NCBI RefSeq assembly: GCF_035920365.1
Contig: NZ_CP109150.1
Location: 4,774,001 to 4,838,000 of the forward strand
Direction of reading: 5' to 3'
From: Micromonospora sp. NBC_01740
GTDB lineage: Bacteria > Actinomycetota > Actinomycetes > Mycobacteriales > Micromonosporaceae
DNA length: 64,000 nucleotides
Within the stretch, counting starts at the first letter, position 1; every line of letters begins with the position of its first letter. The position numbers and the translations under genes are program-made. Of the stretch, positions 1-64,000 are shown piece after piece. The notes beneath the pieces are model-generated. The model was not told where the DNA came from, did no database searches, and saw only the letters and a list, made by a program, of their open reading frames with translations.

Positions 1-6
1 CAGGGG

Positions 7-1881
7 TTACGCGGCGGGATACCGCGTGACGTAGACGGGCTCGCCGACCCGCGTCGTGTCGGCCGCCGCGCCCACGCCGTTGACCACGTGGTCGATCGTG
101 CCGGCGCTCAGGTTCACGGTCATGACGTGGTGCAGCCTGACGCCCGGGGCGGCGGGGACCTCGAAGCCGTTCTCCGTGCGGATCGACGGGTTGTTCTGGT
201 TGAACACGTAGACCCCGCCGCCGTGCAGCGTGTGGTGCCGCACCCGGTCGCCGACCTTGTAGCCGGCCCAACCCCTGGTCTTGCCGTTCATCCAGTCGGC
301 CTGCGTCGGCGGGTCGTACGGCAGCTCGTTCTGGTAGAGGACCGTCGTGCCGTGCTCACCGTTCCAGACCGTGTTGTACCGCTGGAAGTGCTCGACGAAC
401 AGGCCGGTGGCCGTCACGTGGTCGCCGTTGATGACGGCGCCGTAGCGACCGGTGTTGGTCCGCCAGCGGTCGGTGTCGCCGTTGACGCCCTCGGTGAAGC
501 CCTCGACGCCGTGGTCCCCGCGCCACACCCAGGTGTGGTCGATCAGGACGTGGTCGGCGTTGACCTCCAGCGCGGTGTGCGTCCTGCCGATGTGCGGCCC
601 GCCGACGCGGAAGTACACGTCGGAGAGCGTGATCGGGTTGCGCGGGGTGCTGGCGTTGCGGCCGTGCTCGCGCCCCACCCGCAGCAGCACCGGCGACTCG
701 GTCGGGCCGGCGTCGATGGTCACCCCGGCGACGACGACGCCGGGCACGCCGGCGACGTCCAGCGGTACGGCGCCGTTCACGGCGGTGAGCGTGGCGTGAC
801 CGATGCCGAGCACCACGGTGTCGGGCCGTCGGACCTCGATGCTGCGGGCGATGTCGTACACGCCGGGGGTGAGCAGCAGGTGCTTGCCGCGGGCGAGCTG
901 GGCGTTGATGACGTGCACCGGATCGGACGGCTTGGCGATGAAGAAGTCCCGGATGCCGATGGTGCGCCCCGGCGTCATGCCGTCGCCCCAGGAGATGCCC
1001 CGGCTGTCACGCCGGACGGCGGGGACGCGGACCTGGTAGCGGCCCCGGTCGTCGACGAACAGGTACGGCTTCTCCCTGCTCAGGGGCGTGGTGTCCAGCG
1101 TGGTGTACGGCGGGTCGGGAAAGTCGGCGTCGTCGGGGGCGCCCACGGTGCCCGCGAAGACCTGGTTCCACACCGCGTTGGACCAGCTCTCGACCTCGCT
1201 GTTGCGGGTGAGCCACTGCTGCTGGGAGCCGTTGGTGGTGGCGGGCAGCCGGGAGTCGGCGATGAAGCCGCCGCTGGCGTACTGCGGGCCGGCGGTGCAG
1301 TAGTCCATCAGGGACAGGCCGCCGCCGCTGATGTCGAGACGGCGCATGGACACCGCCTGGGAGACCGCCCAGAAGTTCGCCGAGGAGCGGCAGCCGTCCT
1401 GGCCTGTGGCGTTGACGGACAGCGACAGGTTGGACAGGGTGCGCCAGAAGTTGACCAGGGCGATGCAGTTGCCGGTCCCGCCGCCTTCGAGGCAGCGGTT
1501 GTAGGTCTCGATCTTGCCGTTGACGGTGACGTCGGTGGGGGAGGCGCCCAGGCCGGAGACCTCGGTGTAGTAGCCGACCTTCACGTGCAGGGGCTGCGTG
1601 TCCGTACCGTAGCTGCCGGGCTTGAAGAGGTACGCGTGCCGCGCGGTGCCCATCTCGGCGTCGACCTGCCGGGCGTGCGCCCCGTCGAGGGTCGCCTGGA
1701 TCTCGGCGACCGGTGTGTCGGGGTCGAAGATCGTCACGTTGGGCCCGAAGTCCGGGGCGCCGTGCCGGGCCGGTCCGGCGGCGGCGGCCGTGCCGGTGGT
1801 GCTGGCGACGGCCGTCAGCACCAGGCCGAGGGCGAGCGTCCGGCGGAGCCGCCGTCGCGGGTCGGGGGACTGCATTCTCAT
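7..1881 (-). CDS. Secreted right-handed beta-helix protein, GH55 glucanase-like
   Basis: A 624-residue exported protein. Residues 1-35 form a signal peptide (RRRLRR, hydrophobic core, AAAA cleavage region). The mature part starts with GPNVTIFDP and carries repeated beta-helix strands. Segments such as GYYTEVSGLGASPTDV and GPQYASGGFIADSRLP match my memory of Streptomyces secreted GH55 exo-beta-1,3-glucanases, often annotated 'adenylyl cyclase' or 'coagulation factor 5/8'. Glu509 in WNGEHG lies near where GH55 enzymes have their catalytic acid; this is from memory. Likely role: laminarin or fungal-wall beta-1,3-glucan degradation outside the cell. A GGAGAGGA ribosome site precedes the ATG. A LacI-type operator lies about 155 bases upstream. 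It could instead be another pectate-lyase-3 fold enzyme. Confidence 0.75.
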   Translation of the reverse strand: MRMQSPDPRRRLRRTLALGLVLTAVASTTGTAAAAGPARHGAPDFGPNVTIFDPDTPVAEIQATLDGAHARQVDAEMGTARHAYLFKPGSYGTDTQPLHVKVGYYTEVSGLGASPTDVTVNGKIETYNRCLEGGGTGNCIALVNFWRTLSNLSLSVNATGQDGCRSSANFWAVSQAVSMRRLDISGGGLSLMDYCTAGPQYASGGFIADSRLPATTNGSQQQWLTRNSEVESWSNAVWNQVFAGTVGAPDDADFPDPPYTTLDTTPLSREKPYLFVDDRGRYQVRVPAVRRDSRGISWGDGMTPGRTIGIRDFFIAKPSDPVHVINAQLARGKHLLLTPGVYDIARSIEVRRPDTVVLGIGHATLTAVNGAVPLDVAGVPGVVVAGVTIDAGPTESPVLLRVGREHGRNASTPRNPITLSDVYFRVGGPHIGRTHTALEVNADHVLIDHTWVWRGDHGVEGFTEGVNGDTDRWRTNTGRYGAVINGDHVTATGLFVEHFQRYNTVWNGEHGTTVLYQNELPYDPPTQADWMNGKTRGWAGYKVGDRVRHHTLHGGGVYVFNQNNPSIRTENGFEVPAAPGVRLHHVMTVNLSAGTIDHVVNGVGAAADTTRVGEPVYVTRYPAA

Positions 1882-2245
1882 CGTTCGTCCTCTCCGCCGG
1901 CCGGGGCGGGTGCCGGGCTCGGCGACGTGGTGGGGGAGGTGTTCCGGCGCGGCCCGGGTGGGCGCGCCGGTGGCCGGACCGCGGTCGTCGTCGACCTGCC
2001 TCGTGGGGGCGGCGGCGGGGGACGACGCCTTTGTGAGAGCGCTCTCTCGCCATCGCGACTTCTATCACGCCGTGAAAGAAGGGTTGGCATGTTTCTACCC
2101 TGTCGATCCGCCCGGCGCTACTGCTGCGCCGCCGCGATCAGGGCGGGTTCTCGTGGAGCGACCGCGCCGGGCCGCGCACCGCACGACGCCGGTGGCGTGC
2201 CCCTCGCGGCTCGATCGATGTCGGTGTCGGCCGTCGATGGTAGGA
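1882..2245. other. Intergenic leader of the GH55-like gene
   Basis: These 364 bases hold the LacI-type operator and the presumed minus-strand promoter. Open frames crossing it have poor codon bias and look spurious. I see no RNA gene. Confidence 0.4.
2035..2046. promoter_or_regulatory. LacI-family (CebR-like) operator
   Basis: The perfect 12-base palindrome GAGAGCGCTCTC is embedded in TGTGAGAGCGCTCTCTCG. It matches the core of actinobacterial LacI-family operators such as the CebR box (TGGGAGCGCTCCCA). It lies in the leader of the GH55-like gene, so sugar-dependent derepression of that gene is likely. The cognate repressor is not in this window. Confidence 0.65.
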
Positions 2246-2440
2246 ATGTGCCTTCCGGTACGGGGGACGGCGGAGGCGCTCGCGGGCCTCGACTTCGCCG
2301 ACCATCACCGTGGCAAGGAGCTGATGGGCCTGGTCGCGGTGCAGCGGTTCACCGGCCACGGCATCACCGCCGAGGACCTTGCCCGGATCGAGTCCGCCGA
2401 CGTCGCCTTCCGGATCCTGCCGGACCCACCCACGCTGTAG
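2246..2440 (+). CDS. Small hypothetical protein
   Basis: A 64-residue frame from ATG to TAG whose codons end almost always in G or C, as in its neighbours, and which contains helical-looking segments (FADHHRGKELMGLVAVQRF, AEDLARIESADVAFRIL). No family recognised and the ribosome site is weak (GGTAGGA next to the ATG). It may be a genuine small protein or the tail of a degraded gene. Confidence 0.35.
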   Translation: MCLPVRGTAEALAGLDFADHHRGKELMGLVAVQRFTGHGITAEDLARIESADVAFRILPDPPTL

Positions 2441-2519
2441 CCGCGCCGGCCGCAGCCCGGTGTGTCGTGTCAGGGGTGTCGTCGGCCGCGGTCGCGCTGC
2501 TGCGTGTGGTGTGGGCCGG

Positions 2520-2807
2520 TCACCCGTCGACGACCAGTCGGACCGTCACCGTGTCTCCCACCGCCAGCCCCTCGGCCCGTCGCACGGCCGCCTTCACCGG
2601 CACGATGTAGCGCCCGTCCTTGGGAAACAGCGACGTGCTCCAGCCGGTCTTCCCGATTCGGGCCGCGACCGGGATCATGCCCCAGCCGTAGCTCACGCCC
2701 GCGGATCGCGCGGCCAACTCCTGGCAGCCGTCCTCGGGGACGGTGACGAAGTGCCACGGCGCAGGGCCCCGCCAGAACCACAGCTCACCACCGAACTCCA
2801 GGTCCAT
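2520..2807 (-). CDS. DUF1905 domain protein
   Basis: A 95-residue cytosolic protein beginning MDLEFGGELWFWRGPAPW and containing FVTVPEDGCQEL and GWGMIPVAARIG, the recognisable pattern of the DUF1905 beta-barrel family. Length fits a stand-alone family member. The start is chosen at the ATG where the conserved domain begins; the frame stays open upstream but the translation there is arginine/proline-rich and non-conserved. Function is unknown; some relatives are fused to YdeI-like domains. Confidence 0.75.
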   Translation of the reverse strand: MDLEFGGELWFWRGPAPWHFVTVPEDGCQELAARSAGVSYGWGMIPVAARIGKTGWSTSLFPKDGRYIVPVKAAVRRAEGLAVGDTVTVRLVVDG

Positions 2808-2905
2808 CGGCTCAGCATAGGAGCGGGCACCGACTTCCTCGGGACGGGCGGAGTGCCGCCGGCCGGTCCCGCGCCGGCCCGGCGGCGCTCGCGTCGGCAG
2901 CGCCG

Positions 2906-3772
2906 ATGGGGCAGCATGCACCCGTGCTCCTGATCGTCGCCTCGGACCCGCTACGACCGCGCCACCCTGACGCCCACTTCGCACCGGAGGCACGCGCCGC
3001 CCGGGAGGCCGGCGTCGAGGTTGCTGTTGTCGACCACGACGCGTTGACCCGTGGTGACGACGTGTCGCGGGCGGTGTCGCGGGTGAGGGCCGAGGGCGTC
3101 GCGGTCTACCGCGGTTGGATGCTGCGCGGCGAGCAGTACGCCGCCTTCGCGGACGCGTTGGCCCGACGGGGCGTCAGCCTGCGTACGAGCGCCGAACAGT
3201 ACCGGCGCGCCCACGAGCTGCCGGGCTGGTACCCGGACCTGATCGAGCTGACGCCACGCTCGGCGTGGACGGTCGGCACCGAGCGTGCCGAATTCGACCG
3301 GGCGAGGCGTGCGCTCGGGGGCGGGGCGGCGGTGCTGCGCGACTTCACCAAGTCGATGAAGCACCACTGGCACGAGGCGGCGTTCATCCCGGATCTCGAC
3401 GACGGTGATGCCGCCTGGCGGGTCGCCAGCCGCTTCCGCAACCTGCGCGGCGACGACCTCGTCGGCGGCCTGGTGCTGCGCCGGTTCGAGCGGTTCACCA
3501 CCGCCGAGGTCCGCACGTGGTGGGTCGACGGCGTCTGCGTCCTCGTCGGCGCCCATCCCGACAGTCCGCACGACACGCCGCCGGAGGCGTTCGACGCGGG
3601 CCCGGTGAGCGGTTCGGTGGCGGCGCTGGGGCTGCCGTTCGTGACCGTGGACCTGGCCCTGCGCGCCGACGGCGTCTGGCGGATCGTCGAACTCGGTGAC
3701 GGGCAGGTCAGCGACCGGCCGTCCACCATCGACCCGGCCGCTCTGGTCGACGTCCTGCGTCGCGGATCCTGA
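2906..3772 (+). CDS. ATP-grasp domain protein (DUF4343-like)
   Basis: A 288-residue cytosolic protein. The N-terminal half has a Rossmann-like start (VLLIVASDPLRPRHPD). The C-terminal half contains LRDFTKSMKHHWHEAAFIPD and, near the end, FVTVDLALRADGVWRIVELGDGQVSD, the nucleotide/metal-binding pattern of DUF4343-type ATP-grasp proteins. Members probably ligate a carboxylate to an amine, but no substrate is known. It stands alone between a DUF1905 gene and a xylanase, so context gives no help. Confidence 0.7.
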   Translation: MGQHAPVLLIVASDPLRPRHPDAHFAPEARAAREAGVEVAVVDHDALTRGDDVSRAVSRVRAEGVAVYRGWMLRGEQYAAFADALARRGVSLRTSAEQYRRAHELPGWYPDLIELTPRSAWTVGTERAEFDRARRALGGGAAVLRDFTKSMKHHWHEAAFIPDLDDGDAAWRVASRFRNLRGDDLVGGLVLRRFERFTTAEVRTWWVDGVCVLVGAHPDSPHDTPPEAFDAGPVSGSVAALGLPFVTVDLALRADGVWRIVELGDGQVSDRPSTIDPAALVDVLRRGS

Positions 3773-3775
3773 CCT

Positions 3776-3788
3776 CCGAAACTTCCGG
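3776..3788. promoter_or_regulatory. Xylanase-type operator candidate (CGAAACTT motif)
   Basis: CCGAAACTTCCGG is an imperfect inverted repeat resembling the CGAAACTTTCG operators of LacI-family xylanase repressors (BxlR/XlnR type) in actinomycetes. It lies about 270 bases upstream of the first xylanase. A related site precedes the second xylanase gene. Confidence 0.4.
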
Positions 3789-3959
3789 TGCTCCGGTAGG
3801 CGTCGGTCCGGCTCGCGGGCAGGGTGTGACCCTGCCCGATGCGGCGATGCGGCGCACACCCGTCGGAAGAATCCGATAACCGGGCGTTGAGGTTCCGGAG
3901 ATGTTCCGATACGGTCCGATGGAAGGGCTTCGATCAACTCACGGTGTCGAGGATGCTGA

Positions 3960-5459
<1,500 letters not shown>

Positions 5460-5468
5460 CCCGTCCGA

Positions 5469-5502
5469 CGGCCCGGCGCGGGGAACCACCCACGCCGGGC
5501 CG
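5469..5502 (+). terminator. Hairpin after the xylanase
   Basis: Ten-base perfect arms CGGCCCGGCG and CGCCGGGCCG separated by 14 bases, starting 10 bases past the xylanase stop. There is no U tract, as is common in high-GC actinobacteria. Confidence 0.5.
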
Positions 5503-5682
5503 CCGACGCCGTATGCACCTTCCGCCCGCCCGGGCTCTGCGGTGTCCGCCCTGGATGGTCGTCGGGACTGCCGGAGCCCCAGCCGACCGTGGTGCCGGTC
5601 CTCCGGCACTTGCCCTCAAGTCCACTTCAACTTCTACCGTCGACACGGCAGGTTCGATCGAGCGGATCAGGGCGTGGTTGGT

Positions 5683-6570
5683 ATGAGCGTGAAGCGGACG
5701 GTACTGGTGACCGGGGGGACCGGGCGAGTGGGCGGGCAGGTCGTCGCCCGGCTCGTCGAGGCCGAGGGCGTGCGGGTGCGCGTGTTGTCCCGCGATCCGG
5801 CGAGGGCATCGGCGGCCCTGGGGCCGCAGGTGGAGGTGGTCGGCGGTGATCTCACCGTGCCCGACGGCCTGAGCGCCGCGCTGGACGGTGTGGATGCGCT
5901 GTTCCTCGTCTTCCCGTCGGTCACGGCCGACCATGCGGCAGGTCGGTTGGTGGCGACGCTGGCCGAGCGGGTCGGGCGCATCGTCTATCTGTCCACTCAC
6001 GGCGTGCCGGACGACCCCGACGGTGCCGCTGGGCCGGACGGGACCATCCTGGGCTCCCACGCCCATCTGGAGGGCCTGCTCGCAGGATCGGCCGCCGAGT
6101 ACGCCTTCCTGCGCTCCAGCGGCTTCGCCGCGAACACCCTGGCGTGGGCGCCGCAGATCCAGCAGTCGGACGTACTGCGGTGGTTCGTTCCCCAGGCCAG
6201 ACGGGCCCTGGTGCACGAGGCGGACCTCGGGGCGGTGGCGGCGCGGCTGCTGACGGACGATCGGCACCAGCGCGCGGCCCACCACCTGACCGGCCCCGAG
6301 CAACTGACGCAGGTCGATCAGCTCGCGGCGATCGGTGCCGCGCTCGGCCGGACACTGCGTTACGAGGAGATGGACTCCGCACAGGCCGCCGCCGAGCTCT
6401 TCCCCACGATGCCGGCGGGCGTAGCCGCCGCGATCATCGCCGGCCACGCGGCGATGATCACGCACCCCGAGCCGGTCACCGACACCGTCCGGCATCTGCT
6501 GGGCCGGCCCGCACTGACGTTCGCGCAGTGGGCTCGCGACCACGTCGAGGACTTCACCGGCCGGCGGTAG
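5683..6570 (+). CDS. NmrA-like NAD(P)-binding reductase
   Basis: 295 residues. The N-terminus VLVTGGTGRVGGQVVARLVE is a glycine-rich dinucleotide-binding motif of the extended/atypical SDR type. Later segments (GVDALFLVFPSV, YAFLRSSGFAANTLAW, HLTGPEQLTQVDQLAAIGAALG) are typical of NmrA/HSCARG-like proteins. Cytosolic. Substrate unknown; such proteins act as redox sensors or as reductases of small aromatics. The ATG follows a weak ribosome site, but the alternative upstream frame is Arg/Pro-rich non-coding sequence. Confidence 0.85.
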   Translation: MSVKRTVLVTGGTGRVGGQVVARLVEAEGVRVRVLSRDPARASAALGPQVEVVGGDLTVPDGLSAALDGVDALFLVFPSVTADHAAGRLVATLAERVGRIVYLSTHGVPDDPDGAAGPDGTILGSHAHLEGLLAGSAAEYAFLRSSGFAANTLAWAPQIQQSDVLRWFVPQARRALVHEADLGAVAARLLTDDRHQRAAHHLTGPEQLTQVDQLAAIGAALGRTLRYEEMDSAQAAAELFPTMPAGVAAAIIAGHAAMITHPEPVTDTVRHLLGRPALTFAQWARDHVEDFTGRR

Positions 6571-6690
6571 GGGCCGCCCGGCCGCTCGCGGGTCATGTCG
6601 AAGACGGGCGCCCGGCTCCGTCCTCGAGGGTGACGGGGCTGTTCCGCCGTGCGGGCGGAGCGGCGGAACCAACGATCGGTAGGAGCCGGG

Positions 6691-7341
6691 ATGCGGAAAG
6701 TGATCGCGAACGAGTGGATGACGCTGGACGGGGTGGTGCAGGCTCCCAGCTATCCCGACGAGGATCTGACCGGTGGCTTCCAGCACGGCGGCTGGCATGC
6801 CCACTACTTCGACGACCTGTCGATGGGCTGGGTGATCGAGAACGTACGCGGCGCGGGCGGCTACCTGTTGGGACGGGGCACGTACGAGATCTTCGCGGCC
6901 CACTGGCCGAACGCGCCGGAGGAGCAGCAGGTGCTCGCCGGGCCCCTGAACGCGCTACCGAAGTACGTCGCCTCGACGACTCTCGACGAGCCGCTCGGCT
7001 GGTCGAACTCGACACTGCTGCCAGACGACATCGAGGCGGCCGTGCGCGCGCTGAAGGCCGAGACGGGGAAGGACCTGCATCTGATCGGCAGTCCCGGTCT
7101 CTTCCAGACCCTGCTGGACCTCGGCCTGGTCGACGAACTCCGGGTGATGATCGATCCGCTGGTGGTGGGCGGCGGCGGCAAGCGCCTGTTCGGCGCCGAC
7201 GGCGCACACCGTCCGCTGCGGCTGGCCGACAGCCAGGTGACCAGCACGGGCGCGATCATCGCGACCTACGTCGCCACGAACCCGAGTCGACCGGGTGGCG
7301 GCAGGTCGCCGAACTCGCCCAGTGCGAGTGGGCGGCGATAG
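6691..7341 (+). CDS. Dihydrofolate reductase-like protein (RibD C-terminal domain)
   Basis: 216 residues. MRKVIANEWMTLDGVVQAP is the signature start of RibD-C/YyaP-YwjB-like proteins. GYLLGRGTYEIFAAHWP and LHLIGSPGLFQTLLDLGLVDELRVMIDPLVVGGGGKRLF give the NADPH-binding and core strands. AGGAGCC supports the ATG. Cytosolic reductase-like protein of unknown substrate; not itself a riboflavin biosynthesis gene, since no rib neighbours are present. Confidence 0.88.
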   Translation: MRKVIANEWMTLDGVVQAPSYPDEDLTGGFQHGGWHAHYFDDLSMGWVIENVRGAGGYLLGRGTYEIFAAHWPNAPEEQQVLAGPLNALPKYVASTTLDEPLGWSNSTLLPDDIEAAVRALKAETGKDLHLIGSPGLFQTLLDLGLVDELRVMIDPLVVGGGGKRLFGADGAHRPLRLADSQVTSTGAIIATYVATNPSRPGGGRSPNSPSASGRR

Positions 7342-7456
7342 TGCTGGCTGTGCCGTTGTGTATCCGAGGTGGACGAGTCCACTGATCGTCGCCCACGTCG
7401 CCGTTCTCCTGCCGGTCGCTCGACACCAGGCGGCTCCCCACCGGCTTGGGCTCCTC

Positions 7457-10087
7457 TCAGCCGGCGCCGAAGCAGACGAACGCGGCGGCGGTGGCATGGG
7501 CGCCACCACCACCGGCGGTGTCGAACGCGCGCTGGGCCTCGGCGAGCGCCACCGCCGGCGGAGCACCGGCATGCATCCGCCGGTGCAGGTCCAGCATCAG
7601 CGCGGTGGTCAGGTCGGCCGGGACCGGCAACACGGTGGCGATCAGGCTGCGGGTGCCCAGGGCCAGCAGCACGGCGGTGAAGCCCATCACCTCGTCGCCC
7701 GGCCGGACGCCGGAGAGGCCGGAGTCGCACGCGGAGAGCACCACGCAGCCCGGTGGGCGGGTCAGCCGCTCCAACTCGTACGCGGTCAACGGCCCGTCGG
7801 CCAGTTCGAGGGTGGAGAAGAGCGGGTTGTCGGCGCGGAAGGCGCCGTGCGCGGCGATGTGCGCCAGCCCGGCCCCGTTCAGCGCGTCGGTGACCGCGTC
7901 GGCGGTGGCGGCGCAGCCGGTGAGGGGGCGGGAGCCGGGCAGGGCCGCGCCGAGCTGACGTACCTCGGTCTCGGCGGCGGGCAGCCGGGGCCCGGCCACC
8001 AGCACCGGCGGGCCGGCCGGGACGATCCGCCCGACGGCGCGCAGCCAGACCGTCGCCGAGGGCGCTACCGTCACCGGCCGGCCGGCGCAGGTCGGCAGGC
8101 CCGACCAGGGCACGGCGTGCAACGCGGCGATCGGGACGATCACCAGTGGCCGGTCGCGCAGCAGCCGGCGTACCGGGTCGAAGAGCTGCTGGTCCAGCGC
8201 GGTGGTGGCGAACTCGACCCCGGCCCGGGCACTGGCCGAGTCGCCGGTGGTGACCAGCCGGCGCAGGCCGAACCGGTGCAGGCGGGCCCGGCCCAGCGCC
8301 TCGTCGAGCGGGCCGAGGTCGTGCAGGCTGGTCCGACCGTCGCGGACCAGTACCGCCCGCAGCCGTGGCCCGTGCGCCACCAGCTCCAGCAGCACGGCGT
8401 CACCGAGCGCGGCGGCGAGGGCGCCAACCGTGGGCGGTGCCACCAGGTCGCCGCCGTCCGCTCCCCGGGCCCCGCCGTCCGCCCCCCGGGCCAGTTCGCG
8501 GATGCGCTGTTCGAGTCGGCCCTGGCTGCGCCGCAGCGCGTACCCGGGGTGCCCGGCGAGCAGCGCGTCCTCCAGGGCGGTGCTGACCATCCGCAGCTCG
8601 GCCAGGGCGGCGGCCAGCTCGGGGTCCTGCGGCGGCTGCACCGCGCGCATCCGCAGGGCGTTGGCCCGCCAGCGTTCCGCCCAGGCCAACACCTGGGCGG
8701 GCGTGCCGGTGCGCACGGCGATGTCCAGTCCCTCGGCGGCGAGTTCGTGCCCGTACGCCCCGCTGTGCGCGCGCAGCTCGGTGGCGCCCAGGGAGGCCCG
8801 GTGGCCGTCGAGCACCCCCAGCCCCCGGCGCAGGGCCCGGGCTGCCCCGCGCAGGTCACCGTCGAGCCGGCGCCGCAGCGCGAGCGCGTACCAGCCCTGG
8901 GCCCGGTGGGGCGCGGTGCCCCGGCGGTGCGCGCGGGCCGCCACCGCCAGCAGTTCGGCCGCCCGGGCGGGCCGGCCCATCGCCTCGGCCAGCCGGGCGG
9001 CCTCGATCCGGGTGGTCAGCGCCGGCGAGGGCCAGCCGGTGGCGTCGAGCTGCCCGGCGGTGCGCACCATGGCGGTGAGCAGGGCCGTCGACCGGGTGCC
9101 CCGGGCGAACTCGGCGCGCAGTTCGACGTGCCGGGCGAAGGCGGCCCAGATGCGGCGTCCCTGGCGGCGGAAGCGGGCCCGGGCCGAGGCGGCGGCGGTC
9201 GCGGCGGTGTCCAGGTCACCGGCGAGCAGCGCCGCCCGGGCCCGCGCCAGCAGCGCCTCGGCGAGATCCGAGGCCATGCCGCGCCGCCGTAGCTCCGTCA
9301 CGGCGGACGTAGCGACCTCGACCGCCTCGTCGACCAGCGGTACGGAGAGCAGCAGTTCGAAGCGGTCCAACAGCAGCGCCGGCCGGGGCACCGACAATCG
9401 GCGGTACTCGTCGCCGACGGTGGCGAAGCTGCGCAGCGCGCCCGCGACGTCGCCGCGCTGGCCGGCGGCGATGCCGATGTTCCAGCGGGTGTCGGCGGCG
9501 GCCAGGTCGAGCCCGAGCCGGCTGAAGATGGCCGCGGAGCGGAACAGGTCGTCGTCGGTGTCCCGGCTGGTGCCCCGGTGGGCGTTGAGCAGCCCACGGT
9601 TGTTGCGCGCCCGTGCCTCCAGTAGCAGGTCGCCCTCGCGCTGGGCGATCTCCACCGCGATGCCGTAGTCCCGGACCGCCTCGTCGAACCGTCCCCGGTA
9701 GTGCAGCACGACGCCCCGCTGCATCCGGGCCCGGCCGGCGTCGGCACCGGTCAGTCGGGGCAGTGCCAGGGTCACCGCGCGGAGCGCCGCGCCGGTGCGC
9801 CCGGCGTTGGCCAGGACGTACCCGAGGCTCATCCGGGCCAGTGCCCGTGCCCGGGGCGAGTCGGTGACCCGCACCGCCCGGCGCAGGTGCCGCAGGGCGC
9901 CCGGCAGGTCGTTGAGTTCCCGCAGGGCCAGCCCGATGGCGCGTTCGGCGGTGGACCGCTCGTCGGCGTCGGGCTGCCCGGCGGCGAGGACCTGCCGGGC
10001 GATCGCGATCGCCTCGCGGGGGTAGCGCTGGACGGCGTCGAGTGCGGCCTGGGCCTGGACGGCACCGGGATCGGTGCTGTCGGCCAT
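7457..10087 (-). CDS. TPR-CHAT caspase-like protease
   Basis: 876 residues. The N-terminal two thirds are Ala/Arg/Leu-rich helical tetratricopeptide-like repeats (for example AIGLALRELNDLPGALRHLRRAVRV and AEIAQREGDLLLEARARNNRGLL-type units). The C-terminal part (about 600-876) is a CHAT domain with the clan CD dyad: His747 in HIAAHGAF and Cys787 in VLSACDSG. Cytosolic; it is expected to cleave a partner after activation through the TPR part. It is divergent from a subtilase/sigma/154-residue operon with 187 bases between. TPR-CHAT proteases coupled to ECF sigma factors are known from type III-E CRISPR loci, but no CRISPR component is visible here. The start is placed at MADSTDPG, where coding bias begins. 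Confidence 0.85.
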   Translation of the reverse strand: MADSTDPGAVQAQAALDAVQRYPREAIAIARQVLAAGQPDADERSTAERAIGLALRELNDLPGALRHLRRAVRVTDSPRARALARMSLGYVLANAGRTGAALRAVTLALPRLTGADAGRARMQRGVVLHYRGRFDEAVRDYGIAVEIAQREGDLLLEARARNNRGLLNAHRGTSRDTDDDLFRSAAIFSRLGLDLAAADTRWNIGIAAGQRGDVAGALRSFATVGDEYRRLSVPRPALLLDRFELLLSVPLVDEAVEVATSAVTELRRRGMASDLAEALLARARAALLAGDLDTAATAAASARARFRRQGRRIWAAFARHVELRAEFARGTRSTALLTAMVRTAGQLDATGWPSPALTTRIEAARLAEAMGRPARAAELLAVAARAHRRGTAPHRAQGWYALALRRRLDGDLRGAARALRRGLGVLDGHRASLGATELRAHSGAYGHELAAEGLDIAVRTGTPAQVLAWAERWRANALRMRAVQPPQDPELAAALAELRMVSTALEDALLAGHPGYALRRSQGRLEQRIRELARGADGGARGADGGDLVAPPTVGALAAALGDAVLLELVAHGPRLRAVLVRDGRTSLHDLGPLDEALGRARLHRFGLRRLVTTGDSASARAGVEFATTALDQQLFDPVRRLLRDRPLVIVPIAALHAVPWSGLPTCAGRPVTVAPSATVWLRAVGRIVPAGPPVLVAGPRLPAAETEVRQLGAALPGSRPLTGCAATADAVTDALNGAGLAHIAAHGAFRADNPLFSTLELADGPLTAYELERLTRPPGCVVLSACDSGLSGVRPGDEVMGFTAVLLALGTRSLIATVLPVPADLTTALMLDLHRRMHAGAPPAVALAEAQRAFDTAGGGGAHATAAAFVCFGAG

Positions 10088-10168
10088 GCCAAGAAGAATC
10101 TCGCAGTCGCGCTCCCCGGTCAATCGCCTCGAGGCGGATCGGACATCAGTCGCCTGACCGACGATCAA

Positions 10169-10196
10169 TTGACACTCGACTATCCTTTGAAATAAT
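10169..10196 (+). promoter_or_regulatory. Housekeeping-type promoter of the subtilase/sigma operon
   Basis: A perfect -35 TTGACA (10169-10174) is followed after 16 bases by AATAAT (10191-10196), inside an AT-rich patch that is unusual for this genome. It points toward the GTG of the subtilase gene about 80 bases downstream. Placement is by eye. Confidence 0.5.
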
Positions 10197-10274
10197 CGTC
10201 CGGTGCCTCGGAGAGCGCTTCCGTAGCTGCCCGGCCCGCCGCCGACCACGCATCTTCGACCGCCTGGAGGACCG

Positions 10275-11585
10275 GTGCCGTCTGACGACTCCTTCGCGTC
10301 GCGCCCGCCCGCCGGGCTGTCCCGCCGGCAGGTCATGGCCTGGTCCACCCTTGCCGCCGCGGCGGCGCCGCTCGGTCTCGTCGGGCGCGGCGCCCCGGCC
10401 GCCGCCGGCGAGTCGCCCGACGAGACCTACCAGCGGGTCTTCCTGGAGGCCCTGGCCGCCGACCCCGACCTGCGCCGCCACGCCGTCACGGGCCGGGAGT
10501 TCCTCTACCGGCCCCGGCAGTTGCTCGTGGCCCACCCCGACGTGCAGCGGGTCGTGGGTCGGCTGCGCAGCTACGGCCACCCGGTCACCGAGGGCGTCGG
10601 CTTCGGCGGGGTGGCCCGACTCCTCTTCGCCACCGAGACCGACATCCCGTCGGTGGTGACCAGGCTCCGCGACCCGAAGCAGTGGCCCGGGCAGCCGGCG
10701 CCCCTGGTCCAGCCGCACCACGCCCTGCTCGGCTTCGGCAACATCATGGGCAACCCGGGCGGTCCGCCGCGGTCCGCCGCTGCCCTGCCCGCACCGGATC
10801 CGGCGCGTGCGGGTGAGGGGGCGGGGGTGACGGTGGGGATCTGCGACACCGGCATCTGGCGGCTGGCCGGTTCCCGCCATCCGCAGTGGTTGGCCGGCAG
10901 CTACCTTCCCGAGGTCGACGACGAGGACGCCCTCTACGTCGGCGCTGACGTGCTCGCACTCCAGGGCGGCCACGGCACCTTCGTCGCCGGAGTGGTCCGG
11001 CAGGCGGCGCCGGGCGTACGTCTCGATCCCGAGGCCGCGCTGAACGCGACCGGCGTCGGCGACGAGGAGATGCTGGTCGCCGCCCTCGGTCGGCTCGGCC
11101 CGCAGGTGTCGGTCGTCAACCTCTCGTTGGGCTACTTCACCCAGGACGATCAGCCTCCGCTGCCGCTGGTCAACGCCCTGGCCGGGCTGCCCGGCAGGGC
11201 GGTGGTGGCGTCGGCGGGCAACGCCGGCACCAGCCGGCGGGCCTGGCCGGCCGCCCTGGACCGGGTCCTGGCGGTGGGCGCGGTGAGTGCCGGCGCCACC
11301 GGCCCGGTCCCGGCGCCGTACAGCAGCTACGGGTCGTGGGTGGACGCCTGTGCCCTGGGGGACCGGACCAGCACCTACGTCAGGGGTCGACTGCAACTGC
11401 CGGGCCAGCCGATCCGGTACTTCGACGGCTTCGCGGCCTGGACCGGCACCTCGTTCGCCACCGGCCACGTCGCCGGCCGGCTGGCCGCGCTGATGACCAG
11501 CGCCGGGCTCGGCGCGGAGGCGGCCCGAGCCGTGCTGGTCGCCGGTCCCCGCTGGCATCCCGACTACGGCGTGCTCGTCGCGTGA
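10275..11585 (+). CDS. Subtilisin-like serine protease (S8) with Tat-like signal
   Basis: 436 residues. A twin-arginine-like leader (SRRQVMAWSTLAAAAAPLG) suggests export. A prodomain-like region spans about 50-180. The peptidase S8 core contains catalytic Asp191 (VGICDTGIW), His233 (GGHGTFVAGVV), oxyanion Asn316 (VASAGNAG) and Ser393 (WTGTSFATGHVA). The GTG start sits four bases after GGAGG. It is the first gene of an operon with a sigma factor and a 154-residue protein, and is divergent from the TPR-CHAT protease. All catalytic residues are present, so it should be active. Confidence 0.92.
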   Translation: MPSDDSFASRPPAGLSRRQVMAWSTLAAAAAPLGLVGRGAPAAAGESPDETYQRVFLEALAADPDLRRHAVTGREFLYRPRQLLVAHPDVQRVVGRLRSYGHPVTEGVGFGGVARLLFATETDIPSVVTRLRDPKQWPGQPAPLVQPHHALLGFGNIMGNPGGPPRSAAALPAPDPARAGEGAGVTVGICDTGIWRLAGSRHPQWLAGSYLPEVDDEDALYVGADVLALQGGHGTFVAGVVRQAAPGVRLDPEAALNATGVGDEEMLVAALGRLGPQVSVVNLSLGYFTQDDQPPLPLVNALAGLPGRAVVASAGNAGTSRRAWPAALDRVLAVGAVSAGATGPVPAPYSSYGSWVDACALGDRTSTYVRGRLQLPGQPIRYFDGFAAWTGTSFATGHVAGRLAALMTSAGLGAEAARAVLVAGPRWHPDYGVLVA

Positions 11586-11619
11586 GGTCGTCGGCAGCGG
11601 CGCGCCGGGCGTCGTACCG

Positions 11620-12258
11620 GTGAGCGAGCGCAGCACCGTCGGGCTGGTCGCCGCCGCCTCCTGCGGTGACGAGCGGGCGTGGGGCGAGTTGGTGCGCCGC
11701 TACACCCCGCTGGTGCTCTCGGTGATCCGGTCCCACGGGCTCGACCAGGTCGACGCGGCGGACGTGAACCAGACCGTCTGGCTTCGTGCGGTGGAGCACC
11801 TGGGACGGCTGCGGGAGTCGAACGCCCTGCCCGCCTGGCTGGTCACCACCACCCGACGCGAGTGTTACCGGCTGCTTCGCCTCGGCCGGCGGACCCAGCC
11901 GTTCGACCCGTACGACGACTCGGTCGACCGGCACGTCGGCGCCCATCTGCTGGTGGACCCGGTCACCCCGGACGAGGACCTGTTGCGCGCCGAGCGGCAG
12001 CAGGCGCTGCGGGAGGCGTTCGCGCAGTTGCCGCCGCGCTGCCGGGACCTGCTGGCCCTGCTGCTGGCCGATCCGCCGGTCAGCTACCGCGAGATCGGCG
12101 CGCGGTTGGGCATGCCGGTGGGTAGCGTCGGTCCGAGTCAGGCCCGGTGCCTGCACAAGCTGCGGAACTGTCCGGCACTCGCCCCTTTCCTCAGGGCGCG
12201 CCCGGGTGACGAGGGGAGCGGAGGTGACCGGGATGGAGCCGTGGCCGCCAGCCGCTGA
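11620..12258 (+). CDS. ECF-type RNA polymerase sigma factor
   Basis: 212 residues. Region 2 covers about 8-85 (GDERAWGELVRRYTPLVLSVI, DAADVNQTVWLRAVEHL, ALPAWLVTTTRRECYRLLR). Region 4 covers about 125-185 (LREAFAQLPPRCRDLLALLL, VSYREIGARLGMPVGSVGPS). It redirects RNA polymerase to a specific regulon. It lies 34 bases after the subtilase, and its last codons overlap the next gene, so the two are translationally coupled as with many sigma/anti-sigma pairs. Start GTG; no C-terminal SnoaL extension. Confidence 0.9.
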   Translation: MSERSTVGLVAAASCGDERAWGELVRRYTPLVLSVIRSHGLDQVDAADVNQTVWLRAVEHLGRLRESNALPAWLVTTTRRECYRLLRLGRRTQPFDPYDDSVDRHVGAHLLVDPVTPDEDLLRAERQQALREAFAQLPPRCRDLLALLLADPPVSYREIGARLGMPVGSVGPSQARCLHKLRNCPALAPFLRARPGDEGSGGDRDGAVAASR

Positions 12259-12697
12259 CGACGCCCTGCTGGCCGAGTTGAGGGCCGCCCTGCGGGACTC
12301 CGGCCCGGTGCCGGAGGAGTTCCTGGCCGCAGCGCACGCCGCGTTCAGCTGGCGGACCGTCGACGCCGAGTTGGCCCTCGCCGAGCTGACCTTCGACTCG
12401 GTCTGCGACCCGGAACCGGCCGGTCCCACCCGCTCCGCCGGCTCGGCCCGCACGCTGACGTTCCGCACCGGTGCGGTGGTGGTCGAGATCGAGCTGACCC
12501 CGACCGGCATCGTCGGGCAGCTCTCACCGGCCCGGGGCGGGCGGGTGGCGGCCCGGACCGCCGTCGGCCCGTACGAGGAGGTGCCGGTGGACGCGGTCGG
12601 CTACTTCTCGATGGGGGTGCCGCCCGCCGGCCCGGTCCAGTTCTGCGCCCGCACCGCCGGGTACGCGGTGGCGACCGCCTGGGTCACGCTGCGCTGA
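12233..12697 (+). CDS. Putative soluble regulator of the adjacent sigma factor
   Basis: 154 residues with no membrane segment. The N-terminal helix (DDALLAELRAALRDSGPVPEEFLAAAHAAFSWRTVDAELALAELTFDS) is followed by a beta-rich half (LTFRTGAVVVEIELTPTGIVGQL). I recall similar proteins beside sigma factor, subtilase and CHAT genes in other actinomycetes, but know no experimental function. The gene overlaps the sigma gene by 26 bases; GGAGG lies eight bases before the ATG (a GTG nine bases upstream is possible). Inference: sigma-binding inhibitor or adaptor, and the obvious candidate substrate of one of the two neighbouring proteases. Confidence 0.75.
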   Translation: MEPWPPAADDALLAELRAALRDSGPVPEEFLAAAHAAFSWRTVDAELALAELTFDSVCDPEPAGPTRSAGSARTLTFRTGAVVVEIELTPTGIVGQLSPARGGRVAARTAVGPYEEVPVDAVGYFSMGVPPAGPVQFCARTAGYAVATAWVTLR

Positions 12698-12759
12698 GCG
12701 GACACCGGGCGGGACCGGGCGATGCGGCGACCGCCCGGGACACCGGCCGGACGGGTGGA

Positions 12760-12792
12760 ACGGAGGTCGCGGGCCCCGTCCGCGACCTCCGT
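12760..12792. terminator. Bidirectional terminator between convergent genes
   Basis: Perfect 13-base arms (ACGGAGGTCGCGG and CCGCGACCTCCGT) with a seven-base loop, lying between the ends of the sigma operon and the convergent secreted-protein gene. Confidence 0.75.
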
Positions 12793-12810
12793 CCCTGCCC
12801 CTCGAGGGCG

Positions 12811-13854
12811 TTACTTGGCCCGCTGGGCCACCGTGATGTCGTACCGCACGCCGCCGAGGTCGGCCCGTGCGGCGCCGGTGGTGTCCGGTCCGATCTGGGT
12901 CACGTTGACGGCGGTCTGTTCCCGGGTCGGCACGGCCGCCGTGAAGTTCAGCGAGAAGGCGAGCCGCTCACCGGGGTTGAGCTCCAGGTTGTCCAGGCTG
13001 GCCTGGCCGATGTCGACGATCTCGACCTGGTTGCGGCCCACCTCGCGGACACCCTTGCCGGCCTTGCCGCCCTTGGCCCAGCGCTCGAACAGGGTCGGTC
13101 CGAGGTCGGCGACGAGCCGGCCACCGGCGGCCTGGAACGGTGCCCCGGTCTGGCTGAAGACCACGCTGCTGCGGGCCGGCCGGGTCAGCGTGTTGCCGAT
13201 GGCGAACGGCCGGATCTGCGCCAGGCCGCCGGCGGTCACCGCCACCGAGTCCACGTTGCGCCAGGCGATGTTGTTGTTGTTGCGGGTGTTGACGCCGATG
13301 TCCGGTCCCTCGAAGGTCATCGGGTCGTTGGCGGAGACCCAGCGGGCCAGCAGGCAGAAGTGACCCGGGCCGGGCACGTTGTCCCACGGGATGGTGACCG
13401 TGGTGACGCCCGGGTAGACCGGCACCGCCATCGCCCCGATCTGCGTCCACGCGCCCGGCCAGCCCGCCCCGCCGCCGGGCGTGGTCCGGTAGACCCAGAT
13501 CGTGCCCTCCTCCATGACGCTGTCGCCGTACGGGCCGGGGTTACGCAGCTTGATGAAGATGTAGTTGCGCTGGCCGACGATCGGGTTCTGGCTGGTCGCG
13601 CACTCGATGGCGGTGTGGCAGACCTTGATGTCCGGGCTCTGCCAGAGCGGGTTCAACGCGTGCGGTTCGAGGCCCACGTCGGCGGCGGTGTCCTTCATGT
13701 ACACGTCGACCGCGGCGGCGGTGGCGGGGCCGTCCGCCGGCCCGGCCAGTGGTGCGGCACCGGCCGCGGTGACGGACAACAGCGTCGCCAGTGCCGCGCC
13801 GGTGAGCAGGGCGAGCGTCGAACGGCGCGCTCTTCCTGCGAGTCTGGTAGACAC
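12811..13854 (-). CDS. Secreted beta-sandwich protein of unknown function
   Basis: 347 residues. The signal peptide has RLAGRARR followed by a hydrophobic core and AAGAAPLAGPA. The mature protein has DVYMKDTAADVGLEPH, SPDIKVC, NYIFIKLRNPG and GPGHFCLLARWVS, a CARDB/adhesion-like beta-sandwich pattern that I recall as modules in actinobacterial exported proteins. No catalytic motif is seen. The GTG is supported by GGGAGGA; the longer frame upstream lacks a ribosome site. Convergent with the sigma operon; a functional link is not shown. Confidence 0.7.
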   Translation of the reverse strand: MSTRLAGRARRSTLALLTGAALATLLSVTAAGAAPLAGPADGPATAAAVDVYMKDTAADVGLEPHALNPLWQSPDIKVCHTAIECATSQNPIVGQRNYIFIKLRNPGPYGDSVMEEGTIWVYRTTPGGGAGWPGAWTQIGAMAVPVYPGVTTVTIPWDNVPGPGHFCLLARWVSANDPMTFEGPDIGVNTRNNNNIAWRNVDSVAVTAGGLAQIRPFAIGNTLTRPARSSVVFSQTGAPFQAAGGRLVADLGPTLFERWAKGGKAGKGVREVGRNQVEIVDIGQASLDNLELNPGERLAFSLNFTAAVPTREQTAVNVTQIGPDTTGAARADLGGVRYDITVAQRAK

Positions 13855-14028
13855 ATTTCCTCCCGATGATGGGGGATCGCCGTTCGCCCCGAGGTGGTGG
13901 CGTGGGCGGGTGGACACCCTTACGGAGTCCGATCGATGCGAGTAGATACATCTGGTGCTGGTGGGTGATGTCAGATGGCGTGACTTGCCGTCAAGCCGGC
14001 GAAAGCCGCAGAGCGCTCGGATGCGCGC

Positions 14029-14457
14029 TCAACTGCGTCGGTTGATGACCGCGAAGGCGGTCGCCCCGACCAGGACCTCCGTCAGGATCAGCAGCGCCAG
14101 CATCATCTCGACCGCGGCGCCGAGCCCGATCGCGATCCCCGCCGCACCGGTGAGCGGTAGCGCGAGCAGCCCGAGCACGGCCAGGGCGCGGGTGAGGACG
14201 GCGTCGTCCCGCTCGTCGCCCGACTGGGACCACGCCCGCTCGAAGGCCGTCGTACGGTCCGGTCGCCTGCTGAGCCGCCACGCCATCACCGCGGCACCGA
14301 TCAGCCCGACCGCCGCGCCCAGGAGGAAGCCCACTCCCATGTTTCCGGGAGCGTGCTCGCGCAGCAGCAGGCCCACGGCGATCAGCAGCGCCACGATCGC
14401 CATGCCGACGCCGAGAGCCAGGGCCCTGCGCTTGTCCGTGTGTCGATCAGTCGACAT
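14029..14457 (-). CDS. Four-TM membrane protein cotranscribed with XRE regulator
   Basis: 142 residues with four hydrophobic helices (around ALALGVGMAIVALLIAVGLLL, MGVGFLLGAAVGLIGAAVMAW, ALAVLGLLALPLTGAAGIAIGLGAA, MMLALLILTEVLVGATAFAV). Its start overlaps the end of the upstream XRE gene by 11 bases, a common arrangement of small YozG-type regulators with a membrane partner. Function unknown. Confidence 0.75.
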   Translation of the reverse strand: MSTDRHTDKRRALALGVGMAIVALLIAVGLLLREHAPGNMGVGFLLGAAVGLIGAAVMAWRLSRRPDRTTAFERAWSQSGDERDDAVLTRALAVLGLLALPLTGAAGIAIGLGAAVEMMLALLILTEVLVGATAFAVINRRS

Positions 14458-14638
14458 GGAAGATCTCCTCGACGGTGCGGTGGAAGTGGCGCGCGATGGC
14501 GATGGCCAACGGCAGGGAGGGGTCGTAGCGGCCGTTCTCGATCGAGTTGATCGTCTGTCGCGAGACGCCCAGCGCCTGGGCCAGCTCGCGCTGGGACAGC
14601 CCGGTGGCCAGCCGGAGCGCGCAGAGGTCGTTCTTCAT
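14447..14638 (-). CDS. XRE-family helix-turn-helix regulator (YozG-like)
   Basis: 63 residues, almost entirely an HTH: LRLATGLSQRELAQALGVSRQTINSIENGRYDPSLPLAIAIARHF, then the typical C-terminus VEEIFHVD. DNA-binding regulator, very probably autorepressing through the three operator copies just upstream. The ATG is chosen for AGGGGG five bases before it; a GTG two codons upstream is possible. Operon with the four-TM protein. Confidence 0.9.
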   Translation of the reverse strand: MKNDLCALRLATGLSQRELAQALGVSRQTINSIENGRYDPSLPLAIAIARHFHRTVEEIFHVD

Positions 14639-14652
14639 GAACACCCCCTGAT

Positions 14653-14715
14653 GTCAAGTGACCTTGTCGTGACAAGCGTGCTTGACACCCTCCGGGATTG
14701 TCAAGCACGCTTGTC
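14653..14715. promoter_or_regulatory. Triple operator, GTCAAG-N4-CTTGTC
   Basis: Three related 16-base sites lie between the XRE gene and the divergent metallopeptidase-like gene: GTCAAGTGACCTTGTC (14653-14668), GACAAGCGTGCTTGAC (14671-14686) and GTCAAGCACGCTTGTC (14700-14715). The last two are exact reverse complements of each other. Spacing and symmetry fit cooperative repressor binding, most simply by the adjacent XRE protein. Confidence 0.7.
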
Positions 14716-14899
14716 TCCGGCGAGGGCTCGCCGGCCCGATCGGCACCCCCGTGGCGACATGCCGGCTGGGAACGCGGGCGACGGATCACTCACTGTCCGA
14801 TGACCGACGCGCTACTGACTGCCACGGCCCTTCGGGTGCTACCTCTCTGCGGGCGTTCGGCCGACCGGGCCGGGCCGGCAGAGCGAAGGAGCCCTCCAC

Positions 14900-16234
14900 A
14901 TGTTCCCGTTTCCCGACGAAGCGACCATGAAGGCACTCGATCTCGGCCGGCGCGAGGTGTTCCAGACCCACCGGGTGCTGATGGCCTGCGAACTGCAGCG
15001 GCTGCGTCCCGTCGTCGGGGCACTGCCGGCAGGGCTGCGCCGCGAGCAGTTGACCGCCCGGCTCGACAAGGTCGCCGCCCTGGCCGTCGGGACCTGGCTG
15101 CAACAGATCTCGGAACGCGGCGCGACGATGCACCAGGCGGCCACGCTGTTCAAGGAGGTGCAGGACTCGCTCGACGGGGTCGTGCCCTCCGCCGTCGGCA
15201 ACCCGTATCTCGTCGCCGCTGTGGACGAACTGAAGACCAGGATCGTCGATGTCATGAACGACGACAGGAGCCCCACGCACGTCGCCGTCAACACCGCGTT
15301 CGCGCGTCTGTTCGGGTCCGCCTCGTCGGTGGCCAAGGCGCGTTTCGCGCAGACGGTCACGGCCCTGCGGGCAGTGCTCGAGCGCACCGACGGCCGACGG
15401 TCGGGATTCGTGTGCAACCTGTCGTTGCCCGACGGGATGGGTGCACTGGCCAGCGGTCAGGGTGACACCGCCATCATCAACGTGGGTCGCTCCGCGCTCG
15501 ACGGGACGATGCACCTGTGGGAGCTCGCCGCCACGCTCGCTCACGAGGGCACGCACATCCTGGCGGACAATCCGACGGTCGACATCGTCTACCGCCGCCG
15601 CAACGCCGCCTACTACCTGCAGGGCCAGATCGCCCTGCAGAACGCCGCCAACTTCGAGCAGACCGTCTGCGAGGCGTTGGGCCAGGGTGGCCCGTTCCCC
15701 ACCGACGAGCAGGTGGCCGCCATGCGGGGACGCACCGCGCCCCGGATGGACTCGCTGCACACCGTGCTCGCCTCCCGCATCACCCGCGCGTGGGTGCGCA
15801 CCTACGACTTCACCCGCCTCGACTTCACCAGGTCCGACCTGCCCAAGCCGGTCGCTCTCGTGCTCACCGACCTGCCGCAGGACCGGGCGTACGCGCCGTT
15901 GATCGGGGCGTACATGGAGGCGCTGCACGCGGCGATGCTGGCGCTGATGCGGGCGGAGGGGCGGCTGGTGGTGCGGGTCGAGCCGAAGATGCTGAACCAC
16001 TCGACGGTCATCAACTCGGACGGCACCATCCGGTTCACCATCAACTCCGACCTCGCCGCCCGGACGCCCGTCGCCCAGGTCCTGCACTGGATGCTCGACG
16101 AACTCGTCGCCGAGGCGAAGTGCCAGATCCCCAAGGACACGGCGCAACTGCTCGCCCTGATCCTGGGCATCGAGAAGTTCGACCGGGACAACGTGCACGA
16201 CGTGCTGAACGACTTCTACGACTCCTTCCACTGA
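14900..16234 (+). CDS. HEGTH-motif metallopeptidase-like protein
   Basis: 444 residues, no signal peptide. A helical N-terminal half (about 1-165) precedes a core with LWELAATLAHEGTHILADN, where His215-Glu-Gly-Thr-His219 is an HExxH zinc site. Downstream YLQGQIALQNAANFEQTVCEAL may supply the third ligand. AAGGAG precedes the ATG. No close family recognised; the motif recalls zincin domains in effector or toxin proteins. Divergent from the XRE/4-TM operon and likely sharing its operator region. Function is open; zinc binding is an inference from the motif. Confidence 0.7.
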   Translation: MFPFPDEATMKALDLGRREVFQTHRVLMACELQRLRPVVGALPAGLRREQLTARLDKVAALAVGTWLQQISERGATMHQAATLFKEVQDSLDGVVPSAVGNPYLVAAVDELKTRIVDVMNDDRSPTHVAVNTAFARLFGSASSVAKARFAQTVTALRAVLERTDGRRSGFVCNLSLPDGMGALASGQGDTAIINVGRSALDGTMHLWELAATLAHEGTHILADNPTVDIVYRRRNAAYYLQGQIALQNAANFEQTVCEALGQGGPFPTDEQVAAMRGRTAPRMDSLHTVLASRITRAWVRTYDFTRLDFTRSDLPKPVALVLTDLPQDRAYAPLIGAYMEALHAAMLALMRAEGRLVVRVEPKMLNHSTVINSDGTIRFTINSDLAARTPVAQVLHWMLDELVAEAKCQIPKDTAQLLALILGIEKFDRDNVHDVLNDFYDSFH

Positions 16235-16344
16235 CCGGCGGCTGCCGAGCGGTGCGCCGACGTGATGCTGGCCCCCGTGGCGTCGGCGGCGTACCCATCG
16301 ACCACAATCGGAGGCCGTCATCATCCACAGTCGAAGGGACGCGA

Positions 16345-16641
16345 GTGAAACGCCGCCTTCTGCACATCCTGACGGTCGCGACCGTCGTCTTCTCCGGTAC
16401 GGCTGTGGTGGCCGCGCCGGCCTCGGCGAGCGACGCGTGGGGCATCGTCTGCAACCTCCGGGAGAACACCTGGCTGCGCGCCGCGCCGCACAGCCACGTG
16501 CTGCTCACCCTGACTGCCGGCCGCGGGTTCCGCTGGCACGGTCAGGTCTCGGCGGTCGACGACGACGCCTGGATCTACGGTCACGGCGCTGAGAACCCGT
16601 CCGTGGACGGCTGGGTCCCGGCCCGCAACACCACCTGCTGA
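16345..16641 (+). CDS. Small secreted SH3-like protein
   Basis: 98 residues. Signal peptide RRLLHILTVATVVFSGTAVVAAPASA, then a short domain (NLRENTWLRAAPHSHVLLTLTAGRGFRWHG, GWVPARNTTC) resembling bacterial SH3 folds with two cysteines. Probably exported and disulfide-bonded. The GTG follows GAAGGGAC. No function assignable. Confidence 0.7.
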   Translation: MKRRLLHILTVATVVFSGTAVVAAPASASDAWGIVCNLRENTWLRAAPHSHVLLTLTAGRGFRWHGQVSAVDDDAWIYGHGAENPSVDGWVPARNTTC

Positions 16642-16652
16642 ACCGGTAGTTC

Positions 16653-16687
16653 CGCCGGGACGGCCGCCGACCGCTGCCGTCCCGGCG
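16653..16687. terminator. Bidirectional terminator
   Basis: Perfect 12-base arms CGCCGGGACGGC and GCCGTCCCGGCG around an 11-base loop, between the converging SH3-like and VOC genes. Confidence 0.7.
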
Positions 16688-16769
16688 CACCGTGGCAGCC
16701 GAAAGTCGCTGACCATGCCGGTCCCCGGTCGTCCGTGCAGCCGACCCGGCGACGGGTGCCCGGGGGTGG

Positions 16770-17492
16770 CTAACGGGGCGTCAGCACGCAGAACTCGTTG
16801 CCGTCGGGGTCGGCCATGACCACCCAGCTGACCTCGCCCTGGCCGATGTCGATCCGGGTGGCCCCGAGGGAGAGCAGCCGGTCGACCTCCGTCTGCTGGT
16901 CGCCGTCCGCAGGCGGAGCGAGGTCGAAGTGCAGTCGTTGCTTGCCTGTCTTCGGATTCAGGGGTGGACCACCCCACGTGATCTTCGGGCCGCCGAGCGG
17001 TGAACGGATCGCGGTCTCCTGGTCCTGGTCCCAGACCAGCGGCCACCCCAGCGCCTCGCTCCAGAAGTAGCCGACCTCCTGCGAGCCGTCGCAGGCCAGC
17101 GCCCCGACGAATCCGCAGTCGGCGAGGAAGTTGTTGCCCGGCGCGATGACGCAGAACTCGTTGCCGTCGGGATCGGCGAGCACGATGTGACCCTCTTCGG
17201 GCCGTTGGCCGACGTCGATGTGCTCCGCGCCGAGTTCCAGCGCCCGGGCCACCGTCTGCCGCTGGTCTTCGAGGGATGTGCTCGTCAGGTCGAAGTGCAT
17301 CGGGTTCGGGCCGACCTTCGGTCTCCCGGTCGGAAGGAAACGGATCCGGAACCCGATGTCGTCACCGGGCAGCAGCGCGACACCGTCGTGTGGGTCGTCG
17401 GCCACGTCCCAGCCCAGGACCCCGGACCAGAACCGGGCGAGCCGCAGGGGTTGGTTCGCGTCGAAGCTGAGCGCGAACAGTTGACTCGTCAT
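16770..17492 (-). CDS. Two-domain VOC (glyoxalase/bleomycin resistance-like) protein
   Basis: 240 residues made of two paired VOC units: LFALSFDANQPLRLARFWSGVLGW to ADPDGNEFCVIAPG, and DGSQEVGYFWSEALGWPLVWD to ADPDGNEFCVLTPR. Each ends with the metal-site motif DPDGNEFC. Cytosolic; may bind a small hydrophobic ligand or confer resistance, but the substrate is unknown. The ATG MTSQLFAL is chosen as the start of the first VOC strand. Confidence 0.85.
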   Translation of the reverse strand: MTSQLFALSFDANQPLRLARFWSGVLGWDVADDPHDGVALLPGDDIGFRIRFLPTGRPKVGPNPMHFDLTSTSLEDQRQTVARALELGAEHIDVGQRPEEGHIVLADPDGNEFCVIAPGNNFLADCGFVGALACDGSQEVGYFWSEALGWPLVWDQDQETAIRSPLGGPKITWGGPPLNPKTGKQRLHFDLAPPADGDQQTEVDRLLSLGATRIDIGQGEVSWVVMADPDGNEFCVLTPR

Positions 17493-17652
17493 CTCCTGCG
17501 CATCTCCGATCGGCGGTGTGACCGCTGTCGACAGCACGCCTCGCCGGCGCGTAGCTCGGGAGCCTAGGGGCGGGCCGCGTCGTGCGCAGCCGAGTATTCG
17601 CGGGCCGCCGGCCACCTCGCCGCCGGCGGCGAGGTGGCTCCGTTCGTGGCGG

Positions 17653-18054
17653 CTACGAGACGTGCTGCCAGAGTGGGGAGATCCGGGCCCGCGCGAAGCG
17701 CCAGCCGGTCGGCGTACGCGTGGCGGTGTAGCGGGCCTGGACACCGGCGACCCGGTGCGGCGCCTCGCCCCGGCGGAAGAAGTACACGAGCTGATGGGTG
17801 CCGACCTCGGCGTGGTCGCCGTCGAGATCCACCACCACGTCGGTGTTGAGGTGCTGGGTCGACTCCTCCTCGGGGCTGGTCCGCCGTAGGACGTCGACGA
17901 TGTCGTCGATGCCGTGCAGGGCCCCGCGCGGGCTGCTGGTCTCGGCGTCCGGGGCATAGACGCCCCGCAGGTCCTCGAAGCGCCGCTCGTCCAGTGCCTG
18001 GGCGAGCCGGGCGACGAGTTCGGCGATCTCGGTGCGGTCGGTCACGGGTGACAT
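17653..18054 (-). CDS. SnoaL-like/NTF2-fold protein
   Basis: 133 residues. RTEIAELVARLAQALDERRFEDLRGVYAPDAE, DDIVDVLRRTS, STQHLNTDVVVDLDGDHAEV and RYTATRTPTGWRFARARISPLW are the ordered helices and sheet of SnoaL-4-type NTF2 proteins. Divergent from a MarR regulator with two palindromes between them, one overlapping the region just 5' of this start. GGAGG lies five bases before the chosen ATG. Substrate unknown; such proteins often modify or bind small organics. Confidence 0.85.
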   Translation of the reverse strand: MSPVTDRTEIAELVARLAQALDERRFEDLRGVYAPDAETSSPRGALHGIDDIVDVLRRTSPEEESTQHLNTDVVVDLDGDHAEVGTHQLVYFFRRGEAPHRVAGVQARYTATRTPTGWRFARARISPLWQHVS

Positions 18055-18064
18055 CTCATCCTCC

Positions 18065-18113
18065 ATATCGTTGGTGGCGCCAACGATATGGCAGATCGTT
18101 GGTGCGGCCAACG
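18065..18113. promoter_or_regulatory. Two MarR-type palindromes
   Basis: Site 1 (18065-18089) is ATATCGTTGG-N5-CCAACGATAT; site 2 (18097-18113) is CGTTGG-N5-CCAACG. Both share CGTTGG/CCAACG half-sites with the same spacing and lie between the divergent SnoaL-like and MarR genes. They fit autoregulated MarR control of both directions. Confidence 0.75.
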
Positions 18114-18133
18114 GCCTGTTAGCGTGGTCACCC

Positions 18134-18583
18134 GTGGAACCGACACCGGATCGTCTCGCCACGAAGGCGAGCTGGCTGATCACGCAGACCGCGGTGCACG
18201 CGCGGCGGCTCGTCGCCCAGGGGTTCGCCACCGCAGGCGCACGGGGCTACCACTATCGGGTGCTCGCGGCGTTGCAGGAGTTCGGTCCCGCGAGCCAGGC
18301 GGAGCTGGGGCGGCGCTGCCGCATGGACCGCAGCGACGTCGTCGCGGCCGTGACCGAGCTGGAGGGGGCGGGCTTCGTCGAGCGCAGCGCCGACCCGGCG
18401 GACCGCCGACGCAACATCGTCAGCAGCACCGAGGCGGGCGTGCGACAGCTGCGGCGGCTGGACCGCGCGCTCGACGACGTGCAGGACGAGCTGCTCGCCC
18501 CACTGTCGGCCGCCGAACGGCAGGCCCTGGTCGCGTTGCTCGGCAAGGTGCTCGACCACCACGGCGGCGCGCCGACGTCGTGA
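18134..18583 (+). CDS. MarR-family transcriptional regulator
   Basis: 149 residues with the winged-helix core GYHYRVLAALQEFGPASQAELGRRCRMDRSDVVAAVTELEGAGFVERSADPADRRRNIVSST. Dimeric ligand-responsive repressor, probably of itself and the divergent SnoaL-like gene. The GTG follows a TTAGCGT -10-like element by only a few bases, so the transcript may be leaderless. Confidence 0.88.
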   Translation: MEPTPDRLATKASWLITQTAVHARRLVAQGFATAGARGYHYRVLAALQEFGPASQAELGRRCRMDRSDVVAAVTELEGAGFVERSADPADRRRNIVSSTEAGVRQLRRLDRALDDVQDELLAPLSAAERQALVALLGKVLDHHGGAPTS

Positions 18584-18929
18584 TCCGGCCTGAGCGCCAC
18601 CAGGCCGCACCCGCCGGCGCTCGCGCTACCGATCAGCCGACGTGTCGATGCGGACGCAGGCGCCGGCCGCCGACTGCCGGCCGGCTGGTGTGACCTAGGT
18701 CATCACCTCTTCTCCCGTCGGGGCCGCGACTGACCGTTCGCGGTGCGCTCGGACCGCCCGGACCTGCGGCTTCCGCGGATCGCGTCCGCTCGTCCCGCTG
18801 ACCGGGCCTCGGCTGCTCGGCCGATGGGTCGCTGTCGTGTCGGTCACTACTGTTAGCGTGCCCTCGTTGTCGATCACGGCCGATTCCTCACGAAATCTGG
18901 CTGTTCTGCCACTGCGGAGGGTATTCCTG
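18584..18929 (+). other. Intergenic region before the yeh-like operon
   Basis: 346 bases without a convincing gene. It must carry the promoter of the five-gene operon; TTAGCGT around 18853-18860 resembles the -10 element used before the MarR gene. I see no operator symmetry. Confidence 0.3.
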
Positions 18930-19787
18930 ATGGCCTGGCTACCGGTGGGAGACTCGTACGAGATCTCCCTCGTGGACGGAAAGGTGGCGGCCCGGTCCAC
19001 CGGCCCGCGCGCCGGTGGCCGTCCCCTGAAGACGTTGCCGAAGGCGCTGCGCGACGACCCCGAGGTGGACCGGCTGCGCCAGCTCGCCCAGTGGCTGGAC
19101 CGGCACGCCGCCGAATGCCTGGCCCGGGTCGACGCCTGGGTGGTGTCCTCGCTGCCGGTGCCGACGGGGCTGCTGGCCCGGGTCTGGCCGGACCCGGCCT
19201 GGCAGGACGCGCTGCGCGACCTCGTGGTCCTCGGGGACGACCCGGCCGAGCCGGGCTTCCTGCGCGACGTCACCGACACCGGCGACCTCCGCGTGGTCAA
19301 CCTCGACGGGGACACCGTCCGGCTCTCGCCGACGACCGCCACGCTGCCGCACCCGGTGCGCCTGCCCGACCTGCCCGACCTGCGCGAGTTCGCCGAGGAA
19401 CTGGACGTCACCCAGCGGATCGAGCAACTGCACCGGGGCACCTGGGGCAAGCCCGACGTGCTGAAGCAGCGCGACACGGCCATCACCGACTTCCGCGGCA
19501 CCACGGTCCCCAACCGGCTCGCCGCCCGGGCCGCCACGCTCGGCTTCCGGGTCTCCGGCTCGCAGGTCAGGTGCCGGATCTGGGAGGCAGGCCGCACGGT
19601 CGAGGCCGCCATGCGGTTCGACGAGGACTACTGGGACTCCGAGGCGACCCTGGGCAACCTCTCCTGGTCGGCGGTGGACGGCCCGACGTTGCGGTTGACC
19701 GAGGTCGGGCCGGTGGCCTGGTCGGAAGGAATGCGAATGGCGACGGCCCTGTCCGGTGCCGTGACCGGAACGGGGAAGAAGGCGTGA
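18930..19787 (+). CDS. DUF4132 (MolR/YehI-type) domain protein
   Basis: 285 residues, essentially one DUF4132 domain: YEISLVDGKVAARSTG, LKTLPKALRDDPEVDRL, VWPDPAWQDALRDLVVL, IEQLHRGTWGKPDVLKQ and the hallmark C-terminus LTEVGPVAWSEGMRMATAL. In E. coli the same domain forms the C-terminal part of YehI. GGAGG sits nine bases before the ATG. First gene of a five-gene operon with a MoxR ATPase, DUF5682-vWA fusion and SWIM protein. Cytosolic; molecular role unknown. Confidence 0.85.
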   Translation: MAWLPVGDSYEISLVDGKVAARSTGPRAGGRPLKTLPKALRDDPEVDRLRQLAQWLDRHAAECLARVDAWVVSSLPVPTGLLARVWPDPAWQDALRDLVVLGDDPAEPGFLRDVTDTGDLRVVNLDGDTVRLSPTTATLPHPVRLPDLPDLREFAEELDVTQRIEQLHRGTWGKPDVLKQRDTAITDFRGTTVPNRLAARAATLGFRVSGSQVRCRIWEAGRTVEAAMRFDEDYWDSEATLGNLSWSAVDGPTLRLTEVGPVAWSEGMRMATALSGAVTGTGKKA

Positions 19788-22700
19788 CCGGGATGACGAC
19801 GACCACCGGCGACGGCTCGGTCGAGAGCCTGCTGACCGCCGGCGCGGTGCTGCCGGCCGACACCGCCGGGGCCGGCGACCGGGCGGTGCCCCTCACCGCC
19901 CGCACCTACCGGCACCCGGTCCTCGGCGACCGACCGGTGGTCCGCCTGGTCGACGCCGCACTCGGCGAGGGCGAGGACATCGCCGTCGAGTTCCTCGGCC
20001 TGACGCCGGGCGCCGAGCCGGTCGTCGTCGGGCTGGGCCCCCGCCGGCCGCTGGCGTTCCCCGAGTGGGTGCTGGTGCACCACCCGGCGGACGGCCGGCA
20101 CGCGTTGGCGGTGGTGCCGGAGTTGCAGAAGCTGGCCAAGCAGGTGCGGTCGCGGCCGAAGGCCGCCCTGGACGGGCACCAGAGCATCGCCGACCGGCTC
20201 GCCCGCACGCTGCCGCACTTCCTGCCGACGTTCTTCGAGCAGGCGGCGCGGGTGTTCCTGGCCGCCGGGCAGGACGCGTACGCGACGCAGCTGTTCAACA
20301 AGGCGCGTAAGGCGGAGGCGCAGCACGGCCTGCCGGTCGACCTGAACCGGCTGGACGAGGTCTACGTGGAGTTCGCCTCGGCCAAGGTCGTGTCCGCGAC
20401 CGCGTTGGCGGGCTACGCCAAGGAGCTGTCCGCCCAGTTGCCGGCAGGCGAGGCGCTGGAGCGGTTCTGCCGGCTGGCGCTGCGGGCCGCGACCGCCGGA
20501 GTGGTTCCGTCCACCCAGTCGGCCGGCGTGGTGAACCGGCTGGTCCGGGCCGCCACCAAGGCCGCCGGTAAGGCCGGCACGGCCGCCGTCGCCGAGCGCG
20601 AGGCGGCCTACCTGACCGAGCTGCTCCGGTTGCCGGTGGCCGCCGAGGCGCCGGCCGGCTGGTGGAAGGCGCACCTGCCGGCGGTGACGGCGCTGGCCGG
20701 CCGTGACCCGGCGATCCGCGGCAGCCTGCTCGACCTGATGCCCGCCGACCGGGACGACCTGGTCACGTGGCTGGCCCTGCTGACCGACACCGGTGCGCTC
20801 GCCGGGCTGTCCGACGCGGACGTGCCGGACCCGGCCCGCCCGCAGGACGGCTCCGTCGGCTGGCTGCGCCGCTTCGTGGGCCGGGTCAACTCCGGCCACC
20901 ACCGCCGTCGGCTGCCGCAGCTGTACCCGCTCGTCGAGCGGATGGCCGACCGGCTGCGCGTCGAGCTGGCCGACAGCGGCGAGACCCTCGGCGCGGACGG
21001 GGACCTGGAACTGCTCGACCTGCTGCTCGCCCTCGACCTGCCGGTGGCCGCGCCGAAGGAGCGCGAGGCCCTGGACCTGGCGAACTGGGTCAAGCGCGGG
21101 GGAGAGCGCGACCTGCTCGCCGTGGCGGGCGACGACCGGTTCACCGGTGCCCTGCGCCGGGGCCTCGACCAGCTCGACGACCAGCAGGCCGCCCTGCGCC
21201 GGATGGTCGAGACGCCGGGCGTCCGGCCGATGCTGATCGACTGGCTGCGGGCCCGGGTCCGCGACCGGTTCGCCGCCGGGCTGCCGTACCTGCCGGCGTC
21301 GGTGGACTGGCTGGGCCGGCTCCCGGTCGAGGCGCTGCGCCTGGTCTCCGACGAGCTCGACGGAGCGGGCGAGCCCGGCAGGGGTGGCGGCCTCGGGCAG
21401 GCCCTCGGCGTCGACCTCGCCGAGCGCGTCGCCCGCAGCCTGCGCGGCGGACTCCTCGCCGAGCTGGGCTGGCCGGACTGGGAGCTGGCCTGGCAGGAGG
21501 TCACCGGCGGCGACCGGCAGGTCGAGGTGATCCGGCAGGAGGCCTGGCCGTACGCGATCCTGGGCGGGCCGACCACGGTGCGCGTGATCGGCGCCGAGGG
21601 CATCGTGCTCCGCCACGACCTGCGCATCCCGGCCGGCGACATGTGGGGCCAGCCCGGCTACCACTACGTCGACGGCCAACTGCTGGTCTACTGGCGTTCC
21701 AAGGCGCTCAACTACGACCTGCGCGGCTACTGGCACTCGTCGCCCGGCGAACCGCAGCTCATCCAGGGCCGTCACCACGGCAGCCAGCCGCGCGGGAAGC
21801 AGATCACCCTGCCGCTGGCCGGCGGCGGCCGGACCACCGGCGACGGCGTGCTGCACGCCGGTGACACCGCTGTCCCGTCCGAGCTGCCGGTCATCACCGA
21901 CGGCACCTCGCACTGGGTGTACCGGCACGGCGAGGACGACGACACCCACGGCTGGCGCGAGTACGACCCGGTCGCCAACACCCATGGCCGGCGCGGCCTG
22001 CCCGGGTTCCTGGCCGACCTCCCGGTCGACGGGAGCCGCCTCCAGGAATCGGCCAGCTGGCTGCGGCCGGCCCTGTCCGACCGGGCCACCCCGGCCGCCG
22101 TCCCCGTGGACGGGCTGCTCGGCTGGCGGGTGGTCACGCTGCCGGACGGCTCGGTACGCGGTACGGACCTGGCCGGTCGTACCGTCACCGTCGCCGCGGG
22201 CCAGGAGCCGGTCGCGGCGCTGGTGCTGCCCGGCGACGACCGACCCCGAGCCGTGCTCAAGGGCCTCGTCCTGGTCGACCCGGACGGGGTGGTGTCGGCC
22301 GCCGCCGGACCGCCGTCCAGCCGGGACTACAGCCCCGGCACGGTCCCGCTGCCGGCCCGGCAGTTCCTCGGCAACCTGCTGCCCCGCGACCCGGCCGGCT
22401 CCACCGCCCTGCGCCGGATGGACCGGGAGACCGCCGCCGCACTGCTGAAGGTCGCCCTCGACGAGCGCCGCGCCGTCCTGGCCGAAGAGGCGGCACGGGC
22501 CGCGGCCCGCGCGGCGGCGCGGTCCGGGCTGACCGTGGCCACCCAGGCCATCACCGGCCTTCCCGTCGCCGTTCCCGCGTCCACGGTCGGCGCCGGCTCC
22601 GGCCCCGCCACCACCGCCGTCGAGGACGACACGGACGCGCTGGTGGAACTGGTCCGCTCGACGGTGCCGGCGCTCGGCCACGACGCCCTGCTGGCCGGAG

Positions 22701-24895
22701 TGGTCGGGGCGCTGCGGCTGGCCGCCCGGGTACGCACCGACCTGGAGGCGGTGACCGAGCGGCTCACCAGGTCGCTGTCCGCCCCGGTCGCGGTGGTGCC
22801 GACGGCCACCGTGACCGGACCCACCGACCGGCAGCTCAGCGCGGCGCTGGACGGCCTGCGCGGATCGGCCCACGGGGCGGGCACCGCGACCGGCGTCTTC
22901 ACCCAGTTCCAGGCGTTCACCATCCGGCGCTCCGCCACGGACGGGAACGGCTCCGCCACGGACGGGAACGGCTCCGCCACGGACGGGAACGGCTCCGCCA
23001 CGGGCGGGAACGGCTCCGCCGTGCGGCTGCACCTCGACGGGCCGTCGCTGCCGTCCACGCTGGACTGGTGGTCCCTGCTCGGGGGCGTCGCCGCGGTCGC
23101 CTACCGGGCCGTCGCGGCGGTCACCCCGGACGAGCACCGGGAGACGCTGCGGGCCCTGCTCACGGAGCTGGACGGGCTCGACCTGAGCACGGCGGCGGAG
23201 CCGGGGCGGTGGCGCCGGTGCAGGCTGCACCTGCTCGACAACGAGCTGAAGAACCCGGACGGCTCGCGCCGCTACCCCAGGCCCGGCATCCTGCCGTTGC
23301 CCGACGGGGCGTTCGTCGCCGTCCTCAACTCCAGCGGTACGGCCACCGGCTACTTCTTCGACGCGCTGCACCACGACCCGGCCGGTGTGTTCGCCGTGCC
23401 CGAGCCGTACACGGTGCACTCCTCGGAGCCGGTCGGTGACGGCCGGCCGGCCGGCTGGCTGGCCGGGTTCCTCGCCGAGTCGGCCGCGCGCGGCCCGCTG
23501 CCCTGGCGGCCGGAGGCGGCCGAACAGTTCGCCGAGCTGACCGGCGTCACCCCCACCGCCGCGAAGCTGGTGCTGGCCGGCCTGCCGTACGCGGACTCGG
23601 CGAACACGATGCCGGCCGAGCTGCGCAAGGCGCTCGGGATCAGGCAGGTCGGGGAGGTCAAGCTGGCCTTCGGGGTGCTGCGGGAGGCCAGGGCGACGCT
23701 GCGGCGGGCCGTGGTCTCGGCGCTGCTGCCCGAGGAACCGGCCCGGCTGTGGACCGAGGGCCCGGACGTGGCCGCCGCCGCGGCGGTGTGGAACGCCGCC
23801 CTGGGGCGCCGGGTGGTGGTGCCCGAACACCTGCTCGCCGAGGCGACGCGCGCGGTCCGCACCGGCTGGGCACCGGCGAAGGCGTTGCCGGCGCTGCTCG
23901 ACCCGGCCCGTTCGGCCGAGCTGAGCACCGACCTGGCCTTCGAGGTCAGGGGCGACCGGGCCCGGCCGGTCGACGCAAAGGCGGCGGGCTTCACCGGTCA
24001 CGTGCTGCGCTCCACGGTCGCCCTGGCGGCCTGGGTCGCCCACCACACGCCGGCCGGCGACGCGTGCCGGGCCGCGCTGCCCGGCGCGCTGGCCGCGATC
24101 CGGAACCGGCTGGCCAGCCCCGGCCTGCTGCTCGACCTCGACCAGTACGTGTCCCTGCCCGCGTTCCGGCAGGTGGCGGGCACCCCGTCGGAGACCGGCC
24201 CCGGCTGGGAACGGTACGGCGCCATCGTCCTGTCCACCTACGACAGCCAGCCGTCGCCCGCGCTGCGGCCGGACCTGCTCGACGCCGACGGGACGGACCC
24301 GTACCTGCCGGCGCTGCGCGGGGACGCCGCCAAGCCGTACCCGGTCGAGGTGGCGCTGCGCCTGGTCCGTGACCCACGCTTCGTGGCGCTGCTCGGCGAT
24401 CCGGGGGAGCCGGCCGGCGGTGCGCGGGCGGCGGACGGCACCTGGTGGCCGCAGGACCCGACCCGGTCGGTGCCGGACCTGGTCGCCGAGGTGGCCGGGG
24501 CGCACGGCCTGGGCGCCGACGCGGCGGCGGTGTACCTGATGCTGCTGGCCATGCCGGACCCGACCGACCGCAACACGGCGAAGTGGACCGGCTGGAAGCC
24601 GGCGCGGCTGAAGGCGGCCCGCGCCGAACTGGCCGGCACCGACCTGGTCGTCGAGGCCAGCCGGTCCCGGGCCGGCCGGTCGCTGTTCCTGCCCGGCCCG
24701 TGGCTGGAGCGCGGCAGCGGGCAGGCACCGATCGAGGGCTGGAAGGCCGCCCTGTTCGACCTCGCACCCGACGGCACGGCCGCGCTCGGCGTGACGGTGC
24801 CGTTCGTCCCGGCCGCCGAGCTCCACCGGCGCGCCTGGCAACGCCTGCGCGACGGTGACCGGCCCCGCTTCGACCACCTGCCCACCTCCCGCTGA
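19784..24895 (+). CDS. Very large (about 1,700 aa) partner protein of the MoxR/vWA locus
   Basis: Roughly 1,703 residues from a GTG that overlaps the previous stop (an ATG at 19793 is an alternative). Mostly helical, Ala/Leu/Arg/Asp-rich, with no signal peptide, Walker motif or membrane segment visible. Conserved-looking blocks include LPHFLPTFFEQAARVFLAAG and QLFNKARKAEAQHG near the N-terminus, and GTATGYFFDALHHDPAG and KAALFDLAPDGTAALG toward the end. About residue 1,050 it carries four tandem SATDGNG-type heptads. I know relatives only as neighbours of DUF4132 and MoxR genes in actinomycetes. Probably the scaffold or sensor of the complex; no function known. Confidence 0.85.
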   Translation: MTGMTTTTGDGSVESLLTAGAVLPADTAGAGDRAVPLTARTYRHPVLGDRPVVRLVDAALGEGEDIAVEFLGLTPGAEPVVVGLGPRRPLAFPEWVLVHHPADGRHALAVVPELQKLAKQVRSRPKAALDGHQSIADRLARTLPHFLPTFFEQAARVFLAAGQDAYATQLFNKARKAEAQHGLPVDLNRLDEVYVEFASAKVVSATALAGYAKELSAQLPAGEALERFCRLALRAATAGVVPSTQSAGVVNRLVRAATKAAGKAGTAAVAEREAAYLTELLRLPVAAEAPAGWWKAHLPAVTALAGRDPAIRGSLLDLMPADRDDLVTWLALLTDTGALAGLSDADVPDPARPQDGSVGWLRRFVGRVNSGHHRRRLPQLYPLVERMADRLRVELADSGETLGADGDLELLDLLLALDLPVAAPKEREALDLANWVKRGGERDLLAVAGDDRFTGALRRGLDQLDDQQAALRRMVETPGVRPMLIDWLRARVRDRFAAGLPYLPASVDWLGRLPVEALRLVSDELDGAGEPGRGGGLGQALGVDLAERVARSLRGGLLAELGWPDWELAWQEVTGGDRQVEVIRQEAWPYAILGGPTTVRVIGAEGIVLRHDLRIPAGDMWGQPGYHYVDGQLLVYWRSKALNYDLRGYWHSSPGEPQLIQGRHHGSQPRGKQITLPLAGGGRTTGDGVLHAGDTAVPSELPVITDGTSHWVYRHGEDDDTHGWREYDPVANTHGRRGLPGFLADLPVDGSRLQESASWLRPALSDRATPAAVPVDGLLGWRVVTLPDGSVRGTDLAGRTVTVAAGQEPVAALVLPGDDRPRAVLKGLVLVDPDGVVSAAAGPPSSRDYSPGTVPLPARQFLGNLLPRDPAGSTALRRMDRETAAALLKVALDERRAVLAEEAARAAARAAARSGLTVATQAITGLPVAVPASTVGAGSGPATTAVEDDTDALVELVRSTVPALGHDALLAGVVGALRLAARVRTDLEAVTERLTRSLSAPVAVVPTATVTGPTDRQLSAALDGLRGSAHGAGTATGVFTQFQAFTIRRSATDGNGSATDGNGSATDGNGSATGGNGSAVRLHLDGPSLPSTLDWWSLLGGVAAVAYRAVAAVTPDEHRETLRALLTELDGLDLSTAAEPGRWRRCRLHLLDNELKNPDGSRRYPRPGILPLPDGAFVAVLNSSGTATGYFFDALHHDPAGVFAVPEPYTVHSSEPVGDGRPAGWLAGFLAESAARGPLPWRPEAAEQFAELTGVTPTAAKLVLAGLPYADSANTMPAELRKALGIRQVGEVKLAFGVLREARATLRRAVVSALLPEEPARLWTEGPDVAAAAAVWNAALGRRVVVPEHLLAEATRAVRTGWAPAKALPALLDPARSAELSTDLAFEVRGDRARPVDAKAAGFTGHVLRSTVALAAWVAHHTPAGDACRAALPGALAAIRNRLASPGLLLDLDQYVSLPAFRQVAGTPSETGPGWERYGAIVLSTYDSQPSPALRPDLLDADGTDPYLPALRGDAAKPYPVEVALRLVRDPRFVALLGDPGEPAGGARAADGTWWPQDPTRSVPDLVAEVAGAHGLGADAAAVYLMLLAMPDPTDRNTAKWTGWKPARLKAARAELAGTDLVVEASRSRAGRSLFLPGPWLERGSGQAPIEGWKAALFDLAPDGTAALGVTVPFVPAAELHRRAWQRLRDGDRPRFDHLPTSR
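22931..23014 (+). repeat. Four 21-base tandem repeats in the large yeh-like gene
   Basis: Four head-to-tail 21-base units encode SATDGNG three times and SATGGNG once; a partial fifth (tccgcc) follows. In frame, near-identical at the DNA level and therefore recent. The encoded stretch is a flexible linker between two conserved parts, likely to vary in copy number between strains. Confidence 0.9.
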
Positions 24896-24944
24896 CCCAC
24901 CCCTGACCACCCCCATCCGAACCGAAAGAGATCGAGGAACGCCC

Positions 24945-26135
24945 GTGACCGTGACGGAACACGTCCGCCCCACCGTGGCGCCGGAGACCGCCGCCCAGGT
25001 CCTCTCCGCCGAGCAGCGGTACGCCGACGAGCTGGCCTTCCTGGCCGCGTACGACGACGGGGCCCGGCCCCCGGGCTGGGCGCTGACCCCGCGCGCCGTG
25101 GTCACCTTCATCCAGGGCAGCGACGGCGAGGCGTTGAAGCTGCCCGCCGAGCGGCGCACCGGCGCGGACGGCACCGGACTGCCGGCCAGCATGACCATCC
25201 CGGCGAAGTTCGTCGGCGAGCGGAGCCTGGTCGAGCGGTGCGTGGTCACCCTGGCCGGCGAGCGGGGCCTGCTGCTGGTCGGCGAGCCCGGCACCGCCAA
25301 GTCCATGCTGTCCGAGCTGCTGGCCGCCGCCGTCTGCGGCACCAGCGCGCTGACCGTGCAGGGCACCGCCGGCACCACCGAGGACGCCTTCCGGTACGGC
25401 TGGAACTACGCCCTGCTGCTCGCCCAGGGGCCGACCCCGCAGGCGCTTGTCGACTCGCCGGTGCTGACCGCGATGCGCACCGGCCGGGTGGTCCGGATCG
25501 AGGAGGTCACCCGCTGCCTGCCCGAGGTGCAGGACGCGCTGGTGTCCATCCTGTCCGACCGGCGGATGAACGTGCCGGAGCTGTCCGGCACCGAGGACGG
25601 GCTGATCCGCGCCACGCCCGGGTTCACCGTGATCGCCACCGCCAACCTGCGGGACCGGGGCGTGTCGGAGATGTCCTCGGCCCTCAAGCGCCGGTTCAAC
25701 TTCGAGACCATCCACCCGATCTCCGACGCGGACGTCGAGACCGACCTGGTCCGCCAGCAGGCCACCGCCGCCGTGCAGCGCGCCGGCGCGGCGTACACGG
25801 TGGACGACGCGGTGCTGGACGCCCTGGTCACCGTGTTCCGCGACCTGCGTTCCGGCCGGTCGGGCGAGGGCTGGGACGTGGAACGGCCCGGCACGGTGAT
25901 GTCCACCGCCGAGGCGGTGCAGGTGGCGGTGTCGCTCGGCCTGGCCGCCGCGTACCTGCCCGGCGGGGAGGCACTCGACCTGGTGCCCGGGCACCTGCTC
26001 GGCGTGGTCCGCAAGGACGACCAGAACGACCACGCCCGGCTGCTCGGCTACTGGGACGGCCCGGTCCGTCGCCGCGCCGAGGACGGCTCGGCGATGTGGC
26101 GCCGGCTCTGGGACCTGCGGGAGAGCCTGCGGTGA
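24945..26135 (+). CDS. MoxR-type AAA+ ATPase (YehL-like)
   Basis: 396 residues. Walker A GEPGTAKS at about 113-120, Walker B-like VVRIEEVTR, sensor 1 region TVIATANLRDRG, and an arginine-finger/sensor area SSALKRRFNFE, followed by a lid ending in WDGPVRRRAEDGSAMW. MoxR ATPases act as ATP-driven remodelers with vWA proteins. The GTG is five bases after GAGGAA. The Walker B acidic pair is EE rather than DE, as in many MoxR proteins. Its stop overlaps the start of the DUF5682-vWA gene. Confidence 0.92.
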   Translation: MTVTEHVRPTVAPETAAQVLSAEQRYADELAFLAAYDDGARPPGWALTPRAVVTFIQGSDGEALKLPAERRTGADGTGLPASMTIPAKFVGERSLVERCVVTLAGERGLLLVGEPGTAKSMLSELLAAAVCGTSALTVQGTAGTTEDAFRYGWNYALLLAQGPTPQALVDSPVLTAMRTGRVVRIEEVTRCLPEVQDALVSILSDRRMNVPELSGTEDGLIRATPGFTVIATANLRDRGVSEMSSALKRRFNFETIHPISDADVETDLVRQQATAAVQRAGAAYTVDDAVLDALVTVFRDLRSGRSGEGWDVERPGTVMSTAEAVQVAVSLGLAAAYLPGGEALDLVPGHLLGVVRKDDQNDHARLLGYWDGPVRRRAEDGSAMWRRLWDLRESLR

Positions 26136-29100
26136 CGACCCTCTCCAGCACGACGCCCGGTGCGGCCCCGCCGGCCGCCGACCCGCCGAGGGCCGATGCG
26201 ACGTCGGCCGATCCGCGCGCCGTGGTCGACGCGCTCGCCGGTTCGGTGCGGCCGTACCTGATCGGGGTGCGGCACCACAGCCCGGCGCTGGCGGCGGTGG
26301 TGCCGGCGCTGCTGGACGCCGCCGGGGCCGAGGTGGTCTGCATCGAGCTGCCGGCCGACTTCCAGCGCTGGCTGCCGTACCTGTCCGATCCGGCCGCCCG
26401 GGCCCCGCTGGCCCTGGTCGGCAGCCACGGCGCGGACGGGCCGATGGGCTTCTACCCGTTCGCCGACTTCTCCCCGGAACTGGCCGCGATCCGCTGGGCC
26501 CGGCAGCACGGCGTGGAGGTGGTCTGCTGCGACCTGCCGCTGGCCGACCCCGGCTGGAGCGCCGGCGCCGCCGACCCCGACCCGACTGCCGGTGCCGAGC
26601 CGGCCGCCGGTGACGAGCCCGCACCGGACGCGGGGGAGCCGGTGCCCGGCCTGCGCCGGTCCTACGCCGCCGCGCTCAGCGCCAGCGGCACCGGCCGCGA
26701 CGGCGACGACCTGTGGGACCGGGTGGTCGAGGTGCGCGCCCCGGGCTGCCCGCCCGAGGCGGTCCGCCGGGCCGCGCTCGGCGTCGGCTGGGCGATGCGT
26801 ACCGACAGCGCCAACCGCGACGGCGTACCGGGCCGGGACCTGGCCCGCGAGCGGCACATGCGCCGGGTACTGGCCGAGGCCGGCGTCGACGGCCGGCGGG
26901 TCGCCGCCGTCGTCGGCGCCTTCCACGCCCCGGCCCTTGTCCCCGCCCCGTCGACCGCCGCCGTCGACGTCGCGTCCACCCGGCCCGGCACCGCCCCGGC
27001 CGATCCGGTCCGGTCCGTGACGACCCCGCCCGGACCGGCCGCCACCGACGGCGACCGCACGGCGGTCACCTCGCTGGTGCCGTACGCGTTCGACCTGCTC
27101 GACTCCCGGTCCGGCTACCCGGCCGGGATCCGCGACCCGCGCTGGCAGCAGTCCGTCTTCACCGCCGCCGGCGACCCGGAACGGATCCGGGCCGCCGCCG
27201 CCCGGGCGGTCACCGACCTGTGCCGGGAACTCCGCGCGGCCGGCCACACCGCCGGCACCGGCGAGGCCACCGAGACGGTACGGCTCGCCGACGACCTGGC
27301 CCGGCTGCGGAACCTGCCCGCCCCCGGCCGGGGCGAGGTGCTGGAGGCGGTGACCACCGTGCTCGGCCAGGGTGAACTGCTCGGCCGCGGCCGGGCGCTG
27401 GCCAGGGCCCTGGAGAACGTGCTGGTCGGCGCCGAACGGGGCCGCATCGCCCCCGGCACGCCGCGCTCCGGGCTCGGCCCGGCGGTCGAGGCGGAACTCG
27501 CCACGCTGCGGCTGCCCGACCCGGGCAGCCCCAAGGCCCGCGAGGTGCGGCTGGACCCGCTGCGCACCGACCTGGACGGGCGGCGGGAGATCCTGCTGCA
27601 ACGCCTCCAGATCTGCGGCGTCGGCTACGGCGAGCCCGTCGCGGTGTCCGGCACCGGCGACGGCGCCGCCCTGACCACCCGCTGGCAGCTGGCCTGGACG
27701 CCGTCCGTGGCGGCCCGGCTGGACCTGGTCGGCGTACGCGGGGTGACCGCCGCGCTGGCCGCCGCCGGCACCCTGCGGGAGCGGTTCCGCCGGGAGGCCG
27801 CCGACGGTGGCCCCACCGCCGCGCAGCTGCTCACCGGGCTGCGCGACGCCGCCCGGTGCGACCTGCCGGAGCTGGTCACCGACCGGCTCGACCTGGCCGC
27901 CACGGTGCTGCCGGGCACCGGCACGCTGCCGGAGCTGCTGGCCGCACTGGACCTGCTGGAGGCGCTGCGCCGCGAGCACCTGCCCGGCACCACCGCCGAC
28001 GGCCGGGCCCGGGCGGCCGAGCTGGCCGTCGTGCTGCTGGACGCGGCGGTGCGCGGGCTGCCTGGCCTGGCCGGCAGCGACACCCCGGCCGACGCCGCCG
28101 CGCTGGTCGACCTCGCGGTACGGGCCGGCGAGGACCGCATCGGGCTGCGCCTGGACGAGGCCCTCGACCACCTGGCCCGCGCCGGTGCGCCGCTGATCCA
28201 GGGCGCCGCCCTGGCCGCCCGGGTGCTGCTCGACCTGACCGACCTGGAGACCCTGGGCACCCGGGTGGCCGGCTGGATCGACGCGGCGACAGGACCGGAC
28301 ACCCGACGGCACCTGCACCGGCTGCTCGGCGGCCTGCTCACCGGGGCACACCCGCTGTTGCAGTCCGCCCCGGCCGCGCTGGACCCGCTGCTGGAACGGA
28401 TCGAGCGGCTCCCCGACGCCGACTTCCTGGACCGGCTGCCCGCGCTGCGCGGGGGGTTCGACGTGCTCACCCCGGCGGCCCGGGACCGGCTGCTGCACAC
28501 CGTCACCGAACGGCTGGGTGACCGGCTCGACCTGAGCCTGTCCGCCCCGCCGGAGCTGCTGGCCCGCTGGGCCGCCGCCGACGCGGCCGGCCGGGCCGCC
28601 CTGCTCGCCCGCCACCTCCCCGTCCCGGGCACGCCGACCGGCCCCACCGAGGTCGACGCCGATGCCGATGTCACGCCCGGGCCGGACACCCCGGACGCCC
28701 GGCTCACCGCCAGCGACCGGTGGCGGCTGCTGCTCGGCCGCCAGCCCGACCGGTTGCCGGCCGACGCCCGCCGCTACGCCCGCGCCCTGGACGAGCTGTA
28801 CGGGGCGGGCCAGGGCGAGGGCGCCACCGACCTCGGGCAGGCGGCCGGCGGCGGCCAGGAGGCCTCCTTCCCGACCGCCCGCGAGTGGGCCGACGAACTC
28901 GAGGCGCTGTTCGGCACCGCCGTACGCGAGGAGGTCATCGCCCGGGCGGCCGAGAGCGGCCGTACCGACGTGCTCACCGAACTCGACCCGGCCGCCGTAC
29001 GCCCCTCGATGGAACTGCTGACCTCGGTGCTGTCGCTGGCCGGTGGCCTGCCCGAGGGGCAGTTGGCCAAGCTGCGGCCACTGGTACGGCGGCTGGTCGA

Positions 29101-29812
29101 GGAGCTGACCAGGCAGCTCGCCACCCAGGTGCGTCCGGCGCTGACCGGGCTGACCAACCCGCGTCCGACCAGCCGTCCCGGTGGCCGGATCAACCTGGCC
29201 CGTACGCTGCGGGCGAACCTGGCGCACACCCAGCGGCTCGGCGACGGCCGGACGGTGGTGGTGCCGCAACGCCCGGTCTTCAACAGCCGCACCCGCAAGG
29301 AGGCCGACTGGCGGCTGGTGCTGGTGGTCGACGTGTCCGGCTCGATGGAGGCGTCGGTGGTGTGGTCGGCGTTGACCGCCGCCGTACTGGCCGGGGTGCC
29401 CACCCTGTCCACCCACTTCCTCGCCTTCTCCACCGAGGTGGTCGACCTGACCGACCGGGTCGACGACCCGCTGTCGCTGCTGCTGGAGGTGCGCGTCGGC
29501 GGCGGTACGCACATCGCCGCCGGGCTGGCCGCCGCCCGCTCGCTGGTGACCGTGCCGAGCCGCACCATCGTCGCGGTGGTCAGCGACTTCGAGGAGGGTT
29601 ATGCGCTGGCCGGGCTGCTCGGCGAGGTCCGCACGCTGGTCGGTTCCGGCGTGCACCTGCTCGGCTGCGCCGCGCTGAACGACAGGGGAGTGCCCTGCTA
29701 CTCGGTGCCGGTCGCCGAGCAGCTCGTCGCGGCCGGGATGCCGGTCGCCGCTCTCAGCCCGCTCGAACTCGCCCGCTGGGTGGGCGACCGCATCCGCGGA
29801 GGATCACGTTGA
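26132..29812 (+). CDS. DUF5682-von Willebrand factor A fusion (YehM-YehP-like)
   Basis: 1,226 residues. The N-terminal DUF5682 part begins around residue 38 with RPYLIGVRHHSPALAAVVPALL and VVCIELPADFQRWLPYL, and extends with helical repeats to roughly residue 850. The C-terminal vWA domain (about 1,055-1,220) has an intact MIDAS: VVDVSGSME, then GGGTHIAAGL and VVSDFEEG. Between them is a low-complexity, Asp/Gly-rich linker. In E. coli these are two genes (yehM, yehP). The frame is open throughout with even codon bias, so this is a true fusion. GTG start overlaps the ATPase stop. The vWA part is the expected MoxR client. Confidence 0.9.
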   Translation: MTTLSSTTPGAAPPAADPPRADATSADPRAVVDALAGSVRPYLIGVRHHSPALAAVVPALLDAAGAEVVCIELPADFQRWLPYLSDPAARAPLALVGSHGADGPMGFYPFADFSPELAAIRWARQHGVEVVCCDLPLADPGWSAGAADPDPTAGAEPAAGDEPAPDAGEPVPGLRRSYAAALSASGTGRDGDDLWDRVVEVRAPGCPPEAVRRAALGVGWAMRTDSANRDGVPGRDLARERHMRRVLAEAGVDGRRVAAVVGAFHAPALVPAPSTAAVDVASTRPGTAPADPVRSVTTPPGPAATDGDRTAVTSLVPYAFDLLDSRSGYPAGIRDPRWQQSVFTAAGDPERIRAAAARAVTDLCRELRAAGHTAGTGEATETVRLADDLARLRNLPAPGRGEVLEAVTTVLGQGELLGRGRALARALENVLVGAERGRIAPGTPRSGLGPAVEAELATLRLPDPGSPKAREVRLDPLRTDLDGRREILLQRLQICGVGYGEPVAVSGTGDGAALTTRWQLAWTPSVAARLDLVGVRGVTAALAAAGTLRERFRREAADGGPTAAQLLTGLRDAARCDLPELVTDRLDLAATVLPGTGTLPELLAALDLLEALRREHLPGTTADGRARAAELAVVLLDAAVRGLPGLAGSDTPADAAALVDLAVRAGEDRIGLRLDEALDHLARAGAPLIQGAALAARVLLDLTDLETLGTRVAGWIDAATGPDTRRHLHRLLGGLLTGAHPLLQSAPAALDPLLERIERLPDADFLDRLPALRGGFDVLTPAARDRLLHTVTERLGDRLDLSLSAPPELLARWAAADAAGRAALLARHLPVPGTPTGPTEVDADADVTPGPDTPDARLTASDRWRLLLGRQPDRLPADARRYARALDELYGAGQGEGATDLGQAAGGGQEASFPTAREWADELEALFGTAVREEVIARAAESGRTDVLTELDPAAVRPSMELLTSVLSLAGGLPEGQLAKLRPLVRRLVEELTRQLATQVRPALTGLTNPRPTSRPGGRINLARTLRANLAHTQRLGDGRTVVVPQRPVFNSRTRKEADWRLVLVVDVSGSMEASVVWSALTAAVLAGVPTLSTHFLAFSTEVVDLTDRVDDPLSLLLEVRVGGGTHIAAGLAAARSLVTVPSRTIVAVVSDFEEGYALAGLLGEVRTLVGSGVHLLGCAALNDRGVPCYSVPVAEQLVAAGMPVAALSPLELARWVGDRIRGGSR

Positions 29813-31710
29813 CGGACCGCACAGCCACCGCCGTGGACACCGACCGGTTGCCGCCGGTGCTGCCGGCGGTCGCCGCCGCGGCGGTGGCGGCCCTGCCACC
29901 CCGGCTGCACAGGCGGCTCGACGCCGCCGTCGAACGGCTGGCCGGCGTACCGGTCGGCCCGGTCGACGGCGGCGTGTCGGTCGACTGCGGTCCGGAGTCG
30001 CTGGTCACCCTGACGCCCGGAGCGACGGGCGCGGTCACCGACCCGCACCAGGCGCGGTGCAGCTGCCTGCTGGCGCCCCGCTGTCTGCACCGCACCGCCG
30101 TCCTGCTCGCCTGCCCCGTCGCCGACCCGGCCGCCCACCCCGATCCGGCGTCCACCGCCGCGGCGTCCCCGGCGTCGGACAGCGCCGCCGCGGCGTCCGG
30201 CCGGACCGCGCGTACCAGGAAGTCGGCCGGCGCGGCACTGACGAAGGCGCAGCGGGCCGCGGCCGGCGCGCTGTGGCGGGCGGCCGCCGCGGTGCTCGCG
30301 GCCGGCGTGCCGGCGGCCGGGGCGGTGCCCCAGGCCGAACTGCTGCGGGCCGCCCACGGCGCCCGGCTGGCCGGCCTGCCGCGGGCCGAGAGCGCCGCGC
30401 TGCGCACGGTACGTGGGCTGCGCGCACACCGGGGACGGCAGAACGGCCACCGGTTGGCCGAGCTGGTCGAGGTGCTGCACGACCTGCTGTACGTCACCGG
30501 CCGGCTGGCCGCCGGCGACGCCGACCCGGCGCTGGTCGGCGTCCTGCGGCGGGCCTACCAGCCGGACGGCACCCTGGAGGTGTACGGCGTCTGCCGGGAA
30601 CCGGTGATCAGCGCGACCGGGTACGCCGGGGTGGTCACCCACCTGGTCGCCGCCGACGGGCGCCAGCTCTCCTTCGGCGACGTGAAACCGGGCGGTCCGG
30701 ACCGGGCACGCGACTGCGCCCGGGCGGTCACCGAGATGGGCGCGGTCGCGGTCAACCACGCGGTACTGGCCCGTGGCGGCCTGCGGATCACCGGCACCAC
30801 CGTCTCCCCGGACGGCCGGCTCGGCGCCGGTAAGGGGGTCCGGGCCACCCCGCTCACCGGGGCCGACTGGTCCACCGGGCCGCTGGCGCGACTGTTCGCC
30901 CGCCCGCTCGCCGAGGTGGTGACCGCGCAACTCGCCACCGACGACCCGGAGGACCCGGCCCGGGCGGGGACCGCGCTGTTCGGCGGTGACCTGATGGTGG
31001 TGGGCGCCGTCGGTGACCAGGTGCTGGCCCGCGAGCTGGCCCCCGCCACCGACGCAGGAGGCGAGCGGGCGCCGGTGCCGGACGGGCCGCTGATCCGGCT
31101 GGTGCCGGTCGACTCCCACCCGATGCTGGCCCACGTGGCCAACCTGCGGCGGCTCGCCTCCCGGCCCGGCCTGCGGGTCCGGGTGGTCGGCCGGCTGGAC
31201 CCGGACCGGGCCAGCACGCTGCGACCGCTCGCGGTCGGCCCGGTGCCCGGTGCCGCCGCCACGTTGCGGCTGCCGGTGGACTGGCACGGCCGGGCGGACC
31301 TCGGCTACGACGAGCTCCAGGGCGGCCACCTGCCGCCGCGCGACCCGGCGGAGACGACCGGACCCGTCCTGGCCGTCGGCGCCGACGCGGTTGCGGAGTC
31401 CCCGCTGTGGCGGGTCCGCCGGCTGGTGGAGTTGGCCGTCTCGGGCGGTCGCCGCGCCGTCGCCGAGGCGGCCCGCGGCGACGGCACCGGCCTGGCCGGC
31501 CCGCTGCGCCGCGCCGGCTTCACCACCGCCGCCGCGCTCACCACCGCGTTGGCCGACGAGTCCGACCGGCGCGGCCGGGACGCGTTCGGCCGGCGTACCG
31601 ATCCCGACCCGGACCGGTACGCGTGGGCCTGGCTCGCCGCGACCGCGCATCTCGCCGCCGCCGAGCGGGAGCTGATCCGATCCTCCTGGACCGCCCCGCC
31701 GCTCGGCTGA
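29809..31710 (+). CDS. SWIM zinc-finger protein (YehQ-like)
   Basis: 633 residues from a TTG whose last two bases are in the preceding TGA; GGAGGAT lies four bases before it. The SWIM finger Cys84-Ser-Cys86...Cys92-Leu-His94 (ARCSCLLAPRCLHR) is near the N-terminus, followed by an Ala/Ser/Arg linker and a long C-terminal region containing YGVCREPVISATGYAGVV and LLRLVPVDSHPMLAHV-like strands. SWIM fingers bind nucleic acid or protein. Last gene of the yeh-like operon; E. coli YehQ has the same placement. Confidence 0.9.
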   Translation: MTDRTATAVDTDRLPPVLPAVAAAAVAALPPRLHRRLDAAVERLAGVPVGPVDGGVSVDCGPESLVTLTPGATGAVTDPHQARCSCLLAPRCLHRTAVLLACPVADPAAHPDPASTAAASPASDSAAAASGRTARTRKSAGAALTKAQRAAAGALWRAAAAVLAAGVPAAGAVPQAELLRAAHGARLAGLPRAESAALRTVRGLRAHRGRQNGHRLAELVEVLHDLLYVTGRLAAGDADPALVGVLRRAYQPDGTLEVYGVCREPVISATGYAGVVTHLVAADGRQLSFGDVKPGGPDRARDCARAVTEMGAVAVNHAVLARGGLRITGTTVSPDGRLGAGKGVRATPLTGADWSTGPLARLFARPLAEVVTAQLATDDPEDPARAGTALFGGDLMVVGAVGDQVLARELAPATDAGGERAPVPDGPLIRLVPVDSHPMLAHVANLRRLASRPGLRVRVVGRLDPDRASTLRPLAVGPVPGAAATLRLPVDWHGRADLGYDELQGGHLPPRDPAETTGPVLAVGADAVAESPLWRVRRLVELAVSGGRRAVAEAARGDGTGLAGPLRRAGFTTAAALTTALADESDRRGRDAFGRRTDPDPDRYAWAWLAATAHLAAAERELIRSSWTAPPLG

Positions 31711-31964
31711 CCTGCGGGAACCCGGGGCGATCGCGCTCCGGGCCGGTGACCGCGGGCCAGGCGATCGCCACCGAGGCTCCGGCACCCCGTCCGAACCCGG
31801 GCGGGTGCCGGGGCCGTCGGGCGAGGGAACGCACACCTGGCGACCGTGTGCGTCACGACCCGCCCGCCGGGCGATCCTCGGGGACATCGGGGGAAACCCG
31901 GTGGCCGTCTGTGACGCGGGACTAGATTGAATCCGCGTGGTCGAAAACGGACGGGAGATGGATC

Positions 31965-32744
31965 GTGCGTGGACTCACCGACAAGGTCGTGCTCGTGACG
32001 GGGGGCGGATACAGCCCCGAGCAGGTCGGTTCCGGTCTCGGCCAGTCCATGTGCGTGGAGCTCGCCCAGGAGGGGGCGAAGATCATCGTGTCCGACCTCT
32101 CCCTGGAGCGCGCCAACGCGACGGTGGAGCGGATTCGCGACGCCGGGGGAGACGCGACCGGGGTGGCGGCGGACGTCACCGACGAGGCTTCGGTCGACGC
32201 CATGGTGAGCGCCGCTCTCGACGCGTACGGCCACGTCGACGTGCTGGTGAACAACGCCGGTGTGTTCGGCGCCTACCTCCCGCTGCTCGAGATCGAGACC
32301 AGTCAGTGGGAGCGCGTCATGGCCGTCGACCTGAAGGGCGTCTTCCTCGCGACGAAGGCCGTGCTTCCCCACATGCTGGAGCGCGGCAGCGGCGTCGTGA
32401 TCAACGTTTCGTCGGCCTCCGGTCTGGTCGCCAGCGAGGTCGGGGCCGAATACACCACGGCCAAGCACGGCGTCATCGGGCTGACCAAGCAGATCGCCTA
32501 CGACTACGGCCACCGCGGCATCCGCGCCGTGGGCATCGGGCCCGGCGTCATCAAGACCGCAGCGTTCGAGGGCGCGGAGATCACCAGCGACTTCCCGTTC
32601 TACGACCTGACCATGCAGGCCCCCGCGGGCCGGTACGGCGAACCCCACGAGGTGGCCCGGGCGGTCTGTTTCCTCGCGAGCGACGACGCCTCCTTCATCC
32701 ACGGCCACACCATCCCGGTCGACGGTGGGTCTCCCGTCAGGTGA
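31965..32744 (+). CDS. Short-chain dehydrogenase/reductase
   Basis: 259 residues. Rossmann start KVVLVTGGGYSPEQVGSGLGQSM (an extended glycine loop compared with the usual TGxxxGIG), NNAG motif in VDVLVNNAGVFG, catalytic Ser in INVSSASG and the Tyr-x3-Lys pair in EYTTAKHG, ending in the classic FIHGHTIPVDGG. NAD(P)-dependent oxidoreductase of unknown substrate. The GTG follows GGGAG by seven bases; TAGATT at 31923-31928 may be its -10. Confidence 0.92.
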   Translation: MRGLTDKVVLVTGGGYSPEQVGSGLGQSMCVELAQEGAKIIVSDLSLERANATVERIRDAGGDATGVAADVTDEASVDAMVSAALDAYGHVDVLVNNAGVFGAYLPLLEIETSQWERVMAVDLKGVFLATKAVLPHMLERGSGVVINVSSASGLVASEVGAEYTTAKHGVIGLTKQIAYDYGHRGIRAVGIGPGVIKTAAFEGAEITSDFPFYDLTMQAPAGRYGEPHEVARAVCFLASDDASFIHGHTIPVDGGSPVR

Positions 32745-32783
32745 CCGAGCCTGCCGGCGCGGCCAAGGCCCGCCGGAGCGTTT

Positions 32784-32799
32784 GCTAATTCGTATTAGC
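32784..32799. promoter_or_regulatory. AT-rich palindrome upstream of the Tat-exported propeller gene
   Basis: GCTAAT-N4-ATTAGC, a perfect six-base inverted repeat in an otherwise GC-rich leader, 159 bases before the next ATG. It looks like a repressor operator overlapping a promoter; the regulator is unknown. Confidence 0.5.
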
Positions 32800-32957
32800 G
32801 TCTTGACGCCGCCGAGACGGCGCGCGCAGACTCATCGACCAACGAACCCGTTCCGCGCCGAGCGTCCACACCGTCCGGTCGCTCAGCGCGGGGTCGAGTG
32901 ACGCCTGCCCGCACCCCCTTGCCCCCGTCGGCGCGCCCCACGAACGGAGGGAACGCG

Positions 32958-33965
32958 ATGACGCGTACCCCGGAAGGCTCCTTCTCCCGACGCACGCTGC
33001 TGCGTGGCGCGGCAGCCGCCGGTGTCGCGACCGCGACCACCGGCGCCGGCCTTGCCGCGACCCCCACGCCGGCGCTCGCCGCACCGGCCGGCTTCCCCAA
33101 CTACCGGTACGTGCGCGACGCGTTCGACAGGCCGTTGCGTTACAACCCGACCGGCGAGTTCATCTTCCCGTGCGTGCGCGGGGTCTACGACAAGATCAGC
33201 GGTGCCCTCGGCCGCTACTACCTCTACTACGCGCCACACGACGCGCCCGGCGGGATCTGCCTCGCCTACGCCAACCGGCTCGAGGGCCCCTACACCGAGT
33301 ACGCCAACAATCCCGTCGTCGACCGGGTGCTGCCGTCCACGACGGTGAGCCACGTGTCGTCGCCGCACGTCGTGTGGGATGCGCCGACCCGGCAGTTCTA
33401 CCTGTACTTCCACGGCGAGAACCACACGACCCGGGTCGCCCGCTCGAGCGACGGCGTCCGCTTCACCAACGAGACGCCGATCCTGTCGACGAACCTGGTG
33501 CCCAACACGACCGAGACCTCGTACGCGCGGGTCTTCGAGCACTCGGTGGCCGGCAAGGGAAACCGCTACGTGATGGTGTTCATGGGCGCACACACGATCC
33601 GGCCGGGCACCCGGAAGATCTTCTGGGGCTGGTCGCCGAACGGCTGGAGCGGCTGGCAGTTCTCCCCGAACCCGCTGGTGTCGCCGTCGGGCGACGGGCT
33701 CACCGACATCTCCGCGCCGCACCTGTTGAAGCGAAACGGCACCGCGTACATCGCGTACCACGGCAGCAGCGGCAACATGTACCTGACCGAGGTCGGCAAC
33801 AACTTCGACCGGGAGGTCCACCTCGGCGTGTTCCACCGGCCGATCGCGTCGGACAACGGCCGGGTGGCCTCGCCGACGTTCGGCACCGACGGCGGCGTGG
33901 AGTACATGCTCTACGAGGCGGGGCCCCGCCTCGACGCCAGGATCTGCGTGGCCCGCGCGGTCTAG
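32958..33965 (+). CDS. Tat-exported five-bladed beta-propeller (GH43/GH117-like)
   Basis: 335 residues. Twin-arginine signal SFSRRTLLRGAAAAGVATATTGAGLAA. The mature protein has propeller blades with FPCVRGVYDKISGALGRYYLYYAPHDAPGGICLAYA, VSSPHVVWDAPTRQFYLYFHGEN, RKIFWGWSPNG and TDISAPHLLKRNGTAYIAYHG, the layout of glycosidase propellers. Substrate not predictable. GGAGGGAAC supports the ATG, which gives the correct leader; the longer frame upstream is non-coding. Ends seven bases before the convergent ECF S-component gene. Confidence 0.8.
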   Translation: MTRTPEGSFSRRTLLRGAAAAGVATATTGAGLAATPTPALAAPAGFPNYRYVRDAFDRPLRYNPTGEFIFPCVRGVYDKISGALGRYYLYYAPHDAPGGICLAYANRLEGPYTEYANNPVVDRVLPSTTVSHVSSPHVVWDAPTRQFYLYFHGENHTTRVARSSDGVRFTNETPILSTNLVPNTTETSYARVFEHSVAGKGNRYVMVFMGAHTIRPGTRKIFWGWSPNGWSGWQFSPNPLVSPSGDGLTDISAPHLLKRNGTAYIAYHGSSGNMYLTEVGNNFDREVHLGVFHRPIASDNGRVASPTFGTDGGVEYMLYEAGPRLDARICVARAV

Positions 33966-33972
33966 GACCACA

Positions 33973-34872
33973 TCAGGGGACGTCGCCCGGTCGGTCGGTG
34001 GTCGCGGCTCCGGCCACCGGCCGGGACGAACCCGCCCGGTCGTCCCCACCCGTGCGAGGTGGGTCCGGCTGTGGTTCGGGCGCGGCGAAGGTGACCGGAG
34101 CGTCGAACGCGGCCCGCCGTGCGGCGCGGCGCAGCGCGGCGAGCACCGCGGGGCCGGCGAGGACGATCGCCACGGCGGTGGTGATCGCGCGTCCGGTGTC
34201 CCAGCCGAAGGTGGAGGTGACCGCCGTGAAGACGGCGAAGCGGTGCAGGTTCTCCAACAGTGGCGCTCCGGCGACGTAGGAGAGCTGGGTGTCCGCGCCG
34301 ATGCTGAACGGCCAGAACCACAGGTTCATCAGCAGTCCGTAGCCGTAGGCCGCGAGGACGCCGTAGCCGGCCAGGGCAGCGATCTCGGCCCGGCCCCGCA
34401 GCCTCGCCGGTAACAGGCCGGCGCCGAGACCGATCCAGGACGCGGCCAGCATCTGGAACGGCAGCCACGGCCCGACCCCCGCGGTGAGCAGCGCGGAGGC
34501 GAACAGCGACGTCGAGCCGAGCAGGAAGCCGAAGCCGGGCCCGAACACCCGGCCGGCGAGTACGAGAAGGAAGAACACCGTCTCGATGCCTGCGGTGCCG
34601 GCGCCGAGCGGGCGCAGCGCGGCGTTGACGGCCGCGAGCACCCCGAGCATCGCCAACGCCTTGCTGTCGATGCCGCCGGAGCTGAGTTCGGCCAACACCA
34701 GCGCGACGAGCACCGGCAGCACCACGAGGAACACCAGCGGCGCCTCGCCCGTGCGGGCGGTGCTCTCGGGATGGGCGGGGACGAAGAACGGCCAGGTGAA
34801 GGTCGCCAGTGCGGCGGCCGAGGCCAGGACCAGCACGACAGCGGTACGCGGGGCGACCCGCAGCACGCTCAC
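33973..34872 (-). CDS. ECF transporter substrate-binding (S) component, probable cobalamin
   Basis: 299 residues with about six transmembrane helices (for example TAVVLVLASAAALATFTWPFF, LVFLVVLPVLVALVLAELS, IETVFFLLVLAGRVFGPGFGFLLGSTSLFASALL) and a Pro/Asp-rich cytosolic tail. The FGPGFGFLLGSTSLFASALLTAG block is typical of ECF S components. Last gene of the riboswitch-led operon; its GTG overlaps the ATPase stop (GTGA). Specificity for cobalamin is inferred from the cobalamin riboswitch and the transcobalamin-like genes upstream, not from the protein itself. Confidence 0.85.
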   Translation of the reverse strand: MSVLRVAPRTAVVLVLASAAALATFTWPFFVPAHPESTARTGEAPLVFLVVLPVLVALVLAELSSGGIDSKALAMLGVLAAVNAALRPLGAGTAGIETVFFLLVLAGRVFGPGFGFLLGSTSLFASALLTAGVGPWLPFQMLAASWIGLGAGLLPARLRGRAEIAALAGYGVLAAYGYGLLMNLWFWPFSIGADTQLSYVAGAPLLENLHRFAVFTAVTSTFGWDTGRAITTAVAIVLAGPAVLAALRRAARRAAFDAPVTFAAPEPQPDPPRTGGDDRAGSSRPVAGAATTDRPGDVP

Positions 34873-36500
34873 CCCGGCTCCCCGGTCGTGGCCAGTGCGG
34901 CCGCGACCTGCTCCACGGTCAGCCACGGCGCGGGGGCGAGGACCTTGGCCACCTGCGGGGCGAACGCCGGCGAGGCGAGCATGACCTCCGCCGTGGTGCC
35001 GGCGGCGACGATCTCCCCCTCGGCCATCACCACGACCTGGTCGGCGAGGGCCGCGACGAGCTCGACGTCGTGCGTCGCGATCAGCACCGCCCGGCCGTCG
35101 GCGGCCAGCCGTCGGACGACGGCGGTGAACTGCCGCTTGGCGCGGTAGTCCAGGCCGCGGGTCGGCTCGTCGAGCAGGACCACCGGCGGGGCGGCGGTGA
35201 GCTGTACGGCGAGCGCGAGCGCGAGCCGCTGCCCCTCGGAGAGGTCACGGGGGTGCCGGTCGGCGGGTAGCCCCGGGGTGAGCTGGTCGAGCATCGTCCA
35301 ACAGGTGCCGGCCGGTGCTCCGGTCTCCCGGTCGGCCTGATCGCACTCGGCCTCCACCGTCTCCAGGTACAGCAGGTCACCGGGGGTCTGCGGGACCAGA
35401 CCGACATGCCGGCGGGCCCGGCCCGGCGGCAGGGCCTTCGGGTCGACGGTGCCCTGCGCGCCGACGACGGCGACGGTCCCGCCCTGGCGGGGGCCGCTGC
35501 CCTGCACCGCCCAGAGCAGGCTCGACTTGCCGGAGCCGTTGCGCCCCATCAACGCCACGATCCGGCCGGGAGACAGCTCCATGTCGACGCCGGCCACGGC
35601 GACCGTCCCCGGGTAGCGCACGACGACGTCGCGGGCCGTCAGGACGGGGGGCGCGTCCGGGACCGTCGCCGCGGCCGGCACGGCGGCGTCGGCGAGCCGG
35701 TGGCGCAGGGCGGCCGCCCGCCGGCGGGCATCGCGTACGGACAGCGGCAGCGGCGTCCAGCCGGCGAGACGGCCCAGCTCGACCAGCGGTGGTGCGATGT
35801 CGACGTCGGCGAGCACGGCGGCCGGTTCCCCGTCCACCACCCGACCGTCGCCGGGCAGGTAGAGCAGCCGGTCGGCGTACTGGACGACCCGTTCCAGCCG
35901 GTGCTCGGCCAGCACCACCGTCACGCCGAGGTCGTGCACCAGCCGGGTCACCACGGCGAGCACGTCCTCCGCCGCGGTGGGGTCCAGCGCGGAGGTGGGC
36001 TCGTCGAGCACCAGCACCCGCGGGTGGGCGGTGAGGACCGACCCGATGGCGACGCGCTGCTGCTGCCCGCCGGACAGCGTCCGCAGCGGCCGGTCGCGAA
36101 GCTCGGCGATGCCCAGCAGGTCGAGGGTCTCCTCGACCCGTTTGCGCATCACCGTCGCCGGCAGGGCGAGCTGCTCCATCCCGTAGGCGAGCTCCTCCTC
36201 GACGGTGTCGGTGACGAACCCGGACAGCGGATCCTGCCCGACCACGCCGACGACGTCGGCGAGGTCACGCGGCGGATGACGGCGGGTGTCCCGGCCGTCG
36301 ACCGTCACGCTGCCGTGCAGGGTGCCGCCGGTGAAGTGCGGCACCAGCCCGTTGATCGCCCGCAGCAGCGTGGACTTGCCCGTGCCGGTGCGACCGACGA
36401 CCAGGCAGAGCTCACCCTCGTCGATGCGCAGCGTCACGTCCCGCAGGGTCGGGCGGTCGCTCTCGGCGTAACGGACGGTCACCCGGTCGAAGTCGATCAC
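34869..36500 (-). CDS. ECF transporter ATPase, two fused ABC domains (EcfA-EcfA')
   Basis: 543 residues with two complete nucleotide-binding domains. NBD1: GRTGTGKST, LSGGQQQR, VLVLDEPTSALD. NBD2 (from about residue 265): GRNGSGKSS, LSEGQRLA, VVLLDEPTRGLD. Drives the EcfT/S complex. The GTG start follows GGGAGG and overlaps the EcfT stop; its own stop overlaps the S-component start, so the three are translationally coupled. Confidence 0.95.
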   Translation of the reverse strand: MIDFDRVTVRYAESDRPTLRDVTLRIDEGELCLVVGRTGTGKSTLLRAINGLVPHFTGGTLHGSVTVDGRDTRRHPPRDLADVVGVVGQDPLSGFVTDTVEEELAYGMEQLALPATVMRKRVEETLDLLGIAELRDRPLRTLSGGQQQRVAIGSVLTAHPRVLVLDEPTSALDPTAAEDVLAVVTRLVHDLGVTVVLAEHRLERVVQYADRLLYLPGDGRVVDGEPAAVLADVDIAPPLVELGRLAGWTPLPLSVRDARRRAAALRHRLADAAVPAAATVPDAPPVLTARDVVVRYPGTVAVAGVDMELSPGRIVALMGRNGSGKSSLLWAVQGSGPRQGGTVAVVGAQGTVDPKALPPGRARRHVGLVPQTPGDLLYLETVEAECDQADRETGAPAGTCWTMLDQLTPGLPADRHPRDLSEGQRLALALAVQLTAAPPVVLLDEPTRGLDYRAKRQFTAVVRRLAADGRAVLIATHDVELVAALADQVVVMAEGEIVAAGTTAEVMLASPAFAPQVAKVLAPAPWLTVEQVAAALATTGEPG

Positions 36501-37759
36501 GAAGGGCCTCCCTGCGTGGGGGACGACGACGCCAGCCGACCCGCTCCGCCCGCCGGCGCGGCGTCGACCGGACCGCGGGGTGCGGTCGCCGGGCCGGCGG
36601 TGCGCGCGGCGGACGTCCGCGCGAGCGCGGGAGGTGGCGCCAACCAGGCCGGTGCCGCCGCGACCACGACGGCGAGCAGCGTCAGCGGCGTCAGCTCGGG
36701 CCAGGTGAGTGGGCTCACCGGCGGATAGAGAAGCTCCGGATCGACCGAACCGGCCAGTACCGTCAGCGCGGCGGCACCCACCCCGCAGCCGGCCACGAGC
36801 AGTTCCGCGCCCCGCCAGTGGTCCGGCCGGTAGCGGCTGCGCCGCACCCGACGGCCGGCCAGCAGCATGCCGGCCACGGCGGTCGACAGGCCGACGAGGA
36901 GCATCGGCAGACCCAGGTACGCGGGGCCGGTGGCGTCGAGCAGCCCGTACGTGCCGGCGCAGACGCCGACCAGCCCGCCGAGCACCAGCGCACCGGTGAC
37001 GGCGCGCTGCCCGGCCGGCACCGCCGGGGTGCGGCCGTAACCCCGGGAGTCCATCGCCGCGGCCAGTGCCAGCGACCGGTCCAGCGCGTCGGCCAGCACC
37101 GGCAGCGCGATGCCCCGCAACGCCCGTACTCCCCGGCCGGAGGCACCCCGCAGCCGCCGCGCCCGGCGGACCCGCAGCACGCTCTCGACCAGTTGCGGGG
37201 CGACCGACAGGGCCACCACCACGGCGGTGACCACCGCGTACAGGGCCCCGGGCACGGCTTTGAGCAGCCGCTTCGGGTTGGCCAGGGCGTTCGCCGCGCC
37301 GAGGCAGACCAGCATCGTGGCCAGCCGTAGCCCGTCGTAGAACCCGCCGAGGAGCTGCTCGGCGGCGACCGGCCCGAACAGGCGGATTCCCGCCGCCCAC
37401 GCGGGCAGGGGGATCTCGGGAAGCCGGACGAGCACGTGGTCGCCCTGCCCGCCGCCGAACACGATCCGGAACAGCACCCGCATCGCCACGATCACCGCGC
37501 CGAGCACCAGGTACATCCGGAATGCCAGCGCCCACGGCGCGTCTCCCCGCCGCCGGACGACCACCAGCGCGGCGACGGCGACGAGCAGGCCCAGCGGCAA
37601 CGGGTTGGTGGTGTGGCTGGCCGCGGTGGCCAGGCCGAGCGCCCACAGCCACCACGCGCCGGGGTGCAGCGCCCGGGGCAGGCGCGTCGCCCGTCCCACC
37701 GAACCTGCCCGGTCCGCTCCGGCGGGCCTCTCCACCCGGCGGGTGCTCCGGTCAGTCAT
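36497..37759 (-). CDS. ECF transporter transmembrane coupling protein EcfT
   Basis: 420 residues. About seven hydrophobic helices; the cytoplasmic coupling region contains LRVRRARRLRGASGRG and AMDSRGYGR, the two Arg-Gly coupling-helix motifs of EcfT. The C-terminus is a long Ala/Pro/Arg-rich tail absent from typical EcfT proteins (about 260 residues). ATG overlaps the stop of the beta-domain gene upstream. Confidence 0.88.
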   Translation of the reverse strand: MTDRSTRRVERPAGADRAGSVGRATRLPRALHPGAWWLWALGLATAASHTTNPLPLGLLVAVAALVVVRRRGDAPWALAFRMYLVLGAVIVAMRVLFRIVFGGGQGDHVLVRLPEIPLPAWAAGIRLFGPVAAEQLLGGFYDGLRLATMLVCLGAANALANPKRLLKAVPGALYAVVTAVVVALSVAPQLVESVLRVRRARRLRGASGRGVRALRGIALPVLADALDRSLALAAAMDSRGYGRTPAVPAGQRAVTGALVLGGLVGVCAGTYGLLDATGPAYLGLPMLLVGLSTAVAGMLLAGRRVRRSRYRPDHWRGAELLVAGCGVGAAALTVLAGSVDPELLYPPVSPLTWPELTPLTLLAVVVAAAPAWLAPPPALARTSAARTAGPATAPRGPVDAAPAGGAGRLASSSPTQGGPS

Positions 37760-38672
37760 CCGGCTCGACGGTCCGCCGCCGCCGTGCGGCCAGCAGACCG
37801 CCCGCGCCGAGCGCGACCAGCAGCAGCACGCCGGCTGCCGTCCCCAGCGGGATCCCGCGAGCGTCACGGGGGGCGGCCACCTCGGTCACCGCCGGCTGGT
37901 CGACGGAACTGCCCGCCGGTGGGCTGACGGCAGCGCTCGCGGGTGGCGTCGCGACGCCCGCGCTCGGTGTCGGGACCGGGCCGCCGGCGGTCGGCGTACC
38001 GGTGGGGAGCGGCGCGGGCCCGGCGGAGCCCGGCACCGGTCCTGCCACGCCGGGCCGGCCCGCGGTGGCAGGTGGTGGCGCGACCGGCCGACCGTCTCCT
38101 GCCGGCGGTGGGGCGACCGGGCCGCCCCGGGTGGGCGGTGCCGGGGGCGGAGGGGACGGTGGTGGCGGCGGTGGCGCGGGACGCCTCGGTGCGGCGCCCG
38201 GCCGGGGCGCGTCGTTGGCGTTGCGGTTGAGGGAGAACGACCAGCCCTCGAAGCTGCCGGCCGGCGGCTTGCGGTTGAGCACACCCTTGTCGCTGTACGT
38301 CCAGCTGCCGCCGCTGGTCGCATGCCAGTACGACCAGTAGGCGCTGGCGGGAGGCGTGTCGACGCACTTCTCGGACGCCGTCGACGGCTTGCCCTCGATC
38401 CGGCAGACGAACCCCTCGCCCCAGCGCAGCGTGCCGGTCATCTGGAACCCGGCGTTCTTGAGCGCCGCCAGCCCGGTGGACTGCTCGCCCCGGGCGCACC
38501 GCACCACGGTCCCGCCGCCGAGTTCGTTGAAGTCGACCACCACGGTCACACCGGAGGCGTCCGGGCAGTAGCCGGCCGATCCGGCGGCCCTCGCGGGGGT
38601 GCCCGATCCGACCATCGTGCCGGCGGCGGTGAGGGCGACGACCAGTCCGGCGCGGGCGGCCCGGACGGTCAT
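37752..38672 (-). CDS. Membrane-anchored transcobalamin-like beta-domain (DUF4430) protein
   Basis: 306 residues. Signal peptide, then a domain of about 110 residues (GVTVVVDFNELGG, GLAALKNAGFQMTGTLRWGEGFVCRIEGKP, YWSYWHATSGGSWTYSDKG, GSFEGWSFSLN) matching the DUF4430/transcobalamin C-terminal beta-domain pattern. A long Pro/Ala linker and a C-terminal transmembrane helix with RRRR follow, without an LPxTG. Operon between the alpha-domain gene (ATGA overlap) and EcfT. Inference: surface half of a two-part B12 binder feeding the ECF transporter. Confidence 0.8.
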   Translation of the reverse strand: MTVRAARAGLVVALTAAGTMVGSGTPARAAGSAGYCPDASGVTVVVDFNELGGGTVVRCARGEQSTGLAALKNAGFQMTGTLRWGEGFVCRIEGKPSTASEKCVDTPPASAYWSYWHATSGGSWTYSDKGVLNRKPPAGSFEGWSFSLNRNANDAPRPGAAPRRPAPPPPPPSPPPPAPPTRGGPVAPPPAGDGRPVAPPPATAGRPGVAGPVPGSAGPAPLPTGTPTAGGPVPTPSAGVATPPASAAVSPPAGSSVDQPAVTEVAAPRDARGIPLGTAAGVLLLVALGAGGLLAARRRRTVEPDD

Positions 38673-40135
38673 GCCGCCCGCCGACGGCCGAGTACGACGA
38701 GCAGCACCCCGCCGCCGACCAGCAGGAACGCGATCAGCACGTAGCTGGTGATCGCCGCGCCGGTCGTCGGCAGCCCGCCCAGGCCCGGGGTGGTCGGGGT
38801 CGCGCCCGGGGCGGCGGTCGTCGACGCCGTGGCGGACGGGGTCGACGGCACGGTGGTCGCGGACGGGCTCGGTGTCGGGACGGCCGTCCCGGTGGGCGTC
38901 GGTGACCCGGTGGGCGTGGGGGAGGTGGTGGCGCTGGGGGAGGCGGTGGCGGTGGGCGGGGCCGTGCCGGTCGGGGTCGGCCCGGGCGACGACGGCGGCG
39001 GGTCGAGGCCGATGCCTCCCAGCGGCACCTGGACGAGGCCGAGCACGGCCTGTGCGGTGCCTCGACGCCACTGGTCCCGGTCGGTGTCGGTGATCCCGGA
39101 CGCGACCGCCGTCGTCAGGCTGTCGGTGTTGTAGGCGACGGCGCCCGCGTCGGCGGCGGCCGCGCCGCCGTTCGCTGCGGTCAGCTGTAGTGCGGCCAAC
39201 GCGCCGGCGGCCCGCGCGGCCTCGGCGTCGCGGCCGGCGGCGGCGAGGGCCTGTCCGGCCAGGCCGGTGCTGTTGGAGTTCGCGCCGGTGGTCGGGCCGG
39301 AGCCGCCGAACGAACCGTCGGCGCGCTGCTGATCCACCAGCCAGGCCACGCCCCTGGCGGCCGCCGCGGTGGCGCCGGCGGCGCCGTCGGCGGCGGCGGC
39401 GAGCAGCGCCTGCACGGCCATCGCGGTCGAGTCGACGTCGAGGGTGGCGCCGGCCTGCTCGTCGCAGGACGGGGACGGGCCGTCGGCGGTGTCGGGGTAT
39501 AGCCGGAACCCACCGGCCGCGCACTGCTGGCGGATGAGGAAGTCGACGGTGTCCTGCGGTACGTCGCCGCTGCGAGCCAGGCCCAGCACGGCGAAGGACT
39601 GGTCGAAGGCGTTGCTGGCGTCCGGACCGGTGTCGGCGGTGGTGCGGCTGGTGATCCGCCCCCGCTGGTGTCCGGCGTCCGCCCCGGCGACCAGCGACAG
39701 GGTCTCCGTCCGCAGGTCGAAGCCGCCGAAGTCGGTGGGATCGGCGCCGGCGGCGGAGGCGGCGTACAGCAGCTTCGCGGTCGACCCGCCGTCGATGAAG
39801 CCGGGGATGCCCCAGTCGTCGAGGCTGTTGTAGGACCGCACGTGCGCCGCGACCTGCGCCGTCGCGGCCTGACGGACCGGCGCGTCCACCCCGGTGGCGG
39901 ACAGGGCGAGGAGCCCGTCGATGGTCAGACCCCAGTCCGGACCGCCGAACGGGCCGGGCAGCACCCCGTCGGCGAACTCGCCGGCCAGCCAGGAGGCGGC
40001 GTCGCGCGCGGCGGCGGCGTGGGTCGGGGCGGGCGCGGCCACGACGGTCAGAGGTACGGCGGTGAGCGCGGCGATCGTCGCCGCCGTGGCGGCGACGACG
40101 CCGGCGCCGAGACGCCGGGAACGGGACCGGGACAT
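38669..40135 (-). CDS. Wall-anchored transcobalamin-like alpha-toroid protein
   Basis: 488 residues. Signal peptide (SRSRSRRLGAGVVAATAATIAAL). An alpha/alpha-toroid of prenyltransferase/squalene-oxidase-type repeats spans about 45-365 (DWGLTIDGLLALSATGV, DVDSTAMAVQALLAAA, WLVDQQRADGSFGGSG, NSNSTGLAGQALAAAG). A Pro/Thr/Ser stalk follows, then a sortase signal LPTTG at 455-459 with hydrophobic stretch and RRRAA. No terpene cyclase Asp-rich motif. The fold matches the N-terminal domain of intrinsic factor and transcobalamin. First gene behind riboswitch 1; start ATG gives the signal peptide. Confidence 0.82.
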   Translation of the reverse strand: MSRSRSRRLGAGVVAATAATIAALTAVPLTVVAAPAPTHAAAARDAASWLAGEFADGVLPGPFGGPDWGLTIDGLLALSATGVDAPVRQAATAQVAAHVRSYNSLDDWGIPGFIDGGSTAKLLYAASAAGADPTDFGGFDLRTETLSLVAGADAGHQRGRITSRTTADTGPDASNAFDQSFAVLGLARSGDVPQDTVDFLIRQQCAAGGFRLYPDTADGPSPSCDEQAGATLDVDSTAMAVQALLAAAADGAAGATAAAARGVAWLVDQQRADGSFGGSGPTTGANSNSTGLAGQALAAAGRDAEAARAAGALAALQLTAANGGAAAADAGAVAYNTDSLTTAVASGITDTDRDQWRRGTAQAVLGLVQVPLGGIGLDPPPSSPGPTPTGTAPPTATASPSATTSPTPTGSPTPTGTAVPTPSPSATTVPSTPSATASTTAAPGATPTTPGLGGLPTTGAAITSYVLIAFLLVGGGVLLVVLGRRRAA

Positions 40136-40194
40136 GAGGGGTGCCTTTCGCGGAGCGGTCGGTGGAAGCTCCGGAAAGCACCCGGGGACAGCGA

Positions 40195-40226
40195 CACCCC
40201 GCTCGCGTGATGCGATGAGCGGGGTG
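40195..40226 (-). terminator. Hairpin of the riboswitch expression platform
   Basis: Perfect ten-base arms CACCCCGCTC and GAGCGGGGTG separated by 12 bases, between the cobalamin aptamer and the alpha-toroid start. It can act as an attenuator or sequester the ribosome site; no U run follows. Confidence 0.5.
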
Positions 40227-40254
40227 GAACGGACCTCGGTGGCCCGGACTTCAC

Positions 40255-40405
40255 CCTGTAAACCTCGACAGTGGAAGCCGCTCGTCCCGGGCGAGGCATT
40301 CCGGCTCGCGAGGCCCGGGGCCTCGCTCACGGTTGCGGGTCAGCGCCGGCTTCGAACCGGCTTCCCCCCACTCGGGACGTATGCAGTTGTGGACCGGCGT
40401 GCACC
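40255..40405 (-). promoter_or_regulatory. Cobalamin riboswitch 1
   Basis: Read on the minus strand, the region contains GGGGAAGCCGG, GAAGCCGGCGCTGACCCGC and AACCGTGAG, then a variable stem and GAGCCGGAATGCC, the ordered conserved core of actinobacterial cobalamin riboswitches (the GCTGACCCGCAAC segment is diagnostic). It precedes the alpha-toroid/beta-domain/EcfT/A/S operon. Expected to lower expression when adenosylcobalamin is plentiful. Boundaries are approximate. Confidence 0.88.
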
Positions 40406-40502
40406 GGGTGCCGACACCGTACCGCCCGCACGTCGCGCGACGCCAGGGGAGGTGGCCGGCACCCGGTGCACCACTACGGTGACACCCCGTGTGCGGCCAC
40501 GG

Positions 40503-40988
40503 TCAGGGCGCGGCGATGCTCGGCGGGGCGCCCGCGCCGAACGACCAGCCCTCGACGGTGCCCGGGGCCGGGTTGTAGCTGCTCGCGCCGGACGTGCTGT
40601 AGGACCAGGCGCCGCCGCTGGGGGCATGCCAGTACGACCAGTACGCCGTGGCGGGCGGGGTGTTGACGCACGGATCGGCTGCGGCGGTCGGCTTGCCGTT
40701 GATCCGGCAGACGAACGCCAGCCCCCAGCGCTGGGTGCCGGTCACCGTGAAGCCGGCACCCTGGAGGGCGGCCAGCCCGGAGGCCGGGTCGCCCGGAGCA
40801 CAGGCGACCTGGACGCCACCGCCGAGCGCGGCGAAGTCGACCACGACGGTGACACCGGAGGTGCCGGTGCAGGCCGCGGCGTACCCGGCCCGGGGGGCGG
40901 GTTCGACGGCGGTGAGGGCGACGGCGGCGACGGCTGCTGCCAACAGGCCGGCGAGCCGGGTGCGGACGGTGGATCGGTGACGGAACAC
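40503..40988 (-). CDS. Secreted transcobalamin-like beta-domain (DUF4430) protein
   Basis: 161 residues. Signal peptide, then GVTVVVDFAALGGG, GLAALQGAGFTVTGTQRWGLAFVCRINGKP, YWSYWHAPSGGAWSYSTSG and GTVEGWSFGAG, closely matching the beta-domain of the anchored paralogue 2 kb away but ending right after the domain, so it is free or loosely held. The GTG follows AGGAGGAACC; a longer frame to 41027 overlaps the upstream stop but lacks a comparable ribosome site. Partner of the alpha-toroid gene immediately upstream. Confidence 0.82.
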   Translation of the reverse strand: MFRHRSTVRTRLAGLLAAAVAAVALTAVEPAPRAGYAAACTGTSGVTVVVDFAALGGGVQVACAPGDPASGLAALQGAGFTVTGTQRWGLAFVCRINGKPTAAADPCVNTPPATAYWSYWHAPSGGAWSYSTSGASSYNPAPGTVEGWSFGAGAPPSIAAP

Positions 40989-41023
40989 GGTTCCTCCTGG
41001 AATCGGTGGAGCGACGGGACGGG

Positions 41024-42091
41024 TCACGGGCAGGCGGGGACCGGTGCGCCCGGGGCGGCGCCGGCCGCGGACAGCCTGGCGTACCCGGTGCCGGTCAGGC
41101 CGAGGACAGCCTGGCCGGTGGCCCGGGCGGCGGTGCCGGGGTCGAAGGCGCCGCCGTCGAAGTCGACCGCGCCCCGGTCGGCCGGCGCCCCGGCGCAGCC
41201 GACCTGTAGTCCGGCGAGGAACACCCGCGCGCGGGCCCAGGCCAGCGGCCGGTTGCCGTCGCGCAGCGCCTGCGCGACGAGGCCGGTGCTGTTGGCGTTC
41301 GGGATGCCGGCGGCGTTGGCGAAACCGCCGTCGGCGCGCTGCACCGACAGCAGCCAGCGCAGCCCGGCGGCGGCGTCGGACGGGCGGCCGGTGGCCCGCA
41401 GCGCCTGCACCGCGAGTGCGGTGGCGTCCACGTCGGAGGCACAGACCGGTTGCGCGGGCAGCAGCGGGTAGCCGCCGTCCGGGCAGCGGGTGGCGGCCAG
41501 CCAGGCGGCGGCCGCCGGGGGCGTGCCCTGCGAGGTGCGGCCCAGGGCGAGTAGGGCGAAGGACTGGCTGAACGTGTTGCTGTAGTCCCCGTACGCCGAC
41601 CGGTCGGTGAACCGGCCGGTGGGGGCCTGCAGCGAGCGCAGTCGGGCGACCAGGTCCACGCCGCCGACGTCGGTGGGGTCGCCGCCGCGTACCTGGACGG
41701 CGAGGGCGAGCTTGGCGGTCGCGCCCGCGTACGCCTCGGTCGCGCCGTCGCCGAGGTAGGCGTCGCGGATGTCCGGCCGGGTGACCCAGGCCAGCGCCCG
41801 GGCTCCCGGGTCGTCGGCGACGCCGGCGGCGGCGAAGGCGAACACCGCGTCGAGGGTGAGGCCCTGGTCGGGGTAGGTGACGCCGTCGAAGACGACCTCG
41901 AGGCGCTCGCCGTCGACGAGTTGGCGGGCCAGCCAGCCGGCCGCGGCCTCCGACCGGCCGACCGCGGCAGGCGAGGTGGGGGAGACGTGAGCGGATGCCG
42001 GCGCGGCGAGGGTGAGGGTGGTGAGGGTGAGGGCGGCGAGCACGCCGCGGAACAGGGTGAGCAGGCGGTGCCGGCTCAGGCGGACGACCAT
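41024..42091 (-). CDS. Secreted transcobalamin-like alpha-toroid protein
   Basis: 355 residues. Signal peptide RHRLLTLFRGVLAALTLTTLTLAAPASA. Repeats of the same alpha/alpha-toroid type follow (DQGLTLDAVFAFAAAGV, DVDATALAVQALRATG, WLLSVQRADGGFANAAG, NSTGLVAQALRDGNR), ending GQAVLGLTGTGYARLS without stalk, LPxTG or membrane anchor. Paralogue of the wall-anchored protein. Placed directly behind riboswitch 2 and followed by its beta-domain partner. Inference: soluble B12-binding half. Confidence 0.82.
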   Translation of the reverse strand: MVVRLSRHRLLTLFRGVLAALTLTTLTLAAPASAHVSPTSPAAVGRSEAAAGWLARQLVDGERLEVVFDGVTYPDQGLTLDAVFAFAAAGVADDPGARALAWVTRPDIRDAYLGDGATEAYAGATAKLALAVQVRGGDPTDVGGVDLVARLRSLQAPTGRFTDRSAYGDYSNTFSQSFALLALGRTSQGTPPAAAAWLAATRCPDGGYPLLPAQPVCASDVDATALAVQALRATGRPSDAAAGLRWLLSVQRADGGFANAAGIPNANSTGLVAQALRDGNRPLAWARARVFLAGLQVGCAGAPADRGAVDFDGGAFDPGTAARATGQAVLGLTGTGYARLSAAGAAPGAPVPACP

Positions 42092-42194
42092 CGGAAGCGC
42101 CTTTCCGGCCCGGCGGTCGTCAGAAGCCCGGCCACCCGCCGCAGCGCGGGGGTCGACCGGGACTCCGACCCGTGGGCCACGACGGGTGGGGAGC

Positions 42195-42330
42195 GGATTC
42201 TGCGCGTACGTCGGGTATTCGGGCTCGCCGTCGGAGATGCATCTCGACGGCCTACCGTTGCGGGCCAGCGCCGGACTTCGACCGGACTTCCCCCGCACGC
42301 ACGCGCGTTGGTTGAGTTGTGGCGCCAGTC
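42195..42330 (-). promoter_or_regulatory. Cobalamin riboswitch 2
   Basis: Minus-strand sequence GGGGGAAGTCCGG, GTCCGGCGCTGGCCCGC, AACGGTAGG, a variable stem and GAGCCCGAATACCC form the conserved cobalamin aptamer. It shares CCACAAC upstream of the core with riboswitch 1. A short ACCCGT/ACGGGT stem (42168-42187) follows toward the gene and may be the expression platform. Controls the secreted alpha/beta pair. Confidence 0.88.
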
Positions 42331-42399
42331 TGGAGTGGAGGGACGCCCGATGTCAATGCGTGATCGGCGGCGCGCGTCCGGTCGCAGCCCCGTGGCCGG

Positions 42400-44997
42400 T
42401 CAGGACAGGATCTCGACGTACCCGTCGGTGGCGTGCACGCGGATCCGCTGTCCGTCCCGGATCAGCCGGGTCGCCTGCGCCACCCCGACGAGGGCGGGCA
42501 GGCCGTACTCCCTTGCGACCACCGCCCCGTGGGTCATGAGGCCGCCCACCTCCGTCACCAGTCCCGCGATCGCGACGAACAGGGGTGACCAGCTCGGGTC
42601 GGTGTAGGCGGTGACCAGGATGTCGCCCGGTTCGAGGTCGGCCTCGGCCAGGTCCAGGACGACGCGGGCCCGCCCCTCGACGGTCCCGCCGGAAACCGGG
42701 AGGCCGACCAGCGCGCCGGTCGGCACGTCCTCGCGCCGGTATGCGCCGGCGATGCCCTCGCCCTCCGACGTGAGCACCCGGGGCGGGGTGAGCGTCCGGT
42801 ACGACCTGAACGCGTCCTTGCGCCGCTGGATGAGCTGGTCGTCCACCTCGTGCGTACGCACGACGTCGTGGAGCTCCTGGAACGTGAGGTAGAAGATGTC
42901 CTCCGGCTCCGGGAGCACGTGGGCCCGCACGAGGCGCCCGGCCTCTCTCAGCAGGGCCTGCTTGTAGCTGAGGTAGCGGCTGACGATGACGTACTTCGGA
43001 TACTCGCGGTACCCGATGAAGGTCCGGACCCGGTCGATCATCCGCTTCGTCTCTTCCGCCTTGCGCTCCCCGTCCGGCAGGGCCCGCAGGCGCTCCAGGA
43101 CCTCCCGTTCCTTCCGCGCCGCCTGCTGGCGCCCCTGCGCGAAGCGCCGCTCGCGGGCGCCCGGCTCGAGGTTCCTGACGTTGTCGAGGATGAGGGGCAC
43201 GAGCGTGCTGGGGCGCTCGCTCCAGCGCGGCCTCGTGATGTCGATCTCGCCGGCGCAGCGCATGCCGTACCTGTCGAGGTAGGCCCGGATGGCGTCGCGC
43301 GCTTCCCGGCCGCCCGGGAGCCGTGGCAGCTCGTCCACGAAGCCCTCGTCCTCGACCTCCCGCAGGAAGGCCACCACCTCCGGGTGCGGGCGGATGACGT
43401 CGGCGACGTCCAGCAGCGCCAGTCCCATCTCCGACGTGACGTTGTCGGGCGCGGAGAGCGTGAGCGTGTCGGCCGCGTTCTTCTCACCCAGCCACTCGTA
43501 CAGCCTGTCGTTGAGCCACCACGTGGCCTCCATCCCCGCCATGATCGCCTGCATGCTCAGCGGATCGCCGAGGCCCCGCTTGTGCTCCTGGAAGGCCTTC
43601 AGCAGGAAGTCGAACAGCGCCGGCCCGGACTTCGTCCGGATGTCGCGCCGCAGGGTGGCGAGGGCCGCCTGGCTGCGTTCGACCAGCTCGGCGACGATGG
43701 CCGGATCGGTCTCGATCGGGGCGGGCGCGCCGCCGGCGGGCGGCCCTGCCGGCCCTTGGTCGGGGAGCGACGGGACGAAGTCGCCGCGACCGAGGACGGT
43801 CTCCAGCGCGTCCCTGATCAACGGATCGGACCGCCCTACCATCTCCAGAAGGCCGGCGCGGCTCGCGGGCGCGGCCAAGCGCCCGGTCACGTCGACGAAC
43901 AGCCTCCCGCCGGCCTCGTGCATCGGCGCCATGGCCGTCAGCTGCCACATGGAGATCCCCAGGGGCTTCATGGGGTCCGTCATCATCTGCTGGTGACCGA
44001 CGGAGACGTAGACGTGGTTCGCGCCGTCGCCGGTTTCGGGGATGGGGAACAGCGTGGTGATCGGCCGGCTCTGGACGATCTGGAAGTCGTCGTCGACCAG
44101 GCACCACTCGATGTCCTGGGGGTGGCCGAAGTGGGCTTCGATCCGCCGGCCCAGCCGCACCAGCCGTACGACCTGCGCATCCGTCAGGGCCGGCTGCTCC
44201 TGCCGCTCCGAGTCGATCGCCTGTTGCCTCGTCCCGCCGGCCGGCAGGGCGTGGATGGCCAGTCGCTTGGCGGCGATCGCCTTTTCGACGATCTGACCGT
44301 CCCGCACCCGGTAGGCGTCGGCGTTCACCAACCCCGAGACGAGGGCCTCGCCGAGGCCGAAGCTCGCCTCCACGACAGCGACCTTCCGGTGGTGCGTGAC
44401 GGGGTCGGCCGTGAACAGGACGCCGGCCGCCTGCGGGAAGACCATCTTCTGCACGACCACGGCCATGTGGACCGTGCGGTGGTCGATGCCGTTGCGTCGA
44501 CGGTAGGTCACGGCCCGCTCGGTGAAGAGCGAGGCCCAGCACCGGCTGACGTGCTGGAGGACCGCTTCCTGCCCCACCACGTTCAGGTACGTGTCCTGCT
44601 GGCCCGCGAAGGAGGCCGTCGGCAGGTCCTCCGCCGTCGCGCTGGACCGGACGGCACAGGCAGCCCCCTCGCCGAGCCGGGCGAGGGCCCGGACGATCGC
44701 CGCCGCCACGTCGTCCGGGAGGACGACCGCTTCGATGGCCCGTCGGATCTCCGCACCGAGCGCGCGGATCGTCTCCCGGTCGTCCGGGTCCAGGCGCGAC
44801 AGCCGGTCGAGCCGATCGTCGATCGACGGCGCTTCGGCCATGATCCGCCGGAAGGCGTCCGTCGTCACGCAGAAGCCAGCCGGCACGCGGATGCCGTCGA
44901 CCCGCGACAGAGCCGCCAGGTGCGCGCCCTTGCCGCCGACGGAAGCGACCTGCGCGTCGTCGACCTCGTGGAGGTCGCACACGTACTGCTCGATCAT
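42400..44997 (-). CDS. rph: Rifamycin phosphotransferase
   Basis: 865 residues, the family's usual length. The N-terminal ATP-binding domain (about 1-310) has GGKGAHLAAL and AVRSSATAEDLPTASFAGQQDTYL. A central rifamycin-binding region contains MAGMEATWWLNDRL, REYPKYVIVSRYLSYKQALL and PEDIFYLTFQEL. The C-terminal swivelling His domain carries catalytic His823 in GGLMTHGAVVAREYGLPALVG (His825 in the Listeria enzyme, from memory). It phosphorylates the C21 hydroxyl of rifamycins using ATP, inactivating them. Often mis-annotated as PEP synthase. GGAGGGG precedes the ATG. A rifamycin-associated element lies about 110 bases upstream. Confidence 0.93.
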   Translation of the reverse strand: MIEQYVCDLHEVDDAQVASVGGKGAHLAALSRVDGIRVPAGFCVTTDAFRRIMAEAPSIDDRLDRLSRLDPDDRETIRALGAEIRRAIEAVVLPDDVAAAIVRALARLGEGAACAVRSSATAEDLPTASFAGQQDTYLNVVGQEAVLQHVSRCWASLFTERAVTYRRRNGIDHRTVHMAVVVQKMVFPQAAGVLFTADPVTHHRKVAVVEASFGLGEALVSGLVNADAYRVRDGQIVEKAIAAKRLAIHALPAGGTRQQAIDSERQEQPALTDAQVVRLVRLGRRIEAHFGHPQDIEWCLVDDDFQIVQSRPITTLFPIPETGDGANHVYVSVGHQQMMTDPMKPLGISMWQLTAMAPMHEAGGRLFVDVTGRLAAPASRAGLLEMVGRSDPLIRDALETVLGRGDFVPSLPDQGPAGPPAGGAPAPIETDPAIVAELVERSQAALATLRRDIRTKSGPALFDFLLKAFQEHKRGLGDPLSMQAIMAGMEATWWLNDRLYEWLGEKNAADTLTLSAPDNVTSEMGLALLDVADVIRPHPEVVAFLREVEDEGFVDELPRLPGGREARDAIRAYLDRYGMRCAGEIDITRPRWSERPSTLVPLILDNVRNLEPGARERRFAQGRQQAARKEREVLERLRALPDGERKAEETKRMIDRVRTFIGYREYPKYVIVSRYLSYKQALLREAGRLVRAHVLPEPEDIFYLTFQELHDVVRTHEVDDQLIQRRKDAFRSYRTLTPPRVLTSEGEGIAGAYRREDVPTGALVGLPVSGGTVEGRARVVLDLAEADLEPGDILVTAYTDPSWSPLFVAIAGLVTEVGGLMTHGAVVAREYGLPALVGVAQATRLIRDGQRIRVHATDGYVEILS

Positions 44998-45105
44998 CGC
45001 GACCCCTCCGAGGCAGCCGGCATCCGTCGCGACAACGACACTCGCACGTCGTGCCCCGCTTCTTCGCCGGTTTCCGGTTCAGCGGACGATTCTGCGGCAG
45101 GACAC

Positions 45106-45123
45106 GGGTCTTGCGGCAAGCCC
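45106..45123. promoter_or_regulatory. Rifamycin-associated element (RAE)
   Basis: GGGTCTTGCGGCAAGCCC closely matches the 19-base inverted repeat GGGGCTTGCGGCAAGGCCC known upstream of actinobacterial rifamycin-resistance genes (recalled). It lies 109 bases upstream of rph on the correct side and implies rifamycin-inducible expression. Confidence 0.85.
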
Positions 45124-45210
45124 TCCAGCCCGATATACGTTGAAGCGGGACAGTTCTCTTCGCGGTTGTCCGCTGCGACCGAAGTGGCGCGATCACCCGC
45201 CGCGATGTCC

Positions 45211-45924
45211 TCAGGCCAGCAGTTGCTCGCGCATCCTGGCGCCCGGGTTGAACCCACCCACCACCCGAGGGCTGGCCGGATCGTGCACGTCGAGGGTGTT
45301 GTTGCGGCGCATGAGCTCACGGACCGGAGGTGGCAGCCGGGGCGGGTCGTCCATGGCTGCGAGGATCTGTCCGGCGCTCGTGATCAGCCTGTCGGCGAGG
45401 GCGGCGGCGTCGGTGTCCACCCGCACCCGGCCGTACTCCCAGCCGGCGGTCGTGAGGTCGAGCACCTCGAACACGCGGGTAACGAGAGGATTCGGGTCGG
45501 TCACCCGGTCGAGCCGGGCCGCCTGGCCGCCGAGCACCGCGACGGCGGCGGCCACCTGCGCGTACGGGTGCAAACCGCTCGGCAACGCGAACAGCGGCCA
45601 GCGCAGGGCCCGGCCGGCCTCCATCCACAGCGGCCGATAGTTGCGGCGGTGCACCAGGAGCCGCCGGCCCGTTCGTCGGTGGACGTCCTGGGCCTGGGCC
45701 TGTAGGTCCACGTAGGCCTCGTCGGCGACCTGGCTCACGATCCGGGCCGCCACCACCACGCCGTCGTCGTCGTTCAGCATGCCGGCGACGGCCTCGACCT
45801 GCTCGGGAAACCGGAGCTGCGCGTGGGCGCCGTACCGGTGCTGGACGTCGCGTAGCAGAGCCTGCTGCCGTTCCGGATCGAGCTGGACCCGCCCGCCGCC
45901 CAGCAGTCGCTGGAGCCAACGCAT
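45211..45924 (-). CDS. Hypothetical cytosolic protein
   Basis: 237 residues: MRWLQRLLGGGRVQLDPERQQALLRDVQHRYGAHAQL, LNDDDGVVVAARIVSQVADEAYVDLQ, RLLVHRRNYRPLWMEAGRALRWPLFALPSG, and a helical C-terminus. No signal peptide, membrane segment or known motif. The ATG has GAGG nearby; upstream extension is Arg/Pro-rich shadow. Family not recognised. Confidence 0.7.
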   Translation of the reverse strand: MRWLQRLLGGGRVQLDPERQQALLRDVQHRYGAHAQLRFPEQVEAVAGMLNDDDGVVVAARIVSQVADEAYVDLQAQAQDVHRRTGRRLLVHRRNYRPLWMEAGRALRWPLFALPSGLHPYAQVAAAVAVLGGQAARLDRVTDPNPLVTRVFEVLDLTTAGWEYGRVRVDTDAAALADRLITSAGQILAAMDDPPRLPPPVRELMRRNNTLDVHDPASPRVVGGFNPGARMREQLLA

Positions 45925-46120
45925 TTCGCCTCGTTTCAGCAGAGCCGTCCCGGACTGCGGCAATGCTAGTGCGTCGGACCTTCCCGCGCGCGGAAGGGGT
46001 GGCCGAGCCGCCGTCGCGTTCCGCCCGACGGCCCGTGGCAACAATGGCCGTCGATATTGACGTGCGACGACGGCGCGGACAGAATCACGGCACCCACCAT
46101 GATCCCCGCTGGGAGATGCC

Positions 46121-47014
46121 ATGACCCGTCCCCGCCTGCCGTTCCTCCGGGCCGCCAGCCGGCTGGCCGCGTTCGCCGCGGCCACCGCCGGTGTGCTGCT
46201 CACCCTCGCCGCACCGGCCAACGCCGCCGCGCCCACCGGGCGCTACGTCGCCTTGGGTGACTCGTACACCTCCGGCCCGCTGATCCCCACCCAGGTCGAC
46301 CTGAACTGCCTGCGCTCCAACCGCAACTACCCGTCGCTGGTCGCCGCCTCCGTCGGCTCGTCGGCGCTCGCCGACGTGAGCTGCTCCGGCGCCACCACCG
46401 AGGACATCCTCGTCGGCGGCAGCGGCGCACTGGGCATCTCGTTGCCGCCGCAGCTCAGCGCGGTCACCCCGGACACGACACTGGTCACCGTGCAGATCGG
46501 CGGCAACGACATCGGCTTCTCCGGCATCATCACCGACTGCGCCGAGGCGAGCCTGAGCAGCCCCCTCGGGTCTCCGTGCAAGAACCGGTACACCGCCGGT
46601 GGCGTCGACCAGTTGCAGGCCAGGATCGCCGCCACGGCGCCGAAGGTGACCGCCGTGCTGCAGGCCGTCCACCGTGCCGCGCCGGGCGCCCGGGTCGTGG
46701 TGCTCGGCTACCCGGCGATCGTGCCGGACAGCGGCTACGGCTGCTGGCCGGTGGTCCCGATCGCCTACCAGGACGTGCCGTACCTGCGCGGCGTCCAGAA
46801 GTCCCTGAACGGGATGCTCGCCAGCACCGCCGCCGCGAACAACGCCACCTACGCCGACGTCTACGCCCCGTCGGTCGGCCGCGACACGTGCAAGAGCAGC
46901 GGCACCCGCTGGGTCGAGGGGCTGGTCCCGCAGAACGCCGCCGCCCCCTTCCACCCCAACGCCAGGGGCGAGCAGGGCATGGCCAACGCGCTGCTGGCCA
47001 GGCTGAACAGCTGA
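46121..47014 (+). CDS. Secreted SGNH/GDSL esterase-lipase
   Basis: 297 residues. Signal peptide to PANAAAPTG. Block I GDSYTSG with nucleophile Ser48, block II glycine region, block III GGNDIGF, block V His278 in HPNARG. Four to six cysteines in the mature part suggest disulfides, as in the Streptomyces SCO1725/S. rimosus lipase type. Extracellular hydrolysis of lipid or other esters. Confidence 0.92.
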   Translation: MTRPRLPFLRAASRLAAFAAATAGVLLTLAAPANAAAPTGRYVALGDSYTSGPLIPTQVDLNCLRSNRNYPSLVAASVGSSALADVSCSGATTEDILVGGSGALGISLPPQLSAVTPDTTLVTVQIGGNDIGFSGIITDCAEASLSSPLGSPCKNRYTAGGVDQLQARIAATAPKVTAVLQAVHRAAPGARVVVLGYPAIVPDSGYGCWPVVPIAYQDVPYLRGVQKSLNGMLASTAAANNATYADVYAPSVGRDTCKSSGTRWVEGLVPQNAAAPFHPNARGEQGMANALLARLNS

Positions 47015-47054
47015 CCGACGATTCCCATCGCCGGCGCGACCTGACCCGACGAGA

Positions 47055-47105
47055 CACCGGCCACCCGCCCCACCGCCCATCCGGCGGCGGGACGGGTGGC
47101 CGGTG
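47055..47105. terminator. Bidirectional terminator
   Basis: Perfect 13-base arms CACCGGCCACCCG and CGGGTGGCCGGTG with a 25-base GC-rich loop, between the SGNH gene and the convergent small gene. Confidence 0.65.
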
Positions 47106-47114
47106 CCGGGCGAA

Positions 47115-47393
47115 TCAGCCGACGGCAGGGCCCCCGGCTTCCGCCGTCGGCACCACCAGGTCGGGCAGGTCGCCCAGGGCCCGGACCGCGGTGACGGCGG
47201 CGTACCCGTCGGCGAGCCAGGCCAGGTCGGTGCCGGGAACGCGGCGGGCGCCGTTCTCCTCGAAGGCCGTACGGACGTAGCCGTGACCCCTCTCGGCGAC
47301 AGCCACCTGCACCTGACCGAACGGGGCGAGGGCAGTCCGGCGACCCGGTCGGCCGGCCGGTGCCGGGGCGAACAGCATCACCTGTTCATCCAT
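47115..47393 (-). CDS. Small hypothetical protein
   Basis: 92 residues: MDEQVMLFAPAPAGRPGRR, FGQVQVAVAERGHGYVRTAFEENGARRVPGTDLAWLADGYAAVTAVRALGD. Codon bias is native. No motif or signal; family unknown. The chosen ATG has AGGTGG just upstream. Confidence 0.5.
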   Translation of the reverse strand: MDEQVMLFAPAPAGRPGRRTALAPFGQVQVAVAERGHGYVRTAFEENGARRVPGTDLAWLADGYAAVTAVRALGDLPDLVVPTAEAGGPAVG

Positions 47394-47465
47394 CGCCACC
47401 TACTGCCCCGCGACGGCCCCGCCAATCGGGCGCATGGCCGCGATCTGGGGGCGGGTCGGCGGCGG

Positions 47466-47924
47466 TCAGTCGGCGACGACGAGCGCCTGGGGTGCGGCGG
47501 CCTTCATCCGGGTGCGCAGCCACTTGAGCTGGATCGCGGTCTCTCCCTCGCAGCGCTTCACGAGCGCGATCAGGTCCTCGTCGCGCGCGCCGTAGGCGGC
47601 CTGGCCGACGACGGTCCAGGCGATGTCGCACTCAGCGGCCATCAGGTAGAGGTCCTGCAGGTCACGCAGCAGGCCGATGCCGCCGGTGCGGGTGCCGGTG
47701 AACAGCTGCGAGTGCAGCCGGTCGGGTTCGGTCGGGGCGTCCTCGGCGTAGCGGTCGGCGAACGGGCGCAGGCCTTCGGCGTGCGCGTCGCAGCGTTTCG
47801 CCTGTCGCTCACACAGGTGGCGGATGTCGGGTTCCTCGGCGTGCGCGTCGGCGACCTGCCGGAACGCGTCGGCGAGGTTGACCTGGGCGCGGTGCAGCAG
47901 GCCGAGGTAGTGAGCGAGGTGCAC
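47466..47924 (-). CDS. Ferritin-like four-helix protein next to Mo oxidoreductase
   Basis: 152 residues of long amphipathic helices rich in His/Glu/Asp (MHLAHYLGLLHRAQVNLADAFRQVADAHAEEPDIRHLCERQAKRCDAHAEGL, LRDLQDLYLMAAECDIAWTVVGQAAYGARDEDLIALVKRCEGET), a ferritin-like or hemerythrin-like bundle. The GTG lies three bases past the stop of the molybdopterin oxidoreductase with GGAG inside that gene, so they are cotranslated. Possibly an electron-transfer or metal-handling partner; not a recognised subunit. Confidence 0.75.
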   Translation of the reverse strand: MHLAHYLGLLHRAQVNLADAFRQVADAHAEEPDIRHLCERQAKRCDAHAEGLRPFADRYAEDAPTEPDRLHSQLFTGTRTGGIGLLRDLQDLYLMAAECDIAWTVVGQAAYGARDEDLIALVKRCEGETAIQLKWLRTRMKAAAPQALVVAD

Positions 47925-47927
47925 GGT

Positions 47928-50363
47928 TCACTCCTTCCCGCTGGTGGCCTGCGCCGCCGGTCCACCGACGGTCGGGGGGATGCCGGCGTCCGGGGGCGGC
48001 GCGCTGCCGCCGACCGTCGGCGCCGGTGCGGGTACGCCGCGGCCGTCGGCGAGCTTCTCGACCGCGACGGCGGCGACCTTGAAGAGGGGCTGCTTGGAGA
48101 CCGGGTCCCAGGCGGTGACGGTCAGCTCGTTGGCGGCGCGGGGTGTGCGCTCGTGCGGGTCCTGGTCGAAGTAGCCGTAGTGGAACGGCAGGAACACCAC
48201 GCCGGGGCGGATGCCGCAGAGGCGGGCGCGGGCCTGGATGCCGCCGCGCGCCGAGGCGACGCCGACCAGGTCGCCCTCGGCGATACCGAGCCGGGCCGCG
48301 TCGGCCGGGTTGAGCTCCACCCACACGTCCGGCGCGGCCCGGTCGAGTTGTGGGGCCCGGCCGGTCTTGGTGCGGGTGTGGAACTGGTAGACGGTGCGGC
48401 CGGTGGTCAGCAGCATGGGGTGTTCGTCGTCGGGCACCTCGGGGGAGGGCTGGTAGTCGACGGTGTGCAGGAACGCCCGCCCGTCCGGCTCCTTGGCGCG
48501 GTACTCCGGCTCGGTGAACTCGGCGCCGGTGGCGAGGTCGTGGCCGTACGTCTCGCAGTAGTCGGGGTCGGTGGGGAAGCGCCCGTCGGTGTAGAGGCGC
48601 TCGGTGCCGTCGGGGTGCTCGTCGGTGCAGGGCCACTGGACGCCGGAGCCGCCGCGCAGCTTGGCGTAGGTGATGCCGGTGTAGTCGCACGGGCGCCCCC
48701 GCGAGCACTCCTTCCACGCCTCGAACACCTCCTCCGGTCCGGTCCACCGGATCAGCGGTTGCCCGTCGCGGTCCCGGAAGTCCATCCGCCGGGCGTAGTC
48801 GAGGAAGATGTCCAGATCCGGCTTCGCCTCGCCCGGTGGGTCGACGGCCTTGTCGGAGATGTGCACGGTGCGGTCGACGCTGGTGAACGTGCCGGTCTTC
48901 TCGCCCCAGGTGGCACCGGGCAGCACCACGTCGGCCAGCTCGGCGGTCTCGGTCAGGAACAGGTCCTGCACCACCACGAACAGTTCCGGCTTCGCCAGGA
49001 CGCGCCGGATGCGCGACAGGTCGGGCAGGGACACCGCCGGGTTGGTGGCGCTGATCCACAGGAGCTTGATCGAGCCCTGCTCGGCGTACCGGAAGATCTG
49101 CATGGCGTGCGTCGGGGGCGCCCAGTGCGGGATGACGTCGACGTCGACGTTCCAGAGCCGGGCCAGTTCCTCGATGTGCGCGGTGTTCTCCCAGTTGCGC
49201 AGGCCCGGCAGGTCACCGTCGGCGCCGGTCTCCCGGGTGTTCTGCGCGGTGGGCTGGCCGTTCATCTGGTAGATCCCGGCGCCGGGGCGGCCGATCATGC
49301 CCCGGATCAGGTGCAGGTTGTTGACGCCGCAGGCGGCAGCGGTGGCCTGGTTTGACTGGTAGAAGCCCTGTAGCACCGTCGACAGCAGCCGCTGCGAGGT
49401 GCCGAGCAGCTCGGCGGCGCGTTCCACGTCGGCGGCCGGCACGTCGCAGATGTCGGCTACCCGCCGGGGCGGGTAGCCGTCGACGATGCGGCGTAGCTCC
49501 TCGAAGCCGAGGGTGTGCGCGTCGACGTAGTCGCGGTCGTACCAGCCGCGCCGGATGATCTCCCGGAGCAGGCCGTTCATCAGGGCCATGTTCGTGCCGC
49601 TGCGCACGGCGAGGTGCAGGTCGGCCTCCCGCGCCACCGGGGTGGCGCGCGGGTCGACCGCCAGCATCGCCGGCGGGTTGGGGCCGCGCCGCCGGTCCAG
49701 CATCCGCATCCAGAGCACCGTCTGGGTCTCGGCGACGTTGTGGCCCCACAGGGCGATCGCGTCGCAGTGATCCACGTCGGTGTACGAGCCGGGTTGCCCG
49801 TCGGTGCCGAAGCTCGCCTTCAGGGCGGCGGCGGCGGTGGCGGTGCAGAGCCGGGTGTTGCCGTCCATGTGCGGCGTGCCCAGCCCGGCCTTGCCGATCA
49901 CACCCAGCGCGTAGTACTCCTCCAGGAACAACTGGCCGGTGGTGTAGAAGCCGAAGTGTCCCCACCCGCCCGGACCGTCGAGGAGTTCCTTCGAGCGGGC
50001 CACGATCCGGCCCATCGCGGTGTCCCAGTCCGTCTCGACCAGCCGGCCGCCCTCGCGCACCAGTGGCCGGGTCAGCCGGTCGGGGCTGTGGTTGGCCTGC
50101 CAGCCGTACAGGTCCTTGGGGTCGAGCCGGCCCCGGTTGATCCGGTCCACCGCCCGGCCCCGCACCCCGACGATCCGGCCGTCGGCGACCGCGATGTCCA
50201 GCGCGTCACCGTTGGAGTGCAGCACCGACGCCGACTGCACCCACCGGTCCACGTCCGCATCGGTACGCCCGTCGGCCAGATAGCGGTCCACCCGCACCGG
50301 CCACTCCTGCCCCGGCCCGTACGGGGTCCGTTCACCCCACGGGTCGGCGATCCGGTCCACCAT
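47928..50363 (-). CDS. Molybdopterin oxidoreductase lacking the N-terminal [4Fe-4S] cysteines
   Basis: 811 residues of the DMSO-reductase family, nearest in pattern to NasA/NapA/FdhF types: NHSPDRLTRPLVREGG, GVIGKAGLGTPHMDGNTRLCTATA with the Mo-ligand Cys173, ALWGHNVAETQTVLWMRML, and the C-terminal molydopterin-binding domain HPMLLTTGRTVYQFHTRTKTG to AANELTVTAWDPVSKQP. The expected Cys-x2-Cys-x3-Cys reads Ser46-x2-His49-x3-Asp53, and the fourth Cys is Asp81, so no cluster can form in the usual way. No Tat signal; cytosolic. Substrate unknown. Followed by the ferritin-like gene. Confidence 0.88.
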   Translation of the reverse strand: MVDRIADPWGERTPYGPGQEWPVRVDRYLADGRTDADVDRWVQSASVLHSNGDALDIAVADGRIVGVRGRAVDRINRGRLDPKDLYGWQANHSPDRLTRPLVREGGRLVETDWDTAMGRIVARSKELLDGPGGWGHFGFYTTGQLFLEEYYALGVIGKAGLGTPHMDGNTRLCTATAAAALKASFGTDGQPGSYTDVDHCDAIALWGHNVAETQTVLWMRMLDRRRGPNPPAMLAVDPRATPVAREADLHLAVRSGTNMALMNGLLREIIRRGWYDRDYVDAHTLGFEELRRIVDGYPPRRVADICDVPAADVERAAELLGTSQRLLSTVLQGFYQSNQATAAACGVNNLHLIRGMIGRPGAGIYQMNGQPTAQNTRETGADGDLPGLRNWENTAHIEELARLWNVDVDVIPHWAPPTHAMQIFRYAEQGSIKLLWISATNPAVSLPDLSRIRRVLAKPELFVVVQDLFLTETAELADVVLPGATWGEKTGTFTSVDRTVHISDKAVDPPGEAKPDLDIFLDYARRMDFRDRDGQPLIRWTGPEEVFEAWKECSRGRPCDYTGITYAKLRGGSGVQWPCTDEHPDGTERLYTDGRFPTDPDYCETYGHDLATGAEFTEPEYRAKEPDGRAFLHTVDYQPSPEVPDDEHPMLLTTGRTVYQFHTRTKTGRAPQLDRAAPDVWVELNPADAARLGIAEGDLVGVASARGGIQARARLCGIRPGVVFLPFHYGYFDQDPHERTPRAANELTVTAWDPVSKQPLFKVAAVAVEKLADGRGVPAPAPTVGGSAPPPDAGIPPTVGGPAAQATSGKE

Positions 50364-50536
50364 GACGCGCTCCCTTCTCCCGGGCCTCGGTCGTCACATC
50401 CGTCCCGCCGTCAGCAGGCGCACCGCATCCGGCCCACGTCCCGGGCCGCCGACCGGCCACCACCGGATCCGGCACCGTCGCGCCCGCCTCCTCGCCTCGC
50501 CCCTATGAGCATGTGGCGATACCCCGGACCAGCACG

Positions 50537-50564
50537 CCGAACCGGACCGAGAGCACCGGTTCGG
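50537..50564 (-). terminator. Hairpin downstream of the putative lipoprotein gene
   Basis: Perfect nine-base arms CCGAACCGG and CCGGTTCGG around a ten-base loop, about 40 bases past the stop of the minus-strand gene. Confidence 0.45.
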
Positions 50565-50605
50565 GTGTCCGTGCCGGCCGGAGGCCGTGACGGGGGCGCC
50601 GGCGC

Positions 50606-51319
50606 TCAGTCGCCCGGGCCCGCGGGCGCGGCGCCGTTGTCGACGAAGTCGAAGCTCAGGCCCTCGCCGGCGGCCCCCTCGCCCACCCGTTGAGCCACCA
50701 GGCCCTGCCTGTCGGTCGCGCGGAGGCGGACCTCGCCCTCGCCGCTGATGGTGTAGGTCGGGCGGCCCTGGCTCTTCTCCCGCGTCTTCTCGATGGTGAA
50801 CAGCTGGCCGGCCCGGCCGGCGTCGCAGGCGGCGGCCACGACCGTCGCCGGGGCGCTGCCGTTGTCGCGCAGACCCATGCAGTCGGGCTCGCCGCCGCTG
50901 TGTGCCTTCGCGGTCCGGATCTGGTAGCGGTTGTCGCCGGCGGGAAGCAGCACGAACAGGCTCTTGTCCGTGTCACCGTCGGTCAGGTTCAGCCGGCCCT
51001 TGGCGTCGACCGCCAGGATCGACTCGAACGACCCGACCGGCCGCAGGACGATCTGCCGCTCACCCCGCATGATCGGGTCCGCGTCGTCGGGCGCCCCGGG
51101 GCCGGTCGTCTGCGCGCCGCCCGCAGGGCCGGAGCCGGTGGGCGAGGGCGTGCCCGCGGTCCCGCCGTCGGGTGCGGGGGTCACCGGCGAGGCGGTGGGC
51201 TCCCCGGTCGTGGGAGCCGTCGAGGCGCAGGCAGGCATGGACGCGGCGACACCGACGGCAAGGGTGGCCGCGACGGCGGCCCGACGGACGACCGTGGCAG
51301 GGGACGACAGGTTCGGCAT
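50606..51319 (-). CDS. Exported protein, possible lipoprotein, of unknown function
   Basis: 237 residues. Hydrophobic leader AAVAATLAVGVAASMPAC ends in a cysteine with an imperfect lipobox (SMPAC), then a Thr/Pro/Gly spacer and a C-terminal domain with repeated FVLLPAGDNRYQI, CMGLRDNG, LFTIEKTRE and YTISGEGEVRLRA, reminiscent of ricin-B/beta-trefoil ligand-binding units. GAGGAG precedes the ATG by eight bases. Function not known. Confidence 0.7.
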   Translation of the reverse strand: MPNLSSPATVVRRAAVAATLAVGVAASMPACASTAPTTGEPTASPVTPAPDGGTAGTPSPTGSGPAGGAQTTGPGAPDDADPIMRGERQIVLRPVGSFESILAVDAKGRLNLTDGDTDKSLFVLLPAGDNRYQIRTAKAHSGGEPDCMGLRDNGSAPATVVAAACDAGRAGQLFTIEKTREKSQGRPTYTISGEGEVRLRATDRQGLVAQRVGEGAAGEGLSFDFVDNGAAPAGPGD

Positions 51320-51431
51320 GGCCAACTCCTCAAGTCGATCTTCACGAGCCTAATCCGCCACCGACCGCCGCGCAGAAGTCGTGCTGCCGCAGGGGTCTGG
51401 GCAGGGCCACGAAGGTGGCTAGCATCTGCGC

Positions 51432-51866
51432 ATGACGTTCTGGGTGCACTACGTGGTCCCACCCGGGGTGGCCGCCGGGGGCATGCTCGTGCCCCCGGGC
51501 GACGACGTCCTCGTCTTCGCCCAAACGGTCGAGGTGGGCGGGCGGGACCGGACCGTCGAGTTCTCCGTCCTCGCCGCCGGCGACGGGATCCAGGTCGCCA
51601 CGGACATCGACTGCACCGCGTTGCTGCGGGGACGGGCCGAGGAGGTGGCCGTCGTCCGCGCCGTGGACGGCCTGGTGCTCGAACACGCCGCACAGGCTGT
51701 CCGGATCCACGAGCTGCTGCTGCACAGGTGGTACGAGGTCAGTTCGGCGTCCCACCGGGCGTCGCTGGAAGCGCTCCGGCGATGGCTCACGGCTCACGAC
51801 CGAGCGGGCGACTACTGGCAACTGCTCGTACGGCCAGGTGACCGGGCAGCGGGTGACCCCGTCTGA
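51432..51866 (+). CDS. Hypothetical protein
   Basis: 144 residues: MTFWVHYVVPPGVAAGGMLVPPGDDVLVFAQTVEVGGRDRTVEFSVLAAG, then a helical C-terminus (HRASLEALRRWLTAHDRAGDYWQLLVRPGD). Native codon bias. The frame's ATG lies a few bases after GCGCATG. No family recognised. Confidence 0.6.
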   Translation: MTFWVHYVVPPGVAAGGMLVPPGDDVLVFAQTVEVGGRDRTVEFSVLAAGDGIQVATDIDCTALLRGRAEEVAVVRAVDGLVLEHAAQAVRIHELLLHRWYEVSSASHRASLEALRRWLTAHDRAGDYWQLLVRPGDRAAGDPV

Positions 51867-51894
51867 GTGGCGGCGACGCCCGCTCGGGTGACGA

Positions 51895-52686
51895 TCAGCG
51901 GGAGCCACCCGGTGGCTGGATCGGATCCGTGGCCGGTGAGGCGGTGCCGGGGGCGCTCGGCCTGTCGCCGGGCGGGACCGGTCGGCAGTTGAGGTAGGCG
52001 TCCAGGGCGGCGGCGCCGGTCAGCATGGCACGGCTGCGGGCAGCGAGGCGGGCGCGCCAGTCGCGCAGCATCGACCCGAGCGGCGCGACGCCTCCGGCGG
52101 AGCGGACCTGGGCGATCAGCGGGGCGATCTGCGCCAGCAGGTAGCCACCCCGCCTGAGCTGGTGGGCCAGCCGGGCGTCGCGCACGTCGGCGGCGCTGTA
52201 GACCCGGTAGCCCGTCTGCGGGTCGCGGCGCGGCTGGAGCACGCCCGCGCGTTCCCACTTCCGCAGGGTGGCCGGGCGGATGCCGAGCCTTCTCGACAGG
52301 GGACCGACGAACGTGTTGCTCCGTCCCTGCGGCACCGGATCGAGGTCACCGACAGCGGCTTCGGCGGCCTGAAGGGTGCGGCGGTCGTCGAGCAGCTGCG
52401 CGTGACTCTCGTCGACGAGCCGGAGGGCGTCCTCGGTCGCGCCCCGGTTGACCGCCTGCATGATCGATGTGGCGGTCGCATGCCCGTGTCCGGGCACGAG
52501 GGCGAGGAACGCGCGCAGTGCCTGCGCGTGCAGCGCCGTGTAGGTGCGGTAGCCGTGCGGGGTGCGGTCCGCGGCCGGAAGGATGCCGGCCGCCTCGTAG
52601 TTCCTGACCGCCTGCGTCGACAGGCCGTGCGCGCGCGCCAGATCGACCGGCCTGAGCCTGCCACTGCTTTGAGGGTTTGGCGTCAT
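51895..52686 (-). CDS. Double MerR-domain regulator (TioE family)
   Basis: 263 residues with two MerR helix-turn-helix units: LRPVDLARAHGLSTQAVRNYEAAGILPAADRTPHGYRTY and VGPLSRRLGIRPATLRKWERAGVLQPRRDPQTGYRVYSAADV. This duplicated architecture is that of TioE-type regulators. The C-terminal half (about 190-263) may be the effector end and lacks the usual long MerR coiled coil. Divergent from the erythromycin-esterase-like gene with a TCAACG/CGTTGA palindrome between, so it probably controls that gene and itself. Confidence 0.85.
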   Translation of the reverse strand: MTPNPQSSGRLRPVDLARAHGLSTQAVRNYEAAGILPAADRTPHGYRTYTALHAQALRAFLALVPGHGHATATSIMQAVNRGATEDALRLVDESHAQLLDDRRTLQAAEAAVGDLDPVPQGRSNTFVGPLSRRLGIRPATLRKWERAGVLQPRRDPQTGYRVYSAADVRDARLAHQLRRGGYLLAQIAPLIAQVRSAGGVAPLGSMLRDWRARLAARSRAMLTGAAALDAYLNCRPVPPGDRPSAPGTASPATDPIQPPGGSR

Positions 52687-52724
52687 CACTCTGCTGGCAT
52701 CGAGGAGAAGTTTGCACCGACGGT

Positions 52725-52740
52725 TCAACGATACCGTTGA
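52725..52740. promoter_or_regulatory. Operator between TioE-type regulator and ere-like gene
   Basis: TCAACG-N4-CGTTGA is a perfect inverted repeat five bases before the esterase ATG and 39 bases from the regulator start. It fits a MerR-type operator over a shared promoter. Confidence 0.6.
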
Positions 52741-52744
52741 GGGC

Positions 52745-53974
52745 ATGACTGCTGGTATCGCAGACGCCGCCCAAGCCGTCGACCCCGCTGCCGTCATGGG
52801 GTTGCTCCCGGGCAGGCCGCGGCTGCTCGCCCTGGGCGAGCCCACCCACGGCGAGGACGCCCTGCTCGACCTGCGCAACGAGCTCTTCCGTCAACTCGTC
52901 GAGCAGGAGCACTACCGGACGATCGCGATCGAGAGCGACTGCATGATGGGGCTGGTCGTGGACGACCACGTCACCTCGGGCACCGGCGTCCTCGACGACG
53001 TCATGGAGCGCGGGTTCAGCCACGGGTGGGGCGCCTTCGCCGCCAACCGCGAGCTGGTGCGCTGGATGCGCGCGTACAACGACGGGCGGCCCCCGGCGGA
53101 GCAGGTGCGGTTCGCCGGGTTCGACGGCCCGCTGGAGATCACCGGCGCCGCGAGCCCCCGGCAGGCCCTCACCGCGCTCCACGCCTACCTCGCCGCCCGG
53201 GTCGACGCCGACCTGCTTCCCTGCGCGGCGGAGACGCTCGACCACCTGCTCGGCGCCGACGGGCGGTGGACCGATCCCGCCGCGATGATGGACCCGTCCC
53301 GGTCCGTGGGGCGGACGCCCGACGCCGGCCGGCTGCGGCTGCTCGCCGACGACCTGGTGGCCCTGCTCGACGCGCAGACGCCACACCTGATCGGGGCGTC
53401 CACACCGGAGGACTGGCACCGGGCACGCCTGTACGGGCGTACGGCCGTCGGCCTGCTGCGCTACCACCACGCGATGGCCGACCCGTCGCCGAGCCGCATG
53501 GCGCGGTTGCTCGCCGTGCGGGATTCGATGATGGCCGCCAACCTGCTCGCCATCGCCGGACGAGGGCCGGCACTGGTGAACGCCCACAACGGCCACCTCC
53601 AGCGGCACAAGAGCAGCATGCGGATGGGCGGACTGCCGGTGCAGTGGTGGAGCGCCGGCGCGATCGTCGGCGCCCACCTGGGCGAGGAGTACGCCTTCCT
53701 CGCCACGGCCGTCGGCACGATCCGCCACCAGGGAGTCGACGCCCCGCCGCCGGACACTGTCGAAGGGCTGCTGTACGCGCTGCCGGCGGAGCGTCACCTC
53801 GTCGACGCCCGCCGACTGGCCGCCGCCCTCGCCGGCATGACGCCCGCCGCCCGGGTGTCGCCCTGGTTCGGATACGCCCCGCTCGACCCGGCCCACGTGG
53901 CCGGCACCGACGGGATCCTGTTCGTCAGGGACGCCGGGCGGGGTCAGGCCCCGTCAGCGTCCGGCAACGACTGA
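52745..53974 (+). CDS. Erythromycin esterase-like protein
   Basis: 409 residues of the erythromycin esterase family: LLALGEPTHGEDALLDLRNELFRQL (the GE-x-HG motif), YRTIAIESD, GHGWGAF-like FSHGWGAFAANRELVRWMRAYND and LVNAHNGHLQRHKSS with the conserved histidines. Family enzymes hydrolyse the macrolactone of erythromycin-type drugs, though many homologues act on other substrates. No signal peptide; cytosolic. Adjacent TioE-type regulator suggests drug-inducible expression. Confidence 0.85.
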   Translation: MTAGIADAAQAVDPAAVMGLLPGRPRLLALGEPTHGEDALLDLRNELFRQLVEQEHYRTIAIESDCMMGLVVDDHVTSGTGVLDDVMERGFSHGWGAFAANRELVRWMRAYNDGRPPAEQVRFAGFDGPLEITGAASPRQALTALHAYLAARVDADLLPCAAETLDHLLGADGRWTDPAAMMDPSRSVGRTPDAGRLRLLADDLVALLDAQTPHLIGASTPEDWHRARLYGRTAVGLLRYHHAMADPSPSRMARLLAVRDSMMAANLLAIAGRGPALVNAHNGHLQRHKSSMRMGGLPVQWWSAGAIVGAHLGEEYAFLATAVGTIRHQGVDAPPPDTVEGLLYALPAERHLVDARRLAAALAGMTPAARVSPWFGYAPLDPAHVAGTDGILFVRDAGRGQAPSASGND

Positions 53975-53996
53975 CGGCACTGGTCCGCGCCTGCCG

Positions 53997-54029
53997 CCGG
54001 GGCGGCGCCGGGGGACGGCGCCGCCTCGG
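53997..54029. terminator. Bidirectional terminator
   Basis: GGCGGCGCC (54001-54009) pairs with GGCGCCGCC (54017-54025) around a short loop, extended by flanking CCGG/TCGG, between converging genes. Confidence 0.6.
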
Positions 54030-54034
54030 CCGGT

Positions 54035-55363
54035 TCAGGCGATCGCGCAGGTGGCGCCGTTGAGGGTGAACGAGGCGGGCCGTCCCGTGTCACCGGTGTG
54101 GGTGGCCTGGAAGCCGACGCTGACCGACGTGCCGGGCGCGATGGTGGCGTTGTAGGAGACGTTGCGGGCGGTGACCGCGCCGCTGGTCGGGGCGTACGTC
54201 GCGTTCCAGCCGTTGGTGATGCTCTGGCCGGCGGGCAGCGTGAAGGCCAGCGACCAGCCGTCCACCGTCGTGGTGCCGGTGTTGGTGACGGTGACCGAGG
54301 CGGTCAGGCCGGCGTTCCAGGCGTTGACGGTGTAGCCCACCCGGCAGGCGCCCGGCGAGGGCGGGGGAGTGCTGGGCGGCGGAGTGCTGGGCGGCGGGCT
54401 CGTCGGCGGCGGCGTGGTCGGCGGCGGCGTGGTGGGGGGCGCGGCGGTGTCGAGCCCGAAGAAGCGGATCGCCTGCGCGGCGTCGACCGGCAGGTTGTGC
54501 GACACCCCCTGCATGCTGATCGCCTCGACCGGCGCCCGGTCGCCGCTGCCGCCGTAGCGGGTGCGGGTGTAGCCGGCCTGCGGGCTGTCGGTGTACGTCG
54601 GCGTCTGGCTCAGCCCGTGCACGTCGGTCCACTGCTTGACCTGCTCGCCGAAGTTCGGGTAGCGCAGCACCTCGTCGTTAGTCCCGTGCCACGTCTGCAT
54701 CCGGGGCCGGCGTCCGGTGTAGCCCGGATAGGCGTTGCGGACCAGGTTCCCCCACTCCCGCGCGGTCCTGGTGACCTGGCCGTTGGCGCACTCGCTGTTC
54801 CACTCGGAGCCGTTGGTGGTGGCGAAGCAGCCGAAGGGGACCCCGGAGAACGCCGCCCCGGCGCTGAACACGTCGGGGTAGAGCCCGAGCAGGACGTTGG
54901 TCATCATCGCGCCCGACGAGATGCCGGTGGCGAAGATCCGGTCGGGGTCGACGGCGTAGCGCTGCCGAACATGGTCGACCATCGACTTGATGCCCACCGG
55001 GTCGCTGCCGCCGTCGCGGCGCAGCGCCTGCGGGGAGGAGACGTCGAAGCACTGGCTGCTGCGGGTCACCGACGGGTAGACGACGATGTAGCCGTACCGG
55101 TCGGCGAGCGCCGCGTACTGGGTGTTGGCGTACATGGCAGGGCCGGTGCCGGTGCAGTAGTGCACCGCGACCAGCAGCCCCGGCCGGGGCGCGACGGAGT
55201 CCGGCACGTACAGGTACATGCGCAGGTTGCTCGGGTTGGGGCCGAAGCTCGTCACCTCGGTCAGGGTCGCGGCGGACGCCGGCGGGGCGACCGCCACCGC
55301 CGCCAGGGCGGTCAGCGCGGCGGCGGCCAGGGCGGCGCCCAGCACTCGGAGTCTGGTCCTCAT
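54035..55363 (-). CDS. Secreted CE1/PHB-depolymerase-type esterase with CBM2
   Basis: 442 residues. Signal peptide to PASAATL. Alpha/beta hydrolase of the PHB-depolymerase/acetylxylan esterase type (YLYVPDSVAPRPGLLVAVHYCTG, nucleophile Ser149 in GISSG, His in GVSHNLP) over about 35-310. Pro/Thr/Ser linker, then a CBM2 beginning CRVGYTVNAWNAGLTASVTVTN. Likely removes acetyl or feruloyl groups from xylan, complementing the two xylanases. GGAAGAGGAACC precedes the ATG. True polyester depolymerisation cannot be excluded. Confidence 0.88.
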   Translation of the reverse strand: MRTRLRVLGAALAAAALTALAAVAVAPPASAATLTEVTSFGPNPSNLRMYLYVPDSVAPRPGLLVAVHYCTGTGPAMYANTQYAALADRYGYIVVYPSVTRSSQCFDVSSPQALRRDGGSDPVGIKSMVDHVRQRYAVDPDRIFATGISSGAMMTNVLLGLYPDVFSAGAAFSGVPFGCFATTNGSEWNSECANGQVTRTAREWGNLVRNAYPGYTGRRPRMQTWHGTNDEVLRYPNFGEQVKQWTDVHGLSQTPTYTDSPQAGYTRTRYGGSGDRAPVEAISMQGVSHNLPVDAAQAIRFFGLDTAAPPTTPPPTTPPPTSPPPSTPPPSTPPPSPGACRVGYTVNAWNAGLTASVTVTNTGTTTVDGWSLAFTLPAGQSITNGWNATYAPTSGAVTARNVSYNATIAPGTSVSVGFQATHTGDTGRPASFTLNGATCAIA

Positions 55364-55454
55364 GGATGGTTCCTCTTCCGCAGACGGTGGACAGGGCGGG
55401 GTTCCGATCGAGGGCTGCCCGGCTGCCCGATCACGTCCGGCTCAGGAACATCGA

Positions 55455-55485
55455 CAAGTATCTATTAATATGGAGGGTCCGGCAA
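55455..55485 (-). promoter_or_regulatory. AT-rich promoter candidate of the CE1 gene
   Basis: A 15-base patch of A and T (tatctattaatat) in 73% GC surroundings, 90 bases upstream of the CE1 esterase start; read on the minus strand it offers TAGATAC/TATTAAT -10-like elements. No clear -35. Confidence 0.3.
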
Positions 55486-55526
55486 GTGCCGGCCGGGCGC
55501 GATCCGCCGTGCTGTCCCTCGCGCCG

Positions 55527-56423
55527 TCACCGTGCCAGGCGCTTCTCGAACCAGTGGTGGGCGTACGGCTCGGCGTTGTACGCCTCGACCTCGCGGTAAC
55601 CGGCCGCCCGGTACATCGCGATCGCCTCGGTGAGGTTGCGGTTCGTGTCCAGCCGGACGGCGCTCCAGCCCCGCTCGGCGGCGTGGCGTTCCAGCTCGCT
55701 CAGCATCCGCCGCCCGAGCCCGAGCCCGCGTACGGCTTCCGCCACCCAGACCCGCTTGATCTCGGCGGGCGCGTCCCGGTGGAGCCTCACCGCGCCGCAG
55801 CCGACCGGCTCGGCGTTGAGGGTGGCGAGCAGGAACACTCCGGCCGGGGGGACGAGTTCCTCGTCGTGGACCGGGTTGCTCCGGGCCGGGTCGAACCCGC
55901 CGTCGAAGCGCCGCGCCACCTCCCGGGCGTAGGCCCGTACGCAGGCGCGGGCCCGCGGGTCGCCGGGCGGGCAGGGCGCGATCAGCACCATCGACGCGAC
56001 GAGCAGCCGTTCCACCTCGGCCATCGCCGCGACGAGCCGCTCGCGGCGTCGCCCGGTCAGCGGGGCGAGGATCGACCGGGCGAAGTCGTCGGAGCGCTCG
56101 TCGAGCTCGGTCCACTCGGCACGGCCGGCGGCGGTGAGCGTGGCGACCCGGACCCGTCTGTCCCCGCCCACCTGGTCGGACGGCCCGACGGTGACGAGCC
56201 CGTCGCCCTCCAGGGCGCGCAGGAGGCGACTGAGGTGCCCCGAGTCCAGCCCGAGCCGGGACCGCAGCGCCGCGACCTCGGCGCCACCGGGGCCGATCTC
56301 CCACAGCAGGCGGGCCTGGGCGAGGGGGCGGGCGCGCGCCATGTACTCGTCGTCGAGCGCCCCCACCCGCTGGGTCACCGTCCGGTTGAACCGCCGCACG
56401 GCGGCGATCGACTCCGCTTCCAT
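55527..56423 (-). CDS. MarR-GNAT fusion protein
   Basis: 298 residues. N-terminal MarR winged helix (ARARPLAQARLLWEIGPGGAEVAALRSRLGLDSGHLSRLLRALEGDGLVT). C-terminal GNAT acetyltransferase (VFLLATLNAEPVGCGAVRLHR, acetyl-CoA loop EAVRGLGLGRRMLSELERHAA, NLTEAIAMYRAAGYREVEAYN). The fusion is a known family of bifunctional helix-turn-helix/GNAT proteins. Probably a ligand-responsive regulator whose acetyltransferase domain senses or modifies a small molecule. Complete, no signal. Confidence 0.9.
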   Translation of the reverse strand: MEAESIAAVRRFNRTVTQRVGALDDEYMARARPLAQARLLWEIGPGGAEVAALRSRLGLDSGHLSRLLRALEGDGLVTVGPSDQVGGDRRVRVATLTAAGRAEWTELDERSDDFARSILAPLTGRRRERLVAAMAEVERLLVASMVLIAPCPPGDPRARACVRAYAREVARRFDGGFDPARSNPVHDEELVPPAGVFLLATLNAEPVGCGAVRLHRDAPAEIKRVWVAEAVRGLGLGRRMLSELERHAAERGWSAVRLDTNRNLTEAIAMYRAAGYREVEAYNAEPYAHHWFEKRLAR

Positions 56424-56531
56424 GAAACCTGACCTTAGTCAGCGATGTCCAGTCCGCGCCAGCACCGCCCCGGCGGCGCGTGCGGTCGCGTCCCGCGTAC
56501 CGCCGGCGACCCGGCCAGGGCCGCCACCCGG

Positions 56532-56571
56532 CGGCCCCGGGGCGGCGCGGTGGGCGCCGTCCCCGGGGCCG
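56532..56571 (-). terminator. Hairpin after the second xylanase
   Basis: Arms CGGCCCCGGGG and CCCCGGGGCCG with an inner CGGCG/CGCCG stem and a one-base bulge, starting 17 bases past the stop. Confidence 0.65.
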
Positions 56572-56587
56572 TCCGGTCGCCCGACGG

Positions 56588-58507
<1,920 letters not shown>

Positions 58508-58714
58508 ATGCAGGATCGGCACGGCCTCCGCCGCGCCGGCAAGCGGGTCTCGCTGCCGGCGCTGCTGATGCTGACCGTGCTGCTCATGGTGCTCTCCGCG
58601 GCCCGGTCCGTCGGGCTGTGCATCGTCTTCCGGAGCACGCGGCGGGCCATTCCCGGCTGCGTGCCCGCCTGGTCGGCCGACCGCGCTCCGCCCGGGCTGA
58701 CGTTCGCCGTCTGA
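58508..58714 (+). CDS. Small putative membrane peptide
   Basis: 68 residues, MQDRHGLRRAGKRVSLPALLMLTVLLMVLSAARSVGL with one membrane-spanning stretch, then a basic C-terminus with two cysteines. No ribosome site of note. It may be real or a chance frame. Confidence 0.35.
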   Translation: MQDRHGLRRAGKRVSLPALLMLTVLLMVLSAARSVGLCIVFRSTRRAIPGCVPAWSADRAPPGLTFAV

Positions 58715-58852
58715 AGCCCGTCCGCCTCCCCGCGTCCCGCGACGCGGGCCCGTGGCTTGGAGCACCATGCCGACCCCGCATCACGATCGATCCACCCTGC
58801 CCCGGTCCGTCGGCGACGGACCCCGGGTCACGCCCGCCCCACGACGGGGGCG

Positions 58853-59623
58853 ATGAGCATGCTGGCCCCCGGCGCATACGCCCGCCTCGGTCTGCGGCAT
58901 CCCGTCGCCCTCGACCTGGGCACCTCCACGGTGCGACTGTGGACGCCGGTCTCCGGCACGGTGGTCACCGAGCCCGCCGTCGTCGCGTGCACGTCGTCCG
59001 GCGCCCAGGCCGTCGGACGTGCCGCCATCGCCCTGCGGGACACCGGTGACGCGAATCTGCTGTGGCCGGTACGCCACGGCGTGGTGGCCGACTTCTTCGG
59101 CTGCGTACACCTGTTGCGGGTGCTGGCCGCGGCGAGCGGACGGCCGGGTGACGACGTCTCCCCGGTCGTGGTCGGCGTGCCGGCCACCGCCACCCTGCGG
59201 CAGAAGGACCTCCTGGTCGCGGCGGTCCGCCACGCGTTCGGCGGGCGGGTCGCCACGGTGGAGGAACCGCTGGCCGCCGCCCTGGCCTGCCGGGCCGACC
59301 TCGACCGCGACGACGTGGTCGCCGTCGACATCGGACACGGCCGGACCGAGATCGCGCACATCGCCGATCGCGCGGTCGAGGCGGTCGAGCGCGTCGACGC
59401 GCCCGACCCTTTCGACCGGGTGTCGCTGATCGCCGCCGCGGTCCGACGCGTGGGCGCCCGGCCGGCGTTCCCGGGGCGACGCCGGCTGCTGATCACCGGC
59501 GGCGGGGCGGTACACCCCGAACTCGGGGCCCGGCTGGCCGCGCTGACCGGCCGGGTCGTCACGATGCCCGCCGATCCGCACCTGGCCACGCTCGCCGGCC
59601 TGCGCCTGCTGCTCACCGGCTGA
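58853..59623 (+). CDS. Orphan actin-fold (MreB/Hsp70-like) ATPase-type protein
   Basis: 256 residues with the phosphate-1 motif LDLGTSTVRLW, connect motif VVVGVPATATLRQKDLLVAAVRHAFGGRVATVEEPLAAALA, phosphate-2 VAVDIGHGRTEIA and adenosine motif RLLITGGGAVHPELGARLAALTG. About 80 residues shorter than MreB and without its polymer-contact loops as I know them; no mreC/D or rod genes adjoin. Actin-fold ATPase of unknown role. Starts at ATG in weak ribosome-site context. Confidence 0.75.
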   Translation: MSMLAPGAYARLGLRHPVALDLGTSTVRLWTPVSGTVVTEPAVVACTSSGAQAVGRAAIALRDTGDANLLWPVRHGVVADFFGCVHLLRVLAAASGRPGDDVSPVVVGVPATATLRQKDLLVAAVRHAFGGRVATVEEPLAAALACRADLDRDDVVAVDIGHGRTEIAHIADRAVEAVERVDAPDPFDRVSLIAAAVRRVGARPAFPGRRRLLITGGGAVHPELGARLAALTGRVVTMPADPHLATLAGLRLLLTG

Positions 59624-59635
59624 CCACAGGCGGTG

Positions 59636-59670
59636 CCGCACGGCACCGTCGTGACGACGGTGCCGTGCGG
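59636..59670 (+). terminator. Strong terminator after the actin-like gene
   Basis: Perfect 15-base arms (CCGCACGGCACCGTC and GACGGTGCCGTGCGG) with a five-base GTGAC loop, 13 bases past the stop. Confidence 0.8.
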
Positions 59671-59736
59671 CCCTCCGCCGCCAACCGGCCGCCCACCGGG
59701 CCGGGACCGACCTTCCCCGCACACCTGGAGCCTTCG

Positions 59737-60003
59737 ATGGACGTCGAGCTGACCCCCCTGCCCGGTATCGGGCTGCGCCGCATGTTCACCACCGACGCGG
59801 GAGTGCGCGTCGGGGTGGTGACCCACCACGTCGGCGGCCGGCGTGAGCTGGTCTACCCCGACGGCGACGACCCCGACGCCACCCGCAGCATCACCCTCAC
59901 CCACGACGAGGCCGTCGTGCTCGCCGGACTGCTGGGCCTGCTCGACGTCCTCGACGTCACCGGGCCCGGCGCCCTCACGACTACCCCACCCGGCGGCGGG
60001 TAA
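59737..60003 (+). CDS. Truncated KhtT-like (cation:proton antiporter regulatory) protein
   Basis: 88 residues, MDVELTPLPGIGLRRMFTTDAGVRVGVVTHHVGGRRELVYPDGDDPDATRSITLTHDEAVVLAGLLGL, matching the N-terminal domain of KhtT-type regulatory subunits of K+/H+ antiporters. It lacks the RCK-C (TrkA-C) domain and no antiporter gene adjoins. GGAG precedes the ATG by eight bases. Either a stand-alone regulator or a decayed remnant. Confidence 0.65.
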   Translation: MDVELTPLPGIGLRRMFTTDAGVRVGVVTHHVGGRRELVYPDGDDPDATRSITLTHDEAVVLAGLLGLLDVLDVTGPGALTTTPPGGG

Positions 60004-60034
60004 GCCGCCGGACCGGACGCGGGGGGGAGGGGAC

Positions 60035-61252
60035 GTGGGACGCAAGTTCGTGAACTGGTCCGGCAGCCTGTCGTTCACCCCCGCCGAGTACGCCGAGCCC
60101 GCCGACGAGGACGAGGTGCGGGCGCTGGTGCGGCGGGCCCGCGAAACCGGCACGACGCTGCGGCCGGTGGGCTCCGGGCACTCGTCCAGCCCGCTGGTGC
60201 GCACCGACGGGATCCTCGCCAGCCTCGACCGGCTCGCCGGGGTGATCGCCGACGACGACGGGCTCGCCACCGTCCGCGCCGGCACCAAACTCAAGGCCCT
60301 CGGGGAGGGCCTGTACGACGCGGGGCTGGCGATGGACAACCTCGGGGACGTGGACTACCAGTCGATCGCCGGCGCGACCGCCACCGGCACCCACGGCACC
60401 GGCCTGGGCTTCGGCAACCTCTCCACCCAGGTCGCCGGCGTCCGGCTGGTCACCGGAACCGGCGACACGGTGGACGTCAGCGCGGACCACCACCCGGAGC
60501 TCCTGCCGGCGGCCCGGCTCTCCCTGGGCGCCCTCGGCGTCCTCACCCGGGTCACGCTGGCCGTGCAACCCCGCTACCAGCTGCACCGCCGGTCCTGGTG
60601 CGCGCCCGTCGCCTGGACCCTGGAGCACCTGGCCGAGTTGCAGCACACCAACCGCAACATGGACTTCTACTGGTATCCCCGCAACGACCTGACCCAGGTC
60701 CGGGTCATGAACCGGGTCGACCAGACGCCGGACGAGCGGGTGTGGCACGCGCCGCGGGTACCGGGCTCGGCGGCCGTGGACGAGCCCCGCGAGGTCCACG
60801 TGGCCCCCACCCACCGGGCCATCCCCCGCCACCGGGAGCTGCGGTTCGAGGAGATCGAGTACATGCTGCCGGTGGAGGCGTTGCCGGCCTGCTTCGCTGA
60901 GGTGCGGCGGCGCATCAGGCAGCGGCACCGCCGGGTCGCCGGCTGGCGGGTGCTGGTGCGCAGCATCGCCGCCGACGACATCTGGCTCAGCAACGCCTAC
61001 GGCCGGCCGACCGCGACCATCGCCTGCCTGCAGAACACCACCCTGCCGTACGAGGAGTACTTCCGGGACATGGAGGCGGTCTTCCGGCAGTACGGCGGCC
61101 GGCCGCACTGGGGCAAGAAGCACTGGCTGACCGCCCGCGAGCTGCGTCCGCTCTATCCCCGCTGGGACGACTTCCAGGCGTTGCGGCGCCGACTGGACCC
61201 GGACGGGGTGTTCCTCACCCCGGACCTGGCCCGGCTGCTGGAGGAGGCGTGA
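60035..61252 (+). CDS. FAD-linked sugar-lactone oxidase (D-arabinono-1,4-lactone oxidase-like)
   Basis: 405 residues. PCMH-type FAD domain with VRALVRRARETGTTLRPVGSGHSSSPLV, the attachment loop GDVDYQSIAGATATGTHGTG, and LSLGALGVLTRVTL. The C-terminal ALO domain includes CLQNTTLPYEEYFRDMEAVFRQYGGRPHWGKKHWL. Oxidises aldonolactones or alditols, passing electrons to O2 or another acceptor. GTG start after GGGGGAGGGG. Overlaps the next gene by four bases (GTGA). Confidence 0.88.
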   Translation: MGRKFVNWSGSLSFTPAEYAEPADEDEVRALVRRARETGTTLRPVGSGHSSSPLVRTDGILASLDRLAGVIADDDGLATVRAGTKLKALGEGLYDAGLAMDNLGDVDYQSIAGATATGTHGTGLGFGNLSTQVAGVRLVTGTGDTVDVSADHHPELLPAARLSLGALGVLTRVTLAVQPRYQLHRRSWCAPVAWTLEHLAELQHTNRNMDFYWYPRNDLTQVRVMNRVDQTPDERVWHAPRVPGSAAVDEPREVHVAPTHRAIPRHRELRFEEIEYMLPVEALPACFAEVRRRIRQRHRRVAGWRVLVRSIAADDIWLSNAYGRPTATIACLQNTTLPYEEYFRDMEAVFRQYGGRPHWGKKHWLTARELRPLYPRWDDFQALRRRLDPDGVFLTPDLARLLEEA

Positions 61253-61626
61253 CGGCACAGCTCGGTGCCCGCACGTGGGTCGTCCCCGGCGGGCACGTGC
61301 CGTTCCCCGGCCACGGTCCCGAACCGCAGTTCACCAGCTTCGACCAGCTCTGCGTGCTCAACGCCACCGACCAGGACACCGAGGTCAGCCTGGACGTCTA
61401 CTACGAGGACGCCGAGCCCGTCGGGCCGTACCGGATCCTGGTCGGGGCGCGACGGATCCGGCACATGCGGGTCAACGACCTGATCGATCCGGAGGCGGTC
61501 CGCCTCGACCGTCCCTACGGCTGCCTGCTGCGCTCGCCGGTGCCGGTGGTGGTGCAGTTCCTGCGCCAGGACACCCGGCTGCCCGGGGTCGTCGCGCTGA
61601 CCGGCGTCATGGCCCACCCCGCCTGA
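61249..61626 (+). CDS. ASRT-like (sensory rhodopsin transducer family) protein
   Basis: 125 residues: WVVPGGHVPFPGHGPEPQFTSFDQLCVLNATDQDTEVSLDVYYEDAEPVGPYRILVGARRIRHMRVNDLIDP matches the single-domain beta-sandwich family of the Anabaena sensory rhodopsin transducer (PF07100-type). No rhodopsin gene is in the window. Family members elsewhere bind sugars or DNA. GTG overlaps the oxidase TGA, so it is coupled to the lactone oxidase and may act on the same carbohydrate pathway. Confidence 0.8.
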   Translation: MTAQLGARTWVVPGGHVPFPGHGPEPQFTSFDQLCVLNATDQDTEVSLDVYYEDAEPVGPYRILVGARRIRHMRVNDLIDPEAVRLDRPYGCLLRSPVPVVVQFLRQDTRLPGVVALTGVMAHPA

Positions 61627-61660
61627 CGTTCGGGGCCGGGCGGGCAGGGTAACCCCGGCC

Positions 61661-62788
61661 ATGCGCATCGTGGGGGACGCGGCGGCGGCGGAGTCGGACT
61701 CCCGGCTGCGCCGCACCGGCCGGGAGACCTACCGGCGCCTGCAGTCGTACCTCCTCCTCGCGGTGCAGGCCGGTCTGGCCGCGGCCCTGGCCTGGGTGAC
61801 GGCCCGCGAGGTGCTGGGCAACCAGGACCCGACCTTCGCCCCGGCCGCCGCGGTCGGTGTGATCGCCGCGGCCATCGGCAACCGCACCCGCCGCACCGTC
61901 GAGCTGATCGCCGGGGTGGTGCTCGGCATCGCCGTCGGCGACGTGCTGATCGGCCTGCTGGGCACCGGGCCGTGGCAGACCGGCGTCATCGTCTTCCTGG
62001 CGATCGCCGTGGCGGTGCTGGTCCGCGGCGGCGGAGCCCTCATGACCCAGGCCGGCGGTACGGGCGTGCTGGTGGCCACCCTCACCCCGAACAACCCCGA
62101 CCTGGAGCTGCCCCGGACCGTCAACGCTCTGGTCGGCGGGCTGATCGGCCTGCTGGTCGTGCTCGTCATCGTCCCGCTGCATCCGCTGCGGACCGTGCGC
62201 CGCGTGGCCGACTCCGCGCTGGACCTCTTCGCCCGCCAGCTGACCGCGTCGGCGGAGGCGCTGGCCCGCGGCGACGCCCGCGCGGCGGAGGAGGTGCTCG
62301 ACCGGATGCGCGCCGCAGAGCCCGAACTCGACCGGCTCAGCGAAGCCGTCGAGGCCGCCGAGGAGGTCACCAGGTTCTCGCCGCTGCGCTGGCGCCGCCG
62401 CCGGGCGCTGCGGGCGTACCGGCACGGCGTGGAGCACATGGAACGGGCCTTCCGCAACAGCCGCACCCTCGTGCGCCGGATCGGCACCGCCCTGCGCGAC
62501 GACGAGCCGGTGCCGCCCGGCCTGCCCGCCGCCGTCGAGCGCTACGGCGAGGCCGTCCGGATGCTGCACCGCGAGTTCCTGGCCGCCCGGGAACCCGTCG
62601 GTGCGCGCGAGCGGGTGCTGGCGGCGGTGCGGGAGGCCGGCGAGGCGTGCCGTCAGGACATGGGGTTCTCGGGCACCATCGTCGTGTCCCAGCTGCGGAC
62701 CATCGCCAACGACCTGCTGCGCGCCACGGGCGTCCCCCGCGACGAGGCGCGTCGGCTGGTGCGCCGGGCCGCCGCCGGACATCCGTGA
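61661..62788 (+). CDS. FUSC-family membrane transporter (aromatic-acid exporter-like)
   Basis: 375 residues. About five to six transmembrane helices in residues 28-175 (LLLAVQAGLAAALAWVTAREVLG, AAAVGVIAAAIGN, LIAGVVLGIAVGDVLIGLL, VIVFLAIAVAVLVRGGG, LVGGLIGLLVVLVIVPL) followed by a cytosolic helical domain ending in AAAGHP. The N-terminal part carries the TFAPAAAVGVIAAAIGNRTRRT pattern of FUSC/ArAE transporters. Probably exports aromatic acids or similar solutes. Confidence 0.82.
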   Translation: MRIVGDAAAAESDSRLRRTGRETYRRLQSYLLLAVQAGLAAALAWVTAREVLGNQDPTFAPAAAVGVIAAAIGNRTRRTVELIAGVVLGIAVGDVLIGLLGTGPWQTGVIVFLAIAVAVLVRGGGALMTQAGGTGVLVATLTPNNPDLELPRTVNALVGGLIGLLVVLVIVPLHPLRTVRRVADSALDLFARQLTASAEALARGDARAAEEVLDRMRAAEPELDRLSEAVEAAEEVTRFSPLRWRRRRALRAYRHGVEHMERAFRNSRTLVRRIGTALRDDEPVPPGLPAAVERYGEAVRMLHREFLAAREPVGARERVLAAVREAGEACRQDMGFSGTIVVSQLRTIANDLLRATGVPRDEARRLVRRAAAGHP

Positions 62789-62791
62789 CGC

Positions 62792-63391
62792 TCAGCCCTG
62801 CTGTCGCAGGTAGGGGCCCAGGAGATCCCGGGTGAGGGCGAGCACGGCGGCTTCCGAGGTGCCGTTCTCGATCATCTGTGAGGACGCGTAGACCACCGCC
62901 TGGATCAGCTCCGCCGCGGCGGCCGGGTCGCTCGCGCCGTGCTCGGCCAGGGCCGCCACCAGCGGCGTACGCAACTGGTCGTGCAGGACGCGGCTCTCCT
63001 CGGCGAGGACGGCGCCCGGCACGCTGGCGGCGAGCCCACGCATGACCGCGTGCTCCCCCTGGGCGACGAGGCGCAGGTTGGCCTCGACGTAGGCCAGCAC
63101 CCGCCCGCCGGGGTCGGTGGCCAGGTCCATCTGCTGCGTGACGTATGCCGACCACTCCGGGAACATGTCGGCGATGACGGCGTTGAGCAGGTCCTCCCGC
63201 GACTTGAAGTACTGGTAGACGCTGGGGCGCGCCAGGCCTGTCCGCTTGCCCACCTCGGCCAGGCTCGGCGCCTGCGCCCCGCTCTCCGCGAGGATCTCCC
63301 GGGCCGCCGCCAGGATCGCCCGCCGCTGCCGGGCCCGGTGCTCGGCCACCGTGGGCGCCTGGATCTTCGGCACGGGAACCCCCATCGTCAC
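62792..63391 (-). CDS. TetR-family transcriptional regulator
   Basis: 199 residues. HTH RRAILAAAREILAESGAQAPSLAEVGKRTGLARPSVYQYFKSREDLLNAVIADM is the classic TetR N-terminus; the C-terminal ligand domain is helical. ATG overlaps the stop of the ABC ATPase gene upstream (ATGA), so it is cotranscribed and probably represses that transporter operon. Confidence 0.92.
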   Translation of the reverse strand: MTMGVPVPKIQAPTVAEHRARQRRAILAAAREILAESGAQAPSLAEVGKRTGLARPSVYQYFKSREDLLNAVIADMFPEWSAYVTQQMDLATDPGGRVLAYVEANLRLVAQGEHAVMRGLAASVPGAVLAEESRVLHDQLRTPLVAALAEHGASDPAAAAELIQAVVYASSQMIENGTSEAAVLALTRDLLGPYLRQQG

Positions 63392-64000
63392 GGCACGGGC
63401 ATCAGTCGCCCGTCGATCATCTCGTACACCGTCGTGCAGTGGCGCAGCACGTCGTGGTCGTGGGTGACCATGACGGTGGCGACGTCGTTCTCCTTGGTCT
63501 CGCGGGCGAGCAGCTCCACCACCTCGTGACTGCGGGCACGGTCGAGGGCGGCGGTCGGCTCGTCCACCAAGAGTAGTCGCGGCCGGTTGACCAGGGCACG
63601 GGCGATGCCGACACGTTGCCGTTCGCCACCCGAGAGCTGGTGCGGTCGGCGGTTCGCCTTGTGGGCCATCCCGACCTCGTCGAGCAGGGCCGTCGCCTCG
63701 CGCGCCCGGGAGCCGTGACCGCCGAAGCGGGCCGGCAGCCGCAGCTGGTCCACGGCGGTCAACGCGGGAATGAGGTTGCCGGACTGGAACACGAAGCCGA
63801 CGAACTCCCGGCGCAGCGCGGCCCGCGCCCGTGCGCTCGGCACGGTCATGTCCCGCCCGCCGAGGGTGACCGAACCCGACGTCGGGACGGTCAGCCCGCC
63901 GGCCACCGCGAGCAGGCTGGACTTGCCGGCGCCCGAGGGGCCGACGACCGCGACGAACTGCCCGGGGGCAACGGTCAGGTCGACGCCGTCCAAGGCCGGT
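63388..64000 (-). CDS. ABC transporter ATP-binding protein (LolD/MacB-type), partial
   Basis: At least 204 residues visible; the 5' end lies beyond the right edge. Walker A VGPSGAGKS, Q-loop FQSGNLIPALTAVDQL, signature LSGGERQRVGIARALV, Walker B LLLVDEPTAALD, H-loop MVTHDHDVL. This MacB/LolD-like subclass usually pairs with an FtsX-type permease, expected just outside the window. Operon with the downstream TetR. Confidence 0.9.
   Translation of the reverse strand, partial: PALDGVDLTVAPGQFVAVVGPSGAGKSSLLAVAGGLTVPTSGSVTLGGRDMTVPSARARAALRREFVGFVFQSGNLIPALTAVDQLRLPARFGGHGSRAREATALLDEVGMAHKANRRPHQLSGGERQRVGIARALVNRPRLLLVDEPTAALDRARSHEVVELLARETKENDVATVMVTHDHDVLRHCTTVYEMIDGRLMPVP

Follow-up and report, generated by a model that had tools for sequence, protein, structure and literature searches.

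The window analysed here is a stretch of 64,000 nucleotides (positions 4774001-4838000) from the one-contig, 7.32 Mb genome of Micromonospora sp. NBC_01740. Its minus strand carries two units, alpha1-beta1 and alpha2-beta2-EcfT-EcfAA'-S, each of which opens with an Rfam cobalamin riboswitch. The first unit encodes alpha1 (41024..42091; 355 aa), an unanchored, predicted alpha/alpha-toroid protein, and beta1 (40503..40988; 161 aa), an unanchored transcobalamin-type beta-grasp protein with a GTG start after AGGAGG. The second encodes a predicted toroid protein with an LPTTG cell-wall anchor, alpha2 (38669..40135; 488 aa), a beta-grasp protein with a Pro-rich stalk and a C-terminal transmembrane tail, beta2 (37752..38672; 306 aa), the CbiQ-type energy-coupling transmembrane protein EcfT (36497..37759, with the start at 37759 most likely an ATG), the fused twin ATPase EcfAA' (34869..36500; 543 aa) and an S component (33973..34872; 299 aa), the predicted corrinoid-specific subunit. 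All of these capture and importer genes are present and co-oriented, with GC3 values of 0.88-0.95. Beta1 and beta2 share 57% identity over 145 aa and are the only beta genes found when the genome was searched with beta2, and alpha1 and alpha2 share 37% identity over 246 aa. Immediately upstream of the operon (42400-44997, minus strand) lies a gene that matches Rph, a phosphotransferase that inactivates rifamycin (NF041857; 1624.9 bits against a cut-off of 999), and the gene convergent to the operon (32898-33965, plus strand) has a twin-arginine-like N-terminus, as judged by eye, and no NCBIfam match.

The sequence-only reading had placed a cobalamin riboswitch at the head of both units, and two RF00174 matches bear this out: aptamer 1 (42193..42316, minus strand; 34.8 bits) lies in the leader of alpha1-beta1 and aptamer 2 (40273..40390, minus strand; 32.3 bits) in that of the alpha2-beta2-ECF unit, both exceeding the gathering score of 31.5 by a narrow margin. 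For comparison with relatives we used 74 loci, Actinomycetota by their titles, which were obtained through a match to beta (of 314 matches, the 80 best were kept), so that the presence of beta in them is by selection. Riboswitches were scanned in 37 of these loci (559,490 bases), hand-picked for genus spread. Thirty-six of the 42 cobalamin-type matches sit at most 700 nt upstream of an alpha, beta or EcfT match (35 scored by script and the one in L079 by hand); such a riboswitch is present in 26 of the 37 loci (25 by script, and L079 by hand) and absent from 11.

The same reading held that one pair is surface-anchored and leads directly into the importer genes while the other pair is unanchored, and each part of this statement stands. 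Alpha2 ends in LPTTG (~38759-38773) followed by a hydrophobic stretch and RRR, and the tail of beta2 is hydrophobic and closes with RRRR; both an LPTTG motif and a hydrophobic/Arg tail are lacking in alpha1 and beta1. All four proteins have hydrophobic N-termini that, judged by eye, are putative export signals, and the genome contains six sortase matches. Adjacent genes of the second unit overlap, by 4 bases at alpha2/beta2 (the beta2 start overlapping the alpha2 stop), EcfT/EcfA and EcfA/S, and by 8 bases, from the coordinates, at beta2/EcfT. EcfT matches PF02361 with 34 bits (cut-off 25), and EcfAA' contains two ABC_tran stretches; its top two NCBIfam models were TIGR04520 and TIGR04521, both under cut-off. 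The S component scored 30.6 bits against PF12822 (ECF_trnsprt; cut-off 30.7) and has a mean column identity of 62% over 23 sequences; searching its profile against PDB sequences found no relative, only Sharpin at E 2.1.

A simple hydrophobicity rule found unanchored and transmembrane-anchored alpha and beta proteins together in 31 of the 74 loci, from several genera (two of these, L036 and L059, are counted through their fusions, described below). This recurrence, like the riboswitch that alpha1/beta1 has of its own, argues against the view that the free pair does no scavenging of its own and is only a duplicate, redundant or in decay. That view draws on the lack of importer genes in the alpha1-beta1 unit and on the loci that have a single set only, and we consider it quite improbable.

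The complete set of alpha, beta, EcfT, EcfA and S is found in 57 of the 74 loci; the other 17 lack one or more components inside the fetched stretch, several of them at contig ends. In six loci (L036, L047, L048, L057, L059 and L079) beta and then alpha are joined in one open frame, and three of these fusions contain a second toroid stretch (L036:2355-5315, L057:7785-10643 and L059:10244-13396). For the L048 fusion, 120 of 536 homologues were listed, and in 17 of these, L048 among them, the alignment spans 91% or more of the fusion.

The sequence-only reading likened the beta proteins to the beta domain of transcobalamin. Pfam scans of 53 beta sequences gave no tie to transcobalamin by sequence only, and PDB profile searches likewise yielded no such link (for one search, 60 of 82 matches were listed); structure was therefore needed. 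The AF2 model of beta1 (pLDDT 84.9) has the element order E45-51, E59-65, H71-77, E82-85, E89-96, E117-123 and E144-150, that is, a beta-grasp domain with a hairpin inserted after the helix, as in the transcobalamin/intrinsic factor family. Of the chains compared, those on which it superposes best are the beta domains of transcobalamin, haptocorrin and intrinsic factor, so that the proposed likeness is upheld for the beta half. A failure to superpose on transcobalamin, which the sequence-only reading had named as refuting it, was thus not seen for beta1. The family is already covered by PF28005.1 in precomputed Pfam annotation, although this Pfam family does not figure in the local Pfam results, and the closest named relatives of beta1 are Micromonospora proteins. 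At E up to 0.001, SCO2322_fam matches 52 of the 53 betas, with the two window proteins (31.1 and 37.1 bits) far under its cut-off of 85. None of the 53 matched PF14478 (DUF4430) at E up to 10; DUF4430 has no match at the locus and one sub-threshold match elsewhere in the genome.

For the alpha half, the toroid fold holds in the model of the L048 fusion, a natural homologue. Transcobalamin is among its Foldseek matches, with terpene cyclases closer, and is absent from the 50 VIA-align matches listed for the same model; the alpha/alpha toroid is a fold common to many other families. By sequence, 35 of 36 alphas match SCO2321_fam at E up to 0.001 (alpha1 at E 4.1e-33), with the window proteins, at 114.9 (alpha1) and 93.7 bits, far under its cut-off of 300. 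Alpha1 also has a weak Prenyltrans match (E 0.0018). PF01122 (Cobalamin_bind; gathering score 25) scored only 10.7 bits on alpha2 and did not match alpha1, and at E up to 1 it found 11 of the 36 alphas, the best at 1.8e-4.

We considered whether alpha and beta might instead be an exported enzyme and its partner, the toroid resembling a terpene cyclase or glycosidase, with some other reason behind their regulation by B12. Class II terpene cyclases are the nearest solved neighbours of the toroid, and automatic naming gives 'prenyltransferase/squalene oxidase repeat'. The catalytic motif of class II terpene cyclases is DxDD. None of the 36 alphas has DxDD at the column that the alpha profile aligns with the DVDD of squalene-hopene cyclase, and we rejected the enzyme reading for this reason. 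The partner is moreover a transcobalamin-type domain and the ECF operon is conserved, and we consider this alternative very improbable.

We further examined how the beta family relates to DUF4430, the transcobalamin-type domain found by Pfam. Among 396 sampled genomes of the phylum, betas occur in 50 (E up to 0.001; in nine of these, all of one genus, the match starts no earlier than profile position 116) and DUF4430 in 76, so that DUF4430 is now not rare there. Both occur in two genomes, beta only in 48 and DUF4430 only in 74 (Fisher p 0.002, uncorrected for kinship); the two are nearly exclusive, as though the one substituted for the other. In a relative of the same taxonomic class, locus L117 has the order beta-EcfT-EcfAA' (the last by eye)-S-alpha followed by a DUF4430-domain gene (E 4.7e-8), which places a Pfam-found transcobalamin-type domain next to an alpha gene. 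The beta profile misses this DUF4430 gene, and among the open frames of 30 DUF4430 loci, L117 and L118 it found, beyond the beta of L117 itself, only one in L090 at E 0.18. Of the 30 DUF4430 loci, all from the phylum, 6 contain weak EcfT matches (i-E from 4.7e-11 for the best to 2.8e-6 for the weakest), and the 14 kb fetched around the DUF4430 protein of genome G207 (L118:7095-7778, minus strand) contain no alpha, beta or EcfT match. The natural fusions and the L117 arrangement indicate, at the level of gene organization, that alpha and beta belong together.

CobN and CbiC have no match in the genome, and the bacterium appears unable to build vitamin B12. The genome does contain CobS, a B12-dependent methionine synthase activation domain, and CobU and CobT (DBI_PRT) domains in one 721-residue open frame (L086:3299-5464), and two further cobalamin riboswitches precede an ATP-cone ribonucleotide reductase and a BtuF/BtuC-like pair (L084:913-3324 and L085:459-2667). 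This gene content fits a corrinoid salvager. Across 101 genomes of the family, beta and CbiC are both present in 15, beta alone in 22, CbiC alone in 43 and neither of them in 21 (Fisher p 0.012 with an odds ratio of 0.33, uncorrected for phylogeny); one genome, G045, was left out here, its two matches being confined to profile residues 3-43. The avoidance between beta and CbiC is a tendency, not a rule.

Instead of complete cobalamin, the system might capture and import another compound linked to the riboswitch: cobalt, a lower-ligand base, or an incomplete corrinoid such as cobinamide. The CobU, CobT and CobS domains make cobinamide salvage plausible, EcfT belongs to the CbiQ family, named for cobalt transport, and haptocorrin binds a variety of cobalamin analogues, according to the abstract of PMC3360681, so that the ligand does not follow from a transcobalamin-like fold. 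Against this, the S component scores marginally below the cut-off of PF12822 (ECF_trnsprt), with no CbiM-type cobalt family reported, and cobalamin is the ligand that transcobalamin holds between its alpha and beta domains, according to PMC11107200. We regard a ligand other than complete cobalamin as unlikely.

The beta fold, the toroid fold of the homologue, the fusions, the riboswitches, the conservation of the link to ECF genes and the lack of CobN and CbiC matches all agree with a B12-capture reading. It is thus highly probable that the locus is a riboswitch-controlled system for the capture and import of corrinoid (vitamin B12), with binding predicted, and the coupling of a split, transcobalamin-like alpha/beta capture system to an ECF transporter is supported. 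The locus, in short, probably catches and takes up B12. In the mechanism we propose, low internal B12 would lead to expression of both units. Beta, the transcobalamin-type beta-grasp protein, would be the first to bind the corrinoid, and the toroid of alpha would then close over it like the two domains of transcobalamin, but as separate polypeptides; by this analogy, two separate exported proteins could work as one clamp. Free alpha1/beta1 would collect B12 in the cell wall or farther out, and alpha2/beta2, anchored in wall and membrane, would receive it, clamp it and present it to S for ATP-dependent import driven by EcfT/EcfAA'. More tentatively, the free pair may be a secreted two-protein 'B12-phore', whose halves diffuse apart, assemble only around a corrinoid and hand the loaded complex to the anchored twin that feeds the ECF importer. 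This would be a vitamin scavenger split in two and assembled by its ligand, comparable to the capture of siderophores, a possibility that we regard as less likely than not.

Several known systems resemble parts of this locus. Animal transcobalamin, intrinsic factor and haptocorrin, the closest solved structures to beta1, likewise combine a toroid with a beta-grasp domain bearing the post-helix hairpin. They are single chains with alpha before beta, whereas the genes are separate here and the six fusions seen are beta-first; the sequences here also fall under the PF01122 cut-off and are unmatched by PF14478. The SCO2321_fam and SCO2322_fam models describe matching alpha and beta families, under names that say nothing about function. 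ECF-CbrT and other ECF vitamin transporters share EcfT, paired ATPases and an S component, but here the ATPases are fused in one chain and extracellular capture proteins adjoin. In the portion available, Burroughs et al. 2007 (PMC1796856) predicted that exported or anchored SLBB proteins scavenge B12 in bacteria without its biosynthesis, mainly low-GC Gram-positives, planctomycetes and some euryarchaea; the SLBB domain is described there as stand-alone or toroid-fused in either order, sometimes two per operon, with CbiO/CbiQ. The locus shares with that system an exported (by eye) SLBB domain, a toroid partner and a CbiO/CbiQ-type operon. It differs, as far as that portion shows, in a beta family missed by DUF4430, separate paired genes, free and anchored sets, and cobalamin riboswitches. 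Since the general idea was already predicted in 2007 for low-GC Gram-positives, in that portion of PMC1796856, the novelty is narrower than the title of the sequence-only reading implies. A prior description of the actinobacterial split system was not found in the openly licensed literature searched, and may exist elsewhere. As far as these searches show, what is apparently new is the DUF4430-missed betas, the separate paired alpha/beta genes, the presence of a free set next to an anchored one, and the riboswitch control.

These results give a testable function to genes of many Actinomycetota that are now named 'hypothetical' or 'prenyltransferase/squalene oxidase repeat'. As a natural split transcobalamin, the system would allow ligand-driven assembly of alpha and beta to be studied with separate proteins, and it bears on the origin of the animal B12 carriers and on the exchange of B12 among bacteria.
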